A stretch of DNA of 64,000 bases from Rhizorhapis suberifaciens (GTDB lineage: Bacteria; Pseudomonadota; Alphaproteobacteria; Sphingomonadales; Sphingomonadaceae): assembly GCF_014200045.1 (NCBI RefSeq), contig NZ_JACHOV010000002.1, positions 62,001 to 126,000 of the forward strand. Direction: 5' to 3'. The notes beneath the pieces were generated by a model, which did no database searches, was not told the DNA's origin, and saw nothing but the letters and a program-made list of their open reading frames with translations. Both the position numbers and the translations under genes were made by a program. Each line of letters starts with the position of its first letter. Positions within the stretch are counted from its first letter, which is position 1. Of this stretch, positions 1 through 64,000 are shown piece by piece.

Positions 1-1
1 C

Positions 2-1087
2 GGCTGCTTCCGGCCGAAGATCGAGCAGGTCGCCGAGCTTGGCCCCGGCGAAATTGGCTTCATCACCGCACAGATCAAGGAAGTCGCGCAGGCGATGGTC
101 GGCGACACCGTCACGACGGTAAAAAATCCCGCGCCCGAGCCGCTGGCGGGGTTCAAGGAAGTGCAGCCGGTGGTGTTCTGCGGTCTGTTCCCGGTGGACG
201 CGAACGATTTTGAAAAGCTGCGCGACAGCATCGCCAAGCTGCGGCTCAACGATGCCTCCTTCTCCTTCGAGATGGAGACCAGCGCCGCGCTGGGCTTCGG
301 TTTCCGCTGTGGTTTCCTTGGGTTGCTGCATCTGGAGATCATCCAGGAGCGGCTGACGCGCGAATATGATCTCGACCTCATCACCACCGCGCCCAGCGTG
401 GTGTATGACATTCACATGAATGACGGGTCGATCCAGCAGCTCCACAATCCGGCCGACATGCCCGAGGCCAATTATATCGACTTCATCGAGGAGCCGTGGA
501 TCGAGGCGGTGATCTATGTTCCCGACGACTATCTGGGCTCGATCCTGAAGCTTTGTCAGGACCGGCGCGGCATTCAGAAGAATCTGACCTATGTCGGCGG
601 GCGCGCGCAGGTGACCTATGAGCTGCCGCTCAATGAAGTGGTGTTCGACTTCTATGACCGGCTGAAATCGATCAGCCGGGGCTATGCGAGCTTCGATTAT
701 CACCAGATCGGCATGCGCGAGGGTGATCTGGTCAAGATGAACATCCTGGTGAACAATGAACCGGTCGACGCGCTTTCCATGATCGTTCATCGGGGCGCAG
801 CCGAAGCGCGTGGGCGGCACATGTGCGAGCGCCTGAAGGACCTGATCCCCCGGCACCTGTTCAAAATCCCGATCCAGGCGGCCATCGGCGGCAAGGTGAT
901 CGCGCGCGAGACCATCGCGGCGCTGCGCAAGGATGTGACCGCAAAATGCTATGGCGGCGACATCACTCGCAAGAAAAAGCTGCTCGAAAAGCAGAAGGAA
1001 GGCAAGAAGAGGATGCGCGAATATGGATCGGTCAGCATCCCGCAGGAGGCGTTTATTGCAGCCCTGCGCATGGGGGATGAGGGGTGA
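2..1087 (+). CDS. lepA: Elongation factor 4 (LepA), 3' part
   Basis: This is the C-terminal 361 residues of LepA, the ribosome-bound translational GTPase that back-translocates stalled ribosomes. The reading frame is open from the second base of the window, so the start and the GTPase domain lie to the left; full LepA is about 600 residues. The visible part covers the end of domain II, the EF-G-like domains ([19 protein letters not shown] is a LepA hallmark) and the LepA-specific C-terminal domain with its basic stretch ([21 protein letters not shown], split here as GGDITRKKK and [12 protein letters not shown]). The stop overlaps the GTG start of the next gene by four bases, suggesting coupled translation. 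Identification is secure; only the left edge is missing. Confidence 0.97.
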
Positions 1088-1380
1088 GCGGCGAGGACTA
1101 TGTCTTTGACGAGGAGGTCGGCGAGTGGGTGCCGGCGTCCGAATTAATGGCGAAGTCGGCCGAAACGATGGAAGTGCGCGACGCCGTTGGCAATCTGTTG
1201 CAGGACGGTGATCAGGTGACGCTGATCAAGGACCTAGCCGTCAAGGGCGCAGGCCAGACGCTTAAGCGCGGCACGCTGATCAAATCGATCCGCCTGACGG
1301 GCGATCCGCAAGAGATCGACTGCAAGTTTGAGGGGATCAAAGGGCTGGTGCTTCGGGCGGAGTTTGTGAAGAAGCGGTGA
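1084..1380 (+). CDS. PhnA-domain protein (YjdM-like), short form
   Basis: A 98-residue protein whose C-terminal two thirds ([21 protein letters not shown], then [19 protein letters not shown]) match the PhnA domain found in YjdM proteins. The usual N-terminal zinc ribbon with its four cysteines is replaced by a short acidic stretch; the only Cys is near residue 81. The family was named after the phosphonate gene cluster, but YjdM is not needed for phosphonate breakdown and its true role is unknown. The GTG start overlaps the lepA stop (GTGA), so it is probably co-transcribed. The family call is good; function cannot be given. Confidence 0.8.
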
Positions 1381-1722
1381 GTCCACGTTCAGGAAACGGG
1401 CCGAGGCAGAGCCTCCAAATCCTCCTTGTTGTAATTCTACAAACGCATGAACGTTGCTTTGTGCGGCCGTCTAAATCGGTTCGCCGCACTATTCGCTCGA
1501 ATTGCCCGGACAACCATACATGTCATCCGGCGTGTTCATCTGCCCGCAAGGTTCCAGTGAACACGCAGGAAATCCATGGTGTTCAGGTGCAGCTGCATGC
1601 TGCGCATCGTAATGAAGCTCGATGGAGAGGGTTCTGGCAGCCGTACACGCCATCAGGCGCGACGGTCAGACGAGAAGCTGCGATCACGCAGGCCTGACTG
1701 TCGAGTCTGGAGGAGTAGTGCA
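1381..1722. other. Intergenic region upstream of the OmpA-type gene
   Basis: About 340 bases with no convincing gene. Open frames here have no ribosome site and no recognisable product. The stretch is somewhat less GC-rich than its surroundings and presumably carries the promoter of the OmpA-type gene. The ribosome binding site GGAGGAG lies just before the ATG at 1723. I see no clear terminator or repeat. Confidence 0.5.
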
Positions 1723-2604
1723 ATGAGTATAATTTCCAAAAGTTCAAAAATTCTTTTACCGCTTGCCGTGCTCACCGGGTCGGCGTTGGCCGCGCAGTCG
1801 CAGGAGCCGCAGCAGGAGCCACCGCAGGCCGACCTTTCAGCGTCCTATAGCGAGCCTTCGCCCGAAGCGGCTGAGATGACCGAAGGGCCTGAGATCGAAG
1901 GCATCGTTTCCGCGCGCAGCGGCGACAAGGTGCAAGTCACCACGGCCGATGGCACCAACACGGTTATCGCTATAAATGATGCCACCCGGATCAAGTCCAG
2001 TGGGGGGTTTTTGGGCCTCAGTCGCAGTAAGCTTGCCGCCGACTCTGTGCTTAACGGCCTGCCTGTTTCCATCAAGACACTGCAATCGGGCGATGGCCTG
2101 GTGGCAAGCCAGATCAATCTGAAGAACAAGGACCTCAAGACCGCATCAATGATCCGCAGCGGCACTGCGCAGGGCTTTGCTGAACAGACTGCGGCAACAG
2201 AAGCGCTGCGCGGCCGCATGGGTGATATCGATCAATATAATATCAAAAGCACGACGAACGTGAACTTCGACACTGGCAAGGCCGTGCTGTCTGCTCAGGC
2301 GAAAAATGATCTCTGCGCAACGGCAACCGCAGCTGAGGGGATGGATAACGCCCTGCTGCTCGTCGTCGGTTACACCGATTCTACAGGAAGCTCTGAATTC
2401 AACCAGGAGCTTAGCGAAAAGCGAGCCGGTCGCGTTATCAACTATCTTCAGCAGACCTGTGGTTGGAAGCCATATCGCATGCTTACCCCCACTGGCATGT
2501 CCGAAGCGGACCCGTTGGCGAGCAATGACACTGCCGAAGGCAAAGCACAGAACCGCCGCGTGGCGGTGAATGTCTTGGTCAGCAAAGGCCTTGACGGTCT
2601 GTGA
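1723..2604 (+). CDS. OmpA family outer-membrane/peptidoglycan-associated protein
   Basis: A 293-residue secreted protein. I chose the ATG at 1723 because GGAGGAG precedes it and it opens with a typical signal peptide (basic MSIISKSSK, hydrophobic core, ALAAQS cleavage region). After a Gln/Pro-rich linker there is a DUF5666-like beta segment (IEGIVSARSGDKVQVTTADG). The C-terminal OmpA-like peptidoglycan-binding domain spans about residues 175-290, with NVNFDTGKAVLS, VGYTDSTGS and QNRRVAVNV, the NxxR type of diaminopimelate-binding motif. There is no N-terminal beta barrel, so it more likely links the envelope to peptidoglycan than forms a pore. A hairpin follows the stop, and the gene appears to stand alone. 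The domain call is secure; the cellular role is inferred. Confidence 0.88.
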   Translation: MSIISKSSKILLPLAVLTGSALAAQSQEPQQEPPQADLSASYSEPSPEAAEMTEGPEIEGIVSARSGDKVQVTTADGTNTVIAINDATRIKSSGGFLGLSRSKLAADSVLNGLPVSIKTLQSGDGLVASQINLKNKDLKTASMIRSGTAQGFAEQTAATEALRGRMGDIDQYNIKSTTNVNFDTGKAVLSAQAKNDLCATATAAEGMDNALLLVVGYTDSTGSSEFNQELSEKRAGRVINYLQQTCGWKPYRMLTPTGMSEADPLASNDTAEGKAQNRRVAVNVLVSKGLDGL

Positions 2605-2610
2605 GATGCA

Positions 2611-2633
2611 CGGGGTGGGTGAGGCCCACCCCG
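2611..2633 (+). terminator. GC-rich hairpin after the OmpA-type gene
   Basis: A perfect 9-base-pair stem (CGGGGTGGG pairing with CCCACCCCG) around a 5-base loop begins a few bases after the stop of the OmpA-type gene. No run of T follows, so it is either a weak terminator or a 3' mRNA-stabilising hairpin. Confidence 0.5.
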
Positions 2634-2875
2634 GATTCCTGGCTCGGCATCTGAGTTCGGTTGACCAGAACTCAAACTTGAGGAAAGGACGTCCGCGTTT
2701 TCAGGACACTCCGCTACCTCTGCTTTATGCGAGCGCCCTTGTCGCGGCTTTTTGGCCGTTCTGATAGGCAATCATCAGCGTTCTTATCTCTTATTCAGGA
2801 CGGACTTGCGATAAAGCGGGGATGGTGGGGGTCCTTTCCGTTGATCGCTGCTGGCTTTTGGTCGATAGGGGGCGA

Positions 2876-4219
2876 ATGCTGCGCGGTCTACTTGTCCTGT
2901 TTCTCTCTTTTCTGCTTTTCGTGCCGCAGGCGATGGCGCAGCAGATTCTTCGCGATGCGGAGACCGAGGCGCTGCTTAACGACATTTCCGAGCCGCTGAT
3001 TCAGGCTGCGGGGCTGGACCCGCATAATGTGCAAGTACTGCTGATCAACGATCCGGAGATCAACGCTTTCGTCGCGGGCGGACAGGTTGTCTGGATTCAC
3101 AGCGGCCTGTTGGCGAAGGCGGACAACGTCAACCAGCTACAGGGCGTTATTGCGCATGAGCTGGGCCACATTGAAGGCGGGCATGTCGTACGTTTCAGCG
3201 AGGGCGTGAACGCCGCCACCGGCATTACGCTGCTGAGCCTTTTGCTGGGTGCAGCAGCGATGGCGGCGGGTGGCGGTGAGGCTGGTATGGGCATCATGGC
3301 GGCGGGACAGCAGGCGGCCATGGGCAAGTTTCTCGCTTTCTCACGCAATCAGGAAAGCTCGGCAGATCTTGCGGGCGCGCGCTATCTCAGCAAAGCCGGA
3401 GTCAGCGGGCGGGGCAGCATTGCCTTTTTCAAGAAGCTGCAGAACCAAGAATTCCGCCTCTCCATCCCACAGACCGACAGCTATGCCCGTACCCACCCAT
3501 TGAGCGGTGAGCGTATCGCGGTGCTGAACGAGGTGTATCGGAAGGACGCTGCCTGGGACAAGCCCGTCGATCCGGAATTGGAGGCGCGGTTCGAGCGGGT
3601 GAAGGCGAAACTGGTGGGCTTTGTGTCCGATCCTGCCCAGACATTGCGTATTTATCCAGAGGGCGACGGCAGCATTCCCGCTCGCTACGCGCGGGCCTAT
3701 GCCTGGCACAAATCCGCATATCCCGACAAGGCGATGGAGGAGGTAAAGGGGCTGCTCGCCCAATCGCCGGACGATCCCTATTTCCTTGAGCTTGAAGGGC
3801 AGGTGTTGCTGGAATCGGGCCGCCCGAAAGACGCCATTCCGCCATTGCGCCGGGCGGTAGGCGAGACCGGGAGTCAACCGCTGATTGCCGCTCTGTTGGG
3901 CCACGCGCTGGTCGCGACTGATGATGATAGCAATTTGCCGGAGGCGGAGCGGGTGCTGAAATCGGCGGTGAACCGGGACAGGGACAACCCTTTTGCCTGG
4001 TATCAACTGGGCGTGGTATATGAGCGGCGGGGCGACACGGCGCGTGCGGCTTTGGCGACCGCGGAGCGTTACCAGATGACGGGCAGTCCGGAACTCGCGT
4101 TGCGCAGCGCAGAGGCGGCCATGGCCAATATCAAGCAGGGAACGCCCGACTGGCTGCGCGCGCAGGACATCGCCATGGTCTCCCGTACCGAGGCCGAGCG
4201 GAAGAAAAAGAGAAGGTAA
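2876..4219 (+). CDS. M48 family zinc metalloprotease with TPR repeats (BepA-like)
   Basis: A 447-residue periplasmic protease of the BepA/YfgC type, a family that removes misassembled outer-membrane proteins such as LptD. The ATG at 2876 gives a clean signal peptide (MLRGLLVLFLSFLLF...AMAQQ). The zinc site is GVIAHELGHIEGG, with His94, Glu95 and His98, and the third ligand is probably in the NQESSADLAG stretch. The C-terminal half carries tetratricopeptide-like repeats (YARAYAWHKSAYPDKAMEEV, then FLELEGQVLLESGRPKDAI and WYQLGVVYERRGDTARAALA), as in BepA. The thiol-oxidoreductase gene starts nine bases after its stop, so the two may form an envelope-quality-control operon. The family call is strong; the substrate is inferred. 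Confidence 0.92.
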   Translation: MLRGLLVLFLSFLLFVPQAMAQQILRDAETEALLNDISEPLIQAAGLDPHNVQVLLINDPEINAFVAGGQVVWIHSGLLAKADNVNQLQGVIAHELGHIEGGHVVRFSEGVNAATGITLLSLLLGAAAMAAGGGEAGMGIMAAGQQAAMGKFLAFSRNQESSADLAGARYLSKAGVSGRGSIAFFKKLQNQEFRLSIPQTDSYARTHPLSGERIAVLNEVYRKDAAWDKPVDPELEARFERVKAKLVGFVSDPAQTLRIYPEGDGSIPARYARAYAWHKSAYPDKAMEEVKGLLAQSPDDPYFLELEGQVLLESGRPKDAIPPLRRAVGETGSQPLIAALLGHALVATDDDSNLPEAERVLKSAVNRDRDNPFAWYQLGVVYERRGDTARAALATAERYQMTGSPELALRSAEAAMANIKQGTPDWLRAQDIAMVSRTEAERKKKRR

Positions 4220-4228
4220 GCGAGGCCG

Positions 4229-5860
4229 ATGGGGGACGATCGCTGGAAAGAAGGAACGCCGTTGGAGCGGATGAGCGGGGTTGAGCCGGTACGCCCGACG
4301 CCTGCTTCCAAAGTGAACGCCGCGTCGAAAGCCATACAGGTTGCACGGCCCTGGCTGGCGAGGGGCATCGCTTTGGCGAAGACGGTTCCTGGCCATCTGC
4401 GCGATTTAGCGGAATGGATCGATGCTCCCCGCCGGCTGGACCAATCACGTCAATGGCTGGAGGAGCAGAATTTCCCTGAAAAGGCGCGCAAAGCCCAAGC
4501 CCTCGTGGCAAAGGCTGGCGGGCAGGTCGCGTCCGCTTCACGGCGGGCGGCTGCCAGCGCTCAGGCCAGGATTGGGCCGGTGCTGCTGACCATGGGGAGG
4601 AAAAGCGTGGCGGCGGCGCGGGTTATAGGGCAAACTATGGCTGTCCGCTCGTCGGCGCTGACGAAATTGCTCGCCGAACTTAAAGCAATGCTGGCCGCGG
4701 TTGCCGTGGAAAAGGCCGCTGCGCTCAAGGCGAGGGATCGGGTCGGCGATGCGGAGGCTGCCACAGCGCCGGTCCCATCGGAACTGATGCGCCTGTTGAA
4801 AGAAGAGGGCATAGCCGTCGATGGACTGGATGTTCGCCAAGCGCTGCCGGAGCCGATCCGCTCGCCTGCAGCGTCGGCCCAGGGGGCCCTGCCCCTTTTT
4901 GCGGACGATCCCACGTGGTCAACCCAAGGGCATGCCCAAATGCAGCCTCGGGTGAAGGAAGACAGGATCGTGCCAAAATCGCCGCCGCCCTCGCCGCAGG
5001 AAACATCCCCGTCAGAGGTCGTTCCACAGCCGGAGTCGCGGGGAGCGGCACTGAAGCGGCTTGGGAAAGCATTGTTGAACAGCACAAGCGGTACGGTCTT
5101 TTACAATAACAGGATTTTTCAGATGACGATCGGCGCGACCATCTTTCTAGCTGCCGCCGGAGCAGCGGTGCTTATGGTGTCAGGCGGGTCATCCTCGACT
5201 TCCGGTATAGCGCGGCCTGCCGGACAGATGGATCGTTCGCAGGTGGAAGCCATTGTGCGCGACTATATTCTCGCTCATCCGGAAATCATTCCCGAAGCGA
5301 TGGAGAGGCTGCAGTCAAAACGGACAGCGTCGATGATCGATCAGCACCGCACGGAACTCGAGACGCCTTTCGCAGGTGGGTGGGATGGTGCACGGAATGG
5401 CGATGTCGTGCTGGTCGAGTTCTTCGATTATGCATGCGGATATTGCAAGGCCAGCCTGCCCGATATTGACCGGCTTCTAGCGGAGGACAAGCAATTGAAG
5501 GTGGTTTACCGCGAACTGCCGATATTGAGTGAGGAAAGCAACGCGGGAGCCAAGGTCAGTCTCTATGCGGCCAAGCAGGGGCAATATGGGGCTTTCCACC
5601 GGGCGCTCTATGCGGCGGGGCTGTCGAAGCAGGGAATTGAAGCGGCGGCGAAAAAGGTCGGTCTCGATCCTTCAAAGCTGAAGGGTGCGACGCAGGCATC
5701 CGATATCAGCGCCGAGATCGCAAATAATATTCGGCTGGCGCAATCGCTGCAGGCAACAGGGACGCCAACCTGGGTGGTGGGCGATCAGCTGTTATCGGGC
5801 GCGGTTGGCTATGATGCGCTGAAGGAAGCCATCGCGCGGGCTCGCCTGTCGCGGCAATAG
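4229..5860 (+). CDS. Membrane-anchored ScsC/DsbA-like thiol oxidoreductase with long N-terminal extension
   Basis: The C-terminal half is a periplasmic DsbA-fold enzyme that makes, reduces or isomerises disulfides. It has a ScsC-type N-terminal helix (MDRSQVEAIVRDYILAHPEI), the catalytic Cys403-Gly-Tyr-Cys406 and the cis-proline loop TGTPTWVV. A single transmembrane segment (residues about 299-320, MTIGATIFLAAAGAAVLMV) precedes it. The first 298 residues are Ala/Lys/Arg-rich, then Pro-rich, with no domain I recognise, and would be cytoplasmic. The frame is open throughout, but an internal ATG at 5123, with AGGA about nine bases before it, would give a conventional membrane-anchored protein of about 245 residues. 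The true start is therefore open. It follows the M48 protease gene closely. Confidence 0.85.
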   Translation: MGDDRWKEGTPLERMSGVEPVRPTPASKVNAASKAIQVARPWLARGIALAKTVPGHLRDLAEWIDAPRRLDQSRQWLEEQNFPEKARKAQALVAKAGGQVASASRRAAASAQARIGPVLLTMGRKSVAAARVIGQTMAVRSSALTKLLAELKAMLAAVAVEKAAALKARDRVGDAEAATAPVPSELMRLLKEEGIAVDGLDVRQALPEPIRSPAASAQGALPLFADDPTWSTQGHAQMQPRVKEDRIVPKSPPPSPQETSPSEVVPQPESRGAALKRLGKALLNSTSGTVFYNNRIFQMTIGATIFLAAAGAAVLMVSGGSSSTSGIARPAGQMDRSQVEAIVRDYILAHPEIIPEAMERLQSKRTASMIDQHRTELETPFAGGWDGARNGDVVLVEFFDYACGYCKASLPDIDRLLAEDKQLKVVYRELPILSEESNAGAKVSLYAAKQGQYGAFHRALYAAGLSKQGIEAAAKKVGLDPSKLKGATQASDISAEIANNIRLAQSLQATGTPTWVVGDQLLSGAVGYDALKEAIARARLSRQ

Positions 5861-5861
5861 G

Positions 5862-6269
5862 CTATTTGGTCGCCTTGTAGGGCACGAAGTCGCCCAAGGC
5901 GCAACTTCCAGTCAACATACCTGAGCTGAAGTCCGCAACACGCGCAATGTCACCGCGGCAAAGCTGCGAGCCGAACACGTTCGTGACCAGCGTCCTACCA
6001 GAGCTGAGCCCATTGCAGGGCCCCATCACCCGGTTCAAATAGACTGTGCCGCCCGCCTTGTAGAGCAGCACATCATCGCTGATGACTTGCAGGTCCGCTC
6101 GCTGGGTCAAGCTGATGCAGCTTTGCTTTTTTCCCGCGACCTTGCCTTCCAGCGCCTTGTCCAGTGCGGTTTGTTGCTTTTGCGTCAGTGCGGGCGACTT
6201 GTCCTTCGCCAGGCCGGTGGAGGTGCAGGCGACGAGTAGGACGGGTAGCGCGATCATATAAGCACGCAT
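5862..6269 (-). CDS. Small lipoprotein, DUF6491-like
   Basis: A 135-residue lipoprotein. The start chosen (MRAYMIALPVLLVAC) has AGGAGA six bases upstream; an ATG 18 bases earlier would place that site inside the gene. The lipobox LLVAC marks lipidation at Cys15. The mature part has paired cysteines (CISLTQRADLQVI, GPCNGLSSG, QLCRGDIARV, GSCALGDFVPY), resembling the DUF6491 family common in sphingomonads, whose function is unknown. Its end meets the convergent thiol-oxidoreductase gene two bases away. The lipoprotein call is strong; the family name is from memory of its pattern. Confidence 0.75.
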   Translation of the reverse strand: MRAYMIALPVLLVACTSTGLAKDKSPALTQKQQTALDKALEGKVAGKKQSCISLTQRADLQVISDDVLLYKAGGTVYLNRVMGPCNGLSSGRTLVTNVFGSQLCRGDIARVADFSSGMLTGSCALGDFVPYKATK

Positions 6270-6319
6270 GGCACTTCTCCTGATCATTTGCTTCTTGGCA
6301 CAGGGATTATATTCAACGT

Positions 6320-7045
6320 TCAGAAAGCATCCTTGGCTGCACGCCGTTCCGCCAACTCCTTAGCATCCCGGGAGCGCATGAAGGGATTGGTCGCGAGCTC
6401 CAGCGCAATGGTCGTCGGGATTGTCGCTTCTCCATTGGAGCGGGCGACATCCACCTCCGTCATCCGGTGCCGGATCGCTTCATTGTCGGGTTCTGCGATC
6501 AGGGCGAAACGGCCGTTGCTCTGGGTATATTCATGGGCGCAATAAACCAAAGTCTCGGGGTCGAGGCGGGAAAGGCGCTGCATATTCGCGAACATCTGCT
6601 CCGCCGTCCCCTCGAAAAGACGGCCGCAGCCCATGGCAAACAGCGTGTCTCCAATAAAGATCAGGGGCTCGCCCGGCATGTGATAGGCAATATGCCCCGC
6701 AGTATGGGCCGGGACATCGATAACATAAGCGCAATGGTCCCCCAACATCACGGTGTCGCCGTCGCCGACTTGGCGGTCCAACGTCGGAATTTTGGCCGCC
6801 TCGGCCGCTGGCCCGGTGATGAAGCAGCCGGTTGCCGCTTTGATCTCCGCGTTGCCCCCGGTGTGGTCGGGGTGCCAATGGGTGTTCCAAATCTGAGTGA
6901 TTGTCCATCCGCGCTCTGTCGCCGCGTTGAGCACCGGTCCGGCAACCGCCGGGTCTATGGCGGCGGTTTCCCCGCTGGCCGGATCATGAACCAGCCAGAC
7001 ATAATTGTCCCCAAGAACGGGAATGCGCAGAACGTCAAGGCTCAT
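6320..7045 (-). CDS. gloB: Hydroxyacylglutathione hydrolase (glyoxalase II)
   Basis: A 241-residue metallo-beta-lactamase-fold enzyme that hydrolyses S-lactoylglutathione to lactate and glutathione in the cytoplasm, the second step of methylglyoxal detoxification. The binuclear metal motif THWHPDHTGGN is intact, followed by DVPAHTAGH, FIGDTLFAMGCGRLFEGT and YCAHEYTQSN. The C-terminal glyoxalase II domain ends with MRSRDAKELAERRAAKDAF. The start at 7045 overlaps the stop of gloA by one base (TAATG), so the pair is coupled. An ATG further upstream would lie inside gloA and is not needed. Confidence 0.95.
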   Translation of the reverse strand: MSLDVLRIPVLGDNYVWLVHDPASGETAAIDPAVAGPVLNAATERGWTITQIWNTHWHPDHTGGNAEIKAATGCFITGPAAEAAKIPTLDRQVGDGDTVMLGDHCAYVIDVPAHTAGHIAYHMPGEPLIFIGDTLFAMGCGRLFEGTAEQMFANMQRLSRLDPETLVYCAHEYTQSNGRFALIAEPDNEAIRHRMTEVDVARSNGEATIPTTIALELATNPFMRSRDAKELAERRAAKDAF

Positions 7046-7461
7046 TACCACTCCCCTTCGTTGGGCATGGACGCCCATGGCTCTGCAGGTTCCAGATGCC
7101 CATCCTGCAACAGTTCGACGGAAATTCCGTCCGGAGTGCGAACGAAAGCCATGTGGCCGTCGCGCGGCGGTCTATTGATCGTGATGCCTGCGTCCATCAG
7201 CCGCTGGCAGGTATCGTAGATATTTTCGACGCGATAGGCGAGATGGCCGAAATTCCGCCCGCCCGGATATTCCTGCGGATCCCAATTATAGGTGAGTTCC
7301 ACCTGGGCATTTTCATCGCCGGGTGCGGCCAGGAAAACCAGCGTGAAGCGCCCCTTCTCGTTTTCGATGCGTCGCTGCTCTTCAATGCCTAGCAGCTTGA
7401 AAAAACTTACGGTTTTCTCAATGTCCGTGACCCGGATCATGGTATGAAGATATTTGGGCAT
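7045..7461 (-). CDS. gloA: Lactoylglutathione lyase (glyoxalase I)
   Basis: A 138-residue vicinal-oxygen-chelate enzyme that converts the methylglyoxal-glutathione hemithioacetal to S-lactoylglutathione. Family signatures are [21 protein letters not shown] at the start, [22 protein letters not shown] and [14 protein letters not shown]. His7 (YLHTM), Glu (VELTYNW), His (FGHLAY) and Glu (VELLQ) are the expected metal ligands. The start at 7461 is preceded by AAAGGA at about 11 bases and matches the family N-terminus. It is the first gene of gloA-gloB. Confidence 0.95.
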
Positions 7462-7569
7462 GCCGCGGTCGATCCTTTCGTCGCAGGTCAGCAACGGTTC
7501 ATCTCTGATGTGAGAGGTTTCTCGTCTATGTGCAAAGAATAGGAACGCCGAAGCGAAAGGGAAAGTGCC

Positions 7570-8292
7570 GTGAATGGGGTTTTAGAAGAGCGCAAGTCCG
7601 GTATTGTTCTGGCGTCGGCGGCGATGCTGTCCGTCGCCATCGTAATTGGCGGCTATTTGCTGGGCGACGGCCTGCTTCGGGCTCGTCAGGCGGATCGTTC
7701 TGTCACCGTGCGCGGTTTGGCCGAAAAAGATGTGACCGCCGACCTTGCCACCTGGAATTTGAGCTTTTCGAAACAAGGTTTTGACATCAATGAGGTTCAA
7801 GGGGCGATTGACGCCGATGCCAACCAAATCCGCGGCTTTTTCCACGCCATGGGTTTCCCAGACGGAGCGATCAGCACGGCCGGAGTCAATGTGAACCAAT
7901 GGTATGACAGCAATCGCGGTACGAACAATGTCACTATCCGTCAGCGGATCCAGTTGCGAACCACCGACATTGCCCGGGCGCGGCGGGCTTTTGCGCGGCA
8001 GTTCGACCTCGTGCGGCGCGGTATCGCCCTGGAGGAAGGATCGGGCATGGTCTACAGCTTTACAAAGCTCAATGACATCAAGCCCGCCATGGTCGCCGAG
8101 GCGACAAAGGACGCGCGTAACGCAGCAGAGCAGTTCGCGCAGGATAGTGGGACGGATGTGGGCGGCATAAAATCCGCAACACAGGGCTATTTTTCCATCG
8201 GTGCCAGGGATGGCGACGAAATGGGAAGCGGTGCGGATTCGCCCAATAAGAAGGTGCGGGTCGTCACGACGGTCGATTTCTATCTGGATTGA
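7570..8292 (+). CDS. SIMPL domain (DUF541) periplasmic protein
   Basis: A 240-residue protein with an N-terminal membrane anchor or signal ([24 protein letters not shown]) followed by the SIMPL/DUF541 domain ([45 protein letters not shown]). Related proteins include E. coli YggE, reported to lower oxidative stress, and BP26 of Brucella, which forms channel-like rings; the role here is unknown. Translation starts at a GTG with GAAAGGGAAAG just upstream. It is divergent from gloA. The domain call is strong. Confidence 0.88.
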
Positions 8293-8393
8293 CGGATGTT
8301 GTTACATCCGGCTGCCGGTCTTGCGACCTACCATTTTCGATCATCAAGGAGGTTGCCGGTCACCTTTGGGCGAGGTGGACAGAGTATGGCCCC

Positions 8394-8418
8394 GGAACGT
8401 TTTTTGCCGCCATACGCT
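8394..8418 (+). promoter_or_regulatory. Possible EcfG-type general stress promoter
   Basis: GGAAC at 8394 and CGCTT from 8415, separated by 16 bases, approximate the alphaproteobacterial EcfG (general stress sigma factor) promoter pattern GGAAC-N16/17-CGTT. It lies about 35 bases before a GlsB-type stress gene. The -10 match is imperfect, so this is a suggestion only. Confidence 0.3.
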
Positions 8419-8450
8419 TTATTGCACACCAATAAGACAGGAGACGTGCA

Positions 8451-8708
8451 ATGAACATTATCATCTGGCTGATTGTCGGCGGTATTCTGGGCTGGCTTGC
8501 CAGTATTGTAATGCGTACCGATGCTCAGCAAGGTATTTTGCTCAACATTGTAGTCGGCATAGTCGGCGCGTTTCTGGCGGGACTGGTCTTCGCGGGCGGA
8601 ACGATAAACCGCAGTGATTTCAGCCTCTCCTCGCTTATCGCGTCATTCTTGGGAGCGGTCGTACTGCTGGCGATCGTGAACCTGATCCGTCGCGGCTCCG
8701 TGCGATAG
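8451..8708 (+). CDS. GlsB/YeaQ/YmgE family small membrane protein
   Basis: An 85-residue, strongly hydrophobic protein of the transglycosylase-associated (GlsB/YeaQ/YmgE) family, with three membrane segments: IIIWLIVGGILGWLASIV, ILLNIVVGIVGAFLAGLVF and LIASFLGAVVLLAIVNLI. The glycine-rich GIVGAFLAGL pattern is typical. Members are induced by general stress; the biochemical role is not known. AGGAGACG lies shortly before the ATG. The gene stands alone, with a related-looking decayed fragment on the opposite strand just beyond its end. Confidence 0.9.
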   Translation: MNIIIWLIVGGILGWLASIVMRTDAQQGILLNIVVGIVGAFLAGLVFAGGTINRSDFSLSSLIASFLGAVVLLAIVNLIRRGSVR

Positions 8709-8724
8709 GGATGCTTTCCCTTCG

Positions 8725-8835
8725 CTATTTGGGGCGAAGAATGTTGTAGACGACCAGTATCGCCGCTGCCCCCAGGGTGGCGGCGATCCAACCAGCCCGC
8801 TCGCCTGGGGTAAAAACCGGCGATGCGGGCTCACC
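8725..8835 (-). pseudogene. Possible remnant of a second GlsB-type gene (3' end only)
   Basis: On the minus strand an open stretch of 36 codons ends in GWIAATLGAAAILVVYNILR plus two residues and a stop. It aligns with the last membrane segment of the GlsB-type protein on the other strand (LIASFLGAVVLLAIVNLIRR); about 8 of 20 positions are identical and most others conservative. The frame is closed by a stop codon at 8836-8838 and has no start codon, so only a 3' fragment remains. It ends 17 bases from the neighbour's stop, tail to tail. It could be chance hydrophobic sequence. Confidence 0.35.
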
Positions 8836-9006
8836 TTAGTCCTATTCCCTTGCATTCCGCCCGACCTCGGAGCATTTTGCGGGCAATCCGGTCGCACCCA
8901 CTCGTTCAGCAGCCAATGGCCAGCCATTGATGCTTGAGGCAAGTGATATATTCAGATAATACAGCCCTAAATAAGGTTCGCGCGACACAATTTCGCGCGC
9001 GCTTGG

Positions 9007-10209
9007 ATGAAGAGTGCAACTGGAATGAATTACGAGACGCGCTTTACGCAAGAGGCGGATATAGAGGACGGCAGCGAAGCTGCTCCACGGCGCCGGAAGC
9101 GGACGATCATCATCGCGGCCGGGGCTGCAATGCTGATGATCATCGCTCTCATAATTGCGCTGAAATTCATGAATGGCGGCACAAACGACGTCGCTGAGGG
9201 AGCTGACCTTAGCCAGACGCCCAGGGTGACTGTTGTCGTTCCTGGCCGGCAAATGGTGGATCGTGTGGTGAATGCGACCGGCTCGCTGGCGGCGCGTCGC
9301 GAAATGCCCGTCGGCGTCGTCGGTGAGGGGGGCATGGTGCTGCGGGTGTTGGTAGAGCCCGGCGATTGGGTGCGGGCGGGACAGCCACTCGCCATGATCG
9401 AACGTGCGGTCCAAACACAGGAGGCGCGCGCGCTCGCGGCCCAGATCGATGTCGCCCGCGCGGACGCTCGGCTGGCGCAAGCTGAACTGGATCGCGCCCA
9501 GGCATTGGTATCGCGCGGCTTCATTTCCAAGGCAGATATTGATCGTAAGACCGCGACGAGGGACGCCGCCCGCGCGCGGGTGAATGTCGCCCAGGCGCAA
9601 CATCGCGAGGCGCTTGCCCGCACCGGACGACTTGATATCCGCGCGCCTGCCGCAGGTCTGGTGCTGACGCGAAACGTAGAGCCGGGCCAGGTGGTAAGTT
9701 CCAGCAGCGGCGTTCTCTTCCGCATGGCCAAGGGCGGCGAGATGGAAATGCTGGCCGAAGTCAGCGAAGGCGATCTCGCGCGGGTCTCGCCAGGAATGAG
9801 CGCAAAAGTTGCACCTGTGGGCTTTGGACAGTCATTCATAGGCCGTGTCTGGCAGGTTTCGCCCGTGGTGGATCCTCAAAGCCGCCTTGGCACGGCGCGG
9901 ATACTTCTCAGCTACGACAAGGCCCTGCGTCCAGGCGGCTTTGCATCTGCCCGCATAGTGAGCGGGACTACGGAGGCGCCTTTGCTTCCTGAATCAGCGG
10001 TGCTTTCCGATGACAAAGGCAGCTATGTCTATGCCATCAACGGCAGGAACGAGGTCGAACGGCGAGCCGTCCAGATCGGCCAGGTCTCCAGTGAAGGCGT
10101 AGCGATCAGCCAGGGTCTTTCCGGGAATGAAAAGGTGGTGCTGACGGCCGGCGCCTTCCTGAATCCGGGACAAAAGGTTCGCCCGATGGTAAAGAAAGCA
10201 TCGAGCTGA
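9007..10209 (+). CDS. RND efflux periplasmic adaptor (membrane fusion protein)
   Basis: A 400-residue HlyD/AcrA-type adaptor that bridges an inner-membrane RND pump to an outer-membrane channel. After a charged N-terminus there is one membrane segment (TIIIAAGAAMLMIIALIIAL). Then come the barrel-sandwich half (VVGEGGMVLRVLVEPGDWVR), an alpha-helical hairpin rich in Ala/Arg/Gln (residues about 130-205), the second half (IRAPAAGLVLTRNVEPGQVV) and a beta-barrel domain. A second ATG at 9025 is an equally possible start; neither has a strong ribosome site. The pump gene starts 18 bases after its stop. No outer-membrane factor or regulator gene is adjacent. Confidence 0.93.
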   Translation: MKSATGMNYETRFTQEADIEDGSEAAPRRRKRTIIIAAGAAMLMIIALIIALKFMNGGTNDVAEGADLSQTPRVTVVVPGRQMVDRVVNATGSLAARREMPVGVVGEGGMVLRVLVEPGDWVRAGQPLAMIERAVQTQEARALAAQIDVARADARLAQAELDRAQALVSRGFISKADIDRKTATRDAARARVNVAQAQHREALARTGRLDIRAPAAGLVLTRNVEPGQVVSSSSGVLFRMAKGGEMEMLAEVSEGDLARVSPGMSAKVAPVGFGQSFIGRVWQVSPVVDPQSRLGTARILLSYDKALRPGGFASARIVSGTTEAPLLPESAVLSDDKGSYVYAINGRNEVERRAVQIGQVSSEGVAISQGLSGNEKVVLTAGAFLNPGQKVRPMVKKASS

Positions 10210-10227
10210 AGCGGAAAGGACGAGAAA

Positions 10228-13200
10228 GTGAATTTCCGCAATATTTCAGCGTGGTCCATTCGGAATCCGTTGGTTCCCATTGTCATTTTCGTCGCGCTGC
10301 TGATGGCTGGCATCGTCAGCTTCAACCGAATGGACATCAACAATAACCCCGATGTCAGCTTTCCTGCCGTAAGGGTATTGGTCAGCCAGCCCGGGGCGGC
10401 GCCATCGGAATTGGAAACGCAGGTCACCCAGCGGATCGAGGCGGCGGTGCGCGGCGTCAGCGGCGTGGACGAAATTACGTCCTACGCCAGCGAAGGGCAG
10501 AGCATGTCCATGGTCCAGTTCGACATCGGCACACCGGTCGACCGGGCCCTAAACGATGTGCGCAATGCCGTCGCGCAAATTCGCAGTGACCTGCCCGAGG
10601 GAATATTGGAGCCGCAGGTCACGCGCGTCGACATTGAAGGCGGGCCAATCGCTTATCTGAGCGCTGAAGCCACGGACATGACGCTGGAAGAGTTGAGCTG
10701 GTATGTCGACAATACTGTGGCCAAGCGGCTGCTGGGCATCCAGGGAATGGCCGCTGTCCGCCGGGGTGGCGGGGTCAGCCGGGAAATTCGGGTCATTCTT
10801 GATCCAGCTAAGCTGCAGGCGCAGGGAACAACCGCTGCAGAGGTCAATGCGCAGCTAAGACAGGTGAATTTGAACGCGACCGGCGGTCGTGCGGAAATTG
10901 CCGGATCGGAGCAGGCCGTCCGGGTGCTGGGCAATGCCCAGGACGCTCATATCCTGGGACAGACGCAGATCGCTTTAGGCAATGGCCGCACCGTCCGCTT
11001 GGGCGACATTGCCGAAGTGCGCGACATGTATGCCGAGCAGCGCTCGATCGGCTTGATGAATGGCCGACAGGTTACCAGCTTCGCGTTGGAAAAAGCCAAG
11101 GGATCATCCGACGTTTCCGTATTCGATCAGGCGATGAAGGAACTTCGGAAACTGGAAAAGGAAAACCCGAAAGTTCACTTTCGGGAGCTTTATAACAGCG
11201 TCGATTACACCAAAGGGCAGTATCATTCGGCCATGGCCGCCATGATCGAAGGCGCCATACTCGCGGTCATCGTGGTTTTCCTGTTCCTGCGCGACTGGCG
11301 CGCGACCTTGATTTCGGCGCTGGCGATACCTTTGTCTGCGATTCCTGCCTTCTGGTTCATGGACATGATGAACTTCACGCTGAACGGCATCAGCTTGCTT
11401 GCGCTCAGTCTGGTGGCCGGCGTGTTGGTCGACGACGCCATAGTCGAGATCGAGAATATCGTGCGCCATATGCGAATGGGGAAAAGCGCCTTTCAGGCCT
11501 CGATCGATGCTGCTGACGAGATCGGTCTCGCAGTGCTCGCCACAACCATGGCGATCGTCGCGGTGTTCCTTCCTGTTGCGTTGATGCCGGGCATATCCGG
11601 GCAGTTCTTTATCCAGTTCGGCATGACAGTCGTGGTCGCCGTGCTGATGAGCCTTGCCGTCGCCCGAATGATCACGCCGATGGTGGCGGCTTATTTCCTG
11701 AAGGCCAAAGGTCACGCCAGCCATGGTGAAGGTCCACTGATGGACCGCTATATTGAAATATTGCGCTGGACGCTGAAACATCGGTGGAAAACGGTGTTCA
11801 TCGGCGGCGGCGGCGCTCTGGCTGCAACGATCCTGGCTTTTTATACGCTTCCGTTCCAGTTCCAGCCCTCGATCGACACCGATTACAGCTCGGTCAACGT
11901 GGAACTGGTGCCCGGCAGCACGCTGGAACAGACCAGACGGGCGACGCAAGGCGTTGTCGACGTTCTTGATGATCCTTCAATGGTCGAGGCCGCCTTTGCC
12001 GATATCGAACCGACAAAGGCTACCATTTACCTCACGCTAAAAAAGGACCGAAAGCTCTCCAGCGTCGAATGGGAACGCTCAATGGCGCCAAAATTGCTCA
12101 ACATCGCCGACGCGCGGGCCAGCTTTCAGTCTCAATCGGGCGGCGGCTTCACCGGTCGCGATATCACGATCATGTTAGGCGGCGACGATCCGCAGTTGTT
12201 GGAGCGGACGGCTCAGAAGCTTGTCCGGGAAATGCAGGGGATCAAGGAAATCCGCGCTCCCAGACTGCACGGCGATATGCAGCGACCCGAAATCCTCATC
12301 AAGCCGCACATGAACCTGGCGGCGGATCTGGGCGTCACGACGGCCGCGCTCAGCCAGACCATTCGCATTGCGACTATCGGTGATATCGATCAGAACAGTG
12401 CCAAATTTTCATTGTCGGATCGCCAGATTCCCATACGTGTGTCAATCGACGAAGAAAGCCGCAAAGATCTGACGAATATAGAAAATCTGCCCGTTCCCAC
12501 GGCTTCGGGCGGCTCTGTGCCGTTAAAGGCCGTGGCGGACGTGAAATTCGGCTCGGGCCCCACTGAAATCCGGCGCTATAATCAAGTTCGCCGTGTCGTG
12601 GTCGGCGTGGATCTGGCGCCCGGCGTCATCAACAGCCGGGCCATGGAGAAAATCAACGCGCTGCCCACGCTGGCGAACCTGCCGCAAGGAATACGCCGGA
12701 TCGAAGTGGGCGATGCCAAATGGCAGCGGGAGTTGGTCCAGAGCTTTGTAACGGCGGTCATATCCGGGGTGCTGCTGGTGTTCGCGGTGCTGGTGCTGCT
12801 CTACAAGCGCGTATTGCCGCCGTTCGTGAACATGGCCTCGCTCACCATGGCTCCTCTGGGAGGGGCCTTGGCACTGCATCTTACGGGCCAGCCTATCTCC
12901 ATGCCTGTCCTGATCGGCTTGTTGATGCTGCTCGGCATTGTGCAGAAGAATTCGATCCTGCTGGTCGATTTCGCTTTGGAGGAAATGGGCAAAGGCGTTT
13001 CAAAGTTCGAAGCCATTGTCGATGCGGGCCACAAGCGGGCTCAACCCATTGTAATGACCACCGTCGCAATGGTTGCAGGCATGGTGCCCACAGCCATGTC
13101 GCTAACCGGCGATTCCGCTTGGCGCGCCCCGATGGGCATTACCGTGATCGGCGGATTGCTGCTGTCCACCTTGCTGACCTTGCTGATCGTGCCCGCAAGT

Positions 13201-13317
13201 TTCAGCCTGGCGATTGAGATTGAGGAATGGATTGGTCCACGCCTGCGCAAACGTCTGCTGACCTTCAAGCCGGGTGATGAGCGGCCGTCGGCTGAAACGC
13301 CTCAGCCAGCGGAATAA
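10228..13317 (+). CDS. RND efflux pump, inner-membrane permease
   Basis: A 1029-residue RND transporter of the AcrB/MexF hydrophobe/amphiphile class, which exports small molecules using the proton gradient. It starts at a GTG preceded by GGAAAGGACG. Family marks include the first membrane helix ([20 protein letters not shown]), [19 protein letters not shown], the TM4 proton-relay pair of acidic residues ([17 protein letters not shown], Asp-Asp) and a second repeat after residue about 510 ending in [19 protein letters not shown]. Together with the adaptor upstream it forms a two-gene efflux operon; the outer-membrane partner must be encoded elsewhere. The substrate cannot be predicted from sequence. 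Confidence 0.95.
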
Positions 13318-13365
13318 TCAGGGGGGGCTGGCCGCGGACCAATCGACCGCTTAGATCGTTACGCT

Positions 13366-14637
13366 ATGATGAAGGTCGCTCATCTCCGGCGCGCAAGCCG
13401 GGTTTCCCCGCCAGTGAATGGTCCGGCGAACATGCGTGTGGTCGCTACCGGGCTGTTGCTCGTGATGGCTGCCGTCTACGTCATTGCCCGCACGATAGAG
13501 GATATGCATCCTGTGCTTGGGTTCGTCCGGGCCTTCGCTGAAGCGGCGATGGTGGGCGGGCTGGCCGACTGGTTCGCTGTCACGGCCTTGTTCCGCCACC
13601 CGCTGGGGCTGCCAATTCCCCACACCGCCATTATCCCCCGCAACAAAGACCGGATCGGCGACACACTCGCTCTGTTTCTTAGGGACAATTTCCTGACGCC
13701 GGCGGTGGTTGCACGGCGGATGTATGCAGTGGATGTTGCTTCTGCCGCCGGTCGCTTCCTGGCGTCGCCTGCCATCGGCGAGGGCAGACTGCGACGGGGA
13801 GCTTCGCGGCTGGTGGCGGATATATTGGAAGCGCTGGACCAGGACCGGCTAGGCGGGATGGTGAAGGCGGGCCTGCGGCAGCGGCTTCGAGCGCTGAAGA
13901 TCGCTCCGCTTCTGGGCCAGTCCCTGGAAGCTGCCATGAAAGACGGCCGCCACCAGCCTATTATTGACGCGGTCGTCAAATGGGCGGCCAAGACGCTGGA
14001 TGCCAATGAGCATCTGATCCGCGACATGGTGCATCAGAAAGCAGGCAAGATATTGCGGTGGACCGGTCTCGATGAGAATCTCGCAAATGCGATCATCGGG
14101 GGGCTTCACAAGCTGATCGCCGAAATGGCGGAGGACCCGGCGCACCCGCTTCGATCCAAAGCGGAGGAAGGCCTGGCGAAACTCGCCCATGACCTCCAGA
14201 CGAGCCGAAAAATGCAGGATCGGGTCGAGCGCATTCGCGACGAGTTGCTGGATAATGCGGGCGTGCAGCGCTGGCTCGACGGCTTATGGGAGCAGGCGCG
14301 CGCGAGCTTGCTGCGTGCGGCTCGGGATCCCGAGGCTGCGATGGCGGGGCGCTTTGGTGAGGCGCTTCGTCAGTTGGGCGGCACCCTGCAAACCGACCAG
14401 CGCCTGCGCGTCATGATCAATCGCTTCGTGCGCAGAACGGCCGTCGGCGCAACCGCCAGATATGGCGATGGCATCGTAAAGCTGGTGAGCGAGACGGTAA
14501 GGGCTTGGGACGCCGATACGGTGACCGAACGGCTGGAAAATGCCGTGGGGCGGGACTTGCAGTATATCCGTATCAACGGCACGCTGGTCGGCGGACTTGT
14601 CGGGGTGACCATCCACGGAGCGGGAATGCTCTTATAA
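13366..14637 (+). CDS. DUF445 family membrane-associated protein (YjiN-like)
   Basis: A 423-residue member of the DUF445 family. It has an N-terminal membrane segment (VVATGLLLVMAAVYVIARTI), the characteristic FVRAFAEAAMVGGLADWFAV followed by FRHPLGLPIPHTAIIPRNKD, a long helical middle, and a C-terminal membrane segment (NGTLVGGLVGVTIHGAGMLL). The family is widespread and its function is unknown. It follows the RND genes by 48 bases on the same strand and may be co-transcribed. Two adjacent ATG codons at 13366 and 13369 are both possible starts. Confidence 0.9.
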   Translation: MMKVAHLRRASRVSPPVNGPANMRVVATGLLLVMAAVYVIARTIEDMHPVLGFVRAFAEAAMVGGLADWFAVTALFRHPLGLPIPHTAIIPRNKDRIGDTLALFLRDNFLTPAVVARRMYAVDVASAAGRFLASPAIGEGRLRRGASRLVADILEALDQDRLGGMVKAGLRQRLRALKIAPLLGQSLEAAMKDGRHQPIIDAVVKWAAKTLDANEHLIRDMVHQKAGKILRWTGLDENLANAIIGGLHKLIAEMAEDPAHPLRSKAEEGLAKLAHDLQTSRKMQDRVERIRDELLDNAGVQRWLDGLWEQARASLLRAARDPEAAMAGRFGEALRQLGGTLQTDQRLRVMINRFVRRTAVGATARYGDGIVKLVSETVRAWDADTVTERLENAVGRDLQYIRINGTLVGGLVGVTIHGAGMLL

Positions 14638-14667
14638 GATGGGACTGCGCCCCGCTGAGATTGAGCA

Positions 14668-15918
14668 TCAACGGGGGGAGGCAGCGGCCTCAGCACGTTC
14701 CTCTCTCTCAAGCATATGATGGCGGGGGTGAAGTCGGACGAAGCGAAGCACGGCGAAACCGGCGAGAGCCGATAGCCCCGATCCCAGCAAGACGCCCAGC
14801 TTGGCTTCCTCCACCAGATCGGGTTGGGTGGGAAATGCCAGCGCCCCAATGAACAGGCTCATGGTAAAGCCGATCCCGCACAACATCGACACGCCATAAA
14901 TCTGAGGCCAAGTCGCACCGCGCAGCTTTGGCGCGAGCCCCAGCTTCACGCAAAGGCAGATGCTTCCGAAAATGCCAATCTGCTTGCCAAAGAACAGTCC
15001 TGCCGCAATGCCGAGCGGCAGGGGGGCCAGCAGATCGGCCATACTTATGCCTAAAAGGGGAAGCCCAGCATTGGCGAAACCGAACAGGGGCACAATAAGA
15101 TAGGCGCTCCACGGCGCGATTTTGTGCTCCAATATATGAAGTGGGCTGTCGGTCGCGTCCGGTGCGCCGGGGCTCACATGGATCGGAATCATCATCGCCG
15201 CCAGGACGCCGGCAATGGTGGCATGTACCCCCGAAAGCAGCACTGCATACCAAAGTGCCGCAGAGCAAAGCATGTAGATGGAAAGTCGTCGAACGCCGCT
15301 TTTGTTGAGGATATACATGAGGCCTAGGATCATCATCGCCGCCAACAGTGCGACGGTCTTGATGCCGCTGCTATAGGCAATGGCGATGATGGCGACGGCA
15401 CCCATGTCATCCACGATCGCGACGGTCGTCAGAAATAACTTCAGCGACGTTGGCGCTCGTCTGCCCAGCAGAGCCAGCACGCCCATTGCGAACGCGATAT
15501 CGGTTGCCGCCGGGATCGCCCAGCCGTTTTCAAGGGTGGAATTGCCCCTGGCCACAAACAGGAAAATGATGGCCGGCACCACCATACCCGCTGCCGCCGC
15601 GATTATCGGAAGGCGGCGGCGCTCCCAGGTGGAAAGACGGCCGTCAACGAATTCCCGCTTGATTTCCAGCCCGACCAAGAGGAAAAAAACCGCCATCAGG
15701 CCATCGTTGATCCATAGATGGGGAGACATGGGACCAAGCTTTTGCGTCAGCACGGGTCCTGACGGTGCGTGCAGCAGTGCATGATACAACTCGTAACTCC
15801 GCTCGCTCGCATTAGCCGCCACCATTGCCATCACCGCCGCAAGCATAAGCAAAATTCCGCCTGCCGCCTCGTTGGACAGGAAGTCTCGCAATGCAGACCT
15901 GTTGCCGCTTCTTTTCAT
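14668..15918 (-). CDS. nhaA: Na+/H+ antiporter NhaA
   Basis: A 416-residue inner-membrane antiporter exporting Na+ (and Li+) in exchange for protons, used in salt and alkaline pH tolerance. The start at 15918 has GAGGAG about five bases upstream; a TTG 60 bases earlier is less likely. NhaA signatures are LWINDGLMAVFFLLVGLEIK, WAIPAATDIAFAMGVLALLG and LFLTTVAIVDDMGAVAIIAI, the last holding the paired aspartates that bind the ion. About 11-12 membrane segments are visible. It is convergent with the DUF445 gene and divergent from the glycosyltransferase gene. Confidence 0.96.
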   Translation of the reverse strand: MKRSGNRSALRDFLSNEAAGGILLMLAAVMAMVAANASERSYELYHALLHAPSGPVLTQKLGPMSPHLWINDGLMAVFFLLVGLEIKREFVDGRLSTWERRRLPIIAAAAGMVVPAIIFLFVARGNSTLENGWAIPAATDIAFAMGVLALLGRRAPTSLKLFLTTVAIVDDMGAVAIIAIAYSSGIKTVALLAAMMILGLMYILNKSGVRRLSIYMLCSAALWYAVLLSGVHATIAGVLAAMMIPIHVSPGAPDATDSPLHILEHKIAPWSAYLIVPLFGFANAGLPLLGISMADLLAPLPLGIAAGLFFGKQIGIFGSICLCVKLGLAPKLRGATWPQIYGVSMLCGIGFTMSLFIGALAFPTQPDLVEEAKLGVLLGSGLSALAGFAVLRFVRLHPRHHMLEREERAEAAASPR

Positions 15919-16102
15919 CCTGCTCCTCGTTGCTGACGTTTCAGCCAAATACCGTACCGGCGTGAGCCGCCTTTTCAAATCCGTTGTTGCGAACGGCTAT
16001 CTTATTTTTATTGCGAATGCGAAATAGAATTGCCATGGAGGCGCGCAGTATAGCGATCTGAAGGACAATTCTATTCTACATGGGGATCGATTGTTGCTGG
16101 TC

Positions 16103-17470
16103 ATGGAAGTGCTGCAGAACGAATTTCTGCTATTTTCTGCCGTAGGATTCGCATTGGGAGCCATTGATGATCTGTTCATCGATCTGGTGTGGATGAGTCG
16201 TTATTTGTGGCGACGGCTATTTGTCTATTCTCGGTATCAGCCGATGAATGCGACATCTCTTCCAAGTTCCTTATCGACGGGCCCTATAGCTATTTTTATT
16301 CCCGCTTGGGATGAGGCGCAGGTGATCGCCGCCATGCTAGCCCATAGCCTGAAATGCTGGCCGCTGGACGACTTTCATATCTTCGTTGGATGCTATCCCA
16401 ACGATGCGGCAACCATTCAGGCGGGGAGCCAGATAGCCGAGCGGGACGAACGCATTTCGCTTGTGATCGGGACTGAGGCTGGCCCGACAACCAAGGGTGG
16501 ATGCCTGAATCAAATCTGGGCAGCAATGGTGCATCAGGAACGATTACAGGGATTTAAGTTCAAGGGTGTCGTTCTGCATGACGCGGAAGATGTCGTCCAT
16601 CCCGCCGAAATTCGGCTTTTCGACCTCATGCTGGATCGATTTGATCTGGTGCAGATACCCGTACTGCCTCTGGTTGACCAGAATTCGCGGTGGATATCCG
16701 GTCATTATTGCGATGAATTTGCGGAAGCCCACGGAAAATCCCTGGTCGTGAGGGAAGCCCTGAAGGCGGGAATGCCGTCCGCCGGCGTGGGCTGTGCATT
16801 TTCCCGCACCAGCATCGGCAGGATAGCTGAAGGGCGGGGCGGTGGACCATTCGATTCCGATTGCCTGACCGAAGATTATGAACTGGGCTTGCGTATCTGC
16901 GAACTCGGCGGCCGGGGCGTGCTGGTCCGGTTGCCTGATGGGGAGGGCGGCCTCGTCTGCACGCGCGAATATTTTCCCGGCCGTTTGGACGCCGCGGTGC
17001 GGCAGAAGGCGCGTTGGATGACAGGCATTGCGCTGTCGGGCTGGGACAGGCTGGGGTGGCACGGCTGCATTGCGGAACGTTGGATGCGGCTGCGCGATCG
17101 CCGGGCGCCGCTTGCCGCCATCATGCTAACCTGCGCCTATGCAGCGCTGATATTGTACGGCATTACGGGCGTGACCCATATTCTAACGGGTACGCCGGCC
17201 AGGCCTTTTTCCGACTTTCTGATTACGCTTCTGACGCTGAACGGCCTGTTGCTGATCTGGCGACTGGCAATGCGCTGCGCTTTCGTCACGCGCTTCTATG
17301 GCTGGCGCGAGGGTTTTCGGTCGATACCCCGGAATTTCGTGGCCAATGTCATCACCGTCATGGCGGCGAGGCGGGCGGTCATGCAGTATTTGAGGATCAG
17401 GCGGGGAAGCGCCCTGATCTGGGAAAAGACAGCGCATAAATTTCCTCAGAACCTGGTACGGAATTCATGA
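16103..17470 (+). CDS. NfrB-like processive family 2 glycosyltransferase
   Basis: A 455-residue membrane glycosyltransferase resembling the N-terminal part of NfrB, which in E. coli makes the N4 glycan receptor polysaccharide with NfrA. Catalytic GT2 motifs are in order: FIPAWDEAQVI, VVLHDAEDVVHPAE (DxD), DCLTEDYELGLRI (TED) and RQKARWMTGIA (QxxRW). N-terminal (FLLFSAVGFALGAIDDLFID) and two C-terminal membrane segments are visible. Unlike E. coli NfrB (about 745 residues) there is no C-terminal MshEN domain for cyclic-di-GMP. A TTG at 16091 with GGGGA before it is an alternative start. The stop overlaps the next gene (ATGA). Confidence 0.85.
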   Translation: MEVLQNEFLLFSAVGFALGAIDDLFIDLVWMSRYLWRRLFVYSRYQPMNATSLPSSLSTGPIAIFIPAWDEAQVIAAMLAHSLKCWPLDDFHIFVGCYPNDAATIQAGSQIAERDERISLVIGTEAGPTTKGGCLNQIWAAMVHQERLQGFKFKGVVLHDAEDVVHPAEIRLFDLMLDRFDLVQIPVLPLVDQNSRWISGHYCDEFAEAHGKSLVVREALKAGMPSAGVGCAFSRTSIGRIAEGRGGGPFDSDCLTEDYELGLRICELGGRGVLVRLPDGEGGLVCTREYFPGRLDAAVRQKARWMTGIALSGWDRLGWHGCIAERWMRLRDRRAPLAAIMLTCAYAALILYGITGVTHILTGTPARPFSDFLITLLTLNGLLLIWRLAMRCAFVTRFYGWREGFRSIPRNFVANVITVMAARRAVMQYLRIRRGSALIWEKTAHKFPQNLVRNS

Positions 17471-18507
17471 GTGCCAGCAATGCCAGGCCGGGACGCCCCA
17501 TGCGGTTTCTTTGCTTTGTGCTCGGCCTGTGGATCGCTGGCCGGGCAGTGATGTGGACACTCGATGATCGAGAGAGATTCAACCTGGACGCCGGACAGCA
17601 AAGGGAACCGCCGACTACTGTCGCAGCGGCCAAACGGTCTTCGAAAGGCATCGGGACGGCAGACACGGCAGACGTTGCGAAGACCGTCTCCATGAGGCAG
17701 CCCCGGAAGCTTGAAGCCGTGCCCAAAAAAGCCTCAGCCTCGATAGGGGCAGAGCGTCCACTCTTCATTGCGGCGGGCAGCGTCCGGCGTGAGGCCCCCA
17801 AAGGCATATTCAATCGGCCGGCCGACTTTCCGCCTATTGCGTCGGGTGAACCTTCGACGTCCATTCATTCCCCAAATCGATGGTCGGCGTCGGCATGGAT
17901 GCTGTATCGCCCTGACAATAGCGGGCCAGGGCTTGCCTCAGGGGGCCAGCTTGGCGCGAGTCAGGTCGGCATCCGAATCGCCTATGACTTGACGCCCTCA
18001 CAGACTCAGATCCTTGCCGTCCATGGTAGAGTGGCCAGCGCACTCGACTCCCCACAAGGAGTGGAGGCCGCCCTTGGCCTCACTTACCGGCCAAAGCGCA
18101 GCCTGCCGGTTGCCCTGTCGCTGGAGCGCCGCATCGCATTGGCAGAGGGCGGCCGCAATGCCTTTGCCGCTTACGGTGCAGGGGGTGTCGGGCCTGTCGC
18201 CGTCAACCCGGATCTTGAAATGGAGGGCTATGCCCAGGCGGGAATAGTAGGTTTGGCGGGGATCGACGCCTTTGCCGATGGCCGGTTCGCCCTTTCCAAG
18301 CGGCTGGCGGACATTGGCAGCCGCTCTCTACTCGCTGGTCTTGCCGTTTCTGGAGGAGCACAGCCGGGCTTATCGCGCCTAGATGCGGGACCGCATGTTT
18401 CGGCAAGGTCCGGATCGGCTCGTGCCGTTCTGGAATGGCGCCAACGGATTGGGGGAGGAGCCTTTCCCGGTTCGGGTCCTGCTTTGATCGTCGCAGCGGA
18501 TTTTTGA
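17467..18507 (+). CDS. Secreted protein with NfrA-C-like beta-rich C-terminus
   Basis: A 346-residue protein coupled to the glycosyltransferase by an ATGA overlap. It opens with a signal peptide or membrane anchor (MRFLCFVLGLWIAGRAVMW from residue 12), then a low-complexity linker to about residue 135. The C-terminal 200 residues are beta-rich (RWSASAWMLYRPDNSG, GASQVGIRIAYDL, AALGLTYRPKRSLPVALSLE) and end in Phe (ALIVAADF), as in outer-membrane barrels. This part resembles the C-terminal domain of NfrA-type N4 adsorption proteins, but the long tetratricopeptide region of NfrA is absent. It plausibly exports the glycan made by its partner. The function is inferred from context. Confidence 0.65.
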   Translation: MSASNARPGRPMRFLCFVLGLWIAGRAVMWTLDDRERFNLDAGQQREPPTTVAAAKRSSKGIGTADTADVAKTVSMRQPRKLEAVPKKASASIGAERPLFIAAGSVRREAPKGIFNRPADFPPIASGEPSTSIHSPNRWSASAWMLYRPDNSGPGLASGGQLGASQVGIRIAYDLTPSQTQILAVHGRVASALDSPQGVEAALGLTYRPKRSLPVALSLERRIALAEGGRNAFAAYGAGGVGPVAVNPDLEMEGYAQAGIVGLAGIDAFADGRFALSKRLADIGSRSLLAGLAVSGGAQPGLSRLDAGPHVSARSGSARAVLEWRQRIGGGAFPGSGPALIVAADF

Positions 18508-18565
18508 CTCATTCCGGCCACGCACTGTCTTCAAATTGGCAAGGTTTACGACTAGCCAGAAGATA

Positions 18566-19480
18566 ATGGATCTTTACCTCCCAATCGCCAATCTGTCGGT
18601 CAACGCCATCTTCATCATCGGCCTGGGCGGGCTGGTGGGATTGCTGTCCGGCATGTTTGGCGTCGGCGGGGGTTTCCTCACTACGCCGCTTCTCATTTTC
18701 TACGGCATCCCACCCACTGTTGCTGCGGCGTCCGCCGCGACCCAGGTCACCGGGGCGAGCGTTTCTGGAGTGTTCGCGCATCTGCACCGTAACGCCGTGG
18801 ATATTCGCATGGGCATGGTTATGGTGGCGGGCGGCGTAGCCGGCGCGCTGGCAGGCGCGGGCCTGTTTCGCTTGCTGCAGGACATCGGCCAGATCGATAC
18901 GGTGATCGGCATCCTGTATGTGCTCATGCTGGGCGGCATTGGGCTGTTGATGGCCAAGGAATCTGTCCAATCCATCGTCAGGCTGCGCCGGGGTGAGCGG
19001 CCCCGCGCCAGCAAGCGGCGTCACCATCCGCTGGTGGCGGCGCTGCCCATGCGCTGGCGCTTCTATCGTTCGGGGCTCTATATTTCCCCAATCGCGCCCT
19101 TCCTGCTCGGCATGATGACGGGGGTATTGACGATGCTGCTGGGCGTTGGCGGCGGCTTCATCATGGTGCCCGCTATGCTGTACCTGCTCGGTATGCCGAC
19201 GCAGGTTGTCGTTGGAACCTCGCTTTTCCAGATCCTGTTCGTGACCATTGCCGCGACCATGGTGCATAGCCTTACGACCAAAGCCGTGGATCTGGTCCTT
19301 GCGCTGTTGCTGCTTGTCGGCAGCGTCACCGGCGCACAGATTGGCGCCCGCATGTCAATGAAGTTCCGGCCGGAATATCTTCGCGCCTTTCTGGCATTCA
19401 TCGTGCTGATCGTCGCTATCCGCATGGCCCTGGGTTTGGGCTGGCGGCCGGACGAAATTTACACGGTGCAGTTGCGGTGA
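18566..19480 (+). CDS. TauE/SafE family sulfite (anion) exporter
   Basis: A 304-residue inner-membrane protein of the TauE/SafE/TSUP family, whose members export sulfite, sulfoacetate or other sulfur-containing or carboxylic anions. The two family repeats are visible: GLVGLLSGMFGVGGGFLTTP and GMMTGVLTMLLGVGGGFIMV. Around eight membrane segments surround a basic loop (RLRRGERPRASKRRHH). The ATG at 18566 fits the family N-terminus better than a TTG at 18536. Its stop overlaps the next gene by four bases (GTGA). The transported ion is unknown. Confidence 0.9.
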   Translation: MDLYLPIANLSVNAIFIIGLGGLVGLLSGMFGVGGGFLTTPLLIFYGIPPTVAAASAATQVTGASVSGVFAHLHRNAVDIRMGMVMVAGGVAGALAGAGLFRLLQDIGQIDTVIGILYVLMLGGIGLLMAKESVQSIVRLRRGERPRASKRRHHPLVAALPMRWRFYRSGLYISPIAPFLLGMMTGVLTMLLGVGGGFIMVPAMLYLLGMPTQVVVGTSLFQILFVTIAATMVHSLTTKAVDLVLALLLLVGSVTGAQIGARMSMKFRPEYLRAFLAFIVLIVAIRMALGLGWRPDEIYTVQLR

Positions 19481-20238
19481 CGCGTGCCTTCATTTTCCTG
19501 TTGCCGATGCTGCTCCTGATGCTCGGCGGGGCGTCGAAGCCAATGCTCGTGCCCGATGTGTCGCAACGTTCTGTGGAAATCCAATACAGCTTTACGGGGG
19601 CGGAACTGTTGCTGTTCGGCGCTATCGTGTATCCTGATGGACGTCCGCTCCGGGATCATGCCGACATCGTGGTGGTTCTCAAAGGTCCCGTCCAGTCGAT
19701 CACCATGCGCGAAAAGCAGAAGGTTGCGGGCGTCTGGGTCAACGCCGCCAGCGCTCACTTCCGTTCTGCTCCCTCCTATTTCGCCATGGCCTCTTCCCGT
19801 CCGGTGGACGAGATCGTCGATGAACGAACGGCGGCCATATATGAGCTGGGCGTCCGTAATATCCAGCTGTCGCCATCCTCGCTCAATGTGACTGACGAGA
19901 TCGAACGATTTCAGGCGGGGCTTGTCGATCTGCGCCGCCGCTCAGGCCTTTATGTGGAGGAGCCCGGGACGGTTGAGATCACGGACGGAGTACTTTATCG
20001 CGCCCGCTTGCCCCTGCCGGCGCGCGTGATCGTCGGCACCTATACGGCGGAAACTTTCCTGATTCAGGATGGCCGGGTACTGGCCGCGGCAGTGCGCGAG
20101 ATTGACATTCGAAAGTCGGGCTTTGAGCGGTTCGTTGCTACCGCGGCGGAAGACTGGTCTTTTCTCTACGGGTTGACCGCGACGGGCTTCGCGCTCGCCC
20201 TCGGAACTGTAGCGGGATATGCTTTCCGGCGGAAGTAG
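19477..20238 (+). CDS. TIGR02186 family membrane protein, TauE partner
   Basis: A 253-residue protein of the alphaproteobacterial TIGR02186 family, usually encoded directly after a TauE-type exporter, as here (GTGA overlap). It has a signal peptide (FIFLLPMLLLMLGGA), a periplasmic beta-rich domain (VEIQYSFTGAELLLFGAI, VVVLKGPVQSITMREK) and one C-terminal membrane helix (FLYGLTATGFALALGTVAGY). The architecture suggests a periplasmic accessory subunit of the exporter; no biochemical role is established that I know of. Confidence 0.85.
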   Translation: MTRAFIFLLPMLLLMLGGASKPMLVPDVSQRSVEIQYSFTGAELLLFGAIVYPDGRPLRDHADIVVVLKGPVQSITMREKQKVAGVWVNAASAHFRSAPSYFAMASSRPVDEIVDERTAAIYELGVRNIQLSPSSLNVTDEIERFQAGLVDLRRRSGLYVEEPGTVEITDGVLYRARLPLPARVIVGTYTAETFLIQDGRVLAAAVREIDIRKSGFERFVATAAEDWSFLYGLTATGFALALGTVAGYAFRRK

Positions 20239-20321
20239 CTGCCCACATAGGCCGGTCAATCCAATCTTTACGGATTGCGTCTAGCTTCATGTCCCTCCGG
20301 AGGTTCCGTAACGAGGTTTTC

Positions 20322-22007
20322 ATGAATGATATGAGCAGCGCAGGCCAATTCAGGGAAGCCCAACTTGCGCCTCCGTCAATGGTGCCCACCAATCTTGGAT
20401 CACCGGTCAATGGTATTGCCATGGGTACGCTGTTCCAGATTGCCGGCTCCAGCTCACAGGTGCTGATTGATTCCGCCATCCTCAACCAGTTCGCCGCCGA
20501 TCCCGATCCCTGCATCGCCATGGCCGGGCAGGTGGGCAGTCAGGTCAAGATGCGCGTGGGTTCAACTTGGCTGATTGCCAATGTCCGATCCTTGATAATG
20601 GATCGGCGTGTCGAAGGCCTGATCGTTGCGGACATCGATTTCCTGGGCGAAGGCGATGAGGAACGCCTCACCGGCAAAATCTACAAATTTCGTCGAGGCG
20701 TCACTCGTTACCCGACGCCGGGCACGGAAATCTATCCCGTTGCCAGTGCGGACATGCGGCAGATCTATGCCGCCGATGACCGCGCCAATGTGGAGATCGG
20801 TACGGTCTATCCCACACGTGACACCCGCGGCGCTCTCTATGTCGATGCGATGCTCGGCAAGCATTTCGCGCTGCTGGGTTCCACCGGTACGGGTAAGTCG
20901 ACCTCCGCTGCGCTCATCCTGCACAAGATTTGCGACCTTGCGCCCCAGGGCCATATCGTCATGATCGACCCGCACGGCGAATATAGCGCGGCGTTCAAAG
21001 GCAATGGCGCGCTTTACGATGTCAACAATCTGGCCATGCCCTACTGGTTGATGAACTTCGAAGAGCATTGCGAGGTCCTCGTCACGTCCGAAGGCGCGGA
21101 GCGCACCATGGACTGCGACATCCTAGCCAAATGCCTGCTGATGGCGCGTTCAAAGAACCGCCTTGCCGAGGGCATGGGCCGAATCACCGTGGATTCGCCA
21201 ATTCCCTATTTGTTGTCGGACCTCACCAACATTCTGCAGAATGAAATGGGCAAGCTCGACAAGGGTACAACCTCGACGCCCTATATGCGCCTTAAATCCA
21301 AGATTGATGAGCTAAAGGCCGACCCCCGCTATAATTTCATGTTCTCCGGCATGCTGGTCGGCGATACAATGACCAGCTTCCTGGCCAAGATCTTTCGCCT
21401 GCCGAGCGATGGTAAGCCGATCTCTATCATCGATGTGTCGGCCATGCCGTCGGACATCACTTCTGTAGTCGTGGCGGTGCTGTCCCGCATGGTGTTCGAC
21501 TATGCGATCTGGTCTCGCAACGAGCCACAGCGTCCCATCCTGCTGGTGTGCGAAGAAGCGCATCGATACATCCCCAGCAGCACCTTGGGCGGCGGTCAGG
21601 CGGTGCGAAAAATATTGGAGCGGATTGCCAAGGAAGGCCGCAAATATGGCGTGTCGCTAGGGCTTATCACTCAGCGCCCGTCTGACCTTGCGGAAGGCGT
21701 GCTGTCGCAATGCGGTACGATCATCGCCATGCGTCTCAACAACGACCGCGATCAGCAATTCGTGAAGGCCGCCATGCCAGAAGGCGCGCGTGGCTTTCTG
21801 GACAGCATCCCGGCCCTCCGCAATCGCGAATGCATTATTTGTGGTGAAGGTGTCGCCATTCCCATTCGTGTAGCGCTCGACAATCTGGCCGAAGAAAAGC
21901 GACCGGCTTCGAGCGATCCGGTTTTCACTCAGCTTTGGCAGCAAACCGGGGGTGAAGCGGAAATTCTGGAACGCACCGTCGCCCGTTGGCGCAGCCAGGG
22001 GCGGTGA
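20322..22007 (+). CDS. HerA-like ATPase (DUF87 type)
   Basis: A 561-residue ATPase of the HerA/FtsK superfamily, related to DNA-translocating helicases. It has an N-terminal beta (HAS-barrel-like) domain, a Walker A motif GSTGTGKST at residues 186-194, HIVMIDPHGEYSAAF, a Walker B region (RPILLVCEEAHRYIP) and the sensor-like GLITQRPSDL. The ATG at 20322 was preferred over one at 20289 because GAGG precedes it and the other has no ribosome site. No nurA-like nuclease, Sir2 or other defence partner lies next to it, so it is probably the stand-alone housekeeping type. Its DNA target is unknown. Confidence 0.88.
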   Translation: MNDMSSAGQFREAQLAPPSMVPTNLGSPVNGIAMGTLFQIAGSSSQVLIDSAILNQFAADPDPCIAMAGQVGSQVKMRVGSTWLIANVRSLIMDRRVEGLIVADIDFLGEGDEERLTGKIYKFRRGVTRYPTPGTEIYPVASADMRQIYAADDRANVEIGTVYPTRDTRGALYVDAMLGKHFALLGSTGTGKSTSAALILHKICDLAPQGHIVMIDPHGEYSAAFKGNGALYDVNNLAMPYWLMNFEEHCEVLVTSEGAERTMDCDILAKCLLMARSKNRLAEGMGRITVDSPIPYLLSDLTNILQNEMGKLDKGTTSTPYMRLKSKIDELKADPRYNFMFSGMLVGDTMTSFLAKIFRLPSDGKPISIIDVSAMPSDITSVVVAVLSRMVFDYAIWSRNEPQRPILLVCEEAHRYIPSSTLGGGQAVRKILERIAKEGRKYGVSLGLITQRPSDLAEGVLSQCGTIIAMRLNNDRDQQFVKAAMPEGARGFLDSIPALRNRECIICGEGVAIPIRVALDNLAEEKRPASSDPVFTQLWQQTGGEAEILERTVARWRSQGR

Positions 22008-22049
22008 GCTGGTGGGGATCCAAACGACGGCCAAGCATCTAGCGGAAGC

Positions 22050-22649
22050 TTACAGCGTCTTCATCCAGAATTGCATGGCGTGCTGGCTCTCCCCGTCATC
22101 GCCGGCGTCTTTCCAGGCAAACTGCCCGACCAGCCTATCGACCGGCGAAAAGCCGCGCCTGCGCCAGAAGCTGTCGAGCGGACGATAATCCGCGGGACGG
22201 GCTGCGTGATCAAACGGGCGGATGACCGCGCAGAAGCTGGCCTGCGCAAACCCCAATTCGCGTGCTCGCCCTTCCCGCTTGTCGAAAAAGGCGTGGCCTA
22301 TGCCATGCCCCCGATATTCCGGCAGCAGCACTGATTCCCCGAAATAGAAGATCCGTGAAATGTCATAGCCACGAGCCTCGAACGGTCCGGCGAACGGCGC
22401 TGCATGGTCGGCCATAGGCGCGGCTGTGGCGGCCCCGACCAGCCGGTCATCGTCAAATGCACCAACGATGATCGCGTCCGGACTGGCGGCATAGGCCCGC
22501 AGATAATTCTGCTCATAAGTCCGGTCGCCGTCATACAGATAAGGGAAGGCGCGAAAAACGGCGATCCTCAGTTCGGCAAGCGCATCGAGCGAGGCGGCTA
22601 GCGCCTCGCCCGTCAAATTGCGAATGCTGATGTCCGGCGCGGCGGTCAT
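22050..22649 (-). CDS. GNAT family N-acetyltransferase
   Basis: A 199-residue acetyl-CoA-dependent acyltransferase. The acetyl-CoA-binding motif is seen in YFGESVLLPEYRGHGIGHAFF (R-G-x-G-I-G), after a typical beta strand and with VGAFDDDRLVGAATAAPM before it. The C-terminal part (RPLDSFWRRRGFSPVDRLVG) is usual for the fold. It is convergent with the HerA-like gene and 11 bases downstream of the cytochrome c gene, on the same strand, so the two could be co-transcribed. The substrate is unknown. Confidence 0.88.
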   Translation of the reverse strand: MTAAPDISIRNLTGEALAASLDALAELRIAVFRAFPYLYDGDRTYEQNYLRAYAASPDAIIVGAFDDDRLVGAATAAPMADHAAPFAGPFEARGYDISRIFYFGESVLLPEYRGHGIGHAFFDKREGRARELGFAQASFCAVIRPFDHAARPADYRPLDSFWRRRGFSPVDRLVGQFAWKDAGDDGESQHAMQFWMKTL

Positions 22650-22660
22650 CGCGCGCCGGC

Positions 22661-23299
22661 TTAATGTGCGGCGGGAGCGGCTTTGCCTTCCGCTGGAGCA
22701 GCCTTACCTTCGTCTGGAACAGCAGCGTTTTCCCCGGCTTCACCCGCAGCGGCCGTCTTGTCCGCAGCTGGGGCTGCGTCAGCGGCTGGAAGCGGGAGGT
22801 TCGAGCCCTGTGCATTTAAATAGGCAATCACATTGGCGCGGTCTTCAGGATTTCCGAGCCCAGCGAAGGTCATCTTGGTCCCCGGCGCATATTTGCGGGG
22901 GCTGGTCAGCCATTCGTTCAGCGCGTCGAATGTCCAGTTGCCGGGCACGCTCTTCAGAGCGTCGGAATATGCAAAGCCGGCCATATGGCCATGCGGCTTC
23001 CCGACCGTGGCATAGAGATTGGGCCCAATGCCGTTGGCGCCGCCCTGGTTGACCGTATGGCAGGCGACACACTTTTTGAATACCGCCTCGCCCTTGGCGG
23101 GATCGGCCGTAGCGAGGAGGGTGGCGATCGACGGGCCGGATCCGCCTTCACCGCCTTCAACCTCAACACCCTCGATCGGGTAGCCCATTTTTTCGGGTCT
23201 GCCGGTATGAAAAACTTCCGCACTAACGATTCCCGCGCCCATCGCGATGATTCCCGCGAACAAGACCCAGCCAGCAACGGTATTGGAACGATCGTCCAT
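22661..23299 (-). CDS. Membrane-anchored cytochrome c (CycM/c552-like)
   Basis: A 212-residue class I cytochrome c held to the inner membrane by an uncleaved N-terminal helix (VAGWVLFAGIIAMGAGIVSA). The heme site is CVACHTVNQGG (CxxCH), and the axial methionine is in PGTKMTFAGLGNPEDR. This layout matches CycM-type carriers that pass electrons from the bc1 complex to cytochrome oxidase. A low-complexity tail rich in Ala, Glu, Lys and Pro (last about 45 residues) follows the heme domain. The petABC genes for bc1 lie 7 kb to the right. It is divergent from pheA. Confidence 0.92.
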   Translation of the reverse strand: MDDRSNTVAGWVLFAGIIAMGAGIVSAEVFHTGRPEKMGYPIEGVEVEGGEGGSGPSIATLLATADPAKGEAVFKKCVACHTVNQGGANGIGPNLYATVGKPHGHMAGFAYSDALKSVPGNWTFDALNEWLTSPRKYAPGTKMTFAGLGNPEDRANVIAYLNAQGSNLPLPAADAAPAADKTAAAGEAGENAAVPDEGKAAPAEGKAAPAAH

Positions 23300-23438
23300 G
23301 CGCCTGTATTCCTCCGATAAAGTCCCCGCGCGCCCCGCAAGGGCGCCTCCGCTTTAGGGCGCTCCCTTAATGAAGCAAATGCGAACGCGCAAGCGGTGCT
23401 TGCGATGACGGCAATCTGCCCCTAAGCGCTCTTCACCC

Positions 23439-24338
23439 ATGGAAAACTATCCCCTTCCCGCCCGGCGGCTCGTCGAGGACATGACCAGGCAGGCGGAGGC
23501 CGCTCCGGCCAATGCCATCGCCTATCAGGGCGCGCCCGGCGCGAATTCCCATCTGGCGGCTTTGGGCTACGCGCCCGATTGCATCGCGTTCCCCTGCTTT
23601 TCATTCCAGGATGCCATCGATGCTGTGCAGGAAGGGCGGGCGGGTCGGGCCATAATCCCGATTGAAAACTCGCTGCATGGACGCGTTGCCGACATGCATT
23701 TCCTACTGCCCGAATCCGGGCTTAGCATCGTCGACGAATATTTCCTGCCGATTCATCATTGTCTGATGAGCGTGGACGATGGGCCGATAAAAAGCGCGAT
23801 CAGCCATGAACAGGCGCTGGGTCAATGCCGCCATTATCTACGGCAGAACGACATTCAGCCGATCACCTATGCCGACACGGCGGGGGCGGCGGCGCTTGTT
23901 GCGGAGCGGCGGGAGCCGGGATCGGCTGCGATCGCGCCACGGCTTGCCGCTGATATATACGGGCTGAAGCTCCGTAAGGAGAATATCGAAGACAGCCACG
24001 ACAACATGACTCGCTTTGTGGTGCTTTCGAAGGAAGCGGGTCAGCCGCTTGGCGATGGGCCGATGATGACGACGTTCCTGTTTGAGGTGAAGAATGTTCC
24101 GGCCGCACTGTACAAGGCGATGGGCGGTTTTGCGACCAATGGCGTCAACATGACCAAATTGGAAAGCTATCAACGCGGCGCGAGCTTCGCTGCAACGGAA
24201 TTCTACTGCGATATTGAAGGTTCGCCCGGCAATCCTGCAGTGGACCGCGCTTTGGAAGAATTGAAGTTCCACAGCAAATGGGTCAGAATTTTGGGCACCT
24301 ATCCGCAGGCGCGCGGACGTCCGACGGCGCAGGAATAG
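23439..24338 (+). CDS. pheA: Prephenate dehydratase
   Basis: A 299-residue cytoplasmic enzyme converting prephenate to phenylpyruvate, the committed step to phenylalanine. The catalytic domain starts IAYQGAPGANSHLAAL and includes IIPIENSLHGRVADMHFLL and the essential Thr-Arg-Phe in SHDNMTRFVVLSK. A C-terminal ACT regulatory domain (residues about 205-285) contains the variant ESRP loop KLESYQRGASFAATEFY, suggesting phenylalanine feedback. There is no chorismate mutase domain, unlike the enteric fusion. It is transcribed divergently from the cytochrome c gene. Confidence 0.95.
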   Translation: MENYPLPARRLVEDMTRQAEAAPANAIAYQGAPGANSHLAALGYAPDCIAFPCFSFQDAIDAVQEGRAGRAIIPIENSLHGRVADMHFLLPESGLSIVDEYFLPIHHCLMSVDDGPIKSAISHEQALGQCRHYLRQNDIQPITYADTAGAAALVAERREPGSAAIAPRLAADIYGLKLRKENIEDSHDNMTRFVVLSKEAGQPLGDGPMMTTFLFEVKNVPAALYKAMGGFATNGVNMTKLESYQRGASFAATEFYCDIEGSPGNPAVDRALEELKFHSKWVRILGTYPQARGRPTAQE

Positions 24339-24355
24339 ACGGTCCCGTAACCCGA

Positions 24356-25219
24356 CTACATATCCGCCCGCCGTCCCATGATAATCCCGCTCAGAACCTC
24401 CATTCGCGCCTCGGGTCTTCTAAAAGCCTTGGCCAGCTTGCCATTGGCTTCGCTGCAATATTCTGGCGCTGCAACGCGCACTGGATGGAATTCGATGTCC
24501 GTCCAACCCTGGGCCTCGAACATCCGCATCAACTCATCCGGCCGCACCCGGTTGGGTTTGCCGGGGAAGGGCAGGGACCAATATAGCCAGTCGGGATAGC
24601 GGTAGATATTATTGGGGTCATTGTCCCGCAGCCAGCGGGAATGGGTGCTGAAATCAACCCGGATGCAGGCAACCGCGCCTGGCCGTGCAACGCGCGACAT
24701 TCGGGCGATCGTGTCGCTGACATCGTCGAAATGTTCAAACGCCGCGCAGCTTACCAGACGGCTGAATCGATTCTCCCCTGCCGCGACATCCACCCTGAAA
24801 TTGGAATCGACGCTATATGTGAAAGGCGGCTTGTCGCGCATGTCTATAGCTTGCAGCAGCCGCTCCTTCTGGTCCACGCCATTCAGCAGCGTTTCGTAAA
24901 AGTGCATATCGATGCGTTCGGCGAGGGGAAAGGCGTCCACCGCCTGATAGGATCGCGCGCCACGCATCAGGATCAGCGCTCCGGTACCCAGCGTTCCACC
25001 GGGGCCAAGCTCCAGCACATCCTCCCCCTCCCAGGCGTGACCCGCATAGCGCGTGAGAAAGTCCGTCCATTCATCGACGATCCGGGTTGCATGGGACGCG
25101 GACCGATCTTCATCGCCCGCGTTGAAGGGGGTAGGCGTTGAATAGCTGTTCACCCCGTGTTTTCCCCAGGCGAGGAACATCATTCCAATTCCGGCAGCAA
25201 AAAGGGTGGCTTGTCTCAT
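24356..25219 (-). CDS. Class I SAM-dependent methyltransferase-like protein
   Basis: A 287-residue protein with a Rossmann methyltransferase core: motif I is DVLELGPGGTLGTGALIL, followed by SYQAVDAFPLAERID (acidic SAM-binding turn) and RLVSCAAFEHFDDVSDTIAR. The N-terminus (MRQATLFAAGIGMMFLAWG) is hydrophobic and may be a membrane anchor, unusual for this fold. The start at 25219 has GGAGGGAG upstream; a longer start would add 13 residues. It is convergent with pheA, 17 bases away. The substrate is unknown; it resembles methyltransferases found among surface-polysaccharide genes, though none is adjacent. Confidence 0.8.
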   Translation of the reverse strand: MRQATLFAAGIGMMFLAWGKHGVNSYSTPTPFNAGDEDRSASHATRIVDEWTDFLTRYAGHAWEGEDVLELGPGGTLGTGALILMRGARSYQAVDAFPLAERIDMHFYETLLNGVDQKERLLQAIDMRDKPPFTYSVDSNFRVDVAAGENRFSRLVSCAAFEHFDDVSDTIARMSRVARPGAVACIRVDFSTHSRWLRDNDPNNIYRYPDWLYWSLPFPGKPNRVRPDELMRMFEAQGWTDIEFHPVRVAAPEYCSEANGKLAKAFRRPEARMEVLSGIIMGRRADM

Positions 25220-25380
25220 CCTCGACTCCCTCCGGTCCCCGCGCGGCGACGCTACCACGCTCGCAGATGCAGCAGAAGGCGGTCCGCCTAACTCATGCGT
25301 AGTAGGCCGGACTTTTTGGGATGAACGACAGGTGAAAAGCGACGTCCTGCTCCGTGCGGGAGCACGCCCTCAAACGAATA

Positions 25381-26094
25381 TCAGCGAATTGGCTGTGACG
25401 CGGCGCTGGTCTGCGCCGCCAGCTTGAGCCGGCTGTCCCATTCCTTTTGGCAATCCGGCCGCAGCTTTGATTTTTTCCAGCACTTCTCGTCCAGCGAGGG
25501 CAAGTTCGCCCGGTAATTATAGGTGGGGTTGCCAAATGCCTGTTCGCCATGGGGCACCAAGCTGTTACGCAGTTCCCGCATCCGTTTGCGAGCGACGTCA
25601 TAAAGCATGCCTCGAGGAGCGAAAATCGCATCTCTGCCCACCGACGCCGCCGTCTGACAGAAGTTGAGCTGTGCCCGTACGGTGGAAAAGCCCAGATAAA
25701 TCCGCGTGCCATATTGGTCGAGCGCCATTTGCCCGCGCTTTCCCTGCACCCGCTTGAAATAATCGCCAAGCGTCTTGAAGGAACTTGCCAGCTCTTCCTT
25801 ATGGTGCGCCAGTAAAGAGTTATAGTTGCTAAGTGTCAGTAGCGTCGGTTCGAACTGGCATTGAAGCGCCGCCACATTAAGCCCCGCTCGCAGGTTCCAC
25901 AGCAAAGCCGCTCGGTATTCCGCAGGGGTGGCGCCCGGCAAGGCGTACCCCAGGTCCGCCTCATTCCCCTCTACCACCGGTCCACTCAGGTCGGCCGGCT
26001 TCCAGAAGAACTGCGCGAACGCCGGCATTGGCGCGCTCGCAAGCACGCCCGCCGCCGACAACGCCCACAGCCGCGCGGCTTTCCTGAGGTTCAT
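25381..26094 (-). CDS. Secreted hypothetical protein
   Basis: A 237-residue protein with a clear signal peptide (MNLRKAARLWALSAAGVLAS, cleavage near PAFAQ). The mature part is helical, with four spaced cysteines (ALQCQFEP, LNFCQTAAS, DEKCWKKSKLRPDCQKEW) that may form two disulfides in the periplasm. I do not recognise a named family. It is followed by no operon partner; upstream on the same strand is a small lipoprotein gene, 45 bases away. Coding potential is good (signal peptide, sensible composition). Confidence 0.75.
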   Translation of the reverse strand: MNLRKAARLWALSAAGVLASAPMPAFAQFFWKPADLSGPVVEGNEADLGYALPGATPAEYRAALLWNLRAGLNVAALQCQFEPTLLTLSNYNSLLAHHKEELASSFKTLGDYFKRVQGKRGQMALDQYGTRIYLGFSTVRAQLNFCQTAASVGRDAIFAPRGMLYDVARKRMRELRNSLVPHGEQAFGNPTYNYRANLPSLDEKCWKKSKLRPDCQKEWDSRLKLAAQTSAASQPIR

Positions 26095-26139
26095 TCACGT
26101 GCTCCTTCATCAACCTGTCTGTTTCGAACAATGATCCGA

Positions 26140-26433
26140 TCACTGATCGGCCACCGCCTCTTCATCATCTGCTTCGCTTTCGGCGGTCGCATTGCTCGTA
26201 TCGGTCGCGGGAGCGATCGGCTTCGTGGCCGAGGCGGCGGGCGGAAGCGCGATGCCTTCGGTCTGCACACCGTCAATGTCCGTCATGGCGTCGGAAGTGG
26301 TTCCATCCACCACCTCCATATCGCGCATAGCGACCGTTTTTTCGCCTTCATCTTTCCCGCCCCCGCAGGCAGTCAATGTTGTCGCTGCCATCCCTAGGGC
26401 GACGAAGTGCAGATATGTTGCGTGACCCGGCAT
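26140..26433 (-). CDS. Small acidic lipoprotein
   Basis: A 97-residue lipoprotein. The signal sequence ends in a lipobox (TLTACGGG, lipidated at Cys23). The mature part is low-complexity and acidic, rich in Asp, Glu, Ala and Thr, with no domain that I recognise. It may be a surface-displayed or periplasmic tail protein; nothing more can be said. It precedes the secreted hypothetical gene and may be co-transcribed with it. Confidence 0.65.
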   Translation of the reverse strand: MPGHATYLHFVALGMAATTLTACGGGKDEGEKTVAMRDMEVVDGTTSDAMTDIDGVQTEGIALPPAASATKPIAPATDTSNATAESEADDEEAVADQ

Positions 26434-26524
26434 TTTTTCATTCTCTCCGAATAGTGCGCTGCGATCCCCCTGATCGCGCCTTTTGAACGTAAAGCAGACA
26501 TCTTACCCCCGGCTCAACCCTAGC

Positions 26525-27187
26525 TCAAGCTGACGCTTGGCACCGCCCGAGTCCGGCCAAAAACGCGGAAAAATGGCGCTTCAGCGCCGCATCGAAATCC
26601 TTTATGCGCGCCTGCTTGCCAAGTTGGGCCAGGCTGGTGACGGGATATTCGCTGATACCGCACGGCACGATGCCCGAAAAGTGCGACAGGTCGGGATCGA
26701 TGTTGACCGAAAAGCCATGAAGCGTCACCCAGCGTCGTACCCTTACGCCGATCGCGCCAATCTTGGCCTCCTGCCCGTCGGGGGCGTCGGTCCAGATGCC
26801 GATCCGTCCCTCCGCCCGTCGCGCCGCCACGCCGAACTCGCCCAGCGCCGCAATCACCCAGCCTTCCAGATTATGCACAAAATTGCGTACATCCTTGCCG
26901 CGAGCCCCCAAATCGATCTGCACATATCCGATACGCTGCCCCGGACCGTGATAAGTATAGCGCCCGCCGCGCCCCGCGTCATAAACGGGAAAGCGCTTTT
27001 CCAGAAGTTCGGCAGGATCGGCACTTGTCCCTGCAGTATAAAGTGGTGGATGCTGCAGCAACCAGATCCGCTCGCTGGCGGTCCCCAGATGGATGGCCGC
27101 CGTCCGCTCCTCCATGTCCGCCAATGCGTCCGGATAGGGGACAAGTCCCTCATCCACGCGCCATTCGATATTGCCACCTGTCGTCAT
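26525..27187 (-). CDS. lipB: Octanoyl-[acyl-carrier-protein] transferase
   Basis: A 220-residue enzyme that moves octanoate from acyl carrier protein to lipoyl domains, the first step of lipoate synthesis. Family marks: [62 protein letters not shown] (lysine of the active site) and [17 protein letters not shown] (catalytic Cys). The start at 27187 matches the family N-terminus; the frame is open further upstream but without support. The gene is divergent from a membrane protein gene at 27285. Confidence 0.95.
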
Positions 27188-27284
27188 GGGACTTCCTTGA
27201 CTTGCCAGGGACGACATATCAAGGTCCATCGCCGTTCGTCCTGCACCAGCTGGCTGGCGGACGGACAGCAAAACAGGGAATGGA

Positions 27285-28070
27285 ATGACACAAATTTCAA
27301 TCGGTACGGCTTGGGAAGAAACGCTCGCTTTCGTGAAGCGTGAGGGCACTTTGCTGTTCCCCGTTGCGCTGGTCTTCCTTGCCCTTCCGGCCGTCGTCCT
27401 TCAACTGCTTGCGCCAGATGAACTGCGCACTGCGGGTATGGTGGAGGAGGCCACCAACGCGCCGCAATTGCCGCCCGGTTTTCTTTTTGCGATGCTGGTC
27501 GTGCTGCTGATCAGCATGATCGGGATATTGGCCGTCAATGCTCTTGCGCTGCGTCCCGGAATAAGCGTAGCCGAGGCTCTGCAATTGGCGCTGAAGCGAA
27601 TGCCGGTTCTGATGGGGGCGGCGATCCTCTTGATATTAGGCTTCCTGGGTGTCCTGTTAATCCTTTCCATTGTCGGGGGAGGACTGTCCGCGGCCATGGG
27701 CATGGGTCCCGCCATGTCGCTCGTCATCCTGCTCGCGACACCGATCATGCTCTTCGTAACGGTGCGCCTCATTCTGCTGAACGCTGTAATCATCGACATA
27801 CCTGTCGGTCCAAAGGAAGCAATCCGGCAGGGATGGCAGTTGACAGTGGGCCAGTTCTGGCGGCTGCTCGCTTTCATCATCGTGCTCATCATGCTGATGA
27901 TCGTGATTCAGCTCGTTTCCCGTTCCCTTTTTGGCATTGCGGGCACCCTGATTGGCGGCACTACGCTCGCGACGCTGCTCGCTGGTCTTGCCGTGGCGGT
28001 GGTGAATGCGGTGCTTCAGGTTTACTATCTGGTAATGACCTGCCGCATCTATCGGCAATTGACGAGCTAA
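27285..28070 (+). CDS. Hypothetical multi-pass membrane protein
   Basis: A 261-residue integral membrane protein with six hydrophobic segments, among them [60 protein letters not shown] and [19 protein letters not shown]. The pattern resembles the membrane domain seen beside some glycerophosphodiester phosphodiesterases and related sphingomonad proteins, with the loop [18 protein letters not shown] typical of it. No catalytic motif is present. GGGAATGG stands just before the ATG. Function unknown. Confidence 0.75.
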
Positions 28071-28100
28071 GGGCTTGTATAAATCGTCCCTGTCGAGCGC

Positions 28101-28691
28101 CTATTCCTCTCCCAGAATCGGGATGTGCGGAGCGGTGTTCCTGGGTAGAGCGCCCGTCAGCCGCGGATCGTCGAAAGTCTCGACCTGCCGCCGGTAGGGA
28201 ATGAAGCCCGAGGCACGATAGAAGCCCAATGCGGAGGGATGGTCCAGCGTGCACGTATGCACCCAGAATCGGTCAACGCCCTTGCGCCAGGCGAGCATAT
28301 TCGCCTGCGCCATCATCCAGCGCCCATGTTTTTGCCCTGCCAGTTCGGGGACCAGACCAAAATAGGCCAGCTCGCAATGGCCGGCATGGCGGAAGTCCAA
28401 TTCTATCATCCCCACTTCGACACCCTTGGGATCCGTCACGGCATAGACCTCCACCCTGTCGTCATGAATGATCGCCAGTAGATCCTCATCCTTCATGACG
28501 AGGCGGGAAAACCAGAGCCAGGGCGCTCCGACCCGCTGGAACAATATGCGGTATTTCCGAGCCTCGGGCTTTTGCCAGCGCACCAGCGTCAGCGGGGAAT
28601 GAGGCAGGGGCGCGGGCTTGGGTTTTTGCCGCATCTCCAGCGAGGTGACGATCGTGGCAATCTGGTTCGGCGCAAGCTCCCGCAACGGCAT
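28101..28691 (-). CDS. GNAT family N-acetyltransferase
   Basis: A 196-residue acetyltransferase-fold protein. The core has VEVGMIELDFRHAGHCELAY followed by FGLVPELAGQKHGRWMMAQA, an A-motif in which the usual Q/RxxGxG/A glycines are partly changed (AGQKHGRW), and VDRFWVHTCTLDHPSALGFYRASGF, a classical GNAT C-terminal element. The substrate is unknown. It is the last gene of a leftward run starting at trmL, with hemF between, though the 64-base gap to hemF leaves co-transcription open. Confidence 0.82.
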   Translation of the reverse strand: MPLRELAPNQIATIVTSLEMRQKPKPAPLPHSPLTLVRWQKPEARKYRILFQRVGAPWLWFSRLVMKDEDLLAIIHDDRVEVYAVTDPKGVEVGMIELDFRHAGHCELAYFGLVPELAGQKHGRWMMAQANMLAWRKGVDRFWVHTCTLDHPSALGFYRASGFIPYRRQVETFDDPRLTGALPRNTAPHIPILGEE

Positions 28692-28755
28692 GGCACGGCT
28701 CCTAACGCCGGATGATATTATATGGAGATACGGACATCCGCCAATCAGGCAACCG

Positions 28756-29604
28756 TCAGCTCCAGGCGGCGAGTGGGGGCAGGCTCATCAAAATGGAATC
28801 CACATTGCCTCCGGTTTTCAGCCCGAAGGTCGTGCCCCGGTCATAGATCAGGTTGAACTCGGCATAGCGGCCACGCCATTCCAGCTGCTTCTGCCGTTCC
28901 TCGCTGGTCCAGCTCATATGCATGCGCCGCCGCACAATTGCTGGAAAAATTGCCAAAAACGCCTCGCCTACATCGCGAGTGAAGGCGAAATTGGTGTCGA
29001 AGTCACCTTCCAGATGGTCGTAGAAAATCCCTCCGACGCCCCGGTGGACGCCGCGATGGGGAACGAAGAAATAATCGTCAGCCCATTTCTTGAACCTGGG
29101 ATAATGGCTGCCGTCATGCGCGTCGCATGCTTGGCGGAACGCATCATGAAAGTCAGCCGTGTCGTTATCATAGGGAATCGGGGGGTTGAGGTCCGACCCT
29201 CCGCCGAACCAGCGTTTCGTGGTCACCAGGAAGCGGGTATTCATATGCACGGCCGGAGCATGCGGGTTCGCCATATGTGCCACCAGGCTGATGCCAGTGG
29301 CAAAAAAAGCCGGATTTTCATCAGCGCCGTGGATGCTTTTGGCAAATTCAGGAGAAAAGGCGCCGCTGACGGTCGATACATTGACGCCGACCTTCTCGAA
29401 CACCTGACCCTTCATGATCCCGCGCACGCCACCGCCGCCTTCGCCTGGGGCAAGACCCTCCGCCTCGCGGTGCCATGACGTATAGTCAAAGCTTGCCTCA
29501 CTACCGGCTTCCCTTTCGATTGCCTCGAATTCGGCGCAGATCCGATCCCGCAGGCTTTCGAACCAGCTTCGCGCCGCTTGCTGTTCTGCATCCAGTTCGA
29601 TCAT
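28756..29604 (-). CDS. hemF: Oxygen-dependent coproporphyrinogen III oxidase
   Basis: A 282-residue aerobic heme-synthesis enzyme that converts coproporphyrinogen III to protoporphyrinogen IX using oxygen. Signatures are EGGGGVRGIMKGQVFEKVGV, HMNTRFLVTTKRWFGGGSDL (the conserved H-x-N-x-R region), FFVPHRGVHRGVGGIFYDHL and LEWRGRYAEFNLIYDRGTTF. The start overlaps the trmL stop by four bases (ATGA), so translation is coupled. An oxygen-requiring enzyme fits the aerobic bc1 chain encoded next to it. Confidence 0.97.
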   Translation of the reverse strand: MIELDAEQQAARSWFESLRDRICAEFEAIEREAGSEASFDYTSWHREAEGLAPGEGGGGVRGIMKGQVFEKVGVNVSTVSGAFSPEFAKSIHGADENPAFFATGISLVAHMANPHAPAVHMNTRFLVTTKRWFGGGSDLNPPIPYDNDTADFHDAFRQACDAHDGSHYPRFKKWADDYFFVPHRGVHRGVGGIFYDHLEGDFDTNFAFTRDVGEAFLAIFPAIVRRRMHMSWTSEERQKQLEWRGRYAEFNLIYDRGTTFGLKTGGNVDSILMSLPPLAAWS

Positions 29605-30059
29605 GGCGGATAAAGCCCTTTCTGTCGTAACGCCTCGCCCAGCGCGATGCCTGCTGCTACGGCAATATTCAAGGACCGAAGTCCGATTTGCATCGGTATC
29701 CTGATCCGCAATCCCGCATATTGATGCACATCATCTGGAACTCCCGCACTTTCAGATCCCAGCAACAGGACATCGCCGACTTGGAATTCGGCATCAGGCA
29801 AGCGGACGTCACCTTTGCTGGTCAATAGCACGATGCGATGACCTCCTTCTTGCATTGCCTGGGCAAAGGCCTCGAAATTGGGCCGGCGTACGATTTGCGC
29901 CGCCTTCGCATAGTCCATGGCGGCCCGTTTCAACTGCCGGTCGGAAAAGGGAAAGCCACATGGCTCTATTATATCTACCGGTACGCCGAAGCAGGCGGCA
30001 AGCCGGATGATGGTACCGGTATTGCCCGCAATGTCGGGCTGATAAAGGGCGACGCGCAT
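29601..30059 (-). CDS. trmL: tRNA (cytidine(34)-2'-O)-methyltransferase
   Basis: A 152-residue SPOUT-family enzyme that methylates the ribose of the wobble cytidine or uridine of leucine tRNAs. Family marks: ALYQPDIAGNTGTIIRLAAC, VDIIEPCGFPFSDRQLKRAAMDY, LLGSESAGVPDDVHQ and the knot loop IPMQIGLRSLNIAVAAGIAL. It is the first gene of the leftward unit and is translationally coupled to hemF. A 190-base divergent region separates it from petA, and the two promoters must lie there. Confidence 0.94.
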   Translation of the reverse strand: MRVALYQPDIAGNTGTIIRLAACFGVPVDIIEPCGFPFSDRQLKRAAMDYAKAAQIVRRPNFEAFAQAMQEGGHRIVLLTSKGDVRLPDAEFQVGDVLLLGSESAGVPDDVHQYAGLRIRIPMQIGLRSLNIAVAAGIALGEALRQKGLYPP

Positions 30060-30250
30060 GGTCCCCCCATAATTGCTGCCGCCCGATTTGTCACAGCCCA
30101 GTCAAATTGATGTTGGCAAAAGGGCCAATACGAGGCTATCAGGCGCGCGAACCGCCGGGGGACTTTGGCGGACAGTGCGCCTGCGTGACTGACTTTCGCC
30201 AGGAATTCAGCGTACTTCAAAGATCTGGGTTAAGGGACAAGGGCAGTTGA

Positions 30251-30814
30251 ATGACAACGCTTGATCATGGTGAATCGGTGGAAATCCCCGAAAGCGGGGT
30301 CCGCCGCCGCGACTTCATTAATATTGCGGCAGTCAGTTTCGCCGGCGTCGGCGCGGTCGCCGTCATTCCGCCGCTGGTGAATCAAATGAATCCGAGTGCT
30401 GACGTGCTCGCGCTTGCATCGACTGAGGTGGACATTTCCGCCATTCAGCCCGGTCAGGCGATCAAGACCACCTTTCGCAGTCAGCCGCTTTTCGTTCGGC
30501 ACCTGACGCCAAAGGAAATCGCGGAAGCGGATGCCGTAGCGGTCAGCGACCTGCGCGATCCCCAGACATTGGAAGAACGCACCGTTGAGGGCAAGAAGCA
30601 GTGGCTGATCACCATGGGCGTCTGCACGCACCTCGGCTGTGTGCCGCTGGGCGCGGGCGAGGGTGAGAATCGGGGTGAGTTTGGCGGCTATTTCTGCCCA
30701 TGTCACGGTTCGCACTACGACACTGCGGCCCGTGTCCGCAAAGGCCCGGCACCCAAGAATCTGGAAGTGCCCGAATATAAGTTCACGTCCGACACTGTCG
30801 TGACGGTAGGCTGA
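30251..30814 (+). CDS. petA: Ubiquinol-cytochrome c reductase, Rieske iron-sulfur subunit
   Basis: A 187-residue inner-membrane protein that carries the Rieske 2Fe-2S cluster of the bc1 complex. A twin-arginine-type N-terminus (GVRRRDFINIAAVSFAGVGA) leads into the membrane anchor. The cluster ligands are in CTHLGCVPLG (Cys, His, Cys) and FCPCHGSHYD (Cys, His). The stop is 11 bases from petB. It opens the petABC operon, which ends at a strong terminator. Confidence 0.97.
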   Translation: MTTLDHGESVEIPESGVRRRDFINIAAVSFAGVGAVAVIPPLVNQMNPSADVLALASTEVDISAIQPGQAIKTTFRSQPLFVRHLTPKEIAEADAVAVSDLRDPQTLEERTVEGKKQWLITMGVCTHLGCVPLGAGEGENRGEFGGYFCPCHGSHYDTAARVRKGPAPKNLEVPEYKFTSDTVVTVG

Positions 30815-30825
30815 GGTAACAGATC

Positions 30826-32121
30826 ATGAGTTTTCCCTGGGCTGAGCATTACACCCCCAAGAATCCACTCATGCAGTGGATCGATTCCCGCCTGCCATTG
30901 CCGCGCATGGTCTATAATGCCGTGGGCAAGGGCTATCCGGTTCCCCGGAACCTGAACTATTGGTGGAACTTCGGCGTATTGTCGGGTTTCTTCCTTGGCC
31001 TGCAGATTGTCACCGGCATCATTCTTGCCATGCATTATGCGGCCAATGCGGGGGTCGCCTTCGACAGCGTCGAACACATCATGCGTGACGTGAATTCGGG
31101 CTGGATGTTGCGTTACGCTCACGCCAATGGGGCAAGCTTTTTCTTCATTGTTGTCTATATCCACCTCTTCCGTGGCCTGTTCTTCGGATCATATAAGGCG
31201 CCACGAGAGATGGTTTGGCTGCTTGGCCTTGTGATCTTCCTCCTGATGATGGCGACAGCCTTCATGGGCTATGTCCTTCCCTGGGGCCAGATGAGCTTCT
31301 GGGGCGCCAAGGTCATTACCGGCCTGTTCGGCGCCATCCCGTTCGTTGGCGAACCGATTCAGACATGGCTGCTCGGCGGCTTTGCCCCCGGCAACGCTTC
31401 GCTCAATCGCTTCTTCTCGCTCCACTATCTGCTGCCATTTGTTATCGCCGCAGTTGTCATTCTGCACATCTGGGCGCTGCACATTCCCGGTTCCAGCAAC
31501 CCTACCGGCGTGGACGTGAAAGGGCCGCAGGATACGGTTCCTTTCCACCCTTATTATACGGCGAAGGATGGCTTCGGGCTGGGCGTGGCGCTGATCGGTT
31601 TTGCGATCCTGCTGTTCTTCGCGCCGAATTTCCTGGGTCACCCGGACAACTATATTCCGGCCAACCCGCTTTCGACGCCGGCGCACATCGTTCCGGAATG
31701 GTATTTCTGGCCTTTCTACGCCATCCTGCGTGCGTTCACTTTCGACTTCTTCTTCATTCCTGCAAAGCTGCTCGGCGTGCTGGCGATGTTCGCATCGATC
31801 CTGCTGCTGTTCTTCCTGCCCTGGCTTGACCGCTCGCCGGTCCGTTCGGGCCGCTATCGCCCGCTGTTCAAGCAGTTTTTCTATCTGCTGCTCGTGGACG
31901 TGGCGATCCTTGGTTATTGCGGCGGCGCCCCTGCAGCGGAACCGTTCGTAATGATCAGTCAGTTGGCCTCGGCTTATTATTTTGCACACTTCCTGATCAT
32001 CCTGCCTGTCATCTCCGCCATCGAACGGCCGCTGCCGCTGCCTGGTTCGATCACTGAGGCAGTGCTTGGGAAAGACCAGACGGTCGTGGGTGGCAAAGCC
32101 GCCACGGTTCCGGCTGAATAA
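30826..32121 (+). CDS. petB: Ubiquinol-cytochrome c reductase, cytochrome b subunit
   Basis: A 431-residue membrane subunit holding hemes bL and bH and the two quinone sites of the bc1 complex. Signatures include [40 protein letters not shown] (heme histidines), [20 protein letters not shown] (Qo site), [20 protein letters not shown] and the PEWY motif in [18 protein letters not shown]. About eight membrane helices are visible. It lies between petA and petC with short gaps. Confidence 0.98.
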
Positions 32122-32135
32122 GGGGAATAGAAAAC

Positions 32136-32978
32136 ATGGTTCGCGTACTCGCTGCCCTTGTCGGCATCTTCTTTTCGGGCATGCTGCTCTATTCCTTCGT
32201 CTTCGGCGCGGTAAACTATGTCAGCGAACCGCCCGCTCCGACGGCCGAGCATGAATTCCATCTTTCTCCCAAGGAAGTGGCGTTCGCTTCGGATGGGCCC
32301 TTCGGCCATTATGACCGCCAACAACTGCAGCGCGGCTTTCAGGTCTATAAGGAAGTATGTTCCGCCTGCCATTCGCTGCGTCTGGTGGCCTTCCGTGACC
32401 TCGAAGCGCTTGGCTATAATGAAGCTGAGGTGAAGGCGATTGCCGCTAACTGGTCGGCTGAAACGCCGTCAGTCAATGAGGAAACCGGTGAGCCTGCGAC
32501 CCGCAAACCCGTTCCTGCCGATTATTTCCCCCAGCCGTTCGCCAATGACGTTGCTGCTCGTGCGGCCAATAATAACGCCGTTCCGCCTGATCTTTCCTTG
32601 ATGACGAAGGCGCGGCACCACGGCAATGCCTATATCTACTCGTTGCTGACCGGTTATCAGCAACAGCCTGCCGAACTTCTGAAGAAGTTCCCCGATGTGA
32701 AGACGCCGCAGGGGCTGCACTACAACCCTTATTTCGCGAACCTGAACCTTGCGATGGCTCCGCCGCTGACAGGCGATGGCCAGGTCACATATGCCGATGG
32801 AACCAAAGCGACCGTGAGCCAGATGGCGAAGGACGTTGCGGCGTTCCTTACCTGGACTGCCGAGCCGAAGCTGGAGAATCGGCATCGTGCAGGTGTCGCT
32901 GTGATCTTCTTCCTGATCGCCGCGACGATCCTGGCCTATATGTCCTATCGGAACATCTGGGCTGACAAGAAGCACTGA
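32136..32978 (+). CDS. petC: Ubiquinol-cytochrome c reductase, cytochrome c1
   Basis: A 280-residue heme c subunit of the bc1 complex. The N-terminal signal (RVLAALVGIFFSGMLLYSFV) directs the heme domain to the periplasm; heme binds at CSACHSLRLVAF (CxxCH), and the axial Met is probably in LNLAMAPPLTGDGQV. A C-terminal helix (AGVAVIFFLIAATILAYMSY) anchors it to the membrane. It completes the petABC set, and the operon ends at the hairpin 23 bases beyond the stop. Confidence 0.97.
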   Translation: MVRVLAALVGIFFSGMLLYSFVFGAVNYVSEPPAPTAEHEFHLSPKEVAFASDGPFGHYDRQQLQRGFQVYKEVCSACHSLRLVAFRDLEALGYNEAEVKAIAANWSAETPSVNEETGEPATRKPVPADYFPQPFANDVAARAANNNAVPPDLSLMTKARHHGNAYIYSLLTGYQQQPAELLKKFPDVKTPQGLHYNPYFANLNLAMAPPLTGDGQVTYADGTKATVSQMAKDVAAFLTWTAEPKLENRHRAGVAVIFFLIAATILAYMSYRNIWADKKH

Positions 32979-33001
32979 GTGAAATGAAGCATTGAGAAAG
33001 C

Positions 33002-33030
33002 AAAGCCGGCGGGAAACCGCCGGCTTTCTT
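33002..33030 (+). terminator. Rho-independent terminator of petABC
   Basis: A perfect 11-base-pair stem (AAAGCCGGCGG with CCGCCGGCTTT) around a GAAA tetraloop, followed by CTTGTTTC. It sits between petC and the convergent regulator gene, and being nearly symmetrical (A-rich then T-rich flanks) could stop transcription from both sides. Confidence 0.9.
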
Positions 33031-33080
33031 GTTTCGAATTCCAACAATGCTGGCCGCCGGGTGGCGTCACAGGCGCGACG

Positions 33081-33788
33081 TCAGGGACGTCTCGTCTCCT
33101 CTCCGCACCGTTCCAGCCGATAGCCATAGCCGAATATGGTAACGATCCTGAAGCCGTTTTCCGGCCCCAGGCGCAGCTTTGAACGTATCCGCGAAACATG
33201 CATGTCCAACGTTCGCGACGGCAGACCCGCGATCTTATTCCAGATTATCTGCGACAAATAAGGCCTCGATAATGCCCGCTCCGCATTCCGAAAGAATAGC
33301 ATCGCCAACGCGAACTCCTTCGCAGTCAACACCACCTTCTGATCATTCATTTCAACGCAGGATTGTTTGGGATCAAAATAATAGGGGCCGAAGCGTTGGG
33401 GAGCATTGGCTGGCAAGTCCTTGCCGCCGGACCGTCGCAACAGCGCCGCTATACGGGCGTGCAGAATCTCCGAATCCACCGGCAGCACGACATAGTCGTC
33501 CGCTCCGCCATGCAGCGCAGCGGCAGCATCCTCGTTATTGCCGCTGTCATTGACCATGAGGATCAGCGGGGCGGTTGGAATGTTGCTGGTTGTACTCCGC
33601 AGAACCTCCAGCCCAGTGCGATCGGAAAGCCGCCAGCCCAAAATCAGCAGGTCGAAAACGTCCCTCTGCAACTGCGTGATGAGCTGTCCGCCGGAGGTGA
33701 AGACGATAGCATTATGCCCCATCTCCTCCACGAACTGCTTTAACCTGCCAGCAGTCTGCAGGTCTTGGTCTGCAATTGCTACGCGCAT
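33081..33788 (-). CDS. OmpR-family regulator with receiver lacking phosphoacceptor Asp
   Basis: A 235-residue transcription factor with an N-terminal receiver-like domain and a C-terminal winged-helix domain (LTAKEFALAMLFFRNAERAL, SRTLDMHVSRIRSKLRL, FRIVTIFGYGYRLERC). The expected phosphoacceptor aspartate is Gly51 (FDLLILGWRLSDRTG). The conserved Lys before Pro is Leu (DDYVVLPVDSE), and the Thr/Ser switch position (LILMVNDSG) is Asn. It is therefore an atypical, probably phosphorylation-independent regulator. No histidine kinase gene is adjacent. It is convergent with petABC; targets are unknown. Confidence 0.9.
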   Translation of the reverse strand: MRVAIADQDLQTAGRLKQFVEEMGHNAIVFTSGGQLITQLQRDVFDLLILGWRLSDRTGLEVLRSTTSNIPTAPLILMVNDSGNNEDAAAALHGGADDYVVLPVDSEILHARIAALLRRSGGKDLPANAPQRFGPYYFDPKQSCVEMNDQKVVLTAKEFALAMLFFRNAERALSRPYLSQIIWNKIAGLPSRTLDMHVSRIRSKLRLGPENGFRIVTIFGYGYRLERCGEETRRP

Positions 33789-33906
33789 TGCACCTTCTAT
33801 CGAGCATGGTTCCCAGGCCGGACCGATCCTCGGTTTAGCGGACCCAAGCTACTCGTACTGTTACGGAATTGACAGATATATATCCAGAACCGAGCTCCGG
33901 TCAGAA

Positions 33907-35529
33907 TCAGCGGCAGCTGTCGCCCTCTCCCGCGATCAGATCAAGGCACCGGCCGTCGATCTCCTCCGATGGAACGGCCAAACCGATCTGTGTCGCCAAG
34001 GTAGGCATGATATCGGCCGTCTCCACAGCTAGCGGCTGCTCGAAGGGGCGGATGCCTTTGCGCCAGAACAGGATCGGGACGCGCCGATCATAGTCCCAGG
34101 GGCTGCCATGAGTGGCGACGCTGGTTTTGGGAATAGCGATGGGGGTCACCCATGGTTTTAGCATAACGACAAGATCCCCCGATCGCTGCGCATCAAAGGA
34201 CGCGCGGGCCCTTTCCAAGAGGGGCCAGCTGTCGGGCGGGCCTTTCGGCATCGGGGCAGCGGCCAGCTCATCCCGGCTGAAAACCGCCACCACTTGCGGA
34301 TGCGCTTTCAGCATGGTGGCAGCTTCGTTCGCGACGACTCGTCGCTCCGTCTCAGAGATCAACCGGCTGACATAATAGTCGCCATTGGGTCCATCGGCAT
34401 AAAGCAACTGATCTTCCAACCCCAATCTGGTTCCAATAGCCTTGCCAATGGTTTCGGCGTTAAGAGCAACATCTACCCGCTTGGCACTCGGCGCCCCATT
34501 CGTGACGCTACGTTCCGGTAAGTCATGGCCGCCATGGTCGGCAGTCAGAACAACCAGATAGTCAATGCCGGCACTGTCCAAGCTATCGAAGAACTCGCCG
34601 AGATTTCGGTCGAGGGTCATGAGTTGCCCGCACATTTCCGTGCCTTGTGTGCCATAGGCATGGCCGACATAGTCGGTCGCGGAAGCGCCGATGATTAGCA
34701 AGTCGGTCTGCGTTCCTTCGCCAAGCTTCAGCGCATCGCGAAATCCCGCCGCAAGAGCCAGTGTAGATGAATCAAGCTCGGGTGATGCGCGGAAGCTCTT
34801 CGCATCGCCTGCGGCTCGGGCGAATCGGCCAGTTCCGACGGTGCGGCTTCCTGCCTGAACCGCGTAGTTCCGTTCCCCGCATGGCTGGGGTAGATCGATT
34901 GGCGGTTGCGGCGTCGCGAGGCGAGCAGTCGCCGCTGCGTTTGCCTTTTCAGCGACGGCGTTGGATGCCCGGCCTCCGAGTGTGACGAACTTTTGACCGC
35001 CCCACCACCAAATCTGATCGGCTTGGCCGCCTGCCATCATCAATGCCGATCGGTCCTTGCCAGCAACCGCAACTATCCGAGTGCGCCGGTCCGCCTTCTT
35101 CATGCGATCCCCCAGCGTGGCTACTCGCAGATGAACGGGTGATGCGATGTAATTGGTGCTATCGGTGCCCGGCCGATTTTCGTCTTCGGCGCAATAAATC
35201 AGCTTGTCGGACCGTTTGGTGGACAAGTCGTACCAGCTATTCGCGATGATTCCGGTACGCATAGGACGGGCTCCCGTCAGGATCGTGGAATGGCCGGGGC
35301 ATGTTTCGGTCGCCGCATGGCCCTGATATCCTGATGGGAAAACCACTCCTTGGCTCAGCAGTCGTTTGAAGCCGCCGCGGAAGTGTTGACGATATTCAGT
35401 AAACACATCAGCGGAAAATTGATCGACGGAAATCGCCACGACGAGCTTTGGATGGGAACCATCGGCGGCCATCACGGGAAAGGACGTCATGAGCAGGAAT
35501 AAGAGGGCGAGGCTCCGAACGATCTGCAC
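33907..35529 (-). CDS. PafA-like alkaline phosphatase family protein
   Basis: A 540-residue periplasmic phosphohydrolase. I chose a GTG at 35529 because AAGGAG precedes it and a signal peptide follows directly (IVRSLALLFLLMTSFPVMAA); longer frames would overlap the dsbD promoter region. The mature enzyme has the metal site VVAISVDQFSADV, the nucleophilic Thr in HAATETCPGHSTILTGARP and the metal ligands TADHGGHDLPER and ATHGSPWDYDRRVPILFW. This is the pattern of PafA-type phosphatases, which act on phosphate monoesters. It is divergent from dsbD. Confidence 0.9.
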   Translation of the reverse strand: MQIVRSLALLFLLMTSFPVMAADGSHPKLVVAISVDQFSADVFTEYRQHFRGGFKRLLSQGVVFPSGYQGHAATETCPGHSTILTGARPMRTGIIANSWYDLSTKRSDKLIYCAEDENRPGTDSTNYIASPVHLRVATLGDRMKKADRRTRIVAVAGKDRSALMMAGGQADQIWWWGGQKFVTLGGRASNAVAEKANAAATARLATPQPPIDLPQPCGERNYAVQAGSRTVGTGRFARAAGDAKSFRASPELDSSTLALAAGFRDALKLGEGTQTDLLIIGASATDYVGHAYGTQGTEMCGQLMTLDRNLGEFFDSLDSAGIDYLVVLTADHGGHDLPERSVTNGAPSAKRVDVALNAETIGKAIGTRLGLEDQLLYADGPNGDYYVSRLISETERRVVANEAATMLKAHPQVVAVFSRDELAAAPMPKGPPDSWPLLERARASFDAQRSGDLVVMLKPWVTPIAIPKTSVATHGSPWDYDRRVPILFWRKGIRPFEQPLAVETADIMPTLATQIGLAVPSEEIDGRCLDLIAGEGDSCR

Positions 35530-35614
35530 GAATAACTCCTTGGCGAAGGTGGACCTTTTGCGGCTATAAGCAAGACCGGACAAGTCGGGACCAGCAGAGA
35601 TTATCCTGGGGCAC

Positions 35615-37675
35615 ATGCGGTTATTATATTTCTTCCTCATGACAGTCGCGCTGGCGCTGACGTCGTCCTTTGCCCATGCGCAGTTACCCACCAGAGACAC
35701 TAGCCCAAACATATCCGCGCGGTTGGTAGCGGAGAGCGACCAGCCGGCTCCAGGCAAGATCGTCACGCTCGCCTTCGTCATGACGCCCAAAGCCGGATGG
35801 CACGGTTATTGGGAGAATCCGGGGGACGCGGGCGTGGGTATGACTCTCAAATGGGATATTCCGCAGGGGGTGAAAACAGGGTCATTGCGCTATCCCGTGC
35901 CGGAGACACTCATTATCTCTGGCCTCATGAACTATGTCTATGAGGCCGATTATGCGCTGCTTGTGGATATTGCTATTCCTGATGATTGGAGGGCGGGCCA
36001 AGCCCTGCCGATCAAGGTTCACGGCGAATGGTTGTCCTGCACACGGCAGATTTGCGTGCCCGAGCGGAGAGATATGGCGCTGAACCTGATCGTAGGTGAC
36101 GGCCGTGTCGATTCAGACCGGCGAGGGATATTTGATGAATATCGCTCACGCCTGCCACGCCCGCTTGGTTCGCCAGCCCATTATGCCATCAAGGACGGAA
36201 TATTTCGGCTTGCCGTACCTTATCCGGCTGATGCCGCGGTTGATGAACCCTATTTCTTTCCGCTGACCGACGGTGCAATAACCTATTCCGCGCCGCAGAA
36301 GGTCACCCGCAATGGCGACATGCTTGTCTTGGAATCCAAGGCCGGGGGCGGCCCGCAGGAGAAAATCTCCGGCATATTAAAAACCGGAAAACATAAAGGT
36401 CTTCTACTCTCGGTTCTTCCGGGAAGCGTGCCCTCGACAGGGATCCCGTTGGCTGAAAGCAACGGCACAGCGCCAGGCGTTGGCGAAGCAGGAAGTGTCT
36501 TCCTGGCGTTGGGGGGAGCGCTGCTCGGCGGTCTCCTGCTCAACATCATGCCTTGCGTTTTTCCGATCTTGAGCCTCAAAGCCTTGAAATTGGCCAAGGC
36601 GGGCGGCGATGAGCGAATTGTCCGGCGCGATTCCCTGGCCTACGCGGCTGGAGCCGTCACAATCTGCCTGGCACTTGGCGGCGCGTTGATTGGCCTTAGG
36701 GCAAGCGGAGCGGCCGTGGGTTGGGCGTTCCAGCTTCAGGATCCCCGTATCATCCTGCTGCTGCTGCTGCTGGTGACAGCCATCGCGCTCAATTTGGCGG
36801 GCTTGTTCGAATTGCGAAATGTCGGGGCGGGCAGTCACCTTACCGCCCAAGGGGGCGCCGCCGGGTCTTTTTGGACCGGCGCGCTTGCCGCTTTTGTAGC
36901 GACGCCCTGCACTGGACCGTTCATGGGTGCCGCTTTGGGAGCGGCTCTGGTGCTTCCAGTTGCGGCTGCGCTCGCGATCTTTGCCGGACTGGGCGTCGGA
37001 CTTGCCCTGCCATTTCTGCTGATCGCCTTTATTCCGGCCCTTCGCGGCAGGCTGCCCAAGCCTGGTGCATGGATGGAAACTCTTCGGCGCATATTGTCGG
37101 TGCCGATGTTCGCCACTGGTTTGGCGCTGCTTTGGCTGCTGGGACGGCAGACAGGGACAGCAGGAATGACGGCTGGCATCGCCATGGCCGTGTTTGCCGG
37201 ATTATTGCTGTGGTGGCTCGGCGTTCGTCAGCGGAGGAATGCCCGACATGGACCGCTTTTCGCTACCGCCATTCTGTTGGTGCTTGGCATAAGTTTGGTC
37301 GCGCTGCCGGGACGTCAGGGCGTCACAGTTTCGGTTGCCGAGCAGTCGGCCGAACCCTTCAACGAAGCCAAGCTCGCAACCCTGCGCCGACAAGGGCCGG
37401 TGTTTCTTTATTTCACCGCGGACTGGTGCCTTACCTGCAAGGCTAACGAAGCCGCGGCCATCGACCGCCAAGAGGTCATCGACGCCTTCGCAAAGGCGGG
37501 GGTGAAGGTGATGGTCGGCGACTGGACCAATGGCGACGCTGATATCGGCCGTTTCCTGGAGAAACATGGCCGATCCGGGGTCCCGCTATATCTGTGGTAC
37601 GTGCCCGGTAAGGATGCGCAAGTGCTGCCCCAGATATTGACGCCTTCGCTGTTGGGCGGCCTCGCCCGTGGCTAA
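35615..37675 (+). CDS. dsbD: Thiol:disulfide interchange protein DsbD
   Basis: A 686-residue membrane protein that moves electrons from cytoplasmic thioredoxin to periplasmic thiol proteins. After a signal peptide (LLYFFLMTVALALTSSFAHA) is the periplasmic alpha domain with Cys142 and Cys147 (SCTRQICVPE). Eight membrane segments follow, with the redox cysteines in NIMPCVFPILSLKAL and VATPCTGPFMGAAL. The C-terminal thioredoxin domain has Cys605-Leu-Thr-Cys608 (DWCLTCKAN). The longer alpha region is nearer the ScsB form than E. coli DsbD. It could supply reductant to the ScsC-like protein at 4.2-5.9 kb. It overlaps tlyA by eight bases. Confidence 0.93.
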   Translation: MRLLYFFLMTVALALTSSFAHAQLPTRDTSPNISARLVAESDQPAPGKIVTLAFVMTPKAGWHGYWENPGDAGVGMTLKWDIPQGVKTGSLRYPVPETLIISGLMNYVYEADYALLVDIAIPDDWRAGQALPIKVHGEWLSCTRQICVPERRDMALNLIVGDGRVDSDRRGIFDEYRSRLPRPLGSPAHYAIKDGIFRLAVPYPADAAVDEPYFFPLTDGAITYSAPQKVTRNGDMLVLESKAGGGPQEKISGILKTGKHKGLLLSVLPGSVPSTGIPLAESNGTAPGVGEAGSVFLALGGALLGGLLLNIMPCVFPILSLKALKLAKAGGDERIVRRDSLAYAAGAVTICLALGGALIGLRASGAAVGWAFQLQDPRIILLLLLLVTAIALNLAGLFELRNVGAGSHLTAQGGAAGSFWTGALAAFVATPCTGPFMGAALGAALVLPVAAALAIFAGLGVGLALPFLLIAFIPALRGRLPKPGAWMETLRRILSVPMFATGLALLWLLGRQTGTAGMTAGIAMAVFAGLLLWWLGVRQRRNARHGPLFATAILLVLGISLVALPGRQGVTVSVAEQSAEPFNEAKLATLRRQGPVFLYFTADWCLTCKANEAAAIDRQEVIDAFAKAGVKVMVGDWTNGDADIGRFLEKHGRSGVPLYLWYVPGKDAQVLPQILTPSLLGGLARG

Positions 37676-38417
37676 ACAGCGCGCAGATCAGATGCTCGTC
37701 GACCGGGGGCTGGTGGAAAGCCGATCCCGGGCGCAGGCCGTGATATTGGCGGGCTTGGTCTATTCCGGTGATCGCAAAGTCGACAAGGCTGGACAGCAAT
37801 TGCCGGAGGAAGCGCCACTGGAATTGCGTGGACGCGATCACCCCTGGGTGTCGCGCGGCGGCATCAAACTGGCGCATGCGCTCGATCATCTGGGGTGGGA
37901 CGTGGCCGGAGCGGTGGCGATGGATGTCGGCAGTTCCACCGGGGGTTTTACCGATGTGCTGCTGACCAAAGGAGCCGCTCGGGTCTATGCCGTGGACAGC
38001 GGCACCAACCAATTGGCCTGGAAGCTGCGCCAGGATGCCAGGGTAATCGTACATGAACAGACCAGCGCCCGTATTCTGACCAGCGATCATATTCCGGAAC
38101 CCATCGACCTGATCGTCTGCGATGCGAGCTTCATCTCGTTGAGCAAGGTTCTGGAACGTCCGCTCAGTTTCGCAACATCACAGGCGCGTCTGATCGCGCT
38201 TATCAAACCGCAGTTCGAAGCCGGGCGCTCTGAAGTTGGGAAGGGCGGTGTCGTCCGCGATCCCGCTATTCACGCGCGCGTATGCGCCGAAATACGCGAA
38301 TGGCTGACGAAGATGGGCTGGAGCGTGGTCGATATTGTAGAAAGTCCGATCACCGGCCCCGAAGGCAATATCGAGTTCCTGATCGCTGCCACGGGACCCC
38401 AATGCCTGGCAGGATGA
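37668..38417 (+). CDS. tlyA: TlyA family rRNA (cytidine-2'-O)-methyltransferase
   Basis: A 249-residue RNA methyltransferase of the TlyA type, which in mycobacteria methylates 16S and 23S rRNA and affects capreomycin sensitivity. An N-terminal S4 RNA-binding domain (RADQMLVDRGLVESRSRAQA) is followed by an FtsJ-like domain with SAM motif AMDVGSSTGGFTDVLL and KxDxK-type residues (LIALIKPQFEAGRSEVGKGG). Translation starts at a GTG inside the dsbD 3' end (eight-base overlap). Whether it acts on both rRNAs here is unknown. Confidence 0.92.
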   Translation: MAKQRADQMLVDRGLVESRSRAQAVILAGLVYSGDRKVDKAGQQLPEEAPLELRGRDHPWVSRGGIKLAHALDHLGWDVAGAVAMDVGSSTGGFTDVLLTKGAARVYAVDSGTNQLAWKLRQDARVIVHEQTSARILTSDHIPEPIDLIVCDASFISLSKVLERPLSFATSQARLIALIKPQFEAGRSEVGKGGVVRDPAIHARVCAEIREWLTKMGWSVVDIVESPITGPEGNIEFLIAATGPQCLAG

Positions 38418-38479
38418 TTCTTGCTGCCGACGGTAATCGTCATTTAAGTAGTGCGATTAATCTGCATCACTACCCGTCC

Positions 38480-38501
38480 GTGTCGAGCGGAGTCGAGACA
38501 C
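38480..38501. repeat. Short palindromic dispersed-type repeat
   Basis: GTGTCGAGCGGAGTCGAGAC plus AC is an imperfect palindrome of the GTCGAGCGNAGTCGAGAC kind often scattered between genes in sphingomonads. It lies between the convergent tlyA and ligI genes. The rest of this 240-base gap shows nothing else I can name. Confidence 0.5.
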
Positions 38502-38655
38502 ATCTGTCTAAGTCAATGTCTCTTGCACATTGCGCTGAGCTGGCTCTCTTTGTCTTCAACCAATATCTATCCCGAGCGCCTGCCTTTCCGGCAGTCGAGG
38601 TCTTGGGGCCGAACGGAAATCTTCATTAAGTGCGACGCTGTAAGGAGTCGCAGGC

Positions 38656-39555
<900 letters not shown>

Positions 39556-39573
39556 TCAGCCGGGGTGCAGCTT

Positions 39574-40632
39574 CTAAAATACCACTCCGTCGAACAGCTT
39601 CCGCGCCGTCCGCAGCATGGCCGCACTTGCCACATTGCCCGCATCGTCCATTTCCATGACGCAGGTGGTCTCGCCGGTGGGATGTTCCACGGACAGCGTC
39701 TTGCGCGTGCCCTGCGGTACCGAAGCGACCTCCGCCGCAGGAGACCCTTCAATGAGGCAGGCGGTGGCCACGCTGACCGCGCCAAGCACCCCGATGCTGG
39801 CATGTGCGCGATGTGGAATGAAGCTGCGGGCGGTTACCGCGCCGCCGTTACGCGGAGGAGCGACCAGCATCATTTTGGGGACGGACTTGCTGCTGACATC
39901 ACCCAGGTTCATCCGTTCTCCAACGGCCAAACGAATGGCTTCTATCGTTGCTTTCAACTCCACCGCGTTATCCAGTTCATCGCGGCTTTCATAGCCGGTG
40001 ACGCCGAGATCCTCCGCCTTCATGACCACGCAAGGCATGCCGTTGTCGATCAACGTGACGCGAACGCCGTTGACTTCGTCAAATGCATTGCCCGTCGGCA
40101 GCAATGCGCCGCAGCTCGATCCTGCCGTATCGCGGAATTCCAGGGGAATGGGCGCTGAGCTGCCGGGCACCCCATCAATGCGCGCCTCGCCCTCATAGGT
40201 CACTTCACCCGCAGGGGTTTGGACAGTCGCCACGGCGACCTGGCCGGTATTTTCCATGAAGATGGAGACTCTGGTTTCGCCTTCCTCCGCCTTCACCAGT
40301 CCCCTCTCAATGGCAAAGGGACCAATGCCAGCAAGGATGTTCCCGCAATTTTGCGCGTCGCTGACAATCGCTTGATCGACAAATACCTGCAGGAACAGAT
40401 AGTCGACGTCGATCCCTTCCCGTTCGGACTTGCTTACCACCGCCACCTTGCTGGTGAGTGGATCGGCGCCTCCCAACCCGTCGATCTGCCGCGGATCGGG
40501 GGAGCCCATAATATGTAGCAGCAGATTGTCACGAACTTCTGTTTCCGAAGGCAGGTCTTCCTTCAGGAAATATCCCCCTTTGGATGTGCCGCCCCGCATC
40601 CAGAAGCAAGGCGTTCCGGAAATATTCGCCAT
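39574..40632 (-). CDS. ligU: 4-oxalomesaconate tautomerase/isomerase LigU
   Basis: A 352-residue PrpF-family protein with the diaminopimelate-epimerase fold. In sphingomonads LigU shifts the double bond of 4-oxalomesaconate so that LigJ can hydrate it. Signatures: GTPCFWMRGGTSKGGYFLKE at the N-terminus, GSPDPRQIDGLGGADPLTSK, DAQNCGNILAGIGPFAIERG and STPRIRRHARIHAG-type C-terminal region read as ARSFIPHRAHASIGVLGAVS. It lies between ligK (55 bases upstream) and ligI. The assignment rests on the family match plus the surrounding pathway. Confidence 0.93.
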   Translation of the reverse strand: MANISGTPCFWMRGGTSKGGYFLKEDLPSETEVRDNLLLHIMGSPDPRQIDGLGGADPLTSKVAVVSKSEREGIDVDYLFLQVFVDQAIVSDAQNCGNILAGIGPFAIERGLVKAEEGETRVSIFMENTGQVAVATVQTPAGEVTYEGEARIDGVPGSSAPIPLEFRDTAGSSCGALLPTGNAFDEVNGVRVTLIDNGMPCVVMKAEDLGVTGYESRDELDNAVELKATIEAIRLAVGERMNLGDVSSKSVPKMMLVAPPRNGGAVTARSFIPHRAHASIGVLGAVSVATACLIEGSPAAEVASVPQGTRKTLSVEHPTGETTCVMEMDDAGNVASAAMLRTARKLFDGVVF

Positions 40633-40687
40633 GACCTAACCCCGTTCCACGGTTCCGCTTGGCGCCAGCGGCAAGCAGCTTGCGGCT

Positions 40688-41362
40688 CTACACATATTTC
40701 AGCCCCATTTCGGCGAGCTTTCCGCGCATGTCATAAATATCGAGGCCCAGCTCTCCGGCCGCCAGCCGCTGCCGCTTAACCTCTTCATTGGCCTCGCGAG
40801 CCTGCGCCTTTTCCAGTACGGCGGCGGCATTGGCGCGGGGCACTACGCACACACCGTCATCGTCTGCGATCACAACATCCCCTGCGTTGATGAGGGCGTT
40901 GGCACATATAATCGGTATGTTCGCCGAACCCAGGGTGGCCTTGATCGTACCTTGCGCATGCACCGCTTTTGACCACACCGGGAAATTCATCTGCTTGAGA
41001 TCCCTCACATCCCGGACGCCTGCGTCGATCACCAGCCCGCGGCAGCCACGAGCTTGGGCAGATGTCGCGAGCAGGTCGCCGAAATAGCCGTCGGTGCAAG
41101 GGCTGGTCGGGGCCAGGACGATGATGTCTCCTTCCCTCAGCTGCTCGATCGCCACATGCAACATCCAGTTGTCCCCTGGAGGGGCGGAGATGGTAACAGC
41201 TGATCCAGCGATGCGTGCGCCGGCGTAAATCGGCCGCATATAGGACGCCAGCAGGCCGGTGCGACCCTGCGCTTCATGCACTGTGGACACGCCGCATCTG
41301 GCCAGCCCGTCGACGACGCTCATGTCGGCGCGTTCAATATTCTGCACGACTGTACCGGCCAT
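40688..41362 (-). CDS. ligK: 4-carboxy-4-hydroxy-2-oxoadipate aldolase LigK
   Basis: A 224-residue RraA-fold class II aldolase that splits 4-carboxy-4-hydroxy-2-oxoadipate into pyruvate and oxaloacetate, the last step of the pathway; the family also decarboxylates oxaloacetate. Motifs: [40 protein letters not shown], the metal-site element [17 protein letters not shown] and [15 protein letters not shown]. The ATG at 41362 matches the family start; the open frame upstream runs into the ligR control region. It is the first gene of the leftward operon and is divergent from ligR, 112 bases away. Confidence 0.95.
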
Positions 41363-41450
41363 GGCTCGCCTCTCATGTGTCTGATTGAAACAGTTGGGGG
41401 CACAGTGGGCGCGGGAACTGGTCAAGGCAATTTCGAATATCGGCACAGCC

Positions 41451-41465
41451 ATAAGTTTTTGCTAT
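41451..41465. promoter_or_regulatory. Candidate LigR operator between ligK and ligR
   Basis: ATAAGTTTTTGCTAT, on the minus strand ATAGCAAAAACTTAT, is an A/T-rich imperfect dyad in an otherwise GC-rich gap. It is 10-24 bases before ligR and about 90-100 bases before ligK, as expected for a self-repressing LysR regulator that activates the divergent gene. A near copy (GCAAAACTTATAGG) occurs upstream of the rightward lig operon. Confidence 0.45.
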
Positions 41466-41474
41466 AACCGCTTG

Positions 41475-42698
41475 ATGCAGCTTTGGAGTCTCAATATCCG
41501 GCATTTGCGAGCGCTCGCCGCGATATGCCGGCTCGGGAGCGTCAGCGCGGCCGCGCAGGCGATCAACCTCTCGCAACCGGCGCTGACCCAGGGCATGGCG
41601 CGACTGGAACAACAGCTTGGCCGTCCTCTTTTCGAGCGGCGCACCGATGGCATGACGCCGACACAGTCCGGAGCGATCCTGTGCGCTAGAGTGGACAAAG
41701 CCATGGTTAACCTCGCTGCGGGTTTTCGAGCGGCGAGAGGCGGAGCGGCCATGGGTGGCTTCGTAGAAGCTGACCGGCTCGTCACCATGGCGCAACTCCG
41801 CGCGCTCATCGCTTTGGCCGATGCTGGCAGCTATATCAGCGCCAGCGCGGCGACGGGTCTGTCCCAACCGTCTCTGCATCGTGCGGTGCGCGAACTGGAA
41901 ACCGCCAGCGGCCTTACGCTTTTCGTGCGGCGGGGACGGGGGGTGGCGATTACGAATGCTGGACGCACCATCGTTCGCGCGTTTCGCCTGGCCCGTACCG
42001 AACTGCAGTCGGGCCTGTTCGAAATCGCCGCACTTGGCGGTGCGGCCGTCGGCCGCATTGCGGTCGGTGCGATGCCGCTCGCTCGGGCGAAGCTGATCCC
42101 CAAGGTTATCGCGCGCTTCCATGCGGTCCATCCTGACGTGCGCATCGACATTGTCGACGGACCTCATGCCGAACTGATCGAGCAACTCCGCGACGGGGAC
42201 TTGGACTTCCTTATAGGGGCGCTCCGCTATCCGGAACCTGGTAAGGATGTGGAGCAGCGGCGGCTGTACGACGATCATTTGGTAATAGCGGCGCGCGCTG
42301 GTCACCCGCTTGCGGGCAGAGACGTGCCGACCGTGGAAGCGCTGGCTGGCTTTCCCTGGGTGATCGCGCGGAGCGGCACGCCTATGCGGCGGCTGTGGGA
42401 GAAGATGTTCGTAAGTGCGAATGTTGATCCGCCCAAGGCTCCTGTCAGTTGTAGCTCTGTACTTGCGATACGCTCTTTGTTGCAGGAGGGCGATTATCTG
42501 ACGCTGCTTAGCCCCGATCAGATCGCTCGCGATGCGGAAAGCGGGCTTATAGCGACTATCGGCGCCCCATTGCCTGGCACCAGCAGGCCGATTGGCGTCA
42601 CTATCCGCGCGGGCTGGCAACCAACGGGTCTGCAGGCAGAATTCCTTCAAGAGGTTGAAAAGACCATTAGAGATGACAATCAAGCAGGCCCCAGCTGA
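41475..42698 (+). CDS. ligR: LysR-type regulator of the lig genes (LigR) with two tandem DNA-binding domains
   Basis: A 407-residue LysR-type transcription factor, longer than the usual 300. Residues 1-75 form one winged helix-turn-helix (LNIRHLRALAAICRLGSVSA, NLSQPALTQGMARLEQQLG, LFERRTDGMTPTQSG). Residues 103-185 form a second one (VTMAQLRALIALADAGSYIS, GLSQPSLHRAVRELETASG, LFVRRGRGVAITNAGR). The effector domain follows (about 190-400; VGRIAVGAMPLARAKLIPKV, LDFLIGALRYPEP). The two DNA-binding parts are clearly related but diverged. The gene lies between the two lig operons, where SYK-6 LigR activates both in response to protocatechuate or gallate. The regulator identity is by position; the LysR call is certain. 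Confidence 0.88.
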   Translation: MQLWSLNIRHLRALAAICRLGSVSAAAQAINLSQPALTQGMARLEQQLGRPLFERRTDGMTPTQSGAILCARVDKAMVNLAAGFRAARGGAAMGGFVEADRLVTMAQLRALIALADAGSYISASAATGLSQPSLHRAVRELETASGLTLFVRRGRGVAITNAGRTIVRAFRLARTELQSGLFEIAALGGAAVGRIAVGAMPLARAKLIPKVIARFHAVHPDVRIDIVDGPHAELIEQLRDGDLDFLIGALRYPEPGKDVEQRRLYDDHLVIAARAGHPLAGRDVPTVEALAGFPWVIARSGTPMRRLWEKMFVSANVDPPKAPVSCSSVLAIRSLLQEGDYLTLLSPDQIARDAESGLIATIGAPLPGTSRPIGVTIRAGWQPTGLQAEFLQEVEKTIRDDNQAGPS

Positions 42699-42732
42699 CA
42701 GTGCGGCGATAGGTCCAGTCTCACCACATTCC

Positions 42733-42752
42733 TTCCGCAAAACTTATAGGAA
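42733..42752. promoter_or_regulatory. Candidate LigR operator before the ligJABC operon
   Basis: TTCCGCAAAACTTATAGGAA contains a TTCC-N12-GGAA dyad and a core (GCAAAACTTATAGG) nearly identical to the minus strand of the element beside ligR (GCAAAAACTTATGG). It lies 50-70 bases before the first gene of the rightward operon. Confidence 0.45.
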
Positions 42753-42802
42753 ACCCACGCTTCGGATTGGCCGTTCTCTCGATGGGCGAGTAGGTCGCGG
42801 TC

Positions 42803-43693
42803 ATGGCCCTTTTGCCCCATCATATTGCTTTTGTAGGATACGGAGAGGCAAGCCAGGCCTTTGTGGAGGGCTGCGGCAGCGCGCTTTCCGCGCAAGCACG
42901 GGCCTACGACGTAAAAACCGATGCGGCCGAGACCCGGGAGGCGAAGCGGTTCGACTATGATCGTGGCGGCGTTCGGGGGTGCGACTCCCTTGCCGAGGCC
43001 GTGGACGGCGCGCAACTGATACTTAGCCTGGTGACAGCCGACGAAGCGCAGAAGGCCGCCCGCCAGGTTGCCAGACACATACCGCCGGGCGCCATCTTCT
43101 GTGACATGAACAGCGTTGCTCCCGAAACGAAGCTCGCCAATGCCGCCGTCATAGAGGCTGCGGACGCGCATTATGTCGACGTCGCCGTGATGTCGCCTGT
43201 CCATCCGGCTTTGAACAATGTTCCGCTTCTTTTGGCCGGCCCAAGGTCAGGGCAGGCGCTGGAAATCTTGAAATCCCTAGGCTTCACCAAGCTGCGCGTC
43301 ATTGAAGGTGAGGTCGGCCGCGCTTCCGCGATCAAGATGATCCGCTCTGTGATGGTCAAGGGCCTTGAAGCGCTCACCACTGAATGCGTACTGGCCGCCC
43401 GCCGCGCTGGAGTTTATGATGAGGTTATCGCCTCATTGAACGCCAGCTGGCCGGGTACCGACTGGGGCGAGAAGGCTGATTATAATCTTGACCGCATGAT
43501 GATCCATGGTCTGCGCCGCGCGGCTGAGATGGAGGAAGTGGCCAAAACGCTGGAATCTCTTGGCACCGGCGCAACATTAACATATGGTACGATTGAGCGG
43601 CAGCGGGCAATTGGCTTGATGGACGTGAGTTCCCCCCCGCAGGGCCTGAGCCAGAAGATCGATCATATATTGGAGAGGATGACGCGCGAATGA
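42803..43693 (+). CDS. NAD(P)-dependent dehydrogenase with DUF1932 domain, first gene of ligJABC
   Basis: A 296-residue beta-hydroxyacid dehydrogenase-like protein. The N-terminal Rossmann domain starts HIAFVGYGEASQAFVEG (modified GxGxxx motif) and includes LILSLVTADEAQKAARQVA and FCDMNSVAPETK. VDVAVMSPVHPALNNVPLLL matches the family's substrate-binding segment, and GRASAIKMIRSVMVKGLEAL carries the likely catalytic Lys. The C-terminal DUF1932 domain (about 190-260) replaces the usual 6PGDH_C. The stop overlaps the ligJ start (ATGA), so it is coupled to the pathway genes. None of the known pathway steps needs it; a role on a related hydroxy- or keto-acid is inferred. Confidence 0.82.
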   Translation: MALLPHHIAFVGYGEASQAFVEGCGSALSAQARAYDVKTDAAETREAKRFDYDRGGVRGCDSLAEAVDGAQLILSLVTADEAQKAARQVARHIPPGAIFCDMNSVAPETKLANAAVIEAADAHYVDVAVMSPVHPALNNVPLLLAGPRSGQALEILKSLGFTKLRVIEGEVGRASAIKMIRSVMVKGLEALTTECVLAARRAGVYDEVIASLNASWPGTDWGEKADYNLDRMMIHGLRRAAEMEEVAKTLESLGTGATLTYGTIERQRAIGLMDVSSPPQGLSQKIDHILERMTRE

Positions 43694-44709
43694 TCATCGA
43701 CTGTCACGGCCACTACACGACCGCGCCCGAGCCCCATAACCAGTGGCGCGAGGCGCAGAAGGCGGCGTTCAAGGCTGGCGAAACGCCTCCTCCCTATCCC
43801 GTAATTTCCGATGACGAGATTCGCGAAACCATCGAAAAGAACCAACTCCGCCTCGTCAGGGAGCGCGGCGCGGACATAACCATCTTCTCGCCCCGCGCCA
43901 GCGCTATGGCGCATCATGTCGGCGACGAGGCTGTCAGCATTGAATGGGCCCGCCGCTGCAATGATCTTATTGCGCGCGTGGTAAAGCTCTTCCCCAAAAC
44001 CTTTGTCGGCGTCTGCATGCTCCCCCAATCGCCTGCCGCTGGCCTTGAAGGATCGATTGCGGAGCTTGAGCGCTGCGTCAATGAGCTTGGCTTTGTCGGC
44101 TGCAACCTCAATCCCGATCCGGGCGGCGGCCATTTCAACCATCCTCCGCTCACCGACCGCTATTGGTATCCCCTCTACGAGAAGATGGTGGAGCTGGACG
44201 TCCCCGCGATGATCCACGTCTCGGGCAGCTGCAATCCGGCGATGCACGCAACAGGCGCTTTCTACATCGCGGCTGACACCATCGCCTTCATGCAACTGAT
44301 TGAAGGCGACCTGTTCAAAGACTTCCCGACGCTGCGCTTCATCATTCCCCACGGCGGCGGCGCAGTCCCCTATCATTGGGGTCGTTATCGCGGCTTGGCC
44401 GACATGCTCAAAAAGCCGGACCTGCGGACGCATGTCATGAACAACGTCTTCTTCGACACCTGCGTCTATCATCAGCCAGGCGTCAACTTGCTCGCCGATG
44501 TCATCGATAACAAGAACATCCTCTTCGGCTCCGAAATGGTAGGAGCGGTGCGGGGCATCGATCCCACGACGGGCCAGTATTTCGATGACACCAAGCGCTA
44601 TGTGGACGCGCTCGACATCTCGGAAGCCGAACGCTCGGCAATCTTCGAGGGCAACGCCCGGACGGTTTTCCCCCGCCTCGACAAGCTGCTGAATGAGCGG
44701 GGATTGTGA
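43690..44709 (+). CDS. ligJ: 4-oxalomesaconate hydratase LigJ
   Basis: A 339-residue amidohydrolase-superfamily hydratase that adds water to the LigU product to give 4-carboxy-4-hydroxy-2-oxoadipate. It starts MIIDCHGHYTTAPEPHNQWR with the metal-binding His-x-His. Further marks are FVGCNLNPDPGGGHFNHPPL, AMIHVSGSCNPAMHATGAFY, FIIPHGGGAVPYHWGRYRGL and ILFGSEMVGAVRGIDP, where Glu stands at the position normally Asp in hydrolases, as known for LigJ. The length is close to that in SYK-6. It is preceded by the coupled dehydrogenase and followed by a repeat-containing gap before ligA. Confidence 0.95.
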   Translation: MIIDCHGHYTTAPEPHNQWREAQKAAFKAGETPPPYPVISDDEIRETIEKNQLRLVRERGADITIFSPRASAMAHHVGDEAVSIEWARRCNDLIARVVKLFPKTFVGVCMLPQSPAAGLEGSIAELERCVNELGFVGCNLNPDPGGGHFNHPPLTDRYWYPLYEKMVELDVPAMIHVSGSCNPAMHATGAFYIAADTIAFMQLIEGDLFKDFPTLRFIIPHGGGAVPYHWGRYRGLADMLKKPDLRTHVMNNVFFDTCVYHQPGVNLLADVIDNKNILFGSEMVGAVRGIDPTTGQYFDDTKRYVDALDISEAERSAIFEGNARTVFPRLDKLLNERGL

Positions 44710-44734
44710 GATTGGCAGGCCGGGCTGACTTTTT

Positions 44735-44825
44735 CGTCATCCCCGCGAAGGCCGGGATCCATCCCCTCACGGAGCGTCAAGCGGATGGTTCAGGAAATGG
44801 GTTCCCGCCTTTGCGGGAATGACGG
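44735..44825. repeat. Paired inverted dispersed-type repeat between ligJ and ligA
   Basis: CGTCATCCCCGCGAAGGCCG at 44735 onward is matched in inverted orientation by GGGTTCCCGCCTTTGCGGGAATGACG ending near 44825 (given here as GGGTTCCCGCCTTTGCGGG then AATGACG). The two arms flank about 35 bases and could fold in mRNA. The same CGTCATCCCCGCG core recurs after ligC. Confidence 0.75.
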
Positions 44826-44844
44826 GAATGAATTGGAGAGCATC

Positions 44845-45249
44845 ATGAAACAGGATATCCACGAATATCTGGCGGAATTCGACGACATTCCCGGCACCCG
44901 CGTGTTCACCGCCGCCCGGGCGCGCCGGGGATACTGGATGAACCAGTTCGCCATGAGCTTGATGAAAGCGGAGAATCGCGAGCGCTTTAAGGCGGACGAG
45001 CGGGCCTATATCGATGAGTGGCCGATGAGCGAGGAACAGAAGCAGGCGCTGCTCGACCGCGACTACAATCGCTGCCTCGACCTAGGCGGCAATGTTTATT
45101 TCCTATCAAAGCTGTTTTCGACCGACGGTTTTTCCTTTGCACAGGCGGTCAGCACCATGACCGACATGAACTTCGAGGAATATCAGGCCATGATGCTTGC
45201 CGGCGGACGCTCGCCCAAAGGGCTACGTTCAATCAAGGAAGGACGCTGA
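44845..45249 (+). CDS. ligA: Protocatechuate 4,5-dioxygenase alpha subunit
   Basis: A 134-residue small subunit of the extradiol dioxygenase that opens protocatechuate between carbons 4 and 5. The sequence follows the known LigA closely: HEYLAEFDDIPGTRVFTAAR, NQFAMSLMKAENRERFKADE, GGNVYFLSKLFSTDG and EEYQAMMLAGGRSPKGLRSI. The subunit covers the active site of LigB and adds no iron ligands. I chose the ATG at 44845; an upstream extension in frame would translate the repeat. ligB starts four bases after the stop. Confidence 0.96.
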   Translation: MKQDIHEYLAEFDDIPGTRVFTAARARRGYWMNQFAMSLMKAENRERFKADERAYIDEWPMSEEQKQALLDRDYNRCLDLGGNVYFLSKLFSTDGFSFAQAVSTMTDMNFEEYQAMMLAGGRSPKGLRSIKEGR

Positions 45250-46095
<846 letters not shown>

Positions 46096-46101
46096 TGTAA
46101 A

Positions 46102-46220
46102 AGCCCTTCCCCTTCAGGGGAGGGGTTGGGGTGGGCCGTTCTCACCCTCATCGGCTTACGCCAGCGATCACCCAGCGGCGATCGCACCCACCCATTCCCC
46201 CTCCCTTGAAAGGGAGGGGT
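46102..46220. repeat. Palindromic repeat element between ligB and ligC
   Basis: Begins CCCTTCCCCTTCAGGGGAGG then GGTTGGGGTGGG, and ends with the inverted counterpart CCCACCCATTCCCCCTCCCT then TGAAAGGGAGGGG. About 50 unmatched bases lie between. Each end is itself a small hairpin. This matches the MITE-like palindromic intergenic elements common in alphaproteobacteria. It fills nearly the whole ligB-ligC gap. Confidence 0.8.
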
Positions 46221-46236
46221 TTATGAGGAGAACCCC

Positions 46237-47178
46237 ATGAGAATAGCCCTCGCCGGAGCCGGCGCCTTTGGTGAAAAGCACCTCGACGGCCTGAAGAACA
46301 TCGATGGCGTCGAGATTGTCTCGATCATCAGTCGCACGGGTGAACAGGCCGCCGCCGTCGCCGAAAAATACGGAGCGAAGCACAGCTCGACCGAGCTGGA
46401 AGACGCTCTCGCCCGCGACGATGTCGACGCCGTCATCCTTTGCACCCCGACGCAGATGCATGCCAGCCAGGCCATGGCCTGTATGAACGCAGGCAAGCAT
46501 GTACAGGTGGAGATACCGCTCGCTGACGGTTGGGCGGAGGCGCAGGCGGTGATGGACAAGCAGAAGGAAACCGGTCTCGTCTGCATGGTCGGACACACCC
46601 GTCGCTTCAATCCGTCACACCAATATGTGCATAACAAGATCAAGGCTGGCGAAATCAACATCCAGCAGATGGACGTCCAGACCTATTTCTTCCGCCGCAA
46701 GAACATGAACGCGAAGGGCGAACCGCGGAGCTGGACGGACCACCTCCTCTGGCACCATGCCGCGCATACCGTGGACCTTTTTGCTTATCAGGCCGGCCCG
46801 ATTGTGCAGGCAAATGCCGTTCAAGGTCCGATCCATCCAGAACTTGGCATCGCCATGGACATGTCGATCCAGCTCAGGGCGCAAAGCGGCGCGATCTGCA
46901 CCTTGTCGTTAAGCTTTAATAATGATGGGCCGCTCGGCACCTTCTTCCGCTACATCTGCGATAATGGCACCTATATTGCCCGCTATGACGATCTGGTGAC
47001 CGGCAAGGAAGAGATTATCGACGTGTCGCATGTCGACGTGTCAATGAATGGTATCGAACTTCAGGACCGCGAATTCATCGCCGCAATCCGCGAAGGCCGC
47101 GAGCCCAACAGCGGCGTGGCGCAGGTTCTTCCCTGCTATAAGGTGCTGCACGATCTGGAGGAGCAGTTGCAAGGGTAA
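46237..47178 (+). CDS. ligC: 4-carboxy-2-hydroxymuconate-6-semialdehyde dehydrogenase
   Basis: A 313-residue NADP-dependent Gfo/Idh/MocA-family dehydrogenase that oxidises the hemiacetal of the ring-cleavage product to 2-pyrone-4,6-dicarboxylate. The Rossmann start is MRIALAGAGAFGEKHLDGLK. Other marks are AVILCTPTQMHASQAMACMN, GKHVQVEIPLADGWAEAQAV (in which the EKP lysine of many relatives is Ile, as I recall for LigC) and WTDHLLWHHAAHTVDLFAYQ. The length is close to LigC of SYK-6. It is the last gene of the rightward operon. GAGGAGA precedes the ATG, just after the repeat. Confidence 0.96.
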   Translation: MRIALAGAGAFGEKHLDGLKNIDGVEIVSIISRTGEQAAAVAEKYGAKHSSTELEDALARDDVDAVILCTPTQMHASQAMACMNAGKHVQVEIPLADGWAEAQAVMDKQKETGLVCMVGHTRRFNPSHQYVHNKIKAGEINIQQMDVQTYFFRRKNMNAKGEPRSWTDHLLWHHAAHTVDLFAYQAGPIVQANAVQGPIHPELGIAMDMSIQLRAQSGAICTLSLSFNNDGPLGTFFRYICDNGTYIARYDDLVTGKEEIIDVSHVDVSMNGIELQDREFIAAIREGREPNSGVAQVLPCYKVLHDLEEQLQG

Positions 47179-47192
47179 ACGCCCTCCACCAT

Positions 47193-47220
47193 CGTCATCC
47201 CCGCGCAGGCGGGGATCCAT
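47193..47220. repeat. Dispersed-type hairpin repeat after ligC
   Basis: CGTCATCCCCGCGCAGGCGG then GGATCCAT contains the hairpin CCCCGC-GCAG-GCGGGG and shares its CGTCATCCCCGCG start and GGGATCCAT end with the element between ligJ and ligA. It could act as a weak operon end. Confidence 0.75.
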
Positions 47221-47266
47221 CTCCCGAACTCAGCATCTATCGACGATATTTTGAGTTCCAGAAGGC

Positions 47267-47536
47267 TTAATCGCCGCTTTCGTCCTCAGCCGCCCTCTCA
47301 TACCAGGCTTCGACAGGGCCATTGAGCTTGATGGTCAGGGGCTGGCCACGCCGGTCCTTGGTCTTTCCGGCGGCAACGCGAATCCATCCTTCGGAAATGC
47401 AATATTCCTCCACGTCATTGCGGACCCGGTCCTTGAACCGGATCCCAATGCCGCGTTTCAGCGTCTCCATGTCGAAATGGGGACTGCCGGGGTTTGTGGA
47501 GAGGCGGTCGGGAGGTGTGTCGGTTGCATCGGTCAT
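47267..47536 (-). CDS. DUF3297 family protein
   Basis: An 89-residue protein matching the DUF3297 family: DRLSTNPGSPHFDMETLKRG, IGIRFKDRVRNDVEEYCISE, GWIRVAAGKTKDRRGQPLTI and an acidic end. The family is small, proteobacterial and of unknown function. It is transcribed towards ligC and starts just downstream of the toxin-like remnant. The call is good; no role can be given. Confidence 0.85.
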   Translation of the reverse strand: MTDATDTPPDRLSTNPGSPHFDMETLKRGIGIRFKDRVRNDVEEYCISEGWIRVAAGKTKDRRGQPLTIKLNGPVEAWYERAAEDESGD

Positions 47537-47576
47537 ATGCGGCCCATTGCCTCAAAACTTGAAGCTTTTCCAGTGG

Positions 47577-47757
47577 AATGATGTGACGCCTGATATTGAT
47601 AGCGGGTGCGATCTCCAGCCGCTGGTCGTCGCCTGACCCAGCGATGTGATAAACGAGCCGGTGTTCGCCCGTGATCCGCCGCGACCGTATTGGCCAGCCG
47701 GAAAACGAGGTGCAGCGTTTCCGCCATGCTTTCATGTTCGCTTTGCGCGAACAGCAC
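47577..47757 (-). pseudogene. Frameshifted YoeB/Txe-type toxin remnant
   Basis: The minus strand holds pieces of a Txe/YoeB endoribonuclease toxin in more than one frame. The core IRSRRITGEHRLVYHIAGSG followed by DDQRLEIA matches the family's WSRRI-x-x-EHRLVY and is in one frame. The C-terminal Arg-Tyr-His-Tyr element appears as RYQYQ in another frame, two bases displaced. The GKPEPLK-like upstream part (SMAETLHLVFRLA) is in that second frame. The N-terminal third is missing, since typA ends at 47792, and no antitoxin gene is present. It is judged non-functional. Confidence 0.65.
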
Positions 47758-47791
47758 TCAGGGCTCCGCGCTTTACCCCGTCACAAGAAAA

Positions 47792-49609
47792 TCAAGCCGC
47801 CTTCGCCCGGCTCGCCTTCTTGCGCTCATGGGGATCCAGATAGCGTTTGCGCAGGCGAATGGACTTGGGCGTCACTTCGACCATTTCATCGTCATCGATA
47901 TAGGCGATGGCCTGTTCCAGCGTCATGCGCTTGGGTGGCGTCAGGCGAATGGCGTCGTCCTTGCCGCTCGCGCGGAAGTTGGTGAGCTGCTTGGACTTCA
48001 TCGGATTGACTTCAAGATCGTCGGGCTTGGCGTTTTCGCCGATGACCATGCCTTCATAGATCGGCTCGCCAGGCGAAACGAACAGGATGCCGCGATCTTC
48101 CAGCGCGTTGAGCGCGTAGCCGACCGCTTCGCCCGATCCGTTCGAAATGAGAACGCCGTTCTGACGGCCTTCGATGGTGCCCTTATAAGGCCCATATTTT
48201 TCGAACAGGCGGTTCATGATGCCGGTGCCGCGTGTGTCGGACAGAAATTCGCCATGATAGCCGATCAGACCGCGCGAGGGCGCCGAAAAGGTGATGCGCG
48301 TCTTGCCACCGCCCGAAGGACGCATGTCGGTCAGTTCCGCCTTTCGTATCTGCATTTTTTCAACGACTGTGCCCGAATGTTCGTCATCGACATCGATGAC
48401 GACGGTTTCGTATGGCTCCTCGCGTCCGCCGCCTTCACCGTCGCGGAACAGAACGCGGGGACGTGAAATCCCCAGTTCAAAGCCTTCGCGGCGCATGGTT
48501 TCAATAAGGACGCCAAGCTGTAGCTCGCCCCGTCCTGCGACTTCGAAGCTATCCTTGTCGTCGCTCTCCGTTACCCGAATGGCAACGTTCGATTCCGCTT
48601 CGCGCATCAGGCGGTCGCGGATCATGCGGCTGGTGACCTTGCTGCCTTCACGGCCCGCCATGGGCGAATCGTTGACGGCAAAGCGCATCGAAAGGGTCGG
48701 CGGATCGATGGGCTGCGCGTAGATCGGCTCACCGACCGACGGATCGGCAATGGTATTGGCCACCGTCGCTACCGTCAGACCTGCGAGAGAGATGATGTCA
48801 CCCGCTTTCGCACTTTCGACTGGAACCCGCTCTAGGCCGCGGAATGACATGATTTTCGTCGCGCGGCCGGTTTCCACGATCTTGCCGTCGCGGTCGAGCG
48901 CATGGATCGGCTGATTCATGTTCAGCGTGCCGGTCTGGACGCGGCCTGTCAGGATACGGCCAAGGAAATTGTCGCGGTCGAGCAAGGTCGCAAGAAAGGT
49001 GAACGGTGCATCGACGTCCACTTTGGGCGCCGGCACATGGCTGAGAATCGTTTCGAAGAGGACAGTCAGATCCCCTTCGCGCACGTCCGGCGTGACGCCG
49101 GCATAGCCGTTGCGGCCCGATGCGTAGAGGGTCGGGAAATCAAGCTGCTCGTCATTCGCCTCCAGCGAAACGAACAGGTCGAACACTTCGTCAAGAACCT
49201 CCTCGGCCCGGCCATCTGGACGATCGATCTTGTTGACGACGACAATAGGCTTCAGGCCCAATGCGAGCGCTTTGCCGGTCACGAACTTGGTCTGTGGCAT
49301 AGCCCCTTCGGAGCTGTCGACGAGCAGGATGACGCCGTCCACCATCGACAAGATGCGTTCCACTTCGCCGCCGAAGTCGGCGTGACCGGGTGTATCGACG
49401 ATGTTAATCCGCGTGCCGTTCCAATCGACGCTGGTGCATTTCGCGAGAATCGTGATTCCACGTTCCTTTTCCAGGTCGTTCGAATCCATAGCGCGCTCTT
49501 CCACGCGTTGATTGTCGCGGAAGGTGCCTGACTGCCGGAAAAGCTGGTCAACCAGAGTTGTTTTGCCATGATCGACGTGCGCGATGATGGCCACATTACG
49601 AAGGCTCAT
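47792..49609 (-). CDS. typA: Translational GTPase TypA/BipA
   Basis: A 605-residue ribosome-associated GTPase used in stress adaptation and ribosome assembly. G-domain motifs are intact: [19 protein letters not shown] (G1), [10 protein letters not shown] (G2), [16 protein letters not shown] (G3), [15 protein letters not shown] (G4) and [10 protein letters not shown]. The C-terminal part has [20 protein letters not shown] and [20 protein letters not shown], as in BipA. The C-terminus ends [18 protein letters not shown]. It stands alone and is transcribed leftward. Confidence 0.97.
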
Positions 49610-49688
49610 GCGGAAAAAACTGCCATGTGAGAGGATTTACAAGCCCGCGCCCATAGCGGAAATGTCGCAACGCAGCAAGGGGAACAGG

Positions 49689-50198
49689 TCAGCCGGTGAT
49701 TTCCATGGCCATTTCTGGTGAAAGAAGGGGCAATATTCGCCGCATTTCATCAGGGGCTATCGCTACGCAGCCCTCGGTAGGTTTGGCATCAACCCAGATG
49801 TGAAAAAAGATGGCGCTTCCCGCACCGGGGATCGGCGGCCTGTCATTGTGGCCCAGCACAACTATGATGTCGTAGGCCTGATCCTCCCGTTGGAGCGTTT
49901 CAGCGGACCAGGGGTGTGGCAGACGGACCGGCCGATTATAGGCCGGGTCTTCCATGCCGTCCGACCAACCATCATACGGCCGTGTCCAGCGCCAGGGTAT
50001 GGTGAGCGGCTGATCGAGCGTGAAACGGCCAGGGCGCAGCAACGCTCCACGCACTGGCCAGCGGCCAAGCGGAGTGCAGCCATCTCCCTCATGCTTGCTG
50101 GCGGCGGGACAGCTTCCCGACCTGCCGATGGCGCAGGGAATGTCGATGAAATCGAGGATGAGACGGTTTGAGTGAGTATCAACCTTGATAAGGCTCAT
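49689..50198 (-). CDS. L,D-transpeptidase (YkuD domain) protein
   Basis: A 169-residue YkuD-type protein. The catalytic His/Cys region is IFFHIWVDAKPTEGCVAIAP (His and Cys of the HxnSxGC-like motif), with PAASKHEGDGCTPLGRWPVR upstream, as in the family that cross-links peptidoglycan or handles cell-wall peptides. There is no visible signal peptide, which is odd for a periplasmic enzyme. Its start overlaps the ribA stop (ATGA), placing it at the end of a leftward xth-ribA-ykuD unit. Confidence 0.85.
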   Translation of the reverse strand: MSLIKVDTHSNRLILDFIDIPCAIGRSGSCPAASKHEGDGCTPLGRWPVRGALLRPGRFTLDQPLTIPWRWTRPYDGWSDGMEDPAYNRPVRLPHPWSAETLQREDQAYDIIVVLGHNDRPPIPGAGSAIFFHIWVDAKPTEGCVAIAPDEMRRILPLLSPEMAMEITG

Positions 50199-51256
50199 AG
50201 CTTGTGACCGGTGCGGTCTCGCTTGGTGGTGAGATAATGGGCGTTATGGGGATTGGCCTCGATCGCCAGGGGCAAGCGCTTGGCCACTTTGACGCCCGCC
50301 TTTTCCAGCCCCTCCACCTTTTGGGGATTATTGGTGAGAAGGTTCACTTCCCCGATATTAAGGAGATTGAGCATGCGCGCCGCGACGGAGAAATCGCGAG
50401 CGTCGATGGCAAAGCCCAATCGGACATTCGCATCCACTGTGTCGAAGCCCTGATCCTGAAGGGCATAGGCGCGAAGTTTGTTTACAAGCCCTATGCCGCG
50501 ACCTTCCTGCCGCAGGTATAATAGCACGCCCCATTTGGCATCCGCGATCTGGTGCAGCGCCTGATGAAGCTGAGGACCGCAGTCACACTTCAACGAACCC
50601 AACACATCGCCGGTAAGGCATTCGCTATGCAGGCGAACGACGGGGACGCTGCTATCGCGTTTGCCTATGATCAAGGCGATATGTTCCTGTGGCTCCTCCG
50701 GACTGCGAAAGGCAACGATCTCAGTAGTTTCGCTCGCCTTTACCGGAAGGCGCGCGCGGGTGGCGATGGCGAGGCGGGCGGCATCGTCATAGGCCTCGAC
50801 GTCGGCCGCGTCAGCGGTGACTTCGGTGGGAACGCCCTCATCCAGCAACAGGAAGGCGGGAAGTATTCCTGCAAGACGCGCCAGTTTCAGCGCTGTCGCG
50901 GCGGCGTCCGGAGTGACAAGCGGCTTGGTGCGGAAGGGGCCCTTCAGCGGTGAGTTCAGATCCTGCACTGGGTCGGCCACGGCCATGGCGAGCGGCAGAT
51001 CCATCCAAGGCGCCCGTTCGATCAGAACGCCCCGATCCGGATCGGCGGCGGCCAACTGGTTTGTAAGTTTCAATGTTTCAGCCCGCGAAGCGGAGATCAA
51101 AAGGTCCGCTTTCTGCTGGGGATCGAATTCGGCAAGCGCCGTTTCACTAGCGCTTTCCACCGCCAGCAAGGCATAGCCGCGCCCTGCCGCCGTGACGGTG
51201 ACGGGCCATCCCCGGTGCAGCGCATCAATGGCGCGGGCGGCCGCGCGAGGATTCAT
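50195..51256 (-). CDS. ribA: GTP cyclohydrolase II with N-terminal extension
   Basis: A 353-residue protein starting riboflavin synthesis from GTP. The C-terminal 200 residues are a complete GTP cyclohydrolase II: zinc cysteines in ECLTGDVLGSLKCDCGPQLH, LLYLRQEGRGIGLVNKLRAY, NVRLGFAIDARDFSVAARML and LLTNNPQKVEGLEKAGVKVA. The first 150 residues resemble a degenerate RibB-like domain (RAIDALHRGWPVTVTAAGRG) but lack the DHBP synthase acidic motifs, so they are probably not catalytic. The start overlaps the xth stop by one base (TGATG). Confidence 0.93.
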   Translation of the reverse strand: MNPRAAARAIDALHRGWPVTVTAAGRGYALLAVESASETALAEFDPQQKADLLISASRAETLKLTNQLAAADPDRGVLIERAPWMDLPLAMAVADPVQDLNSPLKGPFRTKPLVTPDAAATALKLARLAGILPAFLLLDEGVPTEVTADAADVEAYDDAARLAIATRARLPVKASETTEIVAFRSPEEPQEHIALIIGKRDSSVPVVRLHSECLTGDVLGSLKCDCGPQLHQALHQIADAKWGVLLYLRQEGRGIGLVNKLRAYALQDQGFDTVDANVRLGFAIDARDFSVAARMLNLLNIGEVNLLTNNPQKVEGLEKAGVKVAKRLPLAIEANPHNAHYLTTKRDRTGHKL

Positions 51257-52050
51257 CAGAACTTGAATTCCGTGATTAGAGGGACATGATCGGAGGGGCG
51301 GTTCCAGCCACGGCAAGGCTCGACCACCCGGTGCGAAATCGCCGCATCGGCAATGGCGGGACTGGCCCACATATGATCCAGACGGCGACCGCGGTCAGAT
51401 TCCGACCAGTCGCGCGCGCGGTAGCTCCACCAGGTATAAAGCCGACCCGGAGGAGGCACGAACCGTCGGCCGAGATCGATCCACCCATGCGCAGCTTGCA
51501 GCCGGGTCAGCATTTCGCATTCAACGGGCGTGTGGCTGACAACATTGATCAGCTGCTTGTGACTCCACACGTCGCAGTCCAGCGGCGCCACGTTGAAGTC
51601 CCCGACGAGTATCGTTGGCTTGTCGAGTTGCTCGGACCAGTTGATCATCCGCTCAAGGAAATCCAGCTTCTGACCGAATTTCAGGTTCTCATGGCGATCG
51701 GGAATGTCGCCGCCCGCAGGCACATAGACATTTTCCAGCCGAATTCCATTATCCAGCCGCACGCCCACGTGGCGCGCTTCGCCGTTTGCCTGCCAGTCGA
51801 GCCGATCATCCTCGCGGATGGGAATCCTGCTGATGATCGCGACACCATGGTGCATGGGCTGGCCGTGCAGGATCTGATGGTTGTATCCTAATTGTCGAAA
51901 TATCCCCTCAGGGAAGGTGTGATCCACGACCTTCGTCTCTTGAAGGCATAAGATGTCAGGCGCTTCTTCCTGAATAAAGCGCTCAACGATCTCGATCCGG
52001 GCACGGACGCTGTTAATATTCCAGGACGCGATCTTGATGGTCTGAGACAT
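51256..52050 (-). CDS. xth: Exodeoxyribonuclease III
   Basis: A 264-residue Mg-dependent AP endonuclease and 3'-5' exonuclease of base-excision repair. The motifs are IKIASWNINSVRARIEIVER, ILCLQETKVVD, TILVGDFNVAPLDCDVWSHK, RARDWSESDRGRRLDHMWAS and RPSDHVPLITEF, giving the full set of catalytic Asn, Glu, Asp and His residues. The start at 52050 matches the family N-terminus; the open frame extends further without support. It heads the xth-ribA-ykuD unit. Confidence 0.96.
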   Translation of the reverse strand: MSQTIKIASWNINSVRARIEIVERFIQEEAPDILCLQETKVVDHTFPEGIFRQLGYNHQILHGQPMHHGVAIISRIPIREDDRLDWQANGEARHVGVRLDNGIRLENVYVPAGGDIPDRHENLKFGQKLDFLERMINWSEQLDKPTILVGDFNVAPLDCDVWSHKQLINVVSHTPVECEMLTRLQAAHGWIDLGRRFVPPPGRLYTWWSYRARDWSESDRGRRLDHMWASPAIADAAISHRVVEPCRGWNRPSDHVPLITEFKF

Positions 52051-52140
52051 GTGCCCTTCCCTAGGAGCGAAAGGCGAATAGGGCAAGGAGTGGGATCGAT
52101 ACATTGACGCAGCTATCCGGCGCGGCATCCGTCAATCAAA

Positions 52141-52172
52141 GACCCCCGCTCCGGGGGCGTGGAACGGGGGTC
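52141..52172 (-). terminator. Terminator hairpin downstream of the LolA-like gene
   Basis: On the minus strand GACCCCCG and CGGGGGTC form an 8-base-pair stem followed by TTTGATT. It lies about 160 bases past the LolA-like gene and 90 bases before xth, so it probably separates the two leftward units. An inner GGGGGC/GCCCCC-like pairing is also possible. Confidence 0.65.
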
Positions 52173-52331
52173 TCTATTGCGTTTTCACGCTCTATGCCGG
52201 CGGAGAGGGCATGGGTAACAGGGGGGAATCCCATGCGTGTCCGCCGTCACAGCCTTTTTCTATTAAGACCCACATGAGCGCTAGATGAACAACGACGTTC
52301 AGCGTGGACCTTGCCGCAAAATCTTCTCGTC

Positions 52332-52964
52332 TTACCGGCTTGGCGGACTTTTCGGGCGCGGATCGCGCCATTTGAAAGCCGATTCAGGCACGGGCACCCC
52401 ATAGCGCTGATTGCTGAGACGAATGCTGGTGCGATTATTCTGAGCGTCGAGCGCCACCCATCCATACATCTCCAGACCCGCTGGAGCACTGGGGTTGCGC
52501 CGGAAGATAAGCGTGATCACGCCATATTCAGGGCGCTTGGGATCACGCGCCTCAACGGTCATGATCCGGGGATCGCCAGAAGGTACGATTTTGCCATATT
52601 TGGAAAGGTCGCGATCAGGGTCCAGCAACGCACCCAATGGCGAATTGCGTATGGGCCAGCGCTGCACCTGGCTTACTTCATAGTCGATCATCGTAAGCGA
52701 TTTGCCATCGCCGACGATCAGCAAGGGCACGTCCTTTTGATATTGGAAGCGGATCTTGCCCGGCTGTTTCAAAGTGAGCTTACCCGTCAGCGTCTGGCCG
52801 CTGCGATCGGTCTGAGTGAAGTCCGCGGTCATGCTCTTGACCGCGCGGATATAGGCATTGACCTGCGCAAGGCTGTCCGCCGGCTGCTGCGCGCTCGCTA
52901 TTTGCGATGGAATGCTTGCCAGCGCGAGGGGCACGGCGAACAAGGCGAGTGCGTGTCGAACCAT
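52332..52964 (-). CDS. LolA-like outer-membrane lipoprotein carrier
   Basis: A 210-residue periplasmic protein of the LolA family, which ferries lipoproteins from the inner to the outer membrane. The start at 52964 gives a signal peptide (MVRHALALFAVPLALASIPS, cleavage near ASAQQ). Family features are VKSMTADFTQTDRSGQTLTG, LTLKQPGKIRFQYQKDVPLL and LIVGDGKSLTMIDYEVSQVQ. The gene is single. It could be the main LolA or a paralogue; the sequence alone does not decide. Confidence 0.88.
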   Translation of the reverse strand: MVRHALALFAVPLALASIPSQIASAQQPADSLAQVNAYIRAVKSMTADFTQTDRSGQTLTGKLTLKQPGKIRFQYQKDVPLLIVGDGKSLTMIDYEVSQVQRWPIRNSPLGALLDPDRDLSKYGKIVPSGDPRIMTVEARDPKRPEYGVITLIFRRNPSAPAGLEMYGWVALDAQNNRTSIRLSNQRYGVPVPESAFKWRDPRPKSPPSR

Positions 52965-53079
52965 ATGTCTCTCTCCAGTTGTCTGGGTCCGGATATATGG
53001 AGCACCGCTATTGAATGCCAACTGAATTGGACGGTCGGACCTGGTTCAGGTGCTGGAGAGTGTTACAAGGCAGCCTTCC

Positions 53080-53859
53080 TCAACCGCCCCGCTTTTTCCT
53101 GTGCGAGTCCAAGTCCAGCACCGCATTTTCGGCTCCTTCCGGCAGGAGCCCCAGTCGCCGTGCCACTTCCTGATAGGCTTCGACTTCCCCTCCCAGGTCG
53201 CGACGGAAACGGTCCTTGTCGAGCTTTTCGCCCGTGATCATGTCCCAAAGGCGGCAGCCATCGGGACTGATCTCATCGGCCAGAATGACACGGCTATAGT
53301 CATTTTCCCAAAGTCGGCCGAACTCAAGCTTGAAGTCCACCAGCCGAATGCCGATGGCAGCGAACATGCCCGACATGAAATCGTTCACGCGAATGGCCAT
53401 GTCGGCAATGTCGTGCATTTCTTCCTGGCTGGCCCAGCCAAAGCAGGCGATATGCTCTTCGGTGATCAGCGGATCGCCCAGCGCGTCGTCCTTATAATAA
53501 TATTCGATGAGCGTGCGGGGGAGCTGTTGTCCCTCCTCGATGCCCAGCCGCTTGGACAGCGATCCCGCCGCGACATTGCGGATCACCACTTCGATCGGAA
53601 TGATCTCGACCTGCCGCACCAGTTGCTCTCGCATGTTGAGGCGGCGAATGAAGTGCGTCGGAACCCCGATTTGACCCAGCAGGGTGAAGACATGCTCCGA
53701 AATGCGATTGTTCAGCACGCCCTTGCCGCTGATCGTGCCCTTCTTCTGCGCATTGAAGGCGGTGGCATCATCCTTGAAATACTGAATAAGCGTGCCGGGC
53801 TCCGGGCCTTCATACAGGATTTTGGCTTTGCCTTCGTAGATTTGACGGCGACGGGCCAT
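53080..53859 (-). CDS. purC: Phosphoribosylaminoimidazole-succinocarboxamide synthase
   Basis: A 259-residue purine-synthesis enzyme joining aspartate to CAIR with ATP. The start [18 protein letters not shown] is characteristic, followed by [32 protein letters not shown] and [20 protein letters not shown] with the family's DEISPD signature. The ATG at 53859 was preferred to one 51 bases earlier on family grounds. It is flanked leftward by the LolA-like gene and rightward by otsA, with gaps of about 115 and 200 bases. Confidence 0.97.
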
Positions 53860-54065
53860 GGCAAGGTTTCCCCTAATCGTGGGTACAACAGAAATAGTAC
53901 GCCCCGGCAACGCGAATCAAGGGATCAGCGCGGGCCGGGGCTGTTTCACAGCCGCCATTATACCAAAGCGTTCGGCGGTGCAACGTGGGTCGAGAAGGGG
54001 TCGTTTCGCCGCCGTTCCGGCAAGTGGCCGCCCTCGCCTTGCCCTGACCTGGGGGCTTGGCCCGC

Positions 54066-55478
54066 TTATTTTACCGCGACCAATTCCGGGCTGGCTGCGG
54101 TCTTGGTCCTTGGCTGTTGCCCAGCGAGCAACGCGGCAAATCTTTCTCGCCACCAGGCCACGTCCTGCTGTTCGACATTGTCCATCATCGAACGCCAACG
54201 TTCCCGGCGTTCATTGAGGGGCATTTCAAGGGCGCGGCAGATGGCATCGGAAATCTCTTCCGCCGAATAGGGATTAACCAGCAGCGCACGGTCCAATTGA
54301 AGGGCCGCGCCTGCGAAACGGGATAAGATGAGGACGCCGGGATCGTCCGGATCCTGCGCCGCGACAAATTCCTTTGCGACAAGGTTCATTCCGTCACGCA
54401 AGGGGGTGACCAGGCCGATGCGGGCGGCGCGATAAATGCCCCCCAGTGCGTTCCGCGGATAGCCCTGGTTCACATATCGGATCGGGGTCCAGTCCACATC
54501 GCTATATTCGCCGTTCACGCGGCCGGCATAGGCGTCCAGTTTCGCGCGGATTTCCTGGTAGCTTTGTACCTCTCCACGTGACGGGGGCGCAATCTGCACC
54601 AGCACGACGTCGCGATGATAATCGGGATGATCCTTCAAGAAGCGCTCATAGCCTGCGAACCGTTCCTCCAGGCCTTTGCTGTAATCCAGGCGGTCGACGC
54701 CGACGATCAGGCTGCGGTCCTGAAGAGAGGCGCGCATTTGCTGACGCATTTGCGCCGCCGCCGGGCTCTGCGCTGCTTCGACGAAATCCTTGATATCAAT
54801 GCCGATCGGACAGGCAATCGCCTGTATTGAGCGGTCGCCGACGGTGCAGGTGTCGCCATCGACAGTGCCGCCCATTTCCTTTTCCACATAGTGGCGGAAG
54901 GATTCCAGCCACTCCTCGGTCTGGAAGCCGACGACATCATAGGCAAACAAGGTATCTACCAATTGCCGGTGATGCGGCAGTGAAACCAGGAGCCGGGTCG
55001 GCGGCCAGGGGATGTGCAGGAAAAAGCCGATGCGATTCTTCAAACCCCGGTCGCGGAGCATCTGACCCAAAGGAACCAGGTGGTAATCATGGACCCACAC
55101 GATATCCTCGTGCTCGATCAGGGGGATGGCGGTATCGGCGAAGCGCTCGTTGACCCGGTTATATCCGCCCTCGAACGTGCGATCATATTCAGCGAGGTCT
55201 ATGCGATAGTGAAATAGCGGCCACAGCGTGCGGTTGGCATAGCCGTTATAATATTCGTCGATATCCTGTTCTTCGAGGTCGATGGTCGCGGTCTTGACGC
55301 CCTCGTCTTCCTGAAAGGCGATGTGGCCGGTAAATTTTTCGGTCATGTTGCCCGACCAGCCCATCCAGATTCCGCGGCTTTCACGAAGCGCCGCGGAGAG
55401 GGCGACCGCAAGCCCGCCTTGCGCCGCGCTGGCGCCGGGTTGTCGCACCCGATTGGAAATGACGATCAGGCGGCTCAT
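54066..55478 (-). CDS. otsA: Trehalose-6-phosphate synthase
   Basis: A 470-residue GT20 enzyme joining UDP-glucose and glucose-6-phosphate to trehalose-6-phosphate. Signatures: RLIVISNRVRQPGASAAQGG, IWMGWSGNMTEKFTG, DIVWVHDYHLVPLGQMLRDR, IVGVDRLDYSKGLEERFAGY and LRDGMNLVAKEFVAAQDP. The ATG at 55478 was chosen because it overlaps the preceding stop (ATGA) and has GGAG at proper distance; the ATG six bases earlier is too close to it. It ends the otsB-GH15-otsA operon, which makes the osmoprotectant trehalose. Confidence 0.96.
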   Translation of the reverse strand: MSRLIVISNRVRQPGASAAQGGLAVALSAALRESRGIWMGWSGNMTEKFTGHIAFQEDEGVKTATIDLEEQDIDEYYNGYANRTLWPLFHYRIDLAEYDRTFEGGYNRVNERFADTAIPLIEHEDIVWVHDYHLVPLGQMLRDRGLKNRIGFFLHIPWPPTRLLVSLPHHRQLVDTLFAYDVVGFQTEEWLESFRHYVEKEMGGTVDGDTCTVGDRSIQAIACPIGIDIKDFVEAAQSPAAAQMRQQMRASLQDRSLIVGVDRLDYSKGLEERFAGYERFLKDHPDYHRDVVLVQIAPPSRGEVQSYQEIRAKLDAYAGRVNGEYSDVDWTPIRYVNQGYPRNALGGIYRAARIGLVTPLRDGMNLVAKEFVAAQDPDDPGVLILSRFAGAALQLDRALLVNPYSAEEISDAICRALEMPLNERRERWRSMMDNVEQQDVAWWRERFAALLAGQQPRTKTAASPELVAVK

Positions 55479-57274
55479 CTGCATTCACTCCATGGCTTGC
55501 TCAAAAGGACAGCGCAGTTGATGATCCCGACAAGCGAATAAGTTTGAGGGTAATTGCCCCATAATTCACCGGTGATCGGATCTATGTCCTCAGAGAGCAA
55601 GCCGGCGGCGGTACGACGTTGGAGCATTTCGTTGAACAGATTGCGAGCTTCTTCCTCTCTTCCAGTGCGATACAACGCCTCGATCAGCCAAAAGGTGCAT
55701 ATATTGAAAGCAGTGACGGGCGTCCCGAAATCATCGGGTGCGCTGTAGCGGAGCATGACCGCACCTCGCCGAAGTTCATGTTCGGTGGCTTGGAGCGTCG
55801 TAAGAAAGCGCGGATCGTCGGCAGTCATAAAACGCAGATCAAGCAACTGAAGCAAACTGGCGTCGCAGGTGTCGCCTTCAAAGACGGCCGACAAGCAGGC
55901 ATTGTCCGGTCTCCAGGCATTTTCGATAATAGTGCGGTGCATTATTTCCGCACGTTCCGCCCAATAGACTTCACGCTCTTTCAAATTGAGAGCGGCGGCT
56001 GCGTGGGCCAGGCGATCGCAAGCGGCCCAGCACATGACCGCGCTATAGGTATGGACATGGGCGCGGGTGCGTAATTCCCAAAGTCCGGCGTCGGGCTGGT
56101 CGTAGACTTTCCAGGCCAGCTCGCCCACCTGTTCAAGGGCGATAAAATCCTCCTCGCCGCTCATGCGGTATAGCCGCTGGTCGATATAGGCTTGGACCGA
56201 CGATAGGACGATCTGCCCATAGGCGTCATGCTGTATCTGGTGATAGGCGTCATTGCCCACTCGCACGGGCCCCATGCCGCGATAGCCTGGGAGCGCCTCT
56301 GCCTCCCACTCTTCAAGCCGCGCGTTGCCGCGCACGTCATAAAGGGGCTGGATATGTCCCCCCCGCGCGTCATCGACAATGTTGCGAAGATAGGCGAGAT
56401 AGCCTTCGAGGACGTCGAGCGCTCCCAGCCGGTTCAACGCTTCTACCGTGTAATAGGCATCGCGCAACCAGCAATAGCGATAGTCCCAATTACGACCACT
56501 ATTTGCATGTTCCGGGATCGATGTGGTGAGCGCCGCTACGATAGCGCCGGTTTCCTCATGTTGGCAAAGTTTCAGCGTTATGGCGCAACGGATCACGGCA
56601 TCCTGCCATTCAGGTGGCGTAGCAAGCCCCCTTACCCAATGCTGCCACTCGGCCGTCGTGTCATCGAGCATACGTTCCAGCGACGGCCGCAACGCGTCCG
56701 AGAAGCTTTCATCCGGTCCCAGGAAGAAATGCATGTCCCGTTCAAGCCTGACGGGCGTTTCCTGCGAAATGAGGCCGATGGGCGCGTCCGTTGACAGGCG
56801 CATTGGCATGACGGCAAGCGGTATTCGGATATGGTTGGAACCGTAACGAACGTCGGGTTGCTCCATGGCCCAGGCTGATGTGGGCCGCAATCGAATGCGA
56901 ATGCGCGGGGATCCGGCCAAGGGACGCACGATCCTCGCAAAGGCCACCGGCCGATAAATGCGGCCTTGCTGCTTGAAGCGGGGACAGAAATCGAGAATCT
57001 CGACGATGTTGCCGTTGCTGTCGCATTTGGTGGTCCGCAATATGGGAGTGTTGCGGACATATTCCTGCGTGACGCTGACACTGTCCTCCAGGTCGATCGA
57101 CCAAAAGCCGCGCGCGTGCGGAGCGTCGTAGTCATCGTCGCCCAAGAGTGCCGAAAAGATCGGATCGCCATCCACTCGGGGAAGGCAGGCCCAGATCATT
57201 CGCCCATCCGTGTCGACCAGAGCCGATGCCTGGCAGTTGCCGATGGGCCAAAGGTCCAGCGTGCGCTTGTGCAT
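55475..57274 (-). CDS. Glycoside hydrolase family 15 protein (glucoamylase/trehalase-like)
   Basis: A 599-residue GH15 protein with an N-terminal beta domain (PIGNCQASALVDTDGRMIWA) and the alpha/alpha-barrel: TSIPEHANSGRNWDYRYCWL with RDAYYTVEAL, MGPVRVGNDAYHQIQHDAYG, and the catalytic acid region near LTTLQATEHELRRGAVMLRY plus FNICTFWLIEALYRTGREEE. Family members are glucoamylases, glucodextranases or, in mycobacteria, trehalases. Lying between otsB and otsA (adjacent to the former, ATGA overlap with the latter), it most likely breaks trehalose or a related glucan. There is no signal peptide, so it is cytoplasmic. Confidence 0.93.
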   Translation of the reverse strand: MHKRTLDLWPIGNCQASALVDTDGRMIWACLPRVDGDPIFSALLGDDDYDAPHARGFWSIDLEDSVSVTQEYVRNTPILRTTKCDSNGNIVEILDFCPRFKQQGRIYRPVAFARIVRPLAGSPRIRIRLRPTSAWAMEQPDVRYGSNHIRIPLAVMPMRLSTDAPIGLISQETPVRLERDMHFFLGPDESFSDALRPSLERMLDDTTAEWQHWVRGLATPPEWQDAVIRCAITLKLCQHEETGAIVAALTTSIPEHANSGRNWDYRYCWLRDAYYTVEALNRLGALDVLEGYLAYLRNIVDDARGGHIQPLYDVRGNARLEEWEAEALPGYRGMGPVRVGNDAYHQIQHDAYGQIVLSSVQAYIDQRLYRMSGEEDFIALEQVGELAWKVYDQPDAGLWELRTRAHVHTYSAVMCWAACDRLAHAAAALNLKEREVYWAERAEIMHRTIIENAWRPDNACLSAVFEGDTCDASLLQLLDLRFMTADDPRFLTTLQATEHELRRGAVMLRYSAPDDFGTPVTAFNICTFWLIEALYRTGREEEARNLFNEMLQRRTAAGLLSEDIDPITGELWGNYPQTYSLVGIINCAVLLSKPWSECR

Positions 57275-58042
57275 CTATCCTCCCTTGCGCAATTGCTCTT
57301 CGCCCCTGGACAACCACCGCCGTGCTGCCGTTACGCTATCGAGCCGGTAATTGGCGGCGGTTATACGGGGCGAGCCAACCAATATACCGCTGCCCGCAAG
57401 GCGAGCAGCGGCCATGAAGCCGTCTTCATCCGTTATATCGTCGCCTATGAAAATCGGCCGAACCCCATTGGGTTCCGTTTCGGCAAGTAAACGGGTGACC
57501 GCTGTCCCTTTACCGCCATTGCCAGGGCGAAGTTCGAACATCATCTTACCGTGCTGAAGGTAAAGGCCCGTATCTACAGAAAGCGCTTCGCAGATGGAGC
57601 GGCATTCGTCCTCCTGTTGAGGCGCGAGACGATAGTGGATCGCGACCCCAAGGGTCTTTTCCTCCACCACCAGGCCGTTTTTTCCTTCGGCGAAGCAGAT
57701 GAGTTCCCGCAGAGCCTGATCAATGGAGGGGGGGCGGACAGGCGCTTCGGGCGCGCAGCCCGGATAGGCCAGTTCCAGGCCGTGGCTTCCTGCCAACAGA
57801 TAATCACCGAGCCCGAACATCGCCCGCAAGGTCGCAACCGACCGGCCACTGACAATGGCCAGACGGCCATCAAGCCTGTCCTGCAGTCTGCCTAAAAGGT
57901 TTCGCAGGTCGGCTTCGACCGTGACATCCTGGGGGCGGGGCGCGAGTTCAACGAGCGTGCCGTCGAAATCGAGGAAAAGAAAAGCCCCGCCAAGCAAGTC
58001 ATAAGGCGGCGGGTCGAGGATTGGAGTGGCCTTTTCAATCAC
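57275..58042 (-). CDS. otsB: Trehalose-6-phosphate phosphatase
   Basis: A 255-residue HAD-superfamily phosphatase removing phosphate from trehalose-6-phosphate. Motif I is FLFLDFDGTLVELAPRPQDV (nucleophilic Asp), motif II is RLAIVSGRSVATLRAMFGLG, and motif IV is PIFIGDDITDEDGFMAAARL; VIVEEKT-like capping elements (NGLVVEEKTLGVAIHYRLAP) are present. It starts at a GTG and its stop directly abuts the ATG of the GH15 gene. It is the first gene of the trehalose operon. Confidence 0.96.
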   Translation of the reverse strand: MIEKATPILDPPPYDLLGGAFLFLDFDGTLVELAPRPQDVTVEADLRNLLGRLQDRLDGRLAIVSGRSVATLRAMFGLGDYLLAGSHGLELAYPGCAPEAPVRPPSIDQALRELICFAEGKNGLVVEEKTLGVAIHYRLAPQQEDECRSICEALSVDTGLYLQHGKMMFELRPGNGGKGTAVTRLLAETEPNGVRPIFIGDDITDEDGFMAAARLAGSGILVGSPRITAANYRLDSVTAARRWLSRGEEQLRKGG

Positions 58043-58136
58043 CGCTTCAGTCTAGAAGGCAGTGAAACAGCAAGGCAAGCTGGGTCCGGTTCATCAGGCG
58101 GTCGTTTCGGATGAGTTGAGAGGAAAGGCCCGCAGC

Positions 58137-58439
58137 TTAAGCTCGATAGTGGCTGGCGGCGGGGGCCGACCGCGCAAATTCAGCACTGGTGCCGGCCGGC
58201 CCCACTGCCGCAACTATTGCAGTGAGGCTGAACATTATTGCCACGGCGGCAAGGATATTCTTGCCGCGGGGGGTATGTTCGACACCGCCCTCGCCGTTTT
58301 TACTCGACCATGGCGCGTTCCAATAGTGCCGATGGAGCAACTCGAACGTCTGCATCGCTCCGCTGGCAAGCCTGCGGATGTCGATGGAGAAGGTCTGATG
58401 ATGCTCGCTCCACAGGCGAGCGTCGATTTCGTCTCGCAT
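58137..58439 (-). CDS. Small hypothetical protein with one membrane segment
   Basis: A 100-residue protein, charged in its first half (RDEIDARLWSEHHQTFSIDI) with one hydrophobic segment (ILAAVAIMFSLTAIVAAVGP) in the second. AAAGGA lies nine bases before the ATG, and the gene is divergent from the LysR-type gene at 58554, a common layout for a regulated target. I do not recognise the family; the composition and ribosome site favour a real gene over the overlapping frame on the other strand. Confidence 0.6.
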   Translation of the reverse strand: MRDEIDARLWSEHHQTFSIDIRRLASGAMQTFELLHRHYWNAPWSSKNGEGGVEHTPRGKNILAAVAIMFSLTAIVAAVGPAGTSAEFARSAPAASHYRA

Positions 58440-58553
58440 GGCCGTGTATCCTTTGCTTCATGTCATTGCTGGGCGCCACCGATATGCCGCTTTACGCCGC
58501 GAAGGGCCAACAAAAAGCTCGACTATATATATAAGTGTGCCTTATGATGTGGC

Positions 58554-59523
58554 ATGGCCAATCTTCCTCCTCTGGCTGCGGTCCGGGTGTTTGAGACGGC
58601 GTCGCGGCATGAGAATTTTACCGCTGCGGCCGAGGAGCTTGGCATGACCCAGGCCGCTGTCAGCTATCAGATAAAATCGCTGGAAGATCGGCTTGGTTTC
58701 AGCCTTTTTCAGCGATCTGGCAAAGGAATTGCCCTTACGGAAAAAGGCCGCGTGCTTGCGCCATCCATCATCTCTGCATTTGATCTGATGCGCGAAAGCT
58801 TCGGAAAATTATCGAACGAAAATGAAACGGTGTTGACGATAAGCTGTACGAACAGCTTTGCGACTAACTGGCTGGTGCCCCGCCTGGGTTCTTTCCAGAT
58901 GTTAAGGCCTGAATTGGCGGTGCGGCTGAAGGCGTCCGATGACGTATTGGACTTCGCCCGAGACGGTGTGGATGTCGGCATACGCAATGGCTCGGGCGTG
59001 TGGCCCGGCCTTGAAAGCCGGGAGCTGCTGCACTGTCGCATCGCCCCAATGTGCACGCCGGAATTCCTAGAGAAATCTGGGCCCATCGACCTGCCGGCGC
59101 GGGTGATGGAACTGCCGCGCTTCAGTCCCGATGACATATGGTGGGAAATTTGGTGGCGTTGCGTCGGCAATGATCAGCTGTTTGTTTATGAAGGCCCGGT
59201 CGTTCGCCTGGACTCCCAGGTGATGGATGGCCGCGCGGCGCTTGCGGGGCAGGGACTCGCCATGCTGATTCCCTATTATTGGCGAAACGAAATCGCCGCT
59301 GGCCAGCTCATCGAGCCGGTGCAAACCACATGCTTCGATCCCAGCCGCCATTGGCTGGTCTATCCGCCACATGGGCGCAATAGCCGCAAAGTGAAGGCAT
59401 TTCTCCAGTGGATCGAGGCCGAAATACACAAGGATGTCCAGGCGGACAGAATGGATATGATCCGGTTGCCGGGGCAAGACGCCCCCTCGCCAATCGCGAA
59501 AAGCGCTGCTATTCCCCTCGCCG

Positions 59524-59531
<8 letters not shown>
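58554..59531 (+). CDS. LysR-type regulator, GcvA-like
   Basis: A 325-residue LysR-type transcription factor. The winged helix-turn-helix reads PPLAAVRVFETASRHENFTA, AAEELGMTQAAVSYQIKSLE and LFQRSGKGIALTEKG, followed by a type 2 periplasmic-binding-fold effector domain (LTISCTNSFATNWLVPRLGS, FARDGVDVGIRNGSGVWPGL). The AVRVFE and TNWLVPRL pattern is that of GcvA/AmpR-like regulators. The stop overlaps parC by eight bases. The likely target is the divergent small membrane protein gene and perhaps parC expression; the effector is unknown. Confidence 0.93.
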
Positions 59532-61767
<2,236 letters not shown>

Positions 61768-61859
61768 CAGATAGACCGCTGACGAGTGGTTTCCTTGCGG
61801 TTAAGGGAAAAAATAAGCTGATTCAGCAATAATTTACGCGCTTGGTCGTATCTAGCGGC

Positions 61860-63602
61860 ATGGTCGCGTTAAAATCAGCTAGAGGAATGCGCTTCAAGGG
61901 TGCGCAAGCGCGGGCCATTGAGGCTGCCATAATACCGTTCCAGGTGGATGGCGCTATTCCCGATTGGCTGAGTGCCTTGCCTTTCCCTGCAGCCATTTTC
62001 TGCTTTCACGGCAACGAATTGACGCTTGAAAGCTACAACGGGGCGTTCGCGGGCAGTGCGGAAGGAACGCAGCGCTGGCTTAAAACCAAAGGCGCTGGTT
62101 ATCCCGAACAATATAGCCAAGTGATGGATTTCGCGCGCTCCGATCAGCAATCATGTTGTTTTGAATGGCTCGAGGACGGCCCGCTCGCCATGCAGCTTTT
62201 TTTCATGGGCACAATGGCAAGGCTGACAGATGGGCCGGACGGCAAGCGCAGGTTTCTATCGATCATGGTAGACCGGACCAGCGAACGGCAAACTGAAAAG
62301 AACCTTCGCCGTGAGCTGATATCGGATAGTCTGACGGGTCTTCCGAACCGCGCTGGATTTGGCGAAGACATCGACGCCCGTTGTTCCGATACACAGTTTG
62401 AGCCGATCAGCCAATATGCCATTCTGGCGATCGATCTGGTCCGGTTCAGCCGGATCAACGAATCCCTCGGAGCAATGGCGGGCGATGAGTTGATCATCAC
62501 CGTTGCGCGGCGCCTAAAATCCAGTTTGCGTCAGGGAGACATATTGGCGCGGCTGGGTGGTAATGAATTCGGCATTTTCGTCCGGTTGAGCAACGGCCTT
62601 TCCGATGCGTTGCAAATCGTCCAGCGCATTAATACTGCGCTTGCAGCGCCTTGCCGCCTGTCCGACCTGCAGATCAGCATTGACGTGGCGATCGGCTGTT
62701 CGATTTCGACTGTGCAGAACGATTCTGACGAAATCCTGCGTCAGGCCCAGGTCGCGATGAAACTGGCAAAGAAAAGTGGAAAGCTGGAGATATATCGTCC
62801 CGGTGTTCTACGGCAGGCGCGGGACCGTTTCGATTTGGAAAGCAAGTTGCGGCATGCGCTGGCGAATGGCCAGTTGCGCTTGGCCTATCATCCGCTCGTG
62901 GATCTGCATACAGGTGCAGTCACTGGATTCGAAGCGCTTGCCCGTTGGCAGGATCCCGACCGGGGGGTTATTTCCCCAGCGGAGTTCATTCCAGTTGCCG
63001 AGGAGTCGGGTCTTATCATTCCGCTGGGCCGTTGGGCCATGCATGAAGCACTGCAGAGCCTGGCCCAATGGGACCGGCAATATGGGCGTCCCTTGCCGGT
63101 AAGCATGAGTGTCAATCTCTCCCCCATTCAGATGGCGCGCGATGATGTGCCTGAGGTGGCCGAAGAAGCGCTGCGCTATTCCGGCATATCCGGACAGCGC
63201 CTGACCGTTGAGCTTACCGAGAGCGCGATCATCGCCGATCCCGATAAGGCAAGGCAGGTTTTGACGGCGCTGAAGGCGCAAGACATTTCTGTGGCCATGG
63301 ACGATTTTGGTACTGGTTTTTCCAATCTCGCCAGCCTGCATCGGTTGCCCATCGACATATTAAAGATCGACCGAAGCTTCGTGACGGAGATGCTGACGGA
63401 CAAAGACAAATGCGCTATCGTGCGCGCGATATTGTCGCTGGCAAAATCGCTGAAGCTCAAGACCACGGCGGAGGGCATCGAGAGCGCTGAACTAGGGAAG
63501 GCGCTCGCTCATTTTGGCTGCAATCATGGTCAGGGCTTCCATTTTGGAGAACCCATATCCGCCGCCGAAGCTTACGAATTCTGGCTGTCCCGCAACAGCT
63601 GA
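61860..63602 (+). CDS. PAS-like/GGDEF/EAL cyclic-di-GMP protein with degenerate GGDEF
   Basis: A 580-residue signalling protein. The N-terminal 140 residues look PAS-like (LPFPAAIFCFHGNELTLESY). A GGDEF domain follows (about 150-320), but its signature is Gly-Gly-Asn-Glu-Phe at residue 233 (ARLGGNEFGIFVRL), so cyclase activity is doubtful. The EAL domain (about 330-575) has Glu-Ala-Leu at residue 358, ELTESAIIADPDKA, MDDFGTGFSNLASLHRLPID and KIDRSFV, all consistent with an active phosphodiesterase. No membrane segment is seen. The ATG at 61860 or an upstream TTG may be the start. The last 31 bases overlap the convergent CCA-enzyme gene. Confidence 0.9.
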   Translation: MVALKSARGMRFKGAQARAIEAAIIPFQVDGAIPDWLSALPFPAAIFCFHGNELTLESYNGAFAGSAEGTQRWLKTKGAGYPEQYSQVMDFARSDQQSCCFEWLEDGPLAMQLFFMGTMARLTDGPDGKRRFLSIMVDRTSERQTEKNLRRELISDSLTGLPNRAGFGEDIDARCSDTQFEPISQYAILAIDLVRFSRINESLGAMAGDELIITVARRLKSSLRQGDILARLGGNEFGIFVRLSNGLSDALQIVQRINTALAAPCRLSDLQISIDVAIGCSISTVQNDSDEILRQAQVAMKLAKKSGKLEIYRPGVLRQARDRFDLESKLRHALANGQLRLAYHPLVDLHTGAVTGFEALARWQDPDRGVISPAEFIPVAEESGLIIPLGRWAMHEALQSLAQWDRQYGRPLPVSMSVNLSPIQMARDDVPEVAEEALRYSGISGQRLTVELTESAIIADPDKARQVLTALKAQDISVAMDDFGTGFSNLASLHRLPIDILKIDRSFVTEMLTDKDKCAIVRAILSLAKSLKLKTTAEGIESAELGKALAHFGCNHGQGFHFGEPISAAEAYEFWLSRNS

Positions 63603-64000
63603 TCAACCACTTCGTCAACGATGATCTGAGTCCGCTCAGCACCCGGATAGTCCTCATCGATCCAGCGCTGCTCGATTTGCTGCAAGGCTCGGGAAACAAC
63701 AGGGCCGGCGGCAAGGCCCTTCTTCACCAGAACGCCTCCGCCCACGGACAGGCTCGGTTTTGTCCAATCTAAGAGAGTTATTGCCCGTTCAATCGGGCGA
63801 TCGCTGTCCAGCAATATGCGATCGATGGCGCTCTCTCGTCCGATCCGATAGGCAAGCTCGGTCGGCTTGCGCAGATGGTTCCAAGCGGGATCCAGGGCAA
63901 GCGCCAGCCGCTTGCGCATCTTGTTCGACAGCTTTAGCCGTGCGCCGACCAATTCTGCGGTTCGGCCGTCTGGCGGCAACAGGGCGGCAAGCCGGCGGAG
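63572..64000 (-). CDS. CCA tRNA nucleotidyltransferase, C-terminal part
   Basis: The frame is open to the window edge, so the gene continues to the right. The visible 142 residues are the C-terminal helical region of a class II CCA-adding enzyme or poly(A) polymerase-like protein (LVGARLKLSNKMRKRLALAL, then ELAYRIGRESAIDRILLDSD and QQIEQRWIDEDYPGAERTQI). The catalytic head domain is not in the window. The 3' end overlaps the EAL gene by 31 bases on the opposite strand. Confidence 0.85.
   Translation of the reverse strand, partial: LRRLAALLPPDGRTAELVGARLKLSNKMRKRLALALDPAWNHLRKPTELAYRIGRESAIDRILLDSDRPIERAITLLDWTKPSLSVGGGVLVKKGLAAGPVVSRALQQIEQRWIDEDYPGAERTQIIVDEVVDQLLRDSQNS

Follow-up and report, generated by a model that had tools for sequence, protein, structure and literature searches.

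An orphan OmpR/PhoB-type regulator with a degenerate receiver, descended from BiofilmReg-type response regulators and with ihfB as a predicted target

How response regulators with pseudo-receiver domains arise, and how they are controlled, is an open question (PMC12632262). It is raised by an orphan regulator gene (33081–33788, minus strand) in the 64-kb stretch of the Rhizorhapis suberifaciens genome analysed here, which we call the window. What could such a protein do if its receiver no longer supports phosphotransfer, and what did it do before? The gene encodes a protein of 235 amino acids, as judged from the ORF call, Pfam and family alignment, and both of its domains score above the Pfam cut-off (receiver, PF00072, 50.6 bits; winged helix, PF00486, 59.8 bits). 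Its AlphaFold model (mean pLDDT 74.5, from an 8-row alignment) resembles solved receivers in a Foldseek comparison, with a TM score to target of ~0.9. The protein thus combines a receiver fold with a C-terminal winged helix, the architecture of the OmpR/PhoB group.

The receiver domain (residues 1–120, 33429–33788, minus strand) has a severely altered active site. A phosphorylatable response regulator carries an acidic pair, an acceptor Asp, a Thr or Ser, and a Lys; family alignments place D7, Q8, G51, N80 and L102 at these five positions (DD1, DD2, D, T and K). The initial annotation had described all active-site residues as lost: this holds for Q8, G51, N80 and L102, but the first acidic residue, D7, is retained, leaving the loss at four of five. 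Its individual assignments are borne out by the alignments: the acceptor position is Gly51, encoded by GGC (33636–33638, minus strand), Leu stands in for the conserved Lys, and Asn for the Thr/Ser. Aligned with receivers of the family, the window protein offers no Asp at the acceptor position under any regapping (LLILGWRL versus LVMVDWNM). Two further positions, D+4 (S55) and T+2 (S82), are likewise lost. Under the definition given in PMC12632262, the window protein counts among the atypical (pseudo-receiver) response regulators.

To place these changes in context, we compared the window genome (G000) with that of a sister species (G076), the two genomes that represent the genus here. The sister regulator is 55% identical to the window protein, and its five catalytic positions are occupied by D, R, N, T and M (R8, N51, T80, M102). 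DD2, the acceptor Asp and the Lys are therefore lost in both species, whereas the Thr is lost only in the window protein. Because the sister gene lies at the same locus and carries different substitutions, we rejected sequencing error or misalignment as the source of the degeneracy. Gene order is also shared: DsbD, phosphatase, regulator, petCBA, TrmL and HemF follow one another in both genomes. The gene directly upstream of the regulator and co-directional with it in both species (33907–35550, minus strand, start approximate) belongs to a PafA/PhoY-like alkaline phosphatase family and scores under the NCBIfam cut-offs for named phosphatases.

The regulator gene evolves under purifying selection and is not a pseudogene. 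Codon identity between the two species is 0.75 at position 2 and 0.43 at position 3, and dN/dS is ~0.2 (0.19, a rough value since dS is saturated) against 0.05–0.09 in neighbouring genes. Sites were counted as conserved when at least 90% of the 76 canonical relatives compared agree on them. The window protein keeps all 28 such sites in the winged-helix DNA-binding domain (residues 131–227, 33108–33398, minus strand), which the initial annotation had described as looking intact, and 17 of 24 in the receiver. Six of the seven receiver losses fall at phospho-chemistry positions (DD2, D, D+4, T, T+2 and K; hypergeometric ~3e-4).

The ancestry of the regulator emerges from its relatives. Of 299 genomes sampled across the taxonomic family, 87 contain a homologue, and the majority of the homologues lie near a gene for a LysM/FecR protein (LysM and FecR domains) and one for a sensor kinase (CHASE2, PAS, HisKA and HATPase domains); some also neighbour a DUF4136-like gene, whose domain match is weak. 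The BiofilmReg operon of Burkholderia contaminans consists of a regulator, a LysM/FecR protein, a CHASE2 kinase and a DUF4136 protein, and an insertion in its regulator abolished biofilm formation (PMC5192318). In our trees the window and sister proteins form a supported pair inside a clade of BiofilmReg-type regulators that itself has support of 97/90, which establishes descent only; the placement of the pair as sister to a 20-row clade has weaker support (91/62). The operon itself is gone from the window, which has neither the LysM/FecR gene nor the CHASE2 kinase gene beside the regulator. Neither of the two genomes contains a match to the FecR protein. A search of G000 for the cognate CHASE2 kinase returned only catalytic-core matches of 22–30% identity; in G076 the core matches were accompanied by a single short match (34%) to the CHASE2 part, located in a different ORF. 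The absence of a kinase gene nearby, already noted in the initial annotation, extends across the entire window, and the closest kinase-core match on the contig lies ~240 kb past the window end. The regulator formerly served a sensor kinase and is a clear, yet not unprecedented, case of a rewired switch.

Receiver decay was seen only among family members without the kinase. At loci with readable flanks, all 67 regulators with a cognate kinase nearby retain the five catalytic residues, while 8 of 14 kinase-less entries are degenerate (Variovorax counted once and one contig-end case excluded), although these 14 are not independent, some are perhaps paralogues, and a tree-based sign test is underpowered. 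In a second genus, g70, FecR and kinase were lost in place: in a kinase-less clade (support 97/93) the FecR–kinase–DUF4136 stretch is absent between the regulator and a DAHP synthase gene, and the state of the active site varies, from all residues present to two missing. It is intact in G138 and G192, carries T→A in G411, and carries DD2→H and T→A in G477. The two partially degenerate members, L183 (G477) and L186 (G411), still have a TGTAA-N5-TGTAA box upstream. Three further family relatives, L103 (G213), L104 (G058) and L106 (G095), also have degenerate receivers and no cognate kinase nearby, with the response regulator at ~8001; the L103 receiver is below recognition by Pfam. OmpR-type regulators of Variovorax (L009–L015, ~6001–6700) have Gly in place of the acceptor Asp, in most cases with the Lys retained, and their examined flanks contain no FecR or CHASE2 kinase gene. 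We rejected the Variovorax D→G change as the same event: these proteins form a separate long-branched group, most keep the Lys, and they were retrieved by a search pattern that already included the Gly. Our literature search returned no directly relevant paper on kinase loss accompanied by receiver decay.

To predict what the regulator binds, we examined the DNA upstream of its relatives. All 24 clade members examined, kinase-less g70 members included, have TGTAA-N5-TGTAA with at most one mismatch within 300 bp, mostly 90–170 bp, 5' of the regulator gene (1.1% in shuffles). The box is missing upstream of the gene in both G000 (intergenic region 33789–33906, minus strand) and G076, and autoregulation through it was rejected on this ground. 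The window as a whole holds no match at up to one mismatch. The 3.36 Mb of G000 contain a single exact box, 122 bp upstream of ihfB, and G076 has an exact box at the same rpsA–ihfB position; the site is identical at 17 of 18 bases between the species, against 23% and 30% in the 30-base flanks (ungapped). The recognition helix RTLDMHVSRIRSKL (33174–33221, minus strand) is common to kinase-linked relatives, close to that of Escherichia coli CpxR, RAIDMHISNLRRKL, and unique to this regulator among the seven OmpR-type regulators of the window genome. The CpxR consensus is GTAAA-N4-8-GTAAA (PMC5063474), and TGTAA-N5-TGTAA fits it, in line with the near-identity of the two recognition helices. Because the exact box is single and conserved and the helix is unique in the genome, ihfB is probably a target of the regulator: a strong prediction, not a demonstration. 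That one protein would read both the ihfB box and the family box is suggested by helix similarity, and the candidate ihfB box could serve another factor instead.

Boxes with up to one mismatch number 18 in G000 against 82 for a reversed-pattern control; since they are rarer than the control, no wider regulon is visible. The sister genome has a second exact box (L242, G076:C103:9009-9023), and a one-mismatch box, TGGAAGCTGATGTAA, is identical at G000:C2:292087 (L255) and G076:C287:855. In other genera, exact boxes lie 5' of ihfB in G088 (L237, −195), G202 (L231, −196) and G477 (L240, −73), and six genomes without a regulator match have none there at up to two mismatches. With this partial distribution, we do not claim ihfB control as a family-wide trait.

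We consider the following account the probable one. The ancestor would have been the response regulator in a two-component system of the BiofilmReg type. The genus appears to have lost the kinase and the FecR partner, presumably as the first step, and the gene sits between the alkaline phosphatase gene and petC. The receiver would then have lost its phosphotransfer chemistry under selection that was relaxed yet still purifying, with the DNA-binding domain preserved. The present-day protein would bind GTAAA-type tandem repeats without phosphorylation, including the ihfB box, and would be constitutively active, its activity set by its amount or by some partner; the ihfB promoter region is its best-supported predicted target. 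The initial annotation had proposed action without phosphorylation, and this part is strongly supported by the comparative sequence evidence: four of five catalytic residues, kinase and FecR are gone, the sister species is alike, and the DNA-binding domain is conserved. Redox control, which it had also suggested, fared worse. No Cys position is common to both species in their alignment, so there is no candidate for a switch cysteine of the type found in RitR and HP1021, and we rejected this mechanism.

Alternative explanations differ in how far they depart from this account. One is compatible with it and differs only in how activity is set: an altered pocket, or the α4–β5–α5 face, would switch DNA binding in response to a ligand or partner, as in JadR1, RedZ, ShkA and Rem-MirA (reviewed in PMC12632262). 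The receiver has been retained rather than deleted, it still has most of the conserved sites outside the catalytic set, and its predicted fold matches that of solved receivers. However, the neighbouring genes hint at no ligand, and the pocket residues differ between the species (G/N, N/T and L/M), which disfavours one conserved ligand contact; we regard such gating as unlikely. A further alternative retains control by modification at another residue, for example Ser/Thr or Lys, or by residual phosphorylation. D7 is still present, and GlnR has other reported covalent modifications (PMC12632262). With DD2, D, T and K lost, Asp phosphorylation at this site is nevertheless very unlikely, and the cognate kinase is absent; we consider this explanation extremely improbable.

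The gene might instead be a functionless remnant, decaying since the kinase was lost. Its end branch is the longest in the clade (1.06–1.42), and its dN/dS runs at two to four times the value of neighbouring genes; a branch of this length is equally compatible with relaxed constraint and with a new function. Decay without function is difficult to reconcile with an ORF intact in two divergent species, second codon positions much more conserved than third positions, a complete set of conserved DNA-binding sites, losses clustered at phospho-chemistry positions and a conserved ihfB box, and we judge it improbable. PetR of Rhodobacter is a precedent for a regulator of the bc1 operon, and our literature search returned no directly relevant paper on it. 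A similar role here could be proposed from the adjacent petABC operon (Rieske, cytochrome b and cytochrome c1; 30251–32978, plus strand), which adjoins the regulator gene in both members of the genus; g70 likewise shows linkage between the family gene and petABC, within ~2–17 kb. The genes are convergent, as the initial annotation had stated, with a terminator-like element (33002–33027, 11-bp stem, no strand assigned) between the end of petC at 32978 and the regulator. The window lacks the family box even at one mismatch, and in most relatives the gene lies far from petABC. Inspection of the locus and the box search of the 64-kb window revealed no tie to bc1. With a terminator between the genes, no family box anywhere in the window and the sole exact genomic box at ihfB, the convergence looks like a matter of position rather than function; bc1 regulation is very improbable.

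Returning to the ex-BiofilmReg regulator that would act without phosphorylation, a bolder extension is possible but doubtful: after kinase loss, a broad envelope or biofilm regulator may have collapsed to a constitutively DNA-binding regulator with nearly a single target, ihfB. If so, dosage of the regulator would stand in for signal input at a global chromosome-architecture gene. Pseudo-receiver regulators are already known; the interest here lies in a visible evolutionary path and a testable target. One family presents the series from kinase-linked and intact, through kinase-less and intact, to one or two residues lost and finally four, and it supplies a binding-box prediction together with one specific candidate target, testable in both kinase-bearing and kinase-less relatives.

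Among known systems, the closest by descent is BiofilmReg (PMC5192318): the window protein groups with regulators that share the gene order of that operon, a link made through these relatives rather than by alignment to the Burkholderia protein itself. In contrast to BiofilmReg, the window genus lacks the kinase, the FecR partner, the upstream box and, in the window protein, four of five receiver residues. E. coli CpxR shares the recognition helix pattern DMHxSxxRxKL and a box of tandem GTAAA repeats, but it has a canonical, kinase-controlled receiver, and overall similarity is at the ordinary level of the OmpR family. The atypical regulators ChxR, HP1043 and RitR resemble the window protein in OmpR/PhoB architecture, orphan status, loss of catalytic residues and a retained winged helix. 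This likeness is one of type and does not imply orthology, and the conserved cysteine of RitR has no equivalent here. Unlike for those proteins, both the kinase-linked ancestor type and intermediate stages of receiver decay are visible among the relatives of the window protein.
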